IMG/VR virus record: IMGVR_UViG_3300047476_000811
Location: 1-28,262 of that record
From: a virus
Length of the DNA stretch: 28,262 nt
Strand: one strand, 5' to 3'
The notes under the pieces are model-generated. The model was not told where the DNA came from. It saw only the letters and a program-made list of their open reading frames with translations, and searched no databases. Within the stretch, counting starts at the first letter, position 1; every line of letters begins with the position of its first letter. The translations under genes were made by a program, and so were the position numbers. Below, piece after piece: positions 1-28,262 of this stretch.

Positions 1-156
1 TGCTGCCCGCATACGGCGGGATAGGTCGCGCCACATTGAATCGTAACCTCTTGCAGTGCGAGTGATGCGCTTACGCTCTTTGGCTCTTGCACATTCGACA
101 CATCGAGTTGCTCGAACTACCACACCGCAATCAACGCAAGGTCTTGGCAGTGGCAT
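1..156 (-). CDS. HNH endonuclease, N-terminal part (runs off left edge)
   Basis: Open frame of 52 codons from an ATG at 154-156 to the window edge without a stop, so the gene is partial. The N-terminus has two CxxC pairs (PCVDCG at residues 6-11, RCVECA at 18-23), then a basic stretch (KERKR) and ARGYDSMWRDLSRR. A zinc knuckle followed by GYDxxWxxLSRRMR is what I know from phage HNH nucleases encoded beside terminase genes; the HNH core itself would lie beyond the edge. The start overlaps the end of the endonuclease VII-like gene by 26 bases, typical of tight phage packing. The upstream G-rich stretch (GAGTGGGGTGGGT) could serve as ribosome binding site. The nuclease call is inferred from family resemblance; the catalytic part is not visible. 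Confidence 0.65.
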   Translation of the reverse strand, partial: MPLPRPCVDCGVVVRATRCVECARAKERKRITRTARGYDSMWRDLSRRMRAA

Positions 157-520
157 ACCCACCCCACTCATTCAAGTATTTTATTGCCTTACTCATTAAC
201 TCTTCATTGTCTTTGAACGCACCAAGACCTGTGTTGCAGTTGCGACATAACAACGCACGCACTTGATGTGTTGCGTGGTTGTGGTCAATTGCTAATCGTT
301 GGCCGTTCTCTTCTTCCGTCTTGCCACATATCGCACAACAACCGTTTTGCTTTTGTAATAGCAAATCATAATCTCTTTTAATCCTGCGAGTAACAGTGCG
401 ATGGGTGTTACGACAATGGCGACAGATATTGCGAAAGCCACTCTTATCGTATTGCGAGCGATTGAATTCACTGATTGGTTTCTCATCTTTGCACTTATAG
501 CAAACTTTACTCTGTGTCAT
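131..520 (-). CDS. Endonuclease VII-like HNH nuclease
   Basis: 129 aa from the ATG at 518-520. Residue pattern: C7/C10 and C33/C36 form an N-terminal zinc-finger-like half; C62/C65, then DHNH at 79-82, then C92/C95 followed by NTGLG. The order CxxC, DHxH, LCRNCN, GLG is the signature of the recombination endonuclease VII family (T4 gp49-like), which cleaves branched DNA and helps clear junctions before packaging. A GTG at 542-544 could add eight residues, but the ATG is preceded directly by a GAGG stretch and gives a short 14-base overlap with the upstream gene, so I prefer it. It lies just before an HNH gene at the left edge, so it may belong to the DNA processing and packaging end of the module. 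Family confident; exact substrate inferred. Confidence 0.88.
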   Translation of the reverse strand: MTQSKVCYKCKDEKPISEFNRSQYDKSGFRNICRHCRNTHRTVTRRIKRDYDLLLQKQNGCCAICGKTEEENGQRLAIDHNHATHQVRALLCRNCNTGLGAFKDNEELMSKAIKYLNEWGGYATAKTLR

Positions 521-689
521 CCTCAGCAACTGTTTCGTATTCACTGTCCATTGCAGAATAGGCGGTGTATGCCTGAAGCGTTGTCGCTGCTGCTCTTGTC
601 AGTAATGAATCAATGGCATCAAAAGAAAGAATCTGATCCGTCACAATATGTGTATCAACATCACCGATACAGACTGCAATTTCAATCAT
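507..689 (-). CDS. Small acidic hypothetical protein
   Basis: 60 aa from an ATG at 687-689 with a good ribosome binding site (GAGAGGAA, seven bases from the start). The protein is acidic, ends in a run of D and E residues (EDDTE) and has no cysteines beyond C7, no membrane segment and no motif I recognise. It overlaps the endonuclease VII-like gene by 14 bases and follows a rho-independent terminator at 713-748, so it may be read from its own promoter or from read-through. Function unknown. Confidence 0.7.
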   Translation of the reverse strand: MIEIAVCIGDVDTHIVTDQILSFDAIDSLLTRAAATTLQAYTAYSAMDSEYETVAEDDTE

Positions 690-712
690 TGCCGTTCCTC
701 TCGGTTATATGG

Positions 713-748
713 AAAAGCCCCACCAATCTCGGAAGATGATGGGGAGCT
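713..748 (-). terminator. Rho-independent terminator
   Basis: On the minus strand AGCTCCCCATCA pairs with TGGTGGGGCT (eight contiguous pairs including one G-U, plus AGC/GCT across a one-base bulge) and is followed by TTTT. It lies after the zinc/HTH gene (stop at 818) and before the small gene starting at 689, where a transcript would end. The T tract is short, so termination may be partial. A near copy of one strand of this element occurs at the 3' end of the primase gene (2324-2348). Confidence 0.65.
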
Positions 749-817
749 ACATTCCTGTAAAGACAGAAAAAGCTGATGCGCAAGCATAGCGCGATGGAGT
801 GCAGTCGCAAAAGTTTT

Positions 818-1567
818 TTAGCGTGCCTTTAGAACATCTCCAAAGTTGTAGAGATTGCCCTTCCTCTCGATTTCATTCTCTTTAACAATGGAGTAAACCT
901 GCCTTGGCTTTAGCCCTAGCCACATTGAGATTGCCTCAACATCAAGGAAGAACTTACGGTTTGGGTTGCTCATAGCCAATGTGACCAAACGGATCAGTGA
1001 CCAGGATTGTTTGCACCCAAAGCAAGTGACCTCATCGCCTAGCCCATTCTCTTTGACCTTCACAACATCAATCGCCACGAACTTGCCACAGTTATCTGTT
1101 GGGCAAGGAATTCGTCTTGGTTGCTCGACAAAGCGCTTGCAGACCGACATTCCCTTTGCGTGTAGTTCAGCAACCTCACTTGCAAAGTCGCCTGCCCATT
1201 CCTGAGTGATAATCCAATCAAGGTGTGCCAAGTGGAAATCGCAGGTCGCCTTGACCTCAGCCTCAAGCGTTGCTTGCTTCTTCAGCAACGCAGGCGGTGT
1301 CAGCTCGCGGGCGCTTCTCACCATCGCTTCCCAATCGTGCAAGATGGCTAGCAAGTCCACTGCTGCTGAGTAATCAAGCGCCGACACATTGACACCGATT
1401 GAACGCTCTTGGCTGACTCCACCTGATCCTGATTGCCCAGGGGTGATGAACTCAGCCGATGATGCGTGCAATTCAGGTATCTCAATCAGGTGGCTCTGTA
1501 ACTTGAGCCGACACTTCCAACACGCGCCTTCATTCTGTGATGGTTTATGGCAAATGTTGCAGTTCAC
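818..1567 (-). CDS. Zinc-finger protein with C-terminal helix-turn-helix
   Basis: 249 aa starting at a GTG (1565-1567) that overlaps the upstream stop as GTGA; AAGGAG lies nine bases before it. The N-terminus has CNIC (residues 3-6) and CWKC (16-19), a first zinc ribbon. A middle helical region follows, then a second zinc ribbon (CPTDNC near 154-159 and CFGC near 182-185). The C-terminal ~50 residues (VEAISMWLGLKPRQVYSIV...) resemble an excisionase/MerR-type helix-turn-helix that reads a DNA site. Proteins with this zinc-zinc-HTH order are frequent in actinophage early regions and usually unnamed. A DNA-binding regulatory or replication-accessory role is inference. It is followed by a terminator, so it ends the replication transcript unit. 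Confidence 0.75.
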   Translation of the reverse strand: MNCNICHKPSQNEGACWKCRLKLQSHLIEIPELHASSAEFITPGQSGSGGVSQERSIGVNVSALDYSAAVDLLAILHDWEAMVRSARELTPPALLKKQATLEAEVKATCDFHLAHLDWIITQEWAGDFASEVAELHAKGMSVCKRFVEQPRRIPCPTDNCGKFVAIDVVKVKENGLGDEVTCFGCKQSWSLIRLVTLAMSNPNRKFFLDVEAISMWLGLKPRQVYSIVKENEIERKGNLYNFGDVLKAR

Positions 1568-1785
1568 TTGGTCAGCTCCTTCTCAATGGCTTCAATTGTT
1601 GGGCAAGGATAAGGATGAGGCTGGCCGTCAAAAATTACGCACTCGCCGCACCACATAGGTTCAGCACCTCTTGGTTTGTGTAAGTTCATTATCACACTAA
1701 GAGCAAGCCAAGCCTTAAAAGCGTGCAACCCTATTTCCATTCCTTGTCGCAAAGTAATCTCTGCCATCAGCTCATCGTGGGTCAA
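1564..1785 (-). CDS. Small hypothetical protein
   Basis: About 73 aa if translation starts at the TTG at 1783-1785, which overlaps the upstream stop (TTGA) and sits seven bases after AGAGGAAG; an ATG at 1765-1767 is the alternative, giving 67 aa. The sequence has a hydrophobic helix-like segment (AFKAWLALSVIMNL) and a CGEC pair followed by a proline-rich stretch ending in a cysteine, which could hold a metal. It is coupled to the zinc/HTH gene downstream by a 4-base overlap. I do not recognise the family. Confidence 0.6.
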   Translation of the reverse strand: MTHDELMAEITLRQGMEIGLHAFKAWLALSVIMNLHKPRGAEPMWCGECVIFDGQPHPYPCPTIEAIEKELTK

Positions 1786-2129
1786 AACGGAACTTCCTCT
1801 CCCTGGTAGGTCTTGCTCTGACTTCTTCCCCAATAATCTTCAGGGGGTGTTGCTCCGAACTTGAATGTGGATGGGTCGCAGATATGTGATCCGAGAACTG
1901 GTTTGCCTGTGATGTGAATGTAAGCGCCCATTCTAGGCATCACCTCAAATGATTCGGCAGTTCTGTGGGTTGCGTAGGTTCGCCGTGTCTTGGTCAGTTT
2001 CGCCACAATCTCTTGCTCCAATGTCAGCGGCTCAACATCAAGGCGCACATTGAAACCGAAGCATCGGCCAACCCAAACATAATTCCCACAGGGCGTGCAG
2101 GTGATTGCTCGAAGGCTAGTTGAGGTCAT
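1782..2129 (-). CDS. Hypothetical protein next to candidate origin
   Basis: 115 aa from the ATG at 2127-2129; a TTG at 2136-2138 would add three residues. AGG of CACAGG lies nine bases upstream, immediately after a DnaA box, so the leader and the replication element overlap. The protein begins with a hydrophobic/aromatic part containing two cysteines (CTPCGNYVWVGRC) and later has a helical E/K-rich segment and the motif YIHITGKP. I recognise no family. It is the first gene read out of the candidate origin region. Confidence 0.65.
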   Translation of the reverse strand: MTSTSLRAITCTPCGNYVWVGRCFGFNVRLDVEPLTLEQEIVAKLTKTRRTYATHRTAESFEVMPRMGAYIHITGKPVLGSHICDPSTFKFGATPPEDYWGRSQSKTYQGEEVPF

Positions 2130-2140
2130 AGCCAGCAACC

Positions 2141-2149
2141 TGTGGATAA
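2141..2149 (-). repeat. DnaA box (perfect TTATCCACA)
   Basis: TTATCCACA on the minus strand, an exact match to the bacterial DnaA box consensus TTWTNCACA. It lies 11 bases upstream of the start of the gene ending at 1782. Confidence 0.65.
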
Positions 2150-2212
2150 CTTTTACTATCGTTCCTTGAACCGAGTGTGCATACCGTACCGTACCCTTTT
2201 CTAAAGAAAAGG

Positions 2213-2231
2213 GGTACGGTACGCATAATGC
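2213..2231 (+). repeat. 19-bp direct repeat, copy 1
   Basis: GGTACGGTACGCATAATGC, identical to 2280-2298 at a 67-base offset. The core GGTACG also occurs singly at 2269-2274 and inverted in the TACCG run at 2182-2195, as iterons do. Confidence 0.8.
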
Positions 2232-2252
2232 TCACGCTCAAAACTGCCTGGT

Positions 2253-2273
2253 GTACCTTTATGCTAAAGGTAC
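2253..2273. repeat. Perfect 9-bp inverted repeat, 3-base loop
   Basis: GTACCTTTA / TAAAGGTAC with loop TGC. No T tract follows on either strand, so it is unlikely to be a terminator; in context it may be a protein site or extruding hairpin of the candidate origin. Confidence 0.6.
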
Positions 2274-2279
2274 GCTTTA

Positions 2280-2298
2280 GGTACGGTACGCATAATGC
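2280..2298 (+). repeat. 19-bp direct repeat, copy 2
   Basis: Exact second copy of the 19-mer at 2213-2231. It lies between the 9-bp hairpin (2253-2273) and the plus-strand DnaA box. Confidence 0.8.
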
Positions 2299-2308
2299 GT
2301 GCAGAGAG

Positions 2309-2317
2309 TTATCCACA
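2309..2317 (+). repeat. DnaA box (perfect TTATCCACA)
   Basis: TTATCCACA on the plus strand, two bases beyond the primase stop codon. With the copy at 2141-2149 it forms an inverted pair whose outer ends are 177 bases apart and which brackets all repeats of the intergenic region. Confidence 0.65.
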
Positions 2318-2319
2318 GG

Positions 2320-4431
2320 CTATGCCCCACCAATCTGCGAAATGATGGCATCGAAAAGGTCAAATTCAGCTTTGCCAGCATCTGTCATATAGAGAATGAA
2401 GTTGGTTTCTGATCCGCGATTGTCAATCAGACCCTTCTTGAGCATCTCTTGGAGTCGAACGCCAATGGCATCCTTACCGCCCTTTACACCGTCAGCAACC
2501 GCCCTGCGAGAGCAGCCCGGGTTTGCGTGGATAAAGTCAGCCACATCCTTCAACTTCTTATGGGCAAGGCGTTCTTCATACTCTTCCTCATTTGTTGGCG
2601 GTTGCACCATATATTGAATCGCCGCCTTGGTTGAGTCCATAGTCAGAACGGCTGCCTCTTGAGTACGATCCGACTTGCGCCACATTCCAGCGTTGCGCCG
2701 AATGTCACCTGGTCGGTCTTTGGTCACTCGGATTGTCAGGCTTCCGACCCGCCCAGGCGATAGCACCTCGATTGGCTCGACTAGATAGGCAGCGCCATCA
2801 ATGGTCGCCAACTTAGCCTGCCCACCGATTGCGAAGCGGCCACGCGTTTCGGAGTTCTTGGTGATGTGGTCAATGAGGATCACGGCAGCACCTGACTTGA
2901 GCGATACCGTTCTTGGGAAGTTTCGCATCCAGCGGGTGATTGCATCGTTATCAACGGTTTCACCGCCGAACATAGTCAGAGATTCGGTCACACCGTCAAT
3001 GACAACCATTGTGGCACTGTTCGGCTCAAGGATGGCTTGCCAGTAAGGGTCAGATACCTCACGCACCCCTTCAGGGCGGATATAGGTGAAGTAGTGGAGC
3101 AAGTTAGCTCGACTCACCCCAAGAGCCTTGAGGCGCTTCACAATGTCTTGAGGATCAGATTCAAAGTCAATATAAATAACTTTTTTATCTGCCTTGAGAA
3201 GTTCAGCCGTTGCGATTTGTGCCACCCAGGATTTGCCCGACTCAGATTCACCATAAAAAGAGTGAACCTTTCCTGCATAAATCAGGTGTCTTCCATCGGT
3301 ACGCCCAAGGATATTTGCGCTGACCTCTTGGAAAAGTCCATCATAGTAAGGCGAGAGTTCAATTGGCTTCCAACTGGATTCTTCCTCAATTATCTCGCCA
3401 GTTTCAGGGTCATATTGAATTTCAGGCTTCTTGCCAACAACCAAAGAATCAGCAAGACCGATAGATTGCAAGCCCTGTGATCCGTAGCCAAGCGAGCGCA
3501 ATTGCTGACTTGCTAGCCTGAAATCATCGCGTGCGTGAAGGTGGGCATAGACCGCAAATTTGGAATAAGACTTGTTTGCCTCAAATGTGGTCGAGGTGGT
3601 GAAGACATAAAAGTTGTCATAATCGCCAAAGCCAGTTGAAGCTGAAATGCCTTCGTTCTTTCCTGGTCTGCGCCAAAATGTCACACCTTGCTTGTCGGTG
3701 AAGACTCGCTTCCATCCAGCGGGTTCAAGAATCTCAACCCACGAAACTTTGCTTGCATAGTCATCACCTGGTTGGCTCAAATCAAGTTCGGTCTTTGTGA
3801 CTTCATTGCGAATGGCTTCAGTATGTGGAACTTCATCAAATGTGCGCAAGATTCGGAAAATCTCTTCACGCTCTTGGGCAGTAATTGTTGGGATGGTTTC
3901 AACTGATCCTGAAGCCATTTCCCACGCCTTGCCGCTAGGGTGCGCGTTGCCCCCTGAAGGCGCAGTGATGCAAAACCCGCCCTCAGAGCGCGTTTCGATA
4001 AGGCATCCGCCATCTTCACCCGCTTGGGAAGCCAACTTGGTATTGCCTGGCAACTTGCCTTCAACTTTGTAAAGGAAGTGAATCCCGCCCGATGGTGTCA
4101 TTTCCATATAACCATTGACGAGCCGTTGCCAAATGTCGCCAAGTCCAGCCATTTCAATTGCAGAGCGAGCCACAAGATGAAGCCCCTTGGCAACTGCTCG
4201 ACCTTCAAATTCGAGCATCTCAAGGTTGCCTGAAACAATGCCAGTGATGACACCAAGCCCTTGGCAATTGGGATCATTAAACCAAGCCAACAATTCATCT
4301 GTGGTCGGCTTGCGTTCCTGATATTCCTTCCAAGCAATCCCGGGGCGCTTAGACCCATCGCTTGCAACAGGCACTGCCACAATTCCTTGCGTGGCAAATC
4401 TCAGTGCCGTTGCCAATACTTCGTTATTCAT
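2320..4431 (-). CDS. Bifunctional DNA primase-polymerase / RecA-like helicase
   Basis: 703 aa from the ATG at 4429-4431, which has a strong AGGGGAG site; an in-frame GTG at 4462-4464 is less likely. The N-terminal ~170 residues are an archaeo-eukaryotic-type prim-pol domain: LEMLEFEG supplies the acidic pair, TPSGGIHFLY (near 112-121) the small-glycine-histidine motif, and ETRSEGGFCITAPSG the distal motif. The C-terminal half is a RecA/DnaB-like ATPase with Walker A GESESGKS at about 394-401 and Walker B MVVIDG at about 475. It should open and prime DNA at the fork; no replicative polymerase gene is visible in the window. It overlaps the small gene upstream by 8 bases and ends against the candidate origin. 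The acidic pair is E-x-E where many relatives have D-x-D. Confidence 0.9.
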   Translation of the reverse strand: MNNEVLATALRFATQGIVAVPVASDGSKRPGIAWKEYQERKPTTDELLAWFNDPNCQGLGVITGIVSGNLEMLEFEGRAVAKGLHLVARSAIEMAGLGDIWQRLVNGYMEMTPSGGIHFLYKVEGKLPGNTKLASQAGEDGGCLIETRSEGGFCITAPSGGNAHPSGKAWEMASGSVETIPTITAQEREEIFRILRTFDEVPHTEAIRNEVTKTELDLSQPGDDYASKVSWVEILEPAGWKRVFTDKQGVTFWRRPGKNEGISASTGFGDYDNFYVFTTSTTFEANKSYSKFAVYAHLHARDDFRLASQQLRSLGYGSQGLQSIGLADSLVVGKKPEIQYDPETGEIIEEESSWKPIELSPYYDGLFQEVSANILGRTDGRHLIYAGKVHSFYGESESGKSWVAQIATAELLKADKKVIYIDFESDPQDIVKRLKALGVSRANLLHYFTYIRPEGVREVSDPYWQAILEPNSATMVVIDGVTESLTMFGGETVDNDAITRWMRNFPRTVSLKSGAAVILIDHITKNSETRGRFAIGGQAKLATIDGAAYLVEPIEVLSPGRVGSLTIRVTKDRPGDIRRNAGMWRKSDRTQEAAVLTMDSTKAAIQYMVQPPTNEEEYEERLAHKKLKDVADFIHANPGCSRRAVADGVKGGKDAIGVRLQEMLKKGLIDNRGSETNFILYMTDAGKAEFDLFDAIISQIGGA

Positions 4432-4606
4432 TCCGCTCCCCTTTAATAACAATCCATCCGTCACGCTCTAAGGCTAAGAGCGCTACTTTTGCAAGATGTG
4501 CTGGCGTATTGGGTAGCCATTCACCGTATGCATCCCAAAAACCAACCGCAATTGATTGTTCAGGTGTTTCACGCTTTTTCAATTGCTTCCAAGATTTCTG
4601 CTCCAA
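4424..4606 (-). CDS. Small hypothetical protein before primase
   Basis: Up to 60 aa. No ATG exists in the frame; a TTG at 4604-4606 or one at 4580-4582 (preceded by GGAAG and overlapping the upstream stop by 14 bases) could start it. The conserved-looking part is VGFWDAYGEWLPNTPAHLAKVALLALERDGW, which is helix-rich and mixed in charge. It is bridged by overlaps to the methyltransferase upstream and the primase downstream, consistent with translational coupling. Function unknown; start uncertain. Confidence 0.6.
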   Translation of the reverse strand: MEQKSWKQLKKRETPEQSIAVGFWDAYGEWLPNTPAHLAKVALLALERDGWIVIKGERNE

Positions 4607-5201
4607 GTGCGTATGGAATCATTGAGCGAGTCTTTGCGCCTTTAAGACCTTGAGTGCCAGTCTTTGATCCGCGTGGGGCTGCTTCGTGGCAACCCTGACC
4701 ATTCTTGCAAGGCTCTCGATGTGTCCAGCCAGGAACAACGCCCCAAAGGTCGGTTGGCTTCATTCGTGAATCGCCATAAGTGCAATATGTAATTGTTCGG
4801 CGTGGATAGCCTTCAACAACTGGCAACTTGCGCAGCATCCCTCTTGGGTTCTCCATAAGCCAACCCTTTTGTGGATTGAGTTCAGAAATCAGCTTCAAAG
4901 TATGCGCAACAAGTTCTTGGCTTGTCTTGGCAGCCTCTGTTCGTGGCATTGGATTCTTGCCACCACTAATCCAGTGATGCCCCATTGAAGCCACAGAGAA
5001 AGAAGTGCAAGGTGGTGAAGCCCATACAAAGTCAGGCTGGCCGTATCGAGCAATTAAATCCTGCGCGTTAAGATTGAACACATCTGCGTGTTCAGTTGCC
5101 TCAAATGAAGTGTCTAATTCAAATGAGATGACGGTATGCCCGGCATCCTTAAAGGCTTGCGTTGATGATCCAGTTCCAGCAAAGAAATCAAAAATTAACA
5201 T
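4569..5201 (-). CDS. C5-cytosine-type DNA methyltransferase
   Basis: 210 aa from the ATG at 5199-5201, which has GGGGGAACGAAGT before it and overlaps the upstream stop by 7 bases; an in-frame ATG at 5223-5225 would add eight residues. Motif I is DFFAGTGSS (5-13), binding S-adenosylmethionine; ASPPCTSFS (61-69) carries the PC of motif IV with nucleophile C65; MENPRG (116-121) replaces the usual ENV motif. The variable C-terminus has CKNGQGCHEAAPRG with possible metal ligands and no clear motif IX/X. This shortened DNA methylase type is common in actinophages and probably protects phage DNA from host restriction. The window has no cognate nuclease. Target unknown. Confidence 0.8.
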   Translation of the reverse strand: MLIFDFFAGTGSSTQAFKDAGHTVISFELDTSFEATEHADVFNLNAQDLIARYGQPDFVWASPPCTSFSVASMGHHWISGGKNPMPRTEAAKTSQELVAHTLKLISELNPQKGWLMENPRGMLRKLPVVEGYPRRTITYCTYGDSRMKPTDLWGVVPGWTHREPCKNGQGCHEAAPRGSKTGTQGLKGAKTRSMIPYALGAEILEAIEKA

Positions 5202-5731
5202 ACTTCGTTCCCCCATACATCCCATCCGTCTGTTGCATTTCTTGCAAACAGTTCAATTCGTGATTCATCCCCAATAAGTTCAACGATTTTATCTCTAATC
5301 AATTGAGGTTTCTGAGAATGTTTTGTCAAAGGCGCAATTGTTAGATTTGCAACCGAAGCTGAAATTCTCTTTGGCTTGCCCTTGACTGCCAACAGGCAAA
5401 TCTCAGGATTTCCTCTTGTCCAGCGACCTAAGCCAAAGAAAAAGCCATTGCCACTTTTGTTTTGCTTTACCCAAGTGAAAGCAACAGATTTGTAGGTAAA
5501 TCCCCAGGATTCAATGACTTTGAGCGCTTCAGGAAGCAATGGGTATGTTGCCCACATAAACAAAACGCAATCGTCTTCGGTAATATCTGAAATCGGCAAA
5601 GCGCAAATATCTTCCAATTTCATTGTTTCATAATGTGATTCCGCAGCACCTTGAGGTGGCGTTCGGTCTTGGTAACGCCAAGGTGGATCCGCATAAATTA
5701 CTTTGTATTTCTTATCTGGAAACTCAATCAT
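5195..5731 (-). CDS. MT-A70 family adenine-N6 DNA methyltransferase
   Basis: 178 aa. DPPWRY at 15-20 is the catalytic DPPW motif of MT-A70 enzymes, with VLFMWAT and the AFTWVKQNKSG strand that usually follow; the C-terminal KHSQKPQLIRDKIVELIG is the other family hallmark (KPxxL before the last helix). It should transfer a methyl group from S-adenosylmethionine to adenine N6 in phage DNA. The start ATG has GGGGGAATA directly upstream and overlaps the stop of the preceding gene by one base (TAATG). It stands between two cytosine methyltransferase genes, forming a modification cassette with no restriction partner seen. Confidence 0.9.
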   Translation of the reverse strand: MIEFPDKKYKVIYADPPWRYQDRTPPQGAAESHYETMKLEDICALPISDITEDDCVLFMWATYPLLPEALKVIESWGFTYKSVAFTWVKQNKSGNGFFFGLGRWTRGNPEICLLAVKGKPKRISASVANLTIAPLTKHSQKPQLIRDKIVELIGDESRIELFARNATDGWDVWGNEVC

Positions 5732-6258
5732 TATTCCCCCACAACATTGTTAATAATCCATTGAACTACTGGCACTGCAACTGCATTGCCCATTTGCTTA
5801 TATCGGTTTGAATCGGCTTGGTCGCCAGTCCAACCATCAGGGAAGCCCTGAAGCCTCTCACATTCAAGCGGTGTTAAACGCCGAACACGCACTGGCTCTG
5901 CAATAAAGATTTGAGCGTGGTGAGATTGAACGCTTGGTCTGTTAGCCTGCAAAGCCAATGCCGTATCTGTTTCGGTCGCACTAAAATTATTTGCTTTTGC
6001 ATCTTCTCTTATTGAATAAATTGCTGGCACATTGCCACCGCCCGTTCCCCATCGTTGAATCACTGTTTGCATTACTTCATCTTCATACACGCGCACATCA
6101 TTCACACGCGTTCCGTCAATAATCAACACCGTTGCCCTAGTTTCAGTGGCGTTATCAAATGCGTTCAATGTTGGTGTCACGCCCCCTTCAATCCAAGTTT
6201 CCCAATCTGTGTCATTTTGCGCCCTGCGAGATTTAATCCACGATGAGATCGGTGGCAT
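5731..6258 (-). CDS. C5-cytosine methyltransferase, C-terminal half (motifs IX-X)
   Basis: 175 aa in the frame that continues the gene at 6233-6988. It has the phage target-recognition region (ETWIEGGVTPTLNAFDN, then IIDGTRVNDVRVYED), motif IX as RRLTPLECERLQGFPDGW (126-143) and motif X as QMGNAVAVPV (155-164). Motifs I-VIII are absent here and present in the preceding ORF. The ATG at 6256-6258 lies inside that ORF, 26 bases before its end, with only a weak AAAGAG upstream. Either a two-subunit enzyme with overlapping genes as in M.AquI, a +1 frameshift product, or a sequence error. Family certain, expression mode open. Confidence 0.85.
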   Translation of the reverse strand: MPPISSWIKSRRAQNDTDWETWIEGGVTPTLNAFDNATETRATVLIIDGTRVNDVRVYEDEVMQTVIQRWGTGGGNVPAIYSIREDAKANNFSATETDTALALQANRPSVQSHHAQIFIAEPVRVRRLTPLECERLQGFPDGWTGDQADSNRYKQMGNAVAVPVVQWIINNVVGE

Positions 6259-6988
6259 CTTTATAGTCTCTTTGCTTCAGAGTCGAGGTTGTATCGTCTT
6301 CGGCGTAATCGCCAAAGCCTCTCATTCTGTTGAGCTTGCCAGTGTTTCCAGTGCCACCTGCAACTTTTCGGGCAAGGTCTTCTCTCTTCGATTTGCTCGC
6401 CTCAAGATACCCTGCGCGGCTTTCGCGGATAGAGAGTATTTCTTCAGGTGATCGCCCTGAGTTTCCAAGACATCCGACAATGAAGACTCTTTTACGGCGT
6501 TGGGGAACTCCGAAGTATTGAGCATCAAGCACCCGCCATCCCACGCGATACCCGCGCTCGACCAACGCTTCAATGACAACGGCCATATCTCTTCCTTGAT
6601 TTGAGGAAAGAAGACCAGGCACATTTTCGAGGATAACCGTTTGTGATCCTGTTTCGTCAAGGATTCGGCATATTTCCCAAAATAAGCCACTCCGTTTTCC
6701 TGCCAATCCTGCTCGCTTACCAGCAACGGACAAATCTTGGCAAGGAAATCCGCCTGTGATGATTCCAGTTGAAGGTTCAAATCCTGCTGCTCTAAGTTGC
6801 TCACCTGTAACCCCCGTTACATCGTCAAAAATGGTTGAATTTGGAAAATGCTTTTTCAAAACTGATTGCGCCTTCTTATCAATCTCAACTGAGGCAACAA
6901 CCTTCACGCCTGCCCGTTCTAGTGCTAAATCAAAGCCACCAACGCCAGCAAATAAAGAAACGGCAGTTCTCACGATTTGCCCGCCCAT
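6233..6988 (-). CDS. C5-cytosine methyltransferase, N-terminal half (motifs I-VIII)
   Basis: 251 aa. Motif I FAGVGGFDLAL (13-23), motif IV GGFPCQDLS with nucleophile C83, motif VI ENVPG (121-125), motif VIII QRRKRVF (163-169). The frame stops (TAA at 6233-6235) right after LKQRDYKDATDLIVD, where related phage proteins run on into the recognition domain, and the missing motifs IX and X follow in the +1 frame. AAGGGTGA lies a few bases before the ATG. The start overlaps the FmdB-type zinc ribbon gene by 19 bases. Product: m5C methylation of phage DNA if both halves assemble. Confidence 0.88.
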   Translation of the reverse strand: MGGQIVRTAVSLFAGVGGFDLALERAGVKVVASVEIDKKAQSVLKKHFPNSTIFDDVTGVTGEQLRAAGFEPSTGIITGGFPCQDLSVAGKRAGLAGKRSGLFWEICRILDETGSQTVILENVPGLLSSNQGRDMAVVIEALVERGYRVGWRVLDAQYFGVPQRRKRVFIVGCLGNSGRSPEEILSIRESRAGYLEASKSKREDLARKVAGGTGNTGKLNRMRGFGDYAEDDTTSTLKQRDYKDATDLIVD

Positions 6989-7143
6989 CCGTCACCCTTG
7001 AATTGCGCTGGTACTGGCTCAAAGACTCGATAAGCCTCTGATCCACATTCGCAGATGATGGCAGGTGACGGCCCATCGGCAATTGGAAATGAAGCCTCAG
7101 TTGTTTTCTGACAGGCTTTGCATTTGAAGTCATACTTAGGCAT
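6970..7143 (-). CDS. FmdB-type zinc ribbon protein
   Basis: 57 aa, ATG at 7141-7143, stop TGA at 6970-6972. Sequence layout: MPKYDFKCKAC with C8 and C11, then CECG with C31 and C33, then a tail VFEPVPAQFKGDGWAG. The four cysteines and the FKGxGW tail match the FmdB/putative regulatory zinc ribbon family, whose members bind one zinc; their function is poorly known. It overlaps the next gene upstream by 8 bases and the methyltransferase N-half by 19 bases, so it is translated within the same message. Confidence 0.82.
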   Translation of the reverse strand: MPKYDFKCKACQKTTEASFPIADGPSPAIICECGSEAYRVFEPVPAQFKGDGWAGKS

Positions 7144-7423
7144 TTTTGACCACCTTCATTCTCACGCCGACATTGAAGAACGCACCCTCATCGTCTGCGC
7201 TGCATTTCACAAGCTGAAAACCGTTTTCTTCATCGCCAACATACTTCCAGGCTTGGTCTTCCCAAAATACAACTGGCGCTTGAGTTTCAATAAAGCCATC
7301 AAACTCAGCATCTTTGCGCAATCTATCTTTGAGCATATCCTCAAAAGTGTCCACGATTGCTCGCTCTTTTAACTCAGCGCTGATTTGAGTTCTACTTGCA
7401 AACTCGACTTCTTTCTGATCCAT
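7136..7423 (-). CDS. Hypothetical protein
   Basis: 95 aa from the ATG at 7421-7423 with GGGGGAAAT before it. The frame stays open upstream, but that part runs through a tRNA-like element (its T-loop reads as WFDSTHF), so the longer version is not credible. The protein has an N-terminal charged helix (ERAIVDTFEDMLKDRLRKDAEF) and a C-terminal beta-rich part. It overlaps the zinc ribbon gene downstream by 8 bases. I do not recognise it. Confidence 0.65.
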   Translation of the reverse strand: MDQKEVEFASRTQISAELKERAIVDTFEDMLKDRLRKDAEFDGFIETQAPVVFWEDQAWKYVGDEENGFQLVKCSADDEGAFFNVGVRMKVVKNA

Positions 7424-7611
7424 ATTTCCCCCGTTCAGGTTGTTTTTGTTTACTTGCGTGAAGTGAGTGGAGTCGAACCACTGGATTCCCCCGAATCCGC
7501 AAACCTGCCACTTCTTCTCACTCTTGAAAGGATTAGAGAGTGAGTTTTCCTGCAATGAACTTATCTCTCTACTCTCCGCAGCGCAGAAAGATAAGGCCCG
7601 TCATCGCAGAA
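7424..7611 (-). other. Structured gene-free leader region
   Basis: 188 bases between the SSB-like gene and the gene starting at 7423. Minus-strand structures in order: CTTATCTTTC/GAGAGATAAG (one G-U), the perfect 8-bp stem CTCACTCT/AGAGTGAG with a 12-base loop, the compact tRNA-like cloverleaf at 7460-7514, then an A-rich stretch and the ribosome binding site. No stem is followed by a T run, so these are not ordinary terminators. It could be a structured RNA leader. Confidence 0.45.
7460..7514 (-). ncRNA. Miniature tRNA-like cloverleaf
   Basis: 55 bases that fold, with no linker bases, into acceptor GAAGTG/CACTTC (6 bp), D-like arm GCA-GGTT-TGC, anticodon-like arm GGATT-CGGGGG-AATCC, and T arm AGTGG-TTCGACT-CCACT. 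The T loop matches the TTCRANY consensus and closes on a G-C pair. It lacks a variable loop, its anticodon loop is 6 bases and the 3' end reads ACGCA rather than CCA, so it is not a standard tRNA. It may be a mimic in the leader of the gene at 7423, a decayed tRNA, or an attachment-site remnant. Confidence 0.4.
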
Positions 7612-8085
7612 TTATTTGACGATTGTTGCGTTCGTCTGAGCAATCAGTGCAAGAATCTCAGGCGAAAGCTGAGAAACATCTGTCACTGTTTGTGCTGGTG
7701 CTGGTGTCGCTGCGACTGGCGCAGGCGCTTGGATGCCACCTGCAATGTAGGCGTTCGCCTTTGCAACGGCGGTTGCATCGCCTGTTGCATCAATGAGCAA
7801 CCAAGGTGGATTCTTTCCTGGCTTTGCTGCTCCTTGACCAATGCGACCAAGAACCTTTTGACCGAGTAACGGCTTGAGTGCATTGCGAAGAGCCACATTG
7901 AACCAAAGAAGGCTTAGGTGTTCTTCGTTTGTATCAAGATCAACCACATTGACCTCGATTGCCTCTGCGACTCCATTGACGGTCTGAATTCCAGTCTTGT
8001 ATTCAACTGGTGTAACGATGAGAAGGTGTCCGTTAAAGTCTGCGACCTTAACGCCTTCATTTACTACTGGTGCTGAAAATGCCAT
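7612..8085 (-). CDS. Probable single-stranded DNA-binding-like protein
   Basis: 157 aa, ATG with GGGGGATGCCAA before it. The first ~110 residues alternate short beta strands (GHLLIVTPVEYKTG, EAIEVNVVDLDT, HLSLLWFNVAL) and contain GQKVLGRIGQGAAKPGKNPPW, a motif block I associate with actinophage proteins annotated as ssDNA-binding/OB-fold. An Ala/Pro linker (QAPAPVAATPAPAQTV) then leads to a short C-terminal helix. It would protect single strands during replication or recombination; the neighbouring Cas4-like exonuclease fits that. Assignment is by resemblance and context, not by a decisive motif. Confidence 0.6.
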   Translation of the reverse strand: MAFSAPVVNEGVKVADFNGHLLIVTPVEYKTGIQTVNGVAEAIEVNVVDLDTNEEHLSLLWFNVALRNALKPLLGQKVLGRIGQGAAKPGKNPPWLLIDATGDATAVAKANAYIAGGIQAPAPVAATPAPAQTVTDVSQLSPEILALIAQTNATIVK

Positions 8086-8105
8086 TTGGCATCCCCCGTT
8101 TCTTT

Positions 8106-8228
8106 TTAGTTGGTTGGTGTTTGGTATTGGGGTGGATTTGATTCCATCTCAATTCTTTTGAGGTCATTAACTGTGGGATAAACCTTGATGATGCAATCGC
8201 ATCCGTCACGCTCACACAACAGAATCAC
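8106..8228 (-). CDS. Small cysteine-containing protein
   Basis: 40 aa starting at GTG (8226-8228) and ending at 8106-8108, overlapping the exonuclease gene by 17 bases. It begins MILLCERDGCDCIIKVYPT; the CxxxxCxC cluster could bind metal. The tail is polar and proline-rich. It fills an otherwise empty 126-base gap, and its end lies 20 bases before the next start, leaving just room for that gene's ribosome binding site. No homology recognised. Confidence 0.5.
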   Translation of the reverse strand: MILLCERDGCDCIIKVYPTVNDLKRIEMESNPPQYQTPTN

Positions 8229-8964
8229 CTGGGCAAGCCTTGGATAAATCATCGCTATAAGGCTTGAAATAGGGGCAATACATACAGAGCCGAGAAGGTA
8301 CGGCTGGAATTACTGCCCACATTGCTGGCGATGCTTCCACATCAACCGTTGAAAGTAGCTCATAAACAGAGTCCAAGCGCTTGAGTGCATCAAGAACAAT
8401 CTGTTCATCGTATGGGTGAAGTTCAATATACATATCGGTTATCTGCCCACCCGTAGGCAAGAAGATTAAGCCAACATAATCAACCTTTTGACCTTCTTTT
8501 GCTTTGCCATAGGCATAAGTCATCACCTGAGTTATTTCTTTGGCAGATGCTCCTGTGGATCGCTTTTCTTTGATTCCTGTTGGAGATTTTGTCTTCCAAT
8601 CAAGAACCATATTCCTATCATTATGAAATAAATCCACCGTACCTTTAAGACCTGCTCGGATTTCGACACGGGTTTCTGTTTGGTAGCGTTCCGGGTTTGC
8701 CGAGAAAATACCTTCAAGGTGCGAGTGGATTGCAGTGCCGACTTGAGCCGCCCAAGAGCCACCTGAAGATTCATTGACCTTCTCCCAATCAAGTAATTTG
8801 TAAGCAAGTTTTCGCGTACATTCCTCACCTAATTCAGACGGGCCGATTGAAACCTGTTTGGATCGTGGTGAGTAAATGCCAGCATCGGTGATGACTTTGC
8901 AAAGTTCTCGCTTCAGGTCATCTGCAAGCAATTCGAGTTCAGGCTTTAGCGGAGTGAAAGTCAT
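8212..8964 (-). CDS. Cas4-like PD-(D/E)XK exonuclease with Fe-S cluster
   Basis: 250 aa. RecB-type nuclease motifs in order: GTAIHSHLEG (H80), GTVDLF (D111), LDWKTKS (D122, K124) and the helix with Q146 (EITQVMTY). C49 in EECTRKLAY and the C-terminal trio C227, C230 and C244 are spaced as the 4Fe-4S ligands of Cas4/AddB-like nucleases. Phage enzymes of this type resect DNA ends for recombination or processing; no CRISPR array or cas genes are visible, so adaptation is not implied. Upstream lies a coiled-coil protein only two bases away, downstream a small Cys-containing gene and the SSB-like gene, together a recombination unit. Confidence 0.88.
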   Translation of the reverse strand: MTFTPLKPELELLADDLKRELCKVITDAGIYSPRSKQVSIGPSELGEECTRKLAYKLLDWEKVNESSGGSWAAQVGTAIHSHLEGIFSANPERYQTETRVEIRAGLKGTVDLFHNDRNMVLDWKTKSPTGIKEKRSTGASAKEITQVMTYAYGKAKEGQKVDYVGLIFLPTGGQITDMYIELHPYDEQIVLDALKRLDSVYELLSTVDVEASPAMWAVIPAVPSRLCMYCPYFKPYSDDLSKACPGDSVV

Positions 8965-8966
8965 CT

Positions 8967-9284
8967 CTACTCATCAACCTCAACGATAGAAAATCTCCGA
9001 GAGATAATGGTGCTTTCAAGTGCGCCAATCAATTCGGCAGGCAAAATCTCACGCGCCTTCTTTGTATCAAAGCGGTGTGATTCTGTCTTTGTCCAGCGAA
9101 TAACGGGCTGACCCTTAATAAGAGCCAACTCGCTATCACCGAGAGCAAACTCAAGATGCTCGCGTGCCACCTTGAGTTTTTCTTCCAACTGAGCAATCTC
9201 AGCTTTTGTCTTCTTATATGCAAGCAACCAAGCCTGCGCGGTGTCATCTAGTTCGATGACCCCAGGTTCAATTTCAAGACTCAT
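8967..9284 (-). CDS. Coiled-coil protein paired with the exonuclease
   Basis: 105 aa, ATG preceded by GGGGGAACGGAA. Residues ~15-50 form a charged heptad-like helix (KKTKAEIAQLEEKLKVAREHLEFAL); the second half (IRWTKTESHRFDTKKAREILP...SRRFSIVE) is basic and ends in a beta strand. Small proteins of this layout often sit next to YqaJ/RecB-type phage nucleases. It is separated from the exonuclease start by only two bases, so the two are surely co-translated. Partner or regulator of the nuclease is inference. Confidence 0.7.
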   Translation of the reverse strand: MSLEIEPGVIELDDTAQAWLLAYKKTKAEIAQLEEKLKVAREHLEFALGDSELALIKGQPVIRWTKTESHRFDTKKAREILPAELIGALESTIISRRFSIVEVDE

Positions 9285-9304
9285 TTCCGTTCCCCCTGTG
9301 AGTT

Positions 9305-9700
9305 TCAGTAGTATTTATTTTTTTTCCAAAATGCCCAGGCTTTGCAAGCACCGCCTGATCCATATTTCCTGCCGATGTAGGATAGCGCAGCAACTGTCTG
9401 AGCGACCTCGGATTTAGAGCGTTTCATCCCTAAATTTTCCATTGTCGAATCAAGCAACTGACCTATTCCGCGAGCCGAACTGGTCGGGTTCTTCTTATCC
9501 TTCCAGCCACTCTCTCTGCCCATTATTGCCGAGAAACATTTGAAGTCGCGTGGAGTTAGCAATTCCCTTGCCAATTCCTTTGCGTTCACCTGCATCAAAA
9601 GCGGTCTTTCCTTATATTCAATTATTGATGGCACTGCGACCAACGGATTGATGGCTTGCGCCGTCAAAGATGTAACAACGCTCGCGCCCGCTATGAGCAA
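9305..9700 (-). CDS. Secreted lytic transglycosylase-like protein
   Basis: 131 aa from the TTG at 9698-9700. The region GRESGWKDKKNPTSSARGIGQLLDSTM has the catalytic glutamate in ESGW and the GIGQL element of SLT/goose-lysozyme-like transglycosylases, which cut the glycan chain of peptidoglycan. The N-terminus (LLIAGASVVTSLTAQA) is a signal-peptide core without its basic start. Reading upstream in frame gives INRTDKKLIRRL before it, and an AAAGGAG site stands seven bases before an ATT at 9734-9736, so the true protein may be 143 aa with a rare ATT start. It is outside the lysis cassette, among early genes, suggesting local wall remodelling during infection. Confidence 0.75.
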   Translation of the reverse strand: MLIAGASVVTSLTAQAINPLVAVPSIIEYKERPLLMQVNAKELARELLTPRDFKCFSAIMGRESGWKDKKNPTSSARGIGQLLDSTMENLGMKRSKSEVAQTVAALSYIGRKYGSGGACKAWAFWKKNKYY

Positions 9701-10137
9701 GAGCCTTCTGATAAGTTTTTTGTCTGTTCTGTTAATTGGACTGCTCCTTTGTTATTCGCAGAATCCAAGCGCTTAAAGACTCTCCTTATGTAATAAGGCG
9801 AGGTCGCAAGTGATCCAGCGATTTCCCATACAGATTGCCCCGACTCACGCAGATTCTTTATCTTTAACGCAAGCCCCTTAACTGCCACTTGTTTGTGACC
9901 CATCAAGGCAATACGCCTTTCGGATGCGGATTTACCGCCCCAAAAGCCGTCTGCAATCTGTTTATCTAGTGCAAAAGAAAGGCACTCCCTTTCGTGAATA
10001 CAACTGGCGCACAAAGCACGCAGTTGTGGCAGTCTTTCTGCCTCTTGTTTTCCTATCTTCGGAAAGAAGAAATCTTTGTCTTCTAGTGTGGCGCATACGG
10101 CTTTGGGGAAGTCGGGTGCATCAATATCAAGATTCAC
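9691..10137 (-). CDS. WhiB-family regulator with C-terminal HTH
   Basis: 148 aa from the GTG at 10135-10137, which overlaps the upstream stop as GTGA and has AGGAG eight bases before it; a GTG seven codons further up lacks a site. C15, C43, C46 and C52 follow the C-x27-C-x2-C-x5-C pattern of the WhiB 4Fe-4S cluster, and GFWGGKSASERR (64-75) is the family GVWGG turn with the basic tail. WhiB proteins are actinobacterial and bind the primary sigma factor. Residues ~88-124 (LKIKNLRESGQSVWEIAGSLATSPYYIRRVFKRL region) look like an additional helix-turn-helix, making this longer than typical Wbl proteins. Likely controls host or phage transcription. Confidence 0.88.
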   Translation of the reverse strand: MNLDIDAPDFPKAVCATLEDKDFFFPKIGKQEAERLPQLRALCASCIHERECLSFALDKQIADGFWGGKSASERRIALMGHKQVAVKGLALKIKNLRESGQSVWEIAGSLATSPYYIRRVFKRLDSANNKGAVQLTEQTKNLSEGSCS

Positions 10138-10487
10138 TCGCTCTTCTCCTTCAGCCACGCCTCAAGGCTACAAATAACCCAGGCTTGATCCACTGGCGCA
10201 TTACGGCGCTTGAGGATGATGTATGCAGGTGGTGCTTGCTCAAGGTTTCGAGCCTTGGCGTAATTCTCAGCTTCGACCTGCGCCTCACGCCAAAACTGAG
10301 GCAGATTAGGCTTGCCCCAATTCTTGAGTTCAAAAATGTATGTCTTGCCAGCAATGACGGCAACAAGATCGCCTTCGTCATTTTTGCCAGCCTTGACAAG
10401 TCTTTCGACAAAGATTCCCAGGCTACGAAAGAACTTCATAACCGCAATCTCCCACGCTGAACCCTTGCGACCATTTGGATTTGCCAT
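10134..10487 (-). CDS. PD-(D/E)XK endonuclease, Holliday-junction resolvase-like
   Basis: 117 aa. GSAWEIAVMKFFRSLG carries the first acidic residue (E13), KNDEGDLVAV the central Asp, and TYIFELKNW the ELK triad lysine; this is the compact PD-(D/E)XK fold of Hjc-like resolvases and VRR-type nucleases. It would cut four-way or branched DNA arising in phage replication. It is coupled to the WhiB gene by a 4-base overlap and comes 3 bases after the previous stop. Fold fairly sure; substrate inferred. Confidence 0.75.
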   Translation of the reverse strand: MANPNGRKGSAWEIAVMKFFRSLGIFVERLVKAGKNDEGDLVAVIAGKTYIFELKNWGKPNLPQFWREAQVEAENYAKARNLEQAPPAYIILKRRNAPVDQAWVICSLEAWLKEKSE

Positions 10488-10490
10488 TGA

Positions 10491-10841
10491 CTATTTAACC
10501 GCCTTGAGTTCAGGGTAAGAAGTTCTTTCCTGGATTGCATCGTGAAACTTAAATGCGCGGATTATGTCGGCTGCGAGGTCTAGTGCCTCATCGCGTGTCA
10601 TAAAGGCAACTTTGATTGCCATTTCTCCAAAGTTACTTCGCGCAACATCTAACTGCTCAAAATGCCCTTCAGCCTTGTATGACTCACGCCCTACGGCTTG
10701 AAGTTCATCAAGATCAGAAAGTTCAGTTTGACCGACTACATCCTCAAGCAAATCAAGAATGGCATCGTGTTCCTCAAGATACAAAGCCAATGAACCATCA
10801 TCGGTTGTATGAACTGAAAACAAAGGTCTATTTTGAGGCAT
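10491..10841 (-). CDS. Hypothetical acidic protein
   Basis: 116 aa from the ATG at 10839-10841 (GAGGATAAAG upstream); the open frame further up belongs to the preceding gene. Beta-rich start (PLFSVHTTDDGSLALYLEEHDAILDLL) followed by a helical region and a final helix (TRDEALDLAADIIRAFKFHDAI). Its start overlaps the stop of the small membrane protein by 14 bases. No family recognised. Confidence 0.7.
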   Translation of the reverse strand: MPQNRPLFSVHTTDDGSLALYLEEHDAILDLLEDVVGQTELSDLDELQAVGRESYKAEGHFEQLDVARSNFGEMAIKVAFMTRDEALDLAADIIRAFKFHDAIQERTSYPELKAVK

Positions 10842-10962
10842 CTTTATCCTCATTCCAAGGGTTCTTTGTCTGCTCAACTAGGTAATCATCGCTTTCGATA
10901 ATCATCCACATACAAAACAAAAAGGCGGAAGTTAAACCCACCGCCCACAAAAACATTTCCAT
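10828..10962 (-). CDS. Small single-pass membrane protein
   Basis: 44 aa, ATG at 10960-10962 with AAAGGAAC eight bases upstream, TAG at 10828-10830. Residues 4-22 (FLWAVGLTSAFLFCMWMII) form one transmembrane segment; the rest is acidic (ESDDYLVEQTKNPWNEDKD) and should face the cytoplasm or outside depending on topology. It is followed with overlap by the gene at 10491. No function assigned. Confidence 0.7.
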   Translation of the reverse strand: MEMFLWAVGLTSAFLFCMWMIIESDDYLVEQTKNPWNEDKDASK

Positions 10963-11009
10963 AATCCGTTCCTTTCATTATGTGTCAGAAAGGGTAGCAC
11001 GCCAAAATG

Positions 11010-11537
11010 TCAGGATGGCTGATATTCGAGCTGAAATGGTGCGCAAGTGTTTACATCGTATCGGGCCGATGCTTCCAGGGCTTCCAAGATGCAGGATTCC
11101 GGGTTCTCTTTGCCTGCTAAGAATCCAAGACCATATGGGCTTCCTGATCCAATTCCATAAATGCCATCAAAGGATTGTGACATTGATAAATCATCGCCAA
11201 TCTCAAAGACATTGCCCGCAAAAGAAAGAAGGTATGAGTAAGAGGCTGATTCCTTTGTGTGGTCATAGCCCTGCGCCTTGAACGCAGTAAGGATGCTTGG
11301 GATTATCTTTCGACCCATAAACTTCACAGGATCAGAGCCGTCATAGGCAGGTGGCTTCCAGTTATACATCAACACATCCCCTGGGCGACAGTCGCCCGAT
11401 ACCCCCAAAAGGTACTTGCCTATTTTGACGATTTTCGGCGTGCTAGGGCTGAGGATGCGCTTGTCACCATCGGTGATTTGGCTATCTGCCCCCAAATAAG
11501 CCCCCTGTGGGGTCTGTACGGCGAGAATCGTGGTCAT
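11010..11537 (-). CDS. Proteasome/HslV-like Ntn hydrolase
   Basis: 175 aa. After removal of Met the sequence starts TTILAVQTPQGAYLGADSQIT, with Thr1 as N-terminal nucleophile, Asp17 in place, and Lys34 in PKIVKIG matching Lys33 of the proteasome beta subunit. Further family marks are LGVSGD, GIGSGSPYGLGFL (the Ser129 region) and ASARYDVNTCAP (the Asp166 region). Such enzymes cut peptides with the N-terminal threonine; no ATPase partner is encoded nearby, so it may act alone, or with a host unfoldase. It is the first gene of the leftward early transcript, next to the divergent promoter region, so probably expressed early. Peptidase activity is inferred from the residues. Confidence 0.78.
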   Translation of the reverse strand: MTTILAVQTPQGAYLGADSQITDGDKRILSPSTPKIVKIGKYLLGVSGDCRPGDVLMYNWKPPAYDGSDPVKFMGRKIIPSILTAFKAQGYDHTKESASYSYLLSFAGNVFEIGDDLSMSQSFDGIYGIGSGSPYGLGFLAGKENPESCILEALEASARYDVNTCAPFQLEYQPS

Positions 11538-11636
11538 AGCCCCAAGGATAGCGTTTAGGGCTGACAGAGCCTAGAAAAGCCGTTTTCAGCTTCAAAACAC
11601 GCTCAAAAAAGTTGTCAAATTGTGACCATAAATGAC

Positions 11637-11648
11637 CGCCAATTGGCG
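11637..11648. promoter_or_regulatory. Perfect 12-bp palindrome, possible operator
   Basis: CGCCAATTGGCG, fully self-complementary, centred in the divergent region upstream of the candidate rightward -10. Suits a dimeric repressor. Confidence 0.45.
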
Positions 11649-11680
11649 TTCCCTGTATATACACGGTGCTATGGTTTACC

Positions 11681-11707
11681 TATTGAAGAACGAACGGGTC
11701 TTCAATA
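11681..11707 (+). promoter_or_regulatory. Leader hairpin of the rightward operon
   Basis: TATTGAAGA, 9-base loop, TCTTCAATA; nine perfect pairs ending 13 bases before the first ATG (11721). There is no T run. It could be an operator at the start of transcription or a stem stabilising the message. Confidence 0.5.
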
Positions 11708-11720
11708 GAACGGAAAGCAA

Positions 11721-11861
11721 ATGACAATGAAAGCAACGAATCTCTATCAAGATGATCGTTTTGATGAGTGCAAGTTTTGTTCTCAAGAAGTTCGCCGTGG
11801 CGAATGGCATATTCACTTCCCTTGTGATTCCTACAAAAATTCATTGAAAGTTGGTGCATAA
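11721..11861 (+). CDS. Small zinc-binding candidate (CxxC...HxHxxxC)
   Basis: 46 aa, first gene of the rightward operon; CGGAAAG precedes the ATG. C17 and C20 (ECKFC) with H30, H32 and C36 (WHIHFPC) could bind one zinc. It starts MTMK like the gene at 12313, and the first 13 bases of both genes are identical (ATGACAATGAAAG), suggesting shared origin. The stop overlaps the next ATG by one base (TAATG). Function unknown. Confidence 0.7.
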   Translation: MTMKATNLYQDDRFDECKFCSQEVRRGEWHIHFPCDSYKNSLKVGA

Positions 11862-12142
11862 TGACAAACACAATCAAGATTGAAGATATAACTGCAAAGA
11901 TTCGTGAAACTGCACCTGAAGGCGTATCAGTTACTTGGGAATTCCCAGGATATGTTTCAGTTTTGCTTCCAAACAAAACAGAGATTTGCTTTGGCGAAAG
12001 TCTTGAATCTGACACTGGATACACTTGGAACGATTTTGATGCTGAAGGTTCAAACTTTTATTGCGGTGGCTTTGAAGACCTTGGCAACCTTGATGCAATT
12101 GTTGCTGAATTTTGGAATCAGACTGCTGAGGTGTTGAGATAA
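11861..12142 (+). CDS. Acidic hypothetical protein
   Basis: 93 aa with low pI; a short N-terminal helix then beta strands (SVTWEFPGYVSVLLPNKTEICFGES) and a C-terminal helix (LDAIVAEFWNQTAEVL). The composition (many D/E, aromatic residues) is that of small phage proteins which bind host enzymes, but no family is recognised. TAATG couplings link it to both neighbours. Confidence 0.72.
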   Translation: MTNTIKIEDITAKIRETAPEGVSVTWEFPGYVSVLLPNKTEICFGESLESDTGYTWNDFDAEGSNFYCGGFEDLGNLDAIVAEFWNQTAEVLR

Positions 12143-12312
12143 TGAAGTGCGATTTCTGCAATAGAAAGAAAGAAACAGTCAATACTTCTGTTCAATACAA
12201 AGGAAACGATGTTTTCCACTTTGATTCTTTGGTTCTTTCATTTGACCTTTGCGCCCAATGTGTAGGCGAGAATCTTTTATCAATCAATGGATTTGCAAAG
12301 GTAGGTGCTTAA
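12142..12312 (+). CDS. Small zinc-ribbon protein
   Basis: 56 aa, starts at the ATG that shares its A with the previous stop. CDFC at 3-6 and CAQC near 39-42 form a two-knuckle zinc ribbon separated by a beta region (VQYKGNDVFHFDSLVLSFDL). Ends directly before the next ATG. Could be a nucleic-acid or protein adaptor; function unknown. Confidence 0.72.
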   Translation: MKCDFCNRKKETVNTSVQYKGNDVFHFDSLVLSFDLCAQCVGENLLSINGFAKVGA

Positions 12313-12474
12313 ATGACAATGAAAGTTGCAACTCTTGTTGATTGTGAAGCCTGCGCAGGTCGCTGGCAGGCTCTTTATAAACGCCAATATGAACTTCCAA
12401 ATGGCGACAGATATTGGATGAATGTGTGCGTGTATTGCGCTCGCAAGAACTGGGAATTTGAGGTGGGAAAGTGA
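12313..12474 (+). CDS. Small zinc-ribbon protein
   Basis: 53 aa. CEAC at 11-14 and CVYC near 39-42 frame a basic middle (GRWQALYKRQYELPNGDRYW). N-terminus MTMKVATL resembles the first gene of the operon. Third cysteine-rich small protein in 750 bases, so the set probably arose by duplication and divergence. Next gene may start in the GTGA overlapping its stop. Confidence 0.72.
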   Translation: MTMKVATLVDCEACAGRWQALYKRQYELPNGDRYWMNVCVYCARKNWEFEVGK

Positions 12475-12650
12475 AGATGGATCAGGTTTATGTTAATCGG
12501 CGCAGAGTCGCCTTCGTTCTAGTGGTTGCAGTCATTGCGATTGCCTTCACATATCTCACACGCGATGTGTGTTATGTGGGCAATATGCCTGGGAACACCT
12601 TGGGCTATGGCTCTTGCTCAAAGATGCTTGATTTGGTGGTGGGCAAATGA
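12471..12650 (+). CDS. Small single-pass membrane protein
   Basis: 59 aa from a GTG overlapping the previous stop, or 57 aa from the ATG at 12477. NRRRVAFVLVVAVIAIAFTYL gives a positively charged cytoplasmic start and one transmembrane segment; the outside part has C36 and C51 (DVCYVGN...YGSCSK), which could pair as a disulfide. ATGA overlap with the following gene. No family recognised. Confidence 0.68.
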   Translation: MKMDQVYVNRRRVAFVLVVAVIAIAFTYLTRDVCYVGNMPGNTLGYGSCSKMLDLVVGK

Positions 12651-12763
12651 CCGAGAAAGAGCAAGCATTTTGGCGTTGGTGGGAAGAAATAAAAGACAAT
12701 AAAGACCTCTACAACCTGCGAATGGCATTTGATGCAGGCTACGAAGCTGGAAAGGAAAAATAA
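12647..12763 (+). CDS. Small charged peptide
   Basis: 38 aa, start overlapping the previous stop (ATGA). Starts TEKEQAFWRWWEEIKDNKD and ends AFDAGYEAGKEK; rich in W, E and K and likely one or two amphipathic helices. The AFxAGYxAG ending is common among small phage proteins of unknown function. TAATG coupling to the next gene. Confidence 0.65.
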   Translation: MTEKEQAFWRWWEEIKDNKDLYNLRMAFDAGYEAGKEK

Positions 12764-12894
12764 TGGCAACACCACTTCGAGCGATTCGCGTTCCTGATCC
12801 ACTATGGGCGCAGATGAAAGAACTTGCTACATTGCAAGAAACCAGCGTTTCAGCTTTGCTGATCCGCTTGATGCAAGAGGAACTTGAGCGTTGA
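12763..12894 (+). CDS. Ribbon-helix-helix DNA-binding protein
   Basis: 43 aa: a short strand RAIRVPDPLW, then helix A (WAQMKELATLQ), a turn ETSVS, then helix B (ALLIRLMQEELER). This is the minimal Arc/CopG ribbon-helix-helix, which dimerises and inserts the paired strands into the DNA major groove. It is encoded in the operon whose leader contains three perfect palindromes, so autoregulation of the divergent region is an attractive but untested idea. Start shares a base with the previous stop. Confidence 0.75.
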   Translation: MATPLRAIRVPDPLWAQMKELATLQETSVSALLIRLMQEELER

Positions 12895-13097
12895 TTATCA
12901 ATCTTGCGTGGGCAACCGTTGCTTGCCTTCTTGCCTACATAACGCACCGCAAGGCGTGGTTCTACTTCATTCTTGGCTTTTGCTTCAACGCCTTTGTGTT
13001 TATTCCGTTGATATTCACTTGGGCGCGAGCGTTTCGCGGTCACTGGAAGCGAGAGCTTGAGATTCAAGAAGAGTTGAGATACCTCGACACATTGTAA
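12891..13097 (+). CDS. Two-pass small membrane protein
   Basis: 68 aa starting at a TTG that overlaps the RHH stop (TTGA), with GAGGAAC a few bases upstream. Two hydrophobic helices (LAWATVACLLAYI and AWFYFILGFCFNAFVFIPLIF) are separated by a short basic loop THRK; the C-terminus is a charged helix (WKRELEIQEELRYLD). The layout would suit a holin or an envelope-directed protein, but it is outside the lysis cassette. Last gene before the bidirectional terminator. Confidence 0.68.
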   Translation: MIINLAWATVACLLAYITHRKAWFYFILGFCFNAFVFIPLIFTWARAFRGHWKRELEIQEELRYLDTL

Positions 13098-13104
13098 AAA
13101 TAGC

Positions 13105-13152
13105 AAAGAACCCGCACGACCCCAGGAACGGCTGAGGTGGTGCGGGTTCTTT
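13105..13152. terminator. Bidirectional rho-independent terminator
   Basis: Thirteen perfect pairs AAAGAACCCGCAC / GTGCGGGTTCTTT around a 22-base loop that can pair further. On the plus strand TTCTTTATTT follows; on the minus strand the stem is followed by GCTATTTTT. It sits where the rightward operon and the leftward late operon converge (stops at 13097 and 13178), so it ends both. Confidence 0.92.
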
Positions 13153-13157
13153 ATTTC

Positions 13158-13172
13158 TGCCCGAAACGGGCA
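13158..13172. repeat. Small 6-bp hairpin
   Basis: TGCCCG-AAA-CGGGCA between the main terminator and the DUF6378-like stop. On the plus strand AATCTTTAT follows, so it may reinforce termination. Confidence 0.5.
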
Positions 13173-13177
13173 AATCT

Positions 13178-13456
13178 TTATGCTTGGTCTTGACCAATGA
13201 TAGCGAGTTCGCCACTGATTGCGGCATAAGCCGCCAAATCAATAAACGAGTCCAAATGGTCAGGTGTTTCAACTAGCCTTGCAATCTTAACGCCAGCCAT
13301 ACAAAGTGCAACTTGCGATGGCGTTACATCAACGCCAAGGATTACTGCCCAAATGTCTGCAATGCGTTTGTGGTTCGTGTAAGGCGTTCCGTAGTTCTTA
13401 TCACGATCACCGTGAGTCAGGCGGTTTGCCTCATCAAGTATTTCCCCCCGAAACAT
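13178..13456 (-). CDS. DUF6378-like phage protein
   Basis: 92 aa with AAGGGGAAAGT before the ATG. Helical throughout; characteristic stretch HGDRDKNYGTP (15-25) followed by HKRIADIWAVIL and a C-terminal KIARLV...DHLDSFIDLAAYAA. The order H-G-D-R-(D)-x-x-Y-G and the closing DSxxDxAxYAA are what I recall from the DUF6378 family of phage proteins. An all-alpha NTP pyrophosphohydrolase relation is sometimes suspected for such folds but is not proven by residues here. Last gene of the leftward late operon before the terminator. Confidence 0.7.
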   Translation of the reverse strand: MFRGEILDEANRLTHGDRDKNYGTPYTNHKRIADIWAVILGVDVTPSQVALCMAGVKIARLVETPDHLDSFIDLAAYAAISGELAIIGQDQA

Positions 13457-13465
13457 ACTTTCCCC

Positions 13466-13975
13466 TTAATCTTTGAAAGTTGGCTTGCCGAACCCTACTA
13501 TATAAACGGGCAAAGACTTTTTCAGCTTTGAACCGTTCTTGACTTTATAGGCACGCTTTTTGAGGCAAACTTCGCCACCATTGCGCTGGTCGCCCTTCTT
13601 ATCAGGCGATGTGTTGCCTTCAATGCAGGTCACAGTTCCATCGCCATTGTCGCGAACAACAATGCCAATGTGAGAAATACGATCCACGCCGTCATTTGGG
13701 AAGTCAAAGAAGACCAAATCGCCAGGCAGCGGAACTGCCTCGGCAGCCGCTTCCCACTTGTTCTTCTTAATGAAAGCCTGAGCGCCAGCAACGGTGGAAA
13801 CGCAGTTTGGCACTTTAAGTCCAACCTCATTTGCGCACCACATAACGAATGACCCACACCAAGGCAAGAAGTTCGCCTTAGTAAATGCACCATATTTGGT
13901 TTCATTATCCTTCGGGCCTTCGATAACCCCGATTTCTGCTCTTGCTACCTTGATGAAGTCATTACGCTGACCCAT
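13466..13975 (-). CDS. CHAP-domain endolysin
   Basis: 169 aa. The catalytic cysteine is in FLPWCGSFVMWC (C40), histidine in RISHIGIVV (H102), and the third polar residue in IEGNTSP (E119/N121); LPGDLVFFDF is the family strand before the histidine. CHAP enzymes cut peptide or amide bonds of peptidoglycan. The C-terminus is a short basic tail and there is no separate wall-binding repeat, so it is a compact single-domain lysin. Its ATG follows the holin stop directly, with AAGGGGAAATAA bridging the two. It has no signal peptide, consistent with holin-dependent release. Confidence 0.9.
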   Translation of the reverse strand: MGQRNDFIKVARAEIGVIEGPKDNETKYGAFTKANFLPWCGSFVMWCANEVGLKVPNCVSTVAGAQAFIKKNKWEAAAEAVPLPGDLVFFDFPNDGVDRISHIGIVVRDNGDGTVTCIEGNTSPDKKGDQRNGGEVCLKKRAYKVKNGSKLKKSLPVYIVGFGKPTFKD

Positions 13976-14248
13976 TTATTTCCCCTTTTCTACCTTGTCT
14001 GATTTTGAAGCCTTAGCGAAAGCCTGGTTGATTTCCTCGCGTGTGAGTTTGCCGTCACCGATATAAAGGCGGGCAAGTTCAACTGCAACATCCATCACCG
14101 CAACGATGCCTGCCATAGCAGCAGAAAAGGCTGGTGAGATTTGTACGCTTGAAACTGAGCTGACAATTGCGCCACCTGAGATGAAGCCAGCAGCGCCAAT
14201 AATGAAGACGGCGAGCATACGCCCTGCAATGTCTTTAATGAGATTCAT
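13976..14248 (-). CDS. Holin
   Basis: 90 aa. One or two hydrophobic helices near the start (RMLAVFIIGAAGFISGGAIVSSV and PAFSAAMAGIVAVMDVAVELA) and the C-terminal DGKLTREEINQAFAK, an ending often seen in actinophage holins. It should form the membrane lesion that lets the endolysin out. Coupled by ATGA to the preceding membrane gene and directly abutting the endolysin. Role inferred from topology, tail motif and place. Confidence 0.8.
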   Translation of the reverse strand: MNLIKDIAGRMLAVFIIGAAGFISGGAIVSSVSSVQISPAFSAAMAGIVAVMDVAVELARLYIGDGKLTREEINQAFAKASKSDKVEKGK

Positions 14249-14412
14249 TCTTTTTTTCCATTTCTAATCGAGAATGTGATTGTCCAAACGATGAAGGTGA
14301 CAATGATTGCGTAGCCAACAACGGTCTTCGCTGATCCTTCAAGAACGACCCACGCAATGAACATTCCAAGAAGTGTCCAAGCCTGGTTGATTATGTCTGA
14401 GAGGAATTTCAA
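14245..14412 (-). CDS. Second holin-like membrane protein
   Basis: 55 aa from a TTG at 14410-14412, which overlaps the proline-rich gene's stop (TTGA) and has AGGAG six bases upstream. Two hydrophobic segments (TLLGMFIAWVVLEG and VVGYAIIVTFIVWTITF) joined by SAKT, with a basic end RNGKKE. The size, two-helix topology and the position in the lysis cassette suggest an antiholin or second holin. Confidence 0.75.
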   Translation of the reverse strand: MKFLSDIINQAWTLLGMFIAWVVLEGSAKTVVGYAIIVTFIVWTITFSIRNGKKE

Positions 14413-15740
14413 GGGTTTCTCCTATAAGTAGAAGCAGCAGCGATGCCCGCTGCTTGGGTTGCGATTCCCCCTGCAATGATTGCCGAAATAACTACCTTTT
14501 CGGACTTCTCTCTTACTTCAGGCGACATATCAGCGCCGATGTTGCCCAAAGCCATAAGTGCAGCCCCGGGATTGGTAAAGATTGCGCCGAGCAATTCGGC
14601 AGGATTTTCAAGCAACTGCAAAGCCACCACAACTTCGGCAGTCAGGATCACACCGTTTTCAAGTTCAACGGGTGTTTCAGGTGCTAAAGTTGCCACATCT
14701 ACATCAACAATTGAAACGGGGGCGGGAGATGGCAAAGGTGTTGGAGCAGGAATCTCTTGAGGATTTGACTCCTCTTGAGGAATTGGATTTGTTTCTATTG
14801 GCGGAACTATTGGGGAAGTCTCGACTGGTAACTCATCGGGTGGCTCGCTTGGTAGATGATCAGCGGGAAGTTCTTGCACTGGCTCGGGAGTTGGCGGCAA
14901 AGGCTCAACTTCAGGGGCAGGCGCTGGCTCAGGCTCAGTCACTACTGGCTCAACAGGAACAGGTGCTGGCTCGCTTGCAACTGGCACAGGCGGTGTAGGC
15001 GATGGCTCTATTGGTAAAGAAGGCGCAGGTTCTTGAGTTACAGGCGCAGGTTGAGAAATTATCGTTGAAGAATCTTGAACTGGCAAAGAAGGCGCAACAG
15101 GCGTTGATCCAGTTGAAGAATCAGAAAGAGGCGGCTCTATCTGAGCCGTTTGACTATCTTCAACATTTGAAGGCGGAGAATCAACGGTTGAAGTTTCAGT
15201 TGGAGCAGTTGGAGAATCCGCTGGAACAGTCGGAGTTTCTGGCTGAGTTACAGTTGCAGAATCTGGAACTGTTGCAGAATCTGGAACTGTTGAAGTTGGA
15301 GTATCAGGTTGCGCAGGCGGAGATTGAACTGGCGCAGTCACAGATTCCTGCGTTGGAGTCGAAGTATCGGAAGGCGGTGGCGAAGGTGCGGGTGTTGGAG
15401 TCGGAACGAGACCCTGATAATAATCAAGGGTGTTGTCACTCAAATTGTTGCTGACAAAAATTCGGTAGTTTCCCGCATAACCGCCTTCACAAAACAGGCG
15501 TGAGATTTGACCTTTGCCTTCAAAGAAGCGGTTGGAGTTATCCCAAGAAGGCGTGAACTCGCGCTGATCACCCTGGGCAGTTGCACAAATAACCTTTACA
15601 AGCCCAGTTGGTACGCCTTCAGCTTCGGCGGGAAGTAATAGAGAAGTGCCTGCAACAATAAAGAAAACGCCAAATCTAGCGGCTCTTTTGCTCGCAAATA
15701 AGTTCGTAAATCTTGTCCACTCTGTCTTCAAGTCGCTCAA
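14409..15740 (-). CDS. Proline-rich envelope-anchored protein in the lysis cassette
   Basis: About 443 aa from the TTG at 15738-15740; a TTG nine bases further down is an alternative. N-terminus: basic segment then hydrophobic core GVFFIVAGTSLLLPAEA, a signal peptide or anchor. Residues ~45-110 form a small domain with C52 and C84. Then ~240 residues of P/S/T/E-rich low complexity (many PAP, PTP, EPxP repeats), then a hydrophobic C-terminal helix region (VVISAIIAGGIATQAAGIAAAS) ending in YRRNP. Such a stiff linker between two membrane-compatible ends could span the periplasm or wall; alternatively it is a secreted surface protein. It lies directly before the holins, so a role in lysis is plausible but unproven. 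Confidence 0.72.
   Translation of the reverse strand: MSDLKTEWTRFTNLFASKRAARFGVFFIVAGTSLLLPAEAEGVPTGLVKVICATAQGDQREFTPSWDNSNRFFEGKGQISRLFCEGGYAGNYRIFVSNNLSDNTLDYYQGLVPTPTPAPSPPPSDTSTPTQESVTAPVQSPPAQPDTPTSTVPDSATVPDSATVTQPETPTVPADSPTAPTETSTVDSPPSNVEDSQTAQIEPPLSDSSTGSTPVAPSLPVQDSSTIISQPAPVTQEPAPSLPIEPSPTPPVPVASEPAPVPVEPVVTEPEPAPAPEVEPLPPTPEPVQELPADHLPSEPPDELPVETSPIVPPIETNPIPQEESNPQEIPAPTPLPSPAPVSIVDVDVATLAPETPVELENGVILTAEVVVALQLLENPAELLGAIFTNPGAALMALGNIGADMSPEVREKSEKVVISAIIAGGIATQAAGIAAASTYRRNP
15254..15289 (-). repeat. Tandem 18-bp repeat in the proline-rich gene
   Basis: Two perfect, adjacent copies of an 18-mer (15254-15271, 15272-15289) encoding the repeated VPDSAT unit. This shows that the low-complexity region grows by local duplication. 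Confidence 0.85.
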
Positions 15741-15900
15741 GCCTTTCGGAGTTTCGGTTCACGCTATCGCGCATCGAACCGCCCCCGTTTGGTTTTAATT
15801 CTGCAAGGTAATGCTTGACCAGCCAGCGAACTGCACCTGCAAAGGCTGAGACTATCACCGTGACTGCAACTGCAATAGTTGCGTAATCTGTGGCCGTCAT
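15676..15900 (-). CDS. Membrane-anchored coiled-coil protein
   Basis: 74 aa. A transmembrane helix (YATIAVAVTVIVSAFAGAVRWLV) then LAELKPNGGGSMRDSV and a short coiled coil (NSERLERLEDRVDKIYELICEQ). This matches small actinophage proteins of the DUF2746 kind that lie near lysis genes and are sometimes labelled holins. It overlaps the proline-rich gene by 65 bases and its start overlaps the previous stop as ATGA. Function inferred only from place. Confidence 0.75.
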   Translation of the reverse strand: MTATDYATIAVAVTVIVSAFAGAVRWLVKHYLAELKPNGGGSMRDSVNRNSERLERLEDRVDKIYELICEQKSR

Positions 15901-16151
15901 CGAGTCAGCACCAGTAATGTAATCGTGATTGTTCCAGCATTGGTCACTGCATACAAGGCATCGCCTGGGTGAATGAGCATCACAATTTTTTCGCCATTAT
16001 CAACTTCAAATCCATTATCAGTGGTGACATCTGCACCGCCGATGTAGCACTTACCGCTTGCTGCGTGAAAGTGAACTTCCTGCGCTGATCCGTCAATGGG
16101 AACAATCAATTGGCGTGTGCTATTAACCGTAAAGTGGCGCGAATATGCCAA
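15897..16151 (-). CDS. Small beta-rich virion-like protein
   Basis: 84 aa from a TTG at 16149-16151 with GAGGAG six bases upstream. Alternating strands (QLIVPIDGSAQEVHFHAASG, EKIVMLIHPGDALYAVT, GTITITLLVLTR) suggest a small beta sandwich. It is between tail-fibre-type genes and the lysis cassette, so a tail-tip decoration or accessory is likely. No family recognised. Confidence 0.65.
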   Translation of the reverse strand: MAYSRHFTVNSTRQLIVPIDGSAQEVHFHAASGKCYIGGADVTTDNGFEVDNGEKIVMLIHPGDALYAVTNAGTITITLLVLTR

Positions 16152-16186
16152 TTGATTCTCCTCAATGCTAGCCCCCCGGGTTTGGG

Positions 16187-16417
16187 TTAAAGAATGATTG
16201 TTGCGGCTTCTTCTTCAGTCAAAGGCTCGCCTGCGATGAGCTTTGCCTTCGCGCTCGCCTTGAGGTCGGCCAGCGCTTGCGCGGTAGCGATGCGCTCCGC
16301 TTCGGCTGCCTCGGCTGCAATGCGATCCGCTTTGCGCTGCTGGATTTCCTCAGGGGTAAGTTCAACCTCTATGACTTCACCTGTCTCACAGTTATGGATT
16401 ATATTGATTTCTGTCAT
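16187..16417 (-). CDS. Alanine-rich helical protein after tail-fibre genes
   Basis: 76 aa, AAGGAG before the ATG. Starts INIIHNCETGEVIEVELTPEE and continues as a charged A/E/R-rich helix (RIAAEAAEAERIATAQALADLKASAKA), ending PLTEEEAATIIL. The CxTGExxxxxLTxEE start is common in short phage proteins next to tail fibres, some acting as chaperones; that role is inferred. Only 10 bases separate it from the preceding gene. Confidence 0.68.
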   Translation of the reverse strand: MTEINIIHNCETGEVIEVELTPEEIQQRKADRIAAEAAEAERIATAQALADLKASAKAKLIAGEPLTEEEAATIIL

Positions 16418-16428
16418 TGTATTTCTCC

Positions 16429-16938
16429 TTATGAGTTCTTGATGCCGTAGAGGGTTGCAGTTGAGTATTGAGCGAATGAAGCCGATGCGTTGGGAACTAG
16501 GCTAAGGCTAGTAATCGCAGCGGTATTAGCCCATAGGTAGGCGATTAGCCAAGACTCGGCATAAGTTGCGTTCTTTTCAGATACTGAGTCAATCGATGCT
16601 GACTTCTGAGCACTACCCGCATAATTGGGAATATAAATCTCGATGTTAGCAAAGGTACTAGCCGTAGCAGTATTGGAATCAACCACGCCAGCCAAGCCGC
16701 TTGTATATGACCCAGAACTGGCAGAACTGCCATTACCGATAACTGCCCTTGAAGTGAAGCCGCTAGTTGAACCGTTAGGTCTCAAACTGAAATCATTGAA
16801 GTCCTGACCTCTGTTATCTCTCAAAGATAACTTTAAACATAGGTCGGTATAGGTAGCAGGGATTGAAGTAAATTCAATTGAGGCAGCACCGCCAGCGCCA
16901 ACAGTTACGCTTCCAATGTTGGTGAATGTAGTCGCCAT
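16429..16938 (-). CDS. Receptor-binding/tail-tip-like protein, paralogue 3
   Basis: 169 aa. Beta-sandwich-like sequence beginning FTNIGSVTVGAGGAASIEF, then SIPATYTDLCLKLSLR, and closing with YSTATLYGIK. The same three blocks occur in the two genes transcribed before it (16939-17433 and 17436-18020), so this is the third member of a tandem family. Rich in S, T, A and N, low in charge, as in extracellular tail-tip proteins. Direct abutment with its neighbour (stop at 16939 meets start at 16938). Receptor binding is inferred from composition and position. Confidence 0.72.
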   Translation of the reverse strand: MATTFTNIGSVTVGAGGAASIEFTSIPATYTDLCLKLSLRDNRGQDFNDFSLRPNGSTSGFTSRAVIGNGSSASSGSYTSGLAGVVDSNTATASTFANIEIYIPNYAGSAQKSASIDSVSEKNATYAESWLIAYLWANTAAITSLSLVPNASASFAQYSTATLYGIKNS

Positions 16939-17433
16939 TTATGCCGCCTTGATTCCGTAGAGGGTAAAGGTAGAGCCGTTGGAGAAGTTGCCGCCACTAG
17001 CAATGACCTTAACCGCGTTGATAGCAGCAGTAGAACGCCAAAGCCCTACGGTTGCAGCCGTTCCATTGCCAGCATTATTAGCGCGGGTGAGGTTGGTCTT
17101 ATAAGTTGTAGTGTTGGAATAGTTCATAATATCAACAAGTATGTTTGTGTTCTGGTCGGCGGTCATATAGCCGTAATAGTTAGCAAGGATGCTGGTGGTG
17201 TTGCTTGTGCGGTGAGATGATGCAGTCGAGCCATCCCCTGTAAGGTCGGTGTTGGAGTAAGTTGATCCAGTATCACCGTTATATTCAAGACGTAAGTTAA
17301 TCGTTCCCGAAGTTACTCCGCCGTTAAAGATAATACGCAGGTCGGTATAGGTCGCAGGAATACTAGAGAAGGTGTAACTGGCTGGTGTGCCTGTTGCGGT
17401 GTAGGTCGCTATCGTTTCATAAGTCGATGCCAT
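16939..17433 (-). CDS. Receptor-binding/tail-tip-like protein, paralogue 2
   Basis: 164 aa. Shares with its neighbours the start YETIATYTATG, the SIPATYTDLRIIF block, a mid-region LTGDGSTASSHR and the end FTLYGIKAA. Middle loops differ strongly, the usual pattern of surface-exposed variation on a common scaffold. Predicted all-beta, no signal peptide. It starts two bases after the preceding stop, so all three are made together. Confidence 0.72.
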   Translation of the reverse strand: MASTYETIATYTATGTPASYTFSSIPATYTDLRIIFNGGVTSGTINLRLEYNGDTGSTYSNTDLTGDGSTASSHRTSNTTSILANYYGYMTADQNTNILVDIMNYSNTTTYKTNLTRANNAGNGTAATVGLWRSTAAINAVKVIASGGNFSNGSTFTLYGIKAA

Positions 17434-17435
17434 TA

Positions 17436-18020
17436 TTATCCCTTAATTCCGTATAGCGCGAATTGTGAATACTGTTGAAAAGTAGTTCCATTGTTAGGAA
17501 TAATTGAAATGCTATTTATAGCGTTTGTTGAATACCAAGCATTTGATTCAATGGATACAATTCCACCACCATTGCCATCAACTCCGCTTAATGATTTAAC
17601 TGTTTTATTTTTTGAAACATTTGTATAATCCAAAATATCAACAATTATTGATCCAAATACATTTGCATTTGTTGTTGTTCCAGCAGACCAGCCAATATAC
17701 ATTTTGTTTTGAGATGAAGCATTTTGTGCTTGAGCCGAAGAACCGTCACCAAGCAAATCGTGATAACTGTAATTATTTCCTGAGTCGCCGTTAAAACGCA
17801 TACTTGTTGAAGCCCACCAGTTTGCGTAATTAAGCCTTGATGAAATGCGCAATTGAAGATGTTTGTACCCTGTTGGAATTCCAGCAAAATCAATAGTTGT
17901 AGCACCACCCGAGCCGACTGTTACGGTGGCAATAGATTCATAAGAATTTAATGATGCAATGCCGCCAAACATCCCATAACCCCGGGCTGATCCGTTTGCA
18001 AATGTGCTAATTAGTGGCAT
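17436..18020 (-). CDS. Receptor-binding/tail-tip-like protein, paralogue 1
   Basis: 194 aa, AAAGGGG before the ATG. A ~28-residue N-terminal extension (PLISTFANGSARGYGMFGG) precedes the shared domain: YESIATVTVGSGGATTIDF, GIPTGYKHLQLRIS, LLGDGSSA and a final FALYGIKG. Its DNA is noticeably richer in A and T than the flanking paralogues, with runs such as AAATTGTTGTA-like codons, which suggests replacement from another source. The extension could attach it to the tail tip. Confidence 0.72.
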   Translation of the reverse strand: MPLISTFANGSARGYGMFGGIASLNSYESIATVTVGSGGATTIDFAGIPTGYKHLQLRISSRLNYANWWASTSMRFNGDSGNNYSYHDLLGDGSSAQAQNASSQNKMYIGWSAGTTTNANVFGSIIVDILDYTNVSKNKTVKSLSGVDGNGGGIVSIESNAWYSTNAINSISIIPNNGTTFQQYSQFALYGIKG

Positions 18021-18032
18021 TACAAATCCCCT

Positions 18033-18734
18033 TTAAGCAAACTTTGTTTGTGTTTCAAGAACAGTAAATGTAGCAGAGGCAGTCTTGATAATTGTAAAAG
18101 TATAAGCATCAATTGCTGATGCATTTCCAGCACTGATTGCAGCAGGTACTTTTGGAGTTACCGTTGTGCCGTCAATTTGGATTGTGTTTGGATAGTAGGC
18201 AGTTGATCCGTTGGTGTTAAGCCAAACCAAGGTGATTGCATCGCCTGTTGCCATAGCACTGTTGAGTGAAGTACCGCTTGAATAACGGAAGTTTAGGGTG
18301 TGGTTGGCAGTTGCATTTGAGGTGTAGTACCACACTGAGGCAGTAGATACATCAAAGTTGATTGTGCCAGTCGCAGCAGATGCCACCACATTCACATCTT
18401 CTTCAAAGCCCTTGATGACCAAATCTGACTGGCTTGTTGCAATCGAGAGTGTAACCGCGCCCGATGATCCGCCACCTGAAAGACCTGTTCCAGCGGTAAC
18501 GCTTTCAATGTCGCCAGCAACCAGGGCAACCCAAGATGATCCGTCATACTTTTCAACGGCGTTGGTATCTGCAAGATAGGAAATCATACCTTCGGCAAGA
18601 ACACCTGTGAGAGCAGTGGTGCGAGCTGAGGCATCTGCAAACTTCATCACAGTTTGCTGCATCAAGTATCCATCAACCTCAGCCGATGTAAGCACCTGAC
18701 CAACGGTGAAATCCTTATAGCCTAGACCTGCCAT
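18033..18734 (-). CDS. Tail-fibre/minor tail protein
   Basis: 233 aa with AAGGAG before the ATG. The start AGLGYKDFTVGQVLTSAEVDGYLMQQ followed by KFADASARTTAL and YLADTNAVEKYDGSSWVAL is a well-known actinophage tail-fibre N-terminus. The central GTGLSGGGSSGAVTLSI resembles fibre shaft/trimer repeats; the rest is S/T/A-rich beta. Sits between the large minor tail protein and the three receptor-binding-like paralogues, so it likely joins them to the tail tip. Confidence 0.8.
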   Translation of the reverse strand: MAGLGYKDFTVGQVLTSAEVDGYLMQQTVMKFADASARTTALTGVLAEGMISYLADTNAVEKYDGSSWVALVAGDIESVTAGTGLSGGGSSGAVTLSIATSQSDLVIKGFEEDVNVVASAATGTINFDVSTASVWYYTSNATANHTLNFRYSSGTSLNSAMATGDAITLVWLNTNGSTAYYPNTIQIDGTTVTPKVPAAISAGNASAIDAYTFTIIKTASATFTVLETQTKFA

Positions 18735-18747
18735 TATTGCTCCTTAT

Positions 18748-20022
18748 TTAGTAAGACAACACCGCGTTGGCGTTGTCTAGCGTTCCTTGAGTAGTTGAGT
18801 CCAATATAAATGCCTGAATGAGAGGTTCACTGGTGAAGATGACAGTATTCCACGAACGCGGTGTGATGTCGTGGCTAACGCCCTGACAAAACAGTTCGCG
18901 TGTGACCTCTGATCCGCCAGGCATCAACTTGGTGATGTTGAGAAGTGAGAAGATTTCCATTTCAAGAGCAGCCTCTATGCGGTCATTTGCTGCTGCGTTT
19001 GTATCAAAAAGGTTCAAGGTCATCGAGTCAATGCGCAAGGTGGCATTGGCGCGAGAGTTCAAAAGCATAATTGCCTGGTTGTAGGCTTCCTCATCGGTCT
19101 GCACCAAGATATTTGTGCGCTGGCCTGAGTGGATAAAGTAAGTGTTGATTGAGGTGGCATCCTGAACATTCTGCGCCACGCCCCCCGCCCTTTGAACGGT
19201 CACATCATTCACAATGAGCTGATCATCGTAACTGAAGTCAATCTGAGCGTAACCGATGCCTGTTCCAGTATCGGAAAACACATACGGGGTCGCATCTGCC
19301 TCTTTGGATACGGTATCGCGTGAGTAAAAGGTGGCAGTGCCTGTCTTTTGGAAGAAGAAGCCGCCAAATTCAGATGTTTCAACAAGTTGAATCGCCTCAA
19401 GCAAGTTTCGTGATGTGCCTGGGTCTGCCTGCATTGACGAATTACCTGGGTCAATTGCACGCTGAGATGTTGGGTAATCTGCCACATTCAAAAGCGCGTT
19501 AATGCGATCACCTGAAAGTTGCCCCGCGCTAGTGCCGGGAACGGTGGTGATAGCAATATTGTTAAGAAGGCGAAAGCCATCTACACACTGCAAAGTTACG
19601 GTTGAAGTATCCTCAAAGCCACGCACGAAGTTGGTATCAAATGAGGTGATGTAGCCCGAAAAGATAAAGTATCGAGTAGTTACTAGCGTGATTTCATCTT
19701 GATAATCAGCCCACACGCGCACCTTACGAAGCGGAACAAGTTTGCCGTAATAAGGTGAATCCACATTGGAAGGCGAAAAATCTCCGTTATCGTCACGAAG
19801 CACAATTGAAGCTGAACCCGCCTCAAACTTGTTGAGGATACGGTTACGCCCGCGCTTTGTTTGCACGCGAAGAGTAATGCCTGAAACATCTACCAAATCG
19901 GATGCACTATCAGCAAGAATCGCCTCATCAAGAAATGAGGTGGGATCGTCCAGGACAAGGGGATTCCCGAAGGCCGGCCCGTTCGCAAAGTCAATCGAAA
20001 CGCCTAAAACTGGCATTGTCAT
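18748..20022 (-). CDS. Minor tail protein (tail hub/tip)
   Basis: 424 aa following the tape measure gene by three bases. Pieces typical of siphovirus hub proteins: GRNRILNKFEAGSASIVLRDD (a domain packing against the tail tube), RYFIFSGYITSFDT, then a long beta/alpha region with NVTVQRAGG-like segments and SHDITPRSWNTVIFTSEP near the end. Position straight after the tape measure marks it as distal-tail or hub protein that caps the tube and carries fibres. Exact Dit versus Tal equivalence cannot be told from this. Confidence 0.82.
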   Translation of the reverse strand: MTMPVLGVSIDFANGPAFGNPLVLDDPTSFLDEAILADSASDLVDVSGITLRVQTKRGRNRILNKFEAGSASIVLRDDNGDFSPSNVDSPYYGKLVPLRKVRVWADYQDEITLVTTRYFIFSGYITSFDTNFVRGFEDTSTVTLQCVDGFRLLNNIAITTVPGTSAGQLSGDRINALLNVADYPTSQRAIDPGNSSMQADPGTSRNLLEAIQLVETSEFGGFFFQKTGTATFYSRDTVSKEADATPYVFSDTGTGIGYAQIDFSYDDQLIVNDVTVQRAGGVAQNVQDATSINTYFIHSGQRTNILVQTDEEAYNQAIMLLNSRANATLRIDSMTLNLFDTNAAANDRIEAALEMEIFSLLNITKLMPGGSEVTRELFCQGVSHDITPRSWNTVIFTSEPLIQAFILDSTTQGTLDNANAVLSY

Positions 20023-20025
20023 ATT

Positions 20026-22125
20026 TTACAAATCCAATGGGTTGAGAAGAATCTTGTTTCCGCTTCCTTGCCCCGCAAGGATACCTTCTCGAACTGTTGA
20101 AACCAATTCGCTTTGTGATCCGATAACGCTTCCAGCGTTTACAGTCACATTGATAGTTGAATTCTTGCTGCCAGCGGTGGCAAGTGAGCCTGCGTTGTCA
20201 ATTGTTGGCGCAAATGATGCAGCCGATGTGGTTGATGCCCCGAATCCGCCTTCACGCCACCAAGGTTGGCTCTCCGCCCAGTTGTCTTGCCCAGTTCCCA
20301 TTCCGATACTGCGCAAATATTCTTCAGTTGCCCTTGCTGCCGCTTCAGCCTCGGCAACTGCTGCCTCTGCTGCTGCTGCTGCCGCTTCCGCTGCTGCCGT
20401 TGCCGCATCTGTTTCATTAACAACGGCTTGAACTTCGGGTGAAACAGTGCCAGCAGCCCCAAGTTCAATCAGGTACTTCTCAAGTTCTTTTCTTGCCTTT
20501 TCCCAACCCTTTGAGGCATCTAATCCAAAATCCTTATCAAGAACAATGCTATTAACGCCAGTGACTTCTTTGATGTAATTGAGAACAAAACTTGTTGATT
20601 TGCCCCACTTGGAAGCAAGCGCATCAAGTTCAATTGTTGAAATCTTGTTGTCATTGATGACTGCCAAAATGTCGGCATAACGCTGCGCCTCAGTGTTGTT
20701 CTTGAACTGAAGTTCGAGCAACTTAAACATCTCATTGCCAGTTGATTCAATAGCCAAAGCCTGTTGCTTCAAAAGGTTGAGTCGAGCCGCCTCAAGTTGA
20801 ATTGGATCATTTTCGTTCTGCGTAACTACGCCATATTTGGCAAGTTGCTTTTGAACTTCCAAAGCCTTCAACTGCTCGGCAGTGAGTTTCTTGGTGGTGT
20901 TTACAGTGGTATTAAGTGATGTGTTGTATTTGCCACTTGTAACATTGAACTCTTTATTCAGCTTCAAAGATGATGCGTGAGCCGAATTGAGCTTGCCAGT
21001 TGCCTTTGTAGTCTTTTCGGTTTCACCCGTCATTGACTTCATAAAGTTCTTGGTCACAAGCGCGGTGACACCGATTGCCGCAAGACCTGTGGCAGCGGTA
21101 GCAAGGCTCACGCCACCTGTTGCAAAGGCGGTTGCGATAGCAGCGCCGATTGCGGTTGTGCGAAGAAGGGTCATTGCGGCAATGACTGACTGGATCATAA
21201 GAACAAACTTGGCTGCCGAACTTACGGCAAACAAGCCACCCAAGACTAAGCCAAAAGCCTTAACCTTGTTAGTGTTATCCGTAATCCACTGACCCAAAGC
21301 AAGAGCCTTTTCGACCACAGTTTTGAGAGTGCTTGCAACGCTGCGAAGTCCAACGGCCAACTTATCCTTGTTGAGATCAACCCACTCTTGGATTTTTGGA
21401 AGAACATTTGAGACAAGGTAGCCAGCAAATTCCTGCACCACAGGAAGCAAGGCATAACCGAGAGTTTCAAGAATCTCATCGTAGGAAAGGCGAAGAATAC
21501 GCAGGCGACCCTCAAGGGTGTCGGCGCTTGCGGCAGCAGCGCCTGAGAAAGTGTCGCTCAAGTAAATCATTGCCGCGTTGAAGTCTTTGGTCTTCACAAT
21601 GTTGGCATCAAGACCAGGAACAAGTTTCTTGAGTGCGCCAAGGTTGCCTGTGTAAGCCTTGGCAAGAGCCTTGGAAACGCTTTCAACATCGCCATAGCCT
21701 GAAGCGGCAACATCAAGTGCAACATTCTGCAAAGACTGAGCCTCGGTCAAATCGCGTGTTGCGCCCGTTAGGGTGATCAGCGACTGGCGAAGCTGAGTGT
21801 CGGAAACGCCAACAAGCAACTGTTGCTTGGCAATATATCGCTCAGTTGCGGCAATGGCATCATCGGTTGCACCGATTGTGTTACGCAAAGAGTTGGCAAG
21901 GATTGTCTGTGATTTCTGATCCTCGATAGCAGCCTGAACCGCATCTGTTCCAACCTTGACCGCAAAGGCAGCCGTTGCAGCAGCAGCCAAGCCAAAAGCC
22001 TGAGCGGATCGCTTTGCAAAAGCATCAAAATCCTTGCCCAGTTTGTTAATGTCTTTGCGTGCTGCCTTTGAACCCTTGTCTGAATATTGGGTGAGGATTC
22101 TCGCGACTACTGCGCCAACTGCCAT
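20026..22125 (-). CDS. Tape measure protein
   Basis: 699 aa. N-terminal helical part (ILTQYSDKGSKAARKDINKLGKD...) then long helices typical of tape measures, hydrophobic segments near 265-350 (FGLVLGGLFAVSSAAKFVLMI; MTLLRTTAIGAAIATAFATGG; LAAIGVTALVTK) that may enter the host membrane, and a low-complexity AAAEAAAAAAEAAVAEAEAA stretch near 575-595. At about 0.15 nm per residue the tail would be near 100 nm (family rule, not measured). Follows the tail-assembly chaperone by one gene, the normal order. Ribosome binding site GGGGTAGGAA. The Ala-rich stretch is encoded by GCTGCT-type repeats. Confidence 0.92.
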   Translation of the reverse strand: MAVGAVVARILTQYSDKGSKAARKDINKLGKDFDAFAKRSAQAFGLAAAATAAFAVKVGTDAVQAAIEDQKSQTILANSLRNTIGATDDAIAATERYIAKQQLLVGVSDTQLRQSLITLTGATRDLTEAQSLQNVALDVAASGYGDVESVSKALAKAYTGNLGALKKLVPGLDANIVKTKDFNAAMIYLSDTFSGAAAASADTLEGRLRILRLSYDEILETLGYALLPVVQEFAGYLVSNVLPKIQEWVDLNKDKLAVGLRSVASTLKTVVEKALALGQWITDNTNKVKAFGLVLGGLFAVSSAAKFVLMIQSVIAAMTLLRTTAIGAAIATAFATGGVSLATAATGLAAIGVTALVTKNFMKSMTGETEKTTKATGKLNSAHASSLKLNKEFNVTSGKYNTSLNTTVNTTKKLTAEQLKALEVQKQLAKYGVVTQNENDPIQLEAARLNLLKQQALAIESTGNEMFKLLELQFKNNTEAQRYADILAVINDNKISTIELDALASKWGKSTSFVLNYIKEVTGVNSIVLDKDFGLDASKGWEKARKELEKYLIELGAAGTVSPEVQAVVNETDAATAAAEAAAAAAEAAVAEAEAAARATEEYLRSIGMGTGQDNWAESQPWWREGGFGASTTSAASFAPTIDNAGSLATAGSKNSTINVTVNAGSVIGSQSELVSTVREGILAGQGSGNKILLNPLDL

Positions 22126-22128
22126 TTC

Positions 22129-22707
22129 CTACCCCTTTTGACTATTCAGGTGAGTTTGTAAAGTTTGCTTGGCTTCTTCTAAAGCCTGATTGACATTGCG
22201 CTCAATGCGCTCTCTGTCTTTATCAACCACCGACCAAACAAGGCGCGAAGCCTTACCGAATCGGGCTGAGAGTGTGCGTAAAAATTGAGATGAAGAAGTG
22301 CGGGCGGAATCGCCTTTTGTCTTTCGACCAGCCACTTCAAAGATTGCGCCTGCTGCTGAATTGTTGCGCAATGCGCCAGCGCTTGTTGTGTAATCGCCAC
22401 GAACGCGACCTTGAACTTTTGTCTTTCTGATACCAGCGGCGACTTCAGATGAACTGAACCCGGGCCAGCCAGCACCGCCGCGAGTAGATGAAGGGCGAGT
22501 TGCCCCGCCTTGTCTCCATCCACTCATCGGCGTTCCAGTGCCTGAACCATTATTGACACGCGCCACAATGGTTCGAGCGCTGGTTTCTGCGCTAGAAAGC
22601 TCGGAGTTGATCACTTTATTAAAGCGTTTGACTGCATCTTTATCGAACTCTTTGAGAGCATCAAGTGTTTCTTTGATGCCCGTGAGAACAATAACTTCTT
22701 CAGCCAT
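22129..22707 (-). CDS. Basic tail-region protein between chaperone and tape measure
   Basis: 192 aa, lysine/arginine-rich. N-terminal helix (IKETLDALKEFDKDAVKRFNKVIN), a middle glycine/serine/arginine-rich part (GWRQGGATRPSSTRGGAGWPG), and a C-terminal helix (RIERNVNQALEEAKQTLQTHL). It resembles HK97 gp10-type minor tail proteins in layout, but that family usually stands before the tube gene, so I do not commit. Its ATG overlaps nothing but begins two bases after the frameshifted chaperone stop. Tail assembly role by position. Confidence 0.65.
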   Translation of the reverse strand: MAEEVIVLTGIKETLDALKEFDKDAVKRFNKVINSELSSAETSARTIVARVNNGSGTGTPMSGWRQGGATRPSSTRGGAGWPGFSSSEVAAGIRKTKVQGRVRGDYTTSAGALRNNSAAGAIFEVAGRKTKGDSARTSSSQFLRTLSARFGKASRLVWSVVDKDRERIERNVNQALEEAKQTLQTHLNSQKG

Positions 22708-22708
22708 A

Positions 22709-23112
22709 TCAACTCCGAGCCTTGTTGCGTTGTTTGAGGTAAATAACTATTGCCTCAAGAATTCCATCGGGCGACTCTAACAAGTCCAGCGGTGAAATTC
22801 CTGTTTCCACAGAGATTGCAGCAATGCTATATGTTAAAGATTCTCTGTGGATTCTGAATTTGGGTCTGTGGTCAATTCAGCGCTTTCGAGTGCATCCAGG
22901 AATCCTGAATCAAAAGGCTTCACAACAACTCCGTTTTCTTGGCAAGATTTCCAAGCGAGCCAATAAATATGCTCAACTTTCTGATCCTCACCAAGCAACT
23001 TGCCAAATCCCTTATTAAATTTTTGTTCAAAGGCAACGATTGTCTTTGGTCGAAGAGCAAAAGTATTCTCAACGCCATCAATCAACTTCACCTTTACAAA
23101 CAGTCCATCCAT
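22709..23112 (-). CDS. Tail assembly chaperone gpGT-like frameshift product
   Basis: Fusion of the 92-codon frame with a downstream -1 frame, about 134 aa. Shift at 22858-22864 (CCCAAAT, read C CCA AAT). After the shift the frame is open for 49 codons and ends at TGA 22709-22711, with the typical T-part pattern SIAAISVETGISPLDLLESP and ILEAIVIYLKQRNKA. This G/GT arrangement is found in most siphophages; the long form recruits the tape measure, the short form the tube protein. The frames were checked by hand; the shift efficiency is unknown. Confidence 0.85.
22834..23112 (-). CDS. Tail assembly chaperone gpG-like
   Basis: 92 aa, GGGGGAAATAAA before the ATG. VKVKLIDGVENTFALRPKTIVAFEQKFNKGFGKLLG then EHIYWLAWKSCQENGVVVKPFDSGFLDALES is the usual pattern of actinophage tail chaperones (W-A-K/R...G-V-x-V-x-P-F). 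Between the tube protein and tape measure, as in lambda. Ends at TAA 22834; most ribosomes give this form, a minority the longer frameshift product. Confidence 0.87.
   Translation of the reverse strand: MDGLFVKVKLIDGVENTFALRPKTIVAFEQKFNKGFGKLLGEDQKVEHIYWLAWKSCQENGVVVKPFDSGFLDALESAELTTDPNSESTENL
22858..22864 (-). promoter_or_regulatory. -1 programmed frameshift slippery site
   Basis: CCCAAAT in the phase X XXY YYZ (C CCA AAT): both tRNAs can re-pair after a one-base backward slip. It lies eight codons before the zero-frame stop, and the -1 frame continues with a T-part-like sequence. Confidence 0.82.
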
Positions 23113-23132
23113 TTTATTTCCCCCTTAATTGG

Positions 23133-23543
23133 TTATGCGGTTGTTTTTGTAATTGCGCCCGAAATCGGCCAAGTGACCGAAGCGGTTGAAAGTTCTCCGA
23201 CTGAACCGTTGAGTGGAGTCCACTCTGAGATGAGTGCTGAGAATGAGTATTGAGGATTTGTTGTCGCAGTAGCGCCAGCATCGGGTTTCACCTTGATTGT
23301 GATGGCAGTCCCAAGCAACGGATAGATGATTGACTCAACTGATCCGCTTGCGAAATCCTGGTGGAACTCGAAAGTCACTGAGTTATCCTGCAAGCCAGCA
23401 ATGCGGGTCTTAGCAGTTGAACCAAATGAGGTTGTCTCAACAATGTCGTAAGAAGTTGAGATTGAGACTGAAGCAATGTGATCGCTCAAGTCGTTTGATG
23501 TGCCAAAGATTACTGAGGCATTTGTGAGAACAATGCGTGCCAT
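23133..23543 (-). CDS. Major tail (tube) protein paralogue B
   Basis: 136 aa. Shares with the preceding gene the start MARIVLT, LSDHIAS, the block TAKTRIAGLQDNSVTFEFHQ, and an identical C-terminal GSVGELSTASVTWPISGAIT. Short beta-sandwich tube proteins of this length with VETT-F and the D/NSVT-EFHQDF block are common in actinophages. Central loop (SGSVESIIYPLLGTAITIKVKPD) differs from its paralogue. Lies between paralogue A and the chaperone, and starts directly at the end of paralogue A. One copy is likely the tube; the other could be a variant ring or decoration. Confidence 0.85.
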   Translation of the reverse strand: MARIVLTNASVIFGTSNDLSDHIASVSISTSYDIVETTSFGSTAKTRIAGLQDNSVTFEFHQDFASGSVESIIYPLLGTAITIKVKPDAGATATTNPQYSFSALISEWTPLNGSVGELSTASVTWPISGAITKTTA

Positions 23544-23960
23544 TTATGAAGTCGCCTTTGTGATAGCGCCTGAGATAGGCCAAGTGACAGATGCAGTTGA
23601 GAGTTCGCCAACAGAGCCGTTGAGTGAAGTCCACTCAGAAACAAGGGCGCTGAATGAGTAGCTCGGATTTGTTGCAGAGACTGAGCCTGAAGTTGGTTGA
23701 ACAACAATTGCAGTGACTGTTCCAACAAGGCTTGTAGAGCCGTTAATTGTTGCTTCCACAGATGAAGAAGCAAAATCCTGGTGGAATTCAAGAGTCACTG
23801 AATTATCACGAAGACCTGCAACGCGTGTCTTTGCAGTGTTTGAGAAGGCAGTTGTCTCGACTACATCTGCGCTTTCATTGAGTGTGATTGATGCAATGTG
23901 ATCACTGAGATTGACTCCGTTGATTGTCACCTTGGCATCTGTTAGAACGATGCGTGCCAT
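23544..23960 (-). CDS. Major tail (tube) protein paralogue A
   Basis: 138 aa. Starts MARIVLTDAKVTINGVNLSDH and carries TAKTRVAGLRDNSVTLEFHQDF and the same C-terminal block as paralogue B; the middle loop contains an extra stretch (INGSTSLVGTVTAIVVQPTSGS). Stop and start of the two copies abut (23543/23544), as expected of a tandem duplication. Either copy could be the main tube subunit; this one comes first in the message. Confidence 0.87.
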   Translation of the reverse strand: MARIVLTDAKVTINGVNLSDHIASITLNESADVVETTAFSNTAKTRVAGLRDNSVTLEFHQDFASSSVEATINGSTSLVGTVTAIVVQPTSGSVSATNPSYSFSALVSEWTSLNGSVGELSTASVTWPISGAITKATS

Positions 23961-24131
23961 TTAGTTTGCTCCTTCTTCGGTCTTTGCTGGTGTTGGCTTT
24001 GCGGCTGAATCTGCAATGTGACCTGAAGCGATAAGCGCCTCAACATTGATTCCAACCAATTCTTTTTCGGTGAGTGTCTCACCCTTCTTCTTTCCACAAA
24101 CCTCGAAATCTGAGGCAACTGTGTAACCCAT
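23961..24131 (-). CDS. Small protein before the tube gene
   Basis: 56 aa, ATG at 24129-24131 with AAGGAG before it, stop TAA at 23961-23963, one base before the tube start. VASDFEVCGKKKGETLTEKELVGINVEALIASGHI reads as a compact helical/beta piece, then a polar A/K/P/T tail. Proteins of this type with the pattern E-x-x-G...L-x-x-L-I-x-x-G-H-I precede tail-tube genes in many actinophages. Function unknown. Confidence 0.75.
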   Translation of the reverse strand: MGYTVASDFEVCGKKKGETLTEKELVGINVEALIASGHIADSAAKPTPAKTEEGAN

Positions 24132-24140
24132 TTTTTCTCC

Positions 24141-24536
24141 TTATCCCCAGATTGTGAGGCGATAGCGATATGAAAGGAAGGTGACTTCACCTTCAATGTA
24201 TGTTCCTGCCTCTGCGCTAGTAACTCGCAGAGTGTTTACTGTTCCCCCCAGTGTGCGATCTCCCTCAATGGCACTCTTGATTGAGCTTGAGCCTGAACCC
24301 AAGTATTCATCAAGTTTGTTTTGCCCTGAGCGAGCATCCAAGCGTTGAACAATCACATAAACATCAAGTGATGCCTGGTCTAAGCCGCGAGCATTGTCAA
24401 TGTCAAATGTGAAATCTAGTTGGCCGACAATGGCGCAAGGTGGCGTTACTTTGTCGGGAATTACATCGTAGGCACGAAGCCCTGTGATGGTTTGAAGGCG
24501 TGTCTTAATGCCATCTCGAACTGAAGAAACATTCAT
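24141..24536 (-). CDS. Tail terminator-like protein
   Basis: 131 aa. MNVSSVRDGIKTRLQTITGLRAYDVIP and PPCAIVGQLDFTFD, then LDVYVIVQRLDARSGQNKLDEYLGS and IKSAIEGDRTLGG match the order of tail-terminator proteins in actinophages (tube end-cap that joins to the head). It is between the head-tail connector and the tube genes, its normal place. Its start overlaps the connector stop by one base. Confidence 0.82.
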   Translation of the reverse strand: MNVSSVRDGIKTRLQTITGLRAYDVIPDKVTPPCAIVGQLDFTFDIDNARGLDQASLDVYVIVQRLDARSGQNKLDEYLGSGSSSIKSAIEGDRTLGGTVNTLRVTSAEAGTYIEGEVTFLSYRYRLTIWG

Positions 24537-25144
24537 TACTTAGCCAACCCGAACATCTTGCGGAATGGTCGAGCAAGAACTTCCACATCTGCATCAAGGC
24601 GAGAAGAAAGGCGAACCACTCCCATATCGGGCGCACCAGCAATGCCGAAAGGCGATTGCTTGCGGGCAAAGAGTCGGGTTGCTTGGATCAGAGTTGCCAT
24701 TGAGATTTCGGCAGGCACTGAAGACCAGCCCCAAATGCCTGTTACTCGGACTCCCTGTGGAACAGATGCCGGGAATACATAAGCACCTGAAGCAAGAATT
24801 CTTGTGTACGGCCAACCCTTGCGTGGAGCGTTTACTGGCTCAACCAAGTAATCGGATGTTGAAAAAACAATGCCGTAAGTTTGGTCAAAGTTTGAATCAA
24901 TCGCAATTTGATTGATTGTCACAATGTCATCAATTTGGCAGTTGTAGAAATCTGTTGTGGTGAAGTAGCGAGCAACATACGCCTGAGTAGTTCCATCTTT
25001 GTAGAAGAAGCGCCCTGTGTAGTCATCAATCATTCGGCTTGCTGCCGTAATTGCAGCCTCAAGAGCTAAATCATCGTTGGTGTCTTCAATAGCAAGCGCA
25101 GCCTTGATTTCAGTGAGCGTTGTGTAACAGTTAGTTAGCGCCAC
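24536..25144 (-). CDS. Head-tail connector (gp6-like)
   Basis: 202 aa from a GTG at 25142-25144, overlapping the stop of the small basic gene. Helical start (TTLTEIKAALAIEDTNDDLALEAAITAASRMIDDYTGR) is the hallmark of gp6-type adaptors, which form the ring below the portal; beta strands follow (DDIVTINQIAI, VRVTGIWGW) and C-terminal helix (ATLIQATRLFARK). Position after capsid genes and before the terminator agrees. Confidence 0.85.
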   Translation of the reverse strand: MALTNCYTTLTEIKAALAIEDTNDDLALEAAITAASRMIDDYTGRFFYKDGTTQAYVARYFTTTDFYNCQIDDIVTINQIAIDSNFDQTYGIVFSTSDYLVEPVNAPRKGWPYTRILASGAYVFPASVPQGVRVTGIWGWSSVPAEISMATLIQATRLFARKQSPFGIAGAPDMGVVRLSSRLDADVEVLARPFRKMFGLAK

Positions 25145-25247
25145 GCGTGATCCTCTTTTCAGCCTTTGGCATTACTGCCTTTTCAAGTGGGGGAATTGCA
25201 GTTGCCGTTTCCTTTGGCTTTCTGCGAAAAATCTTCTTTATGTCCAA
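25131..25247 (-). CDS. Small basic protein
   Basis: 38 aa from a TTG at 25245-25247; AAAGG lies 11 bases upstream. KKIFRRKPKETATAIPPLEKAVMPKAEKRITRG is strongly basic with two prolines. It bridges the glycosyltransferase (10-base overlap) and the connector (14-base overlap). Probably real by fit, but with a weak start; function unknown. Confidence 0.5.
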   Translation of the reverse strand: MDIKKIFRRKPKETATAIPPLEKAVMPKAEKRITRGAN

Positions 25248-25915
25248 GAGTTTTGATGCCTTTCATCAATCCAATAAGACTTTTGATGAGGTATCAGTGC
25301 GCCTGTGTTTACATATATGGGGAATCCTAGTGCGCGAGCGCGGCGAGAGAAAAGTAAATCTTCGCCAATCCATTCGCCGTTCATCGGCCCATCCCAAAAC
25401 CAACACCAATCTTTACCTTGGTGCTGATCGGCTTCATCGCGCATCTTCTCAAGAACGCTGCGGTGAACTAACAAGCAACCAGTGCCTGCTGCTCCAATTT
25501 CAAAGACTGCGTTCTTGTCATAATTAAACAATGGCAAGAAGCCTTCGGGTGTATCGTCAAAGATTGCTGGCACTGGCTTTGGGTAAAGAGCGCCTTCAAT
25601 TCCGAATCCTGCAAAAACTAGACCCGCCACAATAGGGCGGTCTTTATCGTGTGCGGTTTCAATTAACTTATCAAAAGCCTCAAGCGTTAATTGTTCATCG
25701 CTATCCAAAAACAAGAGCCAGTCAGAGTCAGTTTCAAGAAACTGTTTGACCACTCGATTGCGTTGCTTTGAAAGCAAGCCCGAACCCTTAACTCTTACGA
25801 ATGGGCCGAGCCGTGAGGATCGTGCCTGCACCAGTTGAATGAGGCGATAAGCAAAAGCGCCATTGACCATTCCTGGATCGCACGAACCGATTGATACTTT
25901 GTGACCTGACTTCAT
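25238..25915 (-). CDS. GT-A fold glycosyltransferase (family 2-like)
   Basis: 225 aa, GGGGGAATCAA before the ATG. SKQRNRVVKQFLETDSDWLLFLDSDEQL contains the DSD (D-x-D) metal/nucleotide-sugar site; GAAGTGCLLVHRSVLEKM and GEWIGEDLLFSRRARALGFPIYVNT carry the acceptor-side ED motif of GT-A enzymes. It would move a sugar from a nucleotide donor to protein or DNA. It stands inside the head-tail cluster, immediately after the capsid gene and its hairpin, so a virion protein may be the target; that is inference. Confidence 0.85.
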   Translation of the reverse strand: MKSGHKVSIGSCDPGMVNGAFAYRLIQLVQARSSRLGPFVRVKGSGLLSKQRNRVVKQFLETDSDWLLFLDSDEQLTLEAFDKLIETAHDKDRPIVAGLVFAGFGIEGALYPKPVPAIFDDTPEGFLPLFNYDKNAVFEIGAAGTGCLLVHRSVLEKMRDEADQHQGKDWCWFWDGPMNGEWIGEDLLFSRRARALGFPIYVNTGALIPHQKSYWIDERHQNSWT

Positions 25916-25940
25916 TTGATTCCCCCGAATCAGTTTGGAA

Positions 25941-25982
25941 GTGTGGGTGAGGCTAATCGGGGGGAATTAACCTCACCCACAC
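25941..25982 (-). terminator. Strong hairpin after the capsid gene (partial terminator/attenuator)
   Basis: Twelve perfect pairs GTGTGGGTGAGG / CCTCACCCACAC, with TAAT/ATTA pairing inside the 18-base loop, 19 bases past the capsid stop. No T tract follows on the minus strand, so it may act as an attenuator or RNA-stability element reducing expression downstream of the abundant capsid protein. Confidence 0.65.
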
Positions 25983-26001
25983 AATTTGTTACTTGCTCAG
26001 A

Positions 26002-27351
26002 TTAGAAGGTTGGTGCTGCTAAACCTGTACCTGAGATGATTGAGGCAGCGAGTGGGTAGCGCTCTGCTGAAGCAGCAGCGTAACCGTAAACAACTGACTT
26101 AACCTGGAGCTTGTCTGCACCTGTCGCATCGAATGAAAGTGCGAATGGTGATCCTGGCTGCTCCCATAGGTGGAACTCAGGTGCTGAAACGCAATAGATT
26201 TCATCCTGGTTTGTTGAAGCACCGTATGTTGTTCCAACTGAAGCATCTGCAATGATAGGAAGACCCATCAAAGAATAGCCTGAGTTACCGTAAGCAACTC
26301 CACCGTTACCTGCTGCGACACCGTTCATTGCACCGTTAGCGGCTGGAACTACCAATGGGCGGCCAGTCGTATCTGTTGCAGCGAGAAGGAACGCTAGGCG
26401 GCGTGGGTGCATAATCCAGTGTGTTGGGCTAATGAAAGCGTTTGACTGGATTTGCTGAACTGCATCCGCGAGCTTTGGATAGAGAAGAGCAACTGTTGGT
26501 GTTGTTGCAGTGAATGTGATTGCGTTTCCACCTGAAGCGCGAAGACCCTTGATTGTTCCTGAGTTACCTGAACCGTTAAGAATCTGAGCGTTAAGTGTTG
26601 TGTGCCAAGAACGGATGAGGTCAGCAACTACGAACTGATCAACACCTGTTCCGCGCTCAATAGCCTGGCGTGAGAGGTCTTGCTGACCTGCAATTGTGCG
26701 CACATTGATTGTGAGCAATGTATCGTCAACATCTGTCTCTGAAACTGCATCATTCTGTGTGACCTGAACAGCCGTTGAACTTCCAGTGGTCATTCTAGAA
26801 ATATTCAGGGTCATACCGCTTGCAGGGAGTGTGTGCTTGCTTGTTGCGAAGTCAGCCGTTGGGCGACCTGCGCGAGCAAGTGGAGCAGCAAGATCAACAA
26901 GGTACTGTGGAATTACAAGACCCTCGAAGTTTGTTGTTGCAACATCACGGCGCTCGATTGACTCTTCGCGTGTGTGGCGAGCAAGGCGCTCGCGTGCAGA
27001 GTAATCTCCACGAACTTCAGCAGCATAAACATCTGAAACGAATGAAACAGATGATTCTGGTGAGTATGTGCGTGCCTCAGAAAGAACCTTTGCTCCACCA
27101 ACTGCTGCTGGCATTGCGATTCCTGCTACTGCTGCGCGTGCCTCAGTTGCCTTAGCATCTGCCTCAGCCTGTGACTTGAACTTTTCAATCTTTGCATCGA
27201 GTGAGCGTGACTCTTCAACAAGAGCATCAACCTTTTCGGTTTCTGCATCAGTTAGGTCGGTGCGGTTCTCAGCGGCTACTGCCTCAAGAACTGCATCCAT
27301 TTCAGCCTTAACTGCATCACGGCGCTCAATTACTTTGTCAAGAAATGACAT
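26002..27351 (-). CDS. Major capsid protein (HK97 fold)
   Basis: 449 aa, AAGGAG before the ATG. Residues 1-70 form a charged coiled coil (LDKVIERRDAVKAEMDAVLEAVAAEN ... VDALVEESRSLDAKIEKFK), the scaffold-like delta domain normally removed by the prohead protease. The rest follows the HK97 order: VIPQYLVDLAAPLARAGRP, RTIAGQQDLSRQAIERG (spine helix), AQILNGSG, THWIMHPRRLAFLL and FALSFDATGADKLQVKSVVYGY. Likely cut near 100-125, but the exact site is not determinable here. Adjacent to the protease, as usual. Confidence 0.93.
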   Translation of the reverse strand: MSFLDKVIERRDAVKAEMDAVLEAVAAENRTDLTDAETEKVDALVEESRSLDAKIEKFKSQAEADAKATEARAAVAGIAMPAAVGGAKVLSEARTYSPESSVSFVSDVYAAEVRGDYSARERLARHTREESIERRDVATTNFEGLVIPQYLVDLAAPLARAGRPTADFATSKHTLPASGMTLNISRMTTGSSTAVQVTQNDAVSETDVDDTLLTINVRTIAGQQDLSRQAIERGTGVDQFVVADLIRSWHTTLNAQILNGSGNSGTIKGLRASGGNAITFTATTPTVALLYPKLADAVQQIQSNAFISPTHWIMHPRRLAFLLAATDTTGRPLVVPAANGAMNGVAAGNGGVAYGNSGYSLMGLPIIADASVGTTYGASTNQDEIYCVSAPEFHLWEQPGSPFALSFDATGADKLQVKSVVYGYAAASAERYPLAASIISGTGLAAPTF

Positions 27352-27445
27352 TTATTGATCTCCTTATGGATTGGTTTGGTTGAAGGTGGTGGCGAGTCTT
27401 GGTCACGGCGCTTTAAGGGTGTGAACTGTCGCTCCGACTTTCGAT

Positions 27446-27462
27446 CCTCAGATTGTCTGAGG
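27446..27462 (-). repeat. Small hairpin after the protease gene
   Basis: CCTCAGA-TTG-TCTGAGG (plus-strand reading), 7 perfect pairs, just beyond the protease stop in the 115-base gap before the capsid gene. Lacks a T run. The rest of the gap holds the capsid leader and no gene. Confidence 0.45.
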
Positions 27463-27466
27463 AAAC

Positions 27467-28240
27467 TTATTTGGTGTTATTAACGATGGCTTGAGCCAGG
27501 CGCAAAGAAATCTTGCGAGCAGATGCCATTGGCATCACTTCACTTGCTGGTGTCAGCTCAACTTCAGGCTCTTCAACCTCAACGGCTGGAACAAGAGTAT
27601 CCAAGCCAAGCATTACCTCAAGCATTGACTTTCCTTCTTCAAGGTAGTCTGCTGATTCTGAAATTTTGTCAAAGATTGCCTGAACCGCAACAAGTGATTC
27701 GCCTTCAAGAGCGCGACCTTCCTTGAGTGCTTCCATTGCATTTTGCAAGTGTGCGCGAGCCTCAACTGAAGTTGTCGGATAGGCGGGGTATGTGACGACA
27801 CTGACATCCCCATCCGAAAGAGAAAGTTCGGTGAGAAGGCGCTCGGTGCGTGTTTCGTTCCACTTTTGACGAATCACACGGAAAGCAAAACTCATTTGGT
27901 CTAAGTCGCCGCGTTGAACCAATGTGTAAAGGTCGCGACCTTCTTGAGTGTCTGCAATGACTGCATCCATCCAAAGACCGCGCTCATCTTCACGCAATGT
28001 CAATGTGCCGTTCTTCGTGCGAGCAAGTGGCAAACCTTCGTGGTTGATCAGTAAGCGCACATCGGGAGTTTCGGTAAGTGTCTTACGGAAAGCACCTGGC
28101 GCAATACGCTCAACGAATGGCAAAGGCACTGAGTTATCATTGAAAACTGCTGCATAACCTGAGAGGCGCATTGTGCCATCTTCAGCTTGACGGGTTTCAA
28201 TGTCGCGCACTGTGTATGTACGGCGTTCGATTTTTTTCAT
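27467..28240 (-). CDS. HK97-type prohead protease
   Basis: 257 aa, CAAGGAGC before the ATG. RLSGYAAVFNDNS, FVERIAPGAFRKTL, the catalytic histidine in LLINHEG (H67), the serine in DQMSFAFRV (S117) and the strand DVSVVTYPAYPTT are the ordered marks of the phage prohead protease family (S78). It cleaves the capsid N-terminal domain during maturation. C-terminal ~90 residues are an acidic tail with VEVEEPEVELTP. Portal would be expected upstream, beyond the right edge. Confidence 0.93.
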   Translation of the reverse strand: MKKIERRTYTVRDIETRQAEDGTMRLSGYAAVFNDNSVPLPFVERIAPGAFRKTLTETPDVRLLINHEGLPLARTKNGTLTLREDERGLWMDAVIADTQEGRDLYTLVQRGDLDQMSFAFRVIRQKWNETRTERLLTELSLSDGDVSVVTYPAYPTTSVEARAHLQNAMEALKEGRALEGESLVAVQAIFDKISESADYLEEGKSMLEVMLGLDTLVPAVEVEEPEVELTPASEVMPMASARKISLRLAQAIVNNTK

Positions 28241-28262
28241 TTTGCTCCTTGAATCGGCCTCA

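Follow-up and report, generated by a model that had tools for sequence, protein, structure and literature searches.

The window analysed in this study is the complete IMG/VR virus record IMGVR_UViG_3300047476_000811, a stretch of 28,262 bp. Because a WhiB gene is encoded in the window, an actinobacterial host is likely. A short intergenic element separates the gene of the proposed initiator from a downstream gene on the same strand, which encodes a small CxxC (zinc-ribbon-like) protein (Table 1). The Prim-Pol domain of the 714-aa initiator candidate was recognised with an E value of 2.7e-13 (PF09250), and the best PDB fold match of the modelled protein is the Prim-Pol domain of pRN1 (1rni, TMt 0.64). 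The ATPase half has an AAA_25/RecA-KaiC fold and is not an SF3 helicase domain; Prim-Pol and AAA_25 are found in place of a TOPRIM primase. At the C-terminus, a winged helix (about aa 626-700) was predicted in two AlphaFold models, in which confidence was good for this domain and moderate for the whole protein (pTM 0.41). The predicted domain gave MarR-like fold matches and also matched MarR phrog_1687.

Table 1. Coordinates of the genes and sequence features at the locus (window positions)
Feature	Position	Strand	Remarks
Small CxxC (zinc-ribbon-like) protein gene, downstream of the element	1782..2129	-	alternative TTG start at 2138
Intergenic element: two hairpins, iterons, two DnaA boxes	2130..2319		190-bp gap, Prim-Pol/AAA_25 gene to zinc-ribbon-like gene
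Exact DnaA box TTATCCACA	2141..2149	-	inside inverted repeat arm 2139-2151
Hairpin 2, CGTACCGTACC-CTTTTCTAAAGAAAAGG-GGTACGGTACG	2185..2223		two iterons per arm, AT-rich apex
Eight GTACC/GGTAC iterons	2186..2289		at 2186, 2191, 2213, 2218, 2253, 2269, 2280, 2285
19-bp direct repeat GGTACGGTACGCATAATGC, copy 1	2213..2231	+	
Conserved core TGAGCGTGA between the hairpins	2232..2240	-	reads TCACGCTCA on the + strand
Hairpin 1, GTACCTTTATGCTAAAGGTAC	2253..2273		21 nt
19-bp direct repeat GGTACGGTACGCATAATGC, copy 2	2280..2298	+	
Exact DnaA box TTATCCACA	2309..2317	+	inside inverted repeat arm 2307-2319
Proposed initiator gene: Prim-Pol (PF09250), RecA-like AAA_25 (PF13481), C-terminal winged helix	2320..4464	-	714 aa
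C-terminal winged helix coding sequence, proposed iteron reader	2332..2559	-	aa 636-711

All the parts that the original prediction had named in the element are present: exact DnaA boxes in opposite orientation, a pair of 19-bp direct repeats, a TACCG tandem (part of ACCGTACCGTACC) and two inverted repeats. Both boxes sit in a perfect 13-bp inverted repeat (CCTGTGGATAACT / AGTTATCCACAGG), and they are the only exact copies of the box in the 28,262 bp. Two exact boxes occurred in 5 of 300 dinucleotide shuffles of the window, and a pair within 190 bp in none of the 300. The 6-mer CGTACC has seven copies on both strands of the 190 bp, compared with a maximum of four in 500 local shuffles. The density of structure, which had been called unique in the window, is nearly so; one other stretch at 20.2-20.5 kb, inside a gene coding for Ala/Glu runs, is equally repetitive by the 6-mer measure.

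DNA methyltransferase genes (C5, MT-A70, C5) lie in a row at 4569-6988, just upstream of the primase gene, and some of them have distant DNA matches in cultured phages. Many related contigs share an assembly break 2.33-2.51 kb downstream of the primase match, the corresponding distance in the window being 2.32 kb; other related contigs continue 10 kb past the match (3' flanks of L005-L078). The preferred break about 2.3-2.5 kb past the primase gene may be a physical genome end.

Conservation of the element in related viral contigs

Searching viral contigs with the primase gave 80 loci, to which further ones were added by an alignment search. In 85 IMG/VR loci, including the window and the near-identical L003, the sequence reached far enough for the element to be assessed, and every one of the 85 has a two-hairpin, iteron-rich element 3' of the homologous gene. 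Counted from the stop codon, the shared layout begins with two or three iterons and hairpin 1; a TGAGCGTGA-like core and two more iterons lead to hairpin 2, and inverted iterons follow. The core has the same placement in most relatives; in six loci (L068-L073) its orientation is reversed (TCACGCTCA) with respect to the other parts of the element. In two loci (L013 and L031) another gene is inserted between the primase gene and the element, and the element is kept; the start of the inserted gene reads HIVMFSGGIGSWGAAK. By comparison of these sequences, it is the architecture that is conserved, not the iteron word. A lack of conservation beside homologous primase genes had been named in the original prediction as the finding that would count against an origin, and the comparison came out in its favor. 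Since the element accompanies the homologous gene in 85 of 85 loci, a replication origin is its best reading. The sign change of cumulative GC skew that had been expected at the site was seen neither in the window nor in ten long relative contigs; this measure is uninformative here, the skew being mostly positive on the primase-gene strand.

In the window, 13-bp terminal inverted repeats bound a unit of 181 bp, as would be expected if the unit were a mobile repeat of the MITE or REP type; a packaging or partition site may be considered together with it. However, these bounding repeats are the DnaA boxes, and other relatives do not keep them at the ends of the element. Moreover, each locus has a single array, always near the same gene, and no second array of the same word was found within the fetched sequence of the loci. 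This explanation therefore has almost no probability.

DnaA boxes around the element

Exact DnaA boxes are concentrated around the element in the relatives. The region from -400 to +500 holds 78 boxes in 65 kb, while more distant sequence holds 8 in 750 kb, an enrichment of 113-fold. The near boxes are spread over ten distinct 12-bp positions, the highest number reached by any 9-mer. Most of them are in coding DNA, at varying places and often single. Coding constraint was considered as a source of these boxes. The zinc-ribbon-like gene contains 29 boxes versus 0.34 under synonymous shuffling, and the primase end contains 35 versus 7.3; boxes as coding accidents can thus be rejected for the former and largely for the latter, with the reservation that the loci are related. 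By locus (n = 75), boxes occur on both sides of the element in 28, on one side in 21 and on neither in 26, so that 49 of the 75 have at least one. In the 26 box-free loci, boxes with one mismatch showed no clear excess (0.43 vs 0.29 per kb).

These counts bear on the original proposal of a host-DnaA-dependent origin, that is, an oriC-like origin in which the initiator would act primarily at the boxes, with an accessory role for the hairpins. The likeness to oriC-type origins lies in the TTATCCACA boxes within a short region, here two in opposite orientation and nowhere else in the window, and in the enrichment of boxes near the element of the relatives at ten positions, far above synonymous-codon expectation. 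The boxes of the phage group, however, are few and movable, and they are missing in a third of the relatives, which nevertheless carry the full iteron/hairpin element; the iterons are the universal part. Because exact boxes are absent from 26 of 75 loci, a general requirement for DnaA is ruled out, and an origin run by host DnaA is unlikely. The enrichment of boxes supports the original proposal only in part, and "dependent" was too strong a word. From its distribution, DnaA looks like a lineage-specific, facultative helper. The main initiator is more likely to be phage-encoded, because the universal iteron/hairpin array co-varies with the winged helix of the primase-helicase.

Iteron words, hairpin 2 and the winged helix

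Seven iteron words were found in the phage group: GTACC, GTTCC, GTGCC, GTGGT, CGTTGTG, GTTTCCC, and ATCCTGC. In most cases one word is used per element, by direct and inverted copies alike, and few elements are mixed (L012, L054). Judged from the aligned loci, the iteron changes in concert within an element. The loci L141 and L142 combine a divergent primase (53% identity) with the word ATCCTGC, and their zinc-ribbon-like gene shares 86-90% identity with the genes that accompany other word types.

Hairpin 2 is maintained by paired changes. Fourteen variants of the inner stem were aligned, all from loci with A, T, or G words; hairpin 2 of the window differs in length and was left out. All positions are paired, with five two-sided changes and no one-sided change. 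Watson-Crick pairs in hairpin 2 number 658 over 62 distinct elements, against one G-T and three A-C. Because the pairs are almost only Watson-Crick, a DNA dyad or cruciform is favored over an RNA structure. Strong hairpins between co-directional genes would also suit an attenuator, a processing site or a terminator acting at the RNA level. Nevertheless, pairs of the G-U type are almost absent from hairpin 2, the units repeat in both orientations, no terminator-like site was found at the hairpins, and no Rfam match was found for the element. An RNA-level role thus has a very slight probability.

The iteron word was compared with different parts of the neighboring proteins. A tree of primase aa 1-605 requires at least 14 changes of the word. 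When trees were built from 75-aa blocks, the number of changes was 7 with the winged helix, 10 with the zinc-ribbon-like protein, and 11-14 with any other part of the primase. The eight columns that agree best with the difference between A and T words (GTACC vs GTTCC loci) are located at aa 638-712, within the final 80 residues of the primase. In pairs of relatives, the winged helix and the element diverge together inside more similar flanks. For example, L043 and L042 share 94% identity in the AAA part, 82% in the winged helix, 79% in the element, and 87% in the zinc-ribbon-like gene; the corresponding values for L021 and L018 are 87, 67, 73, and 89%. L046 and L052, whose words differ, are 67% identical in the winged helix, 61% in the element, and 96% in the zinc-ribbon-like gene. 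The zinc-ribbon-like protein was also considered as the iteron reader, and this pair rules it out, being 96% alike there and yet unlike in word. At single residues, the direction of coevolution is consistent in the columns shown and not significant singly; independent A/T switches with good support number five, too few for any per-residue test to reach 0.05. The link between winged helix and word is strong but not conclusive, since the relatives are not independent samples and the closeness of the winged helix to the element alone yields some linkage. The word and the winged helix seem to change together, such that each replicon would have its own matched lock and key, and the winged helix and the iteron array seem to be exchanged as a cassette.

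We consider it very probable that the element is a replication origin read at its GTACC iterons by the winged helix of the phage primase-helicase, with DnaA helping. According to this model, the winged helix would bind the iterons just 3' of its own gene. The primase-helicase would then assemble there, open the AT-rich hairpin apex, and prime synthesis at the element. In the lineage of the window, host DnaA at the flanking boxes would probably aid opening or recruitment.

Known origins and the wider actinobacterial family

Origins of this kind are already known from pRN1 (a stem-loop origin), pWTY27 (an iteron origin), and P4 alpha. In the Sulfolobus plasmid pRN1, a stem-loop 3' of the Prim-Pol initiator gene is the origin and is needed, and its authors noted similar stem-loops in phages (PMC4234260). 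The phage locus resembles pRN1 in having a Prim-Pol initiator with a C-terminal winged helix (here a predicted one) and a stem-loop directly 3' of the initiator gene, conserved in structure and varying in sequence. It differs in that pRN1 has an SF3 helicase and, according to its authors, no iteron structure (PMC4234260), whereas the phage has a RecA-like AAA_25 ATPase, obvious iterons, and DnaA boxes. Replication of pWTY27 requires 300 bp of repeat-bearing sequence adjoining repA, in which the repeats are both direct and inverted and on which RepA leaves a footprint (PMC3583192). Prim-Pol modules have also been described in actinomycete integrative elements, namely RepPP and SLP1 SCO4617/4618 (PMC3218068). 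The systems share a Prim-Pol and a RepA-type protein, which are split in the Saccharopolyspora locus L083 and fused in the phage; in pWTY27, 7-8 bp direct and inverted repeats and a long inverted repeat lie adjacent to repA, apparently on its 3' side, and the descriptions at hand make no mention of DnaA boxes. In P4 alpha, priming, unwinding, and the binding of origin repeats through a C-terminal winged helix are united in a single protein (cited in PMC4234260). The same combination of functions is proposed for the phage protein, although P4 alpha has a TOPRIM primase (PMC4234260) and the phage protein has Prim-Pol and a RecA-like ATPase. Relative to the open-licence literature, three features are new compared with these known kin: word and winged helix diversify as a matched pair, DnaA boxes are present, and the helicase is RecA-like.

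The element could instead be a transcription operator, through which the primase-helicase or another phage repressor controls the downstream early genes while replication starts elsewhere. Autoregulation is common among iteron-binding initiators, and the array is surrounded by genes that run in one direction. However, a search of 1900-2600 found no sigma-70-like promoter, and DnaA boxes cluster at the element. An array 3' of the initiator gene is, furthermore, the layout of the demonstrated origin in pRN1 and, apparently, in pWTY27 (PMC4234260, PMC3583192). An operator with replication starting elsewhere is thus highly unlikely.

The origin architecture appears to extend beyond the phage group. 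Saccharopolyspora oryzae (L083) has the split form, with separate Prim-Pol and ATPase genes, and a GGCCGCA array with a hairpin lies at the 3' end of the ATPase gene. Searches of 299 genomes of the order of this species and 395 of its class revealed further loci, and the related ATPases encoded in other actinobacterial genomes are homologues of the window's ATPase. Chromosomal RepA-like loci number 26 (L083 and L172-L196). In 20 of them, one 7-mer is repeated at least five times close to the 3' end of the ATPase gene, forming an array; elsewhere in those 20 loci, one 7-mer reaches at most three to four copies. The words are nearly all different (CTTGTCC, CCCGTCC, CTCGTCC, ACTGCGG, CGGTTCC, AATCACG, and others), and CTCGCCC occurs twice. 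Arrays were not found in the other six RepA-like loci. Three of these (L184, L185, and L187) have a C-terminus of a different kind; the remaining three (L192, L195, and L196) are unexplained, the C-terminus of L192 and L195 resembling that of array-bearing loci. Two small plasmids, Streptomyces p-XQ-29-C and Kineococcus pKRAD02, likewise have an array where their RepA-like ATPase gene ends, and an array is also present on a Streptomyces Prim-Pol plasmid found by a repeat search. Short iterons in both orientations together with a long inverted repeat are common to the phage, the array-bearing actinobacterial chromosomal loci, and the plasmids, as in pWTY27. A fixed motif at the hairpin apex across the actinobacterial loci was sought and not supported; a TA step was seen in 13 of 22 apices, for which the automatic choice of hairpin is unreliable.

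We tentatively propose, as an idea somewhat short of probable, that one initiator design (Prim-Pol, RecA-like ATPase, winged helix) and one origin architecture, with a private iteron word for nearly every replicon, are shared across actinobacterial phages, plasmids, and chromosomal elements, the cassette of winged helix and array being a diversifying replication address. If this is true, the pairing of winged helix and array would keep co-resident replicons off each other's origin.

The phage element itself predicts the origins of Prim-Pol-type phages, and where actinobacterial chromosomal elements or plasmids encode a RepA-like ATPase, the rule of a 3' array points to candidate origins. The matched series of winged helices and words, with seven words in the phage group and more in the actinobacterial elements, offers a codebook for DNA recognition by winged helices and for building compatible replicons. 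The reason for the diversification of origin addresses becomes a directly testable question.

Two further phages were also inspected. Arthrobacter phage Eileen, which has only the Prim-Pol half in common, showed no array directly 3' of the gene. In Microbacterium phage Hendrix (L150, 4374-4740), 33-bp direct repeats and a TTGTCCACAGG box lie 3' of the primase/polymerase gene; Hendrix is a cultured phage, and these features are possibly an origin of this type.
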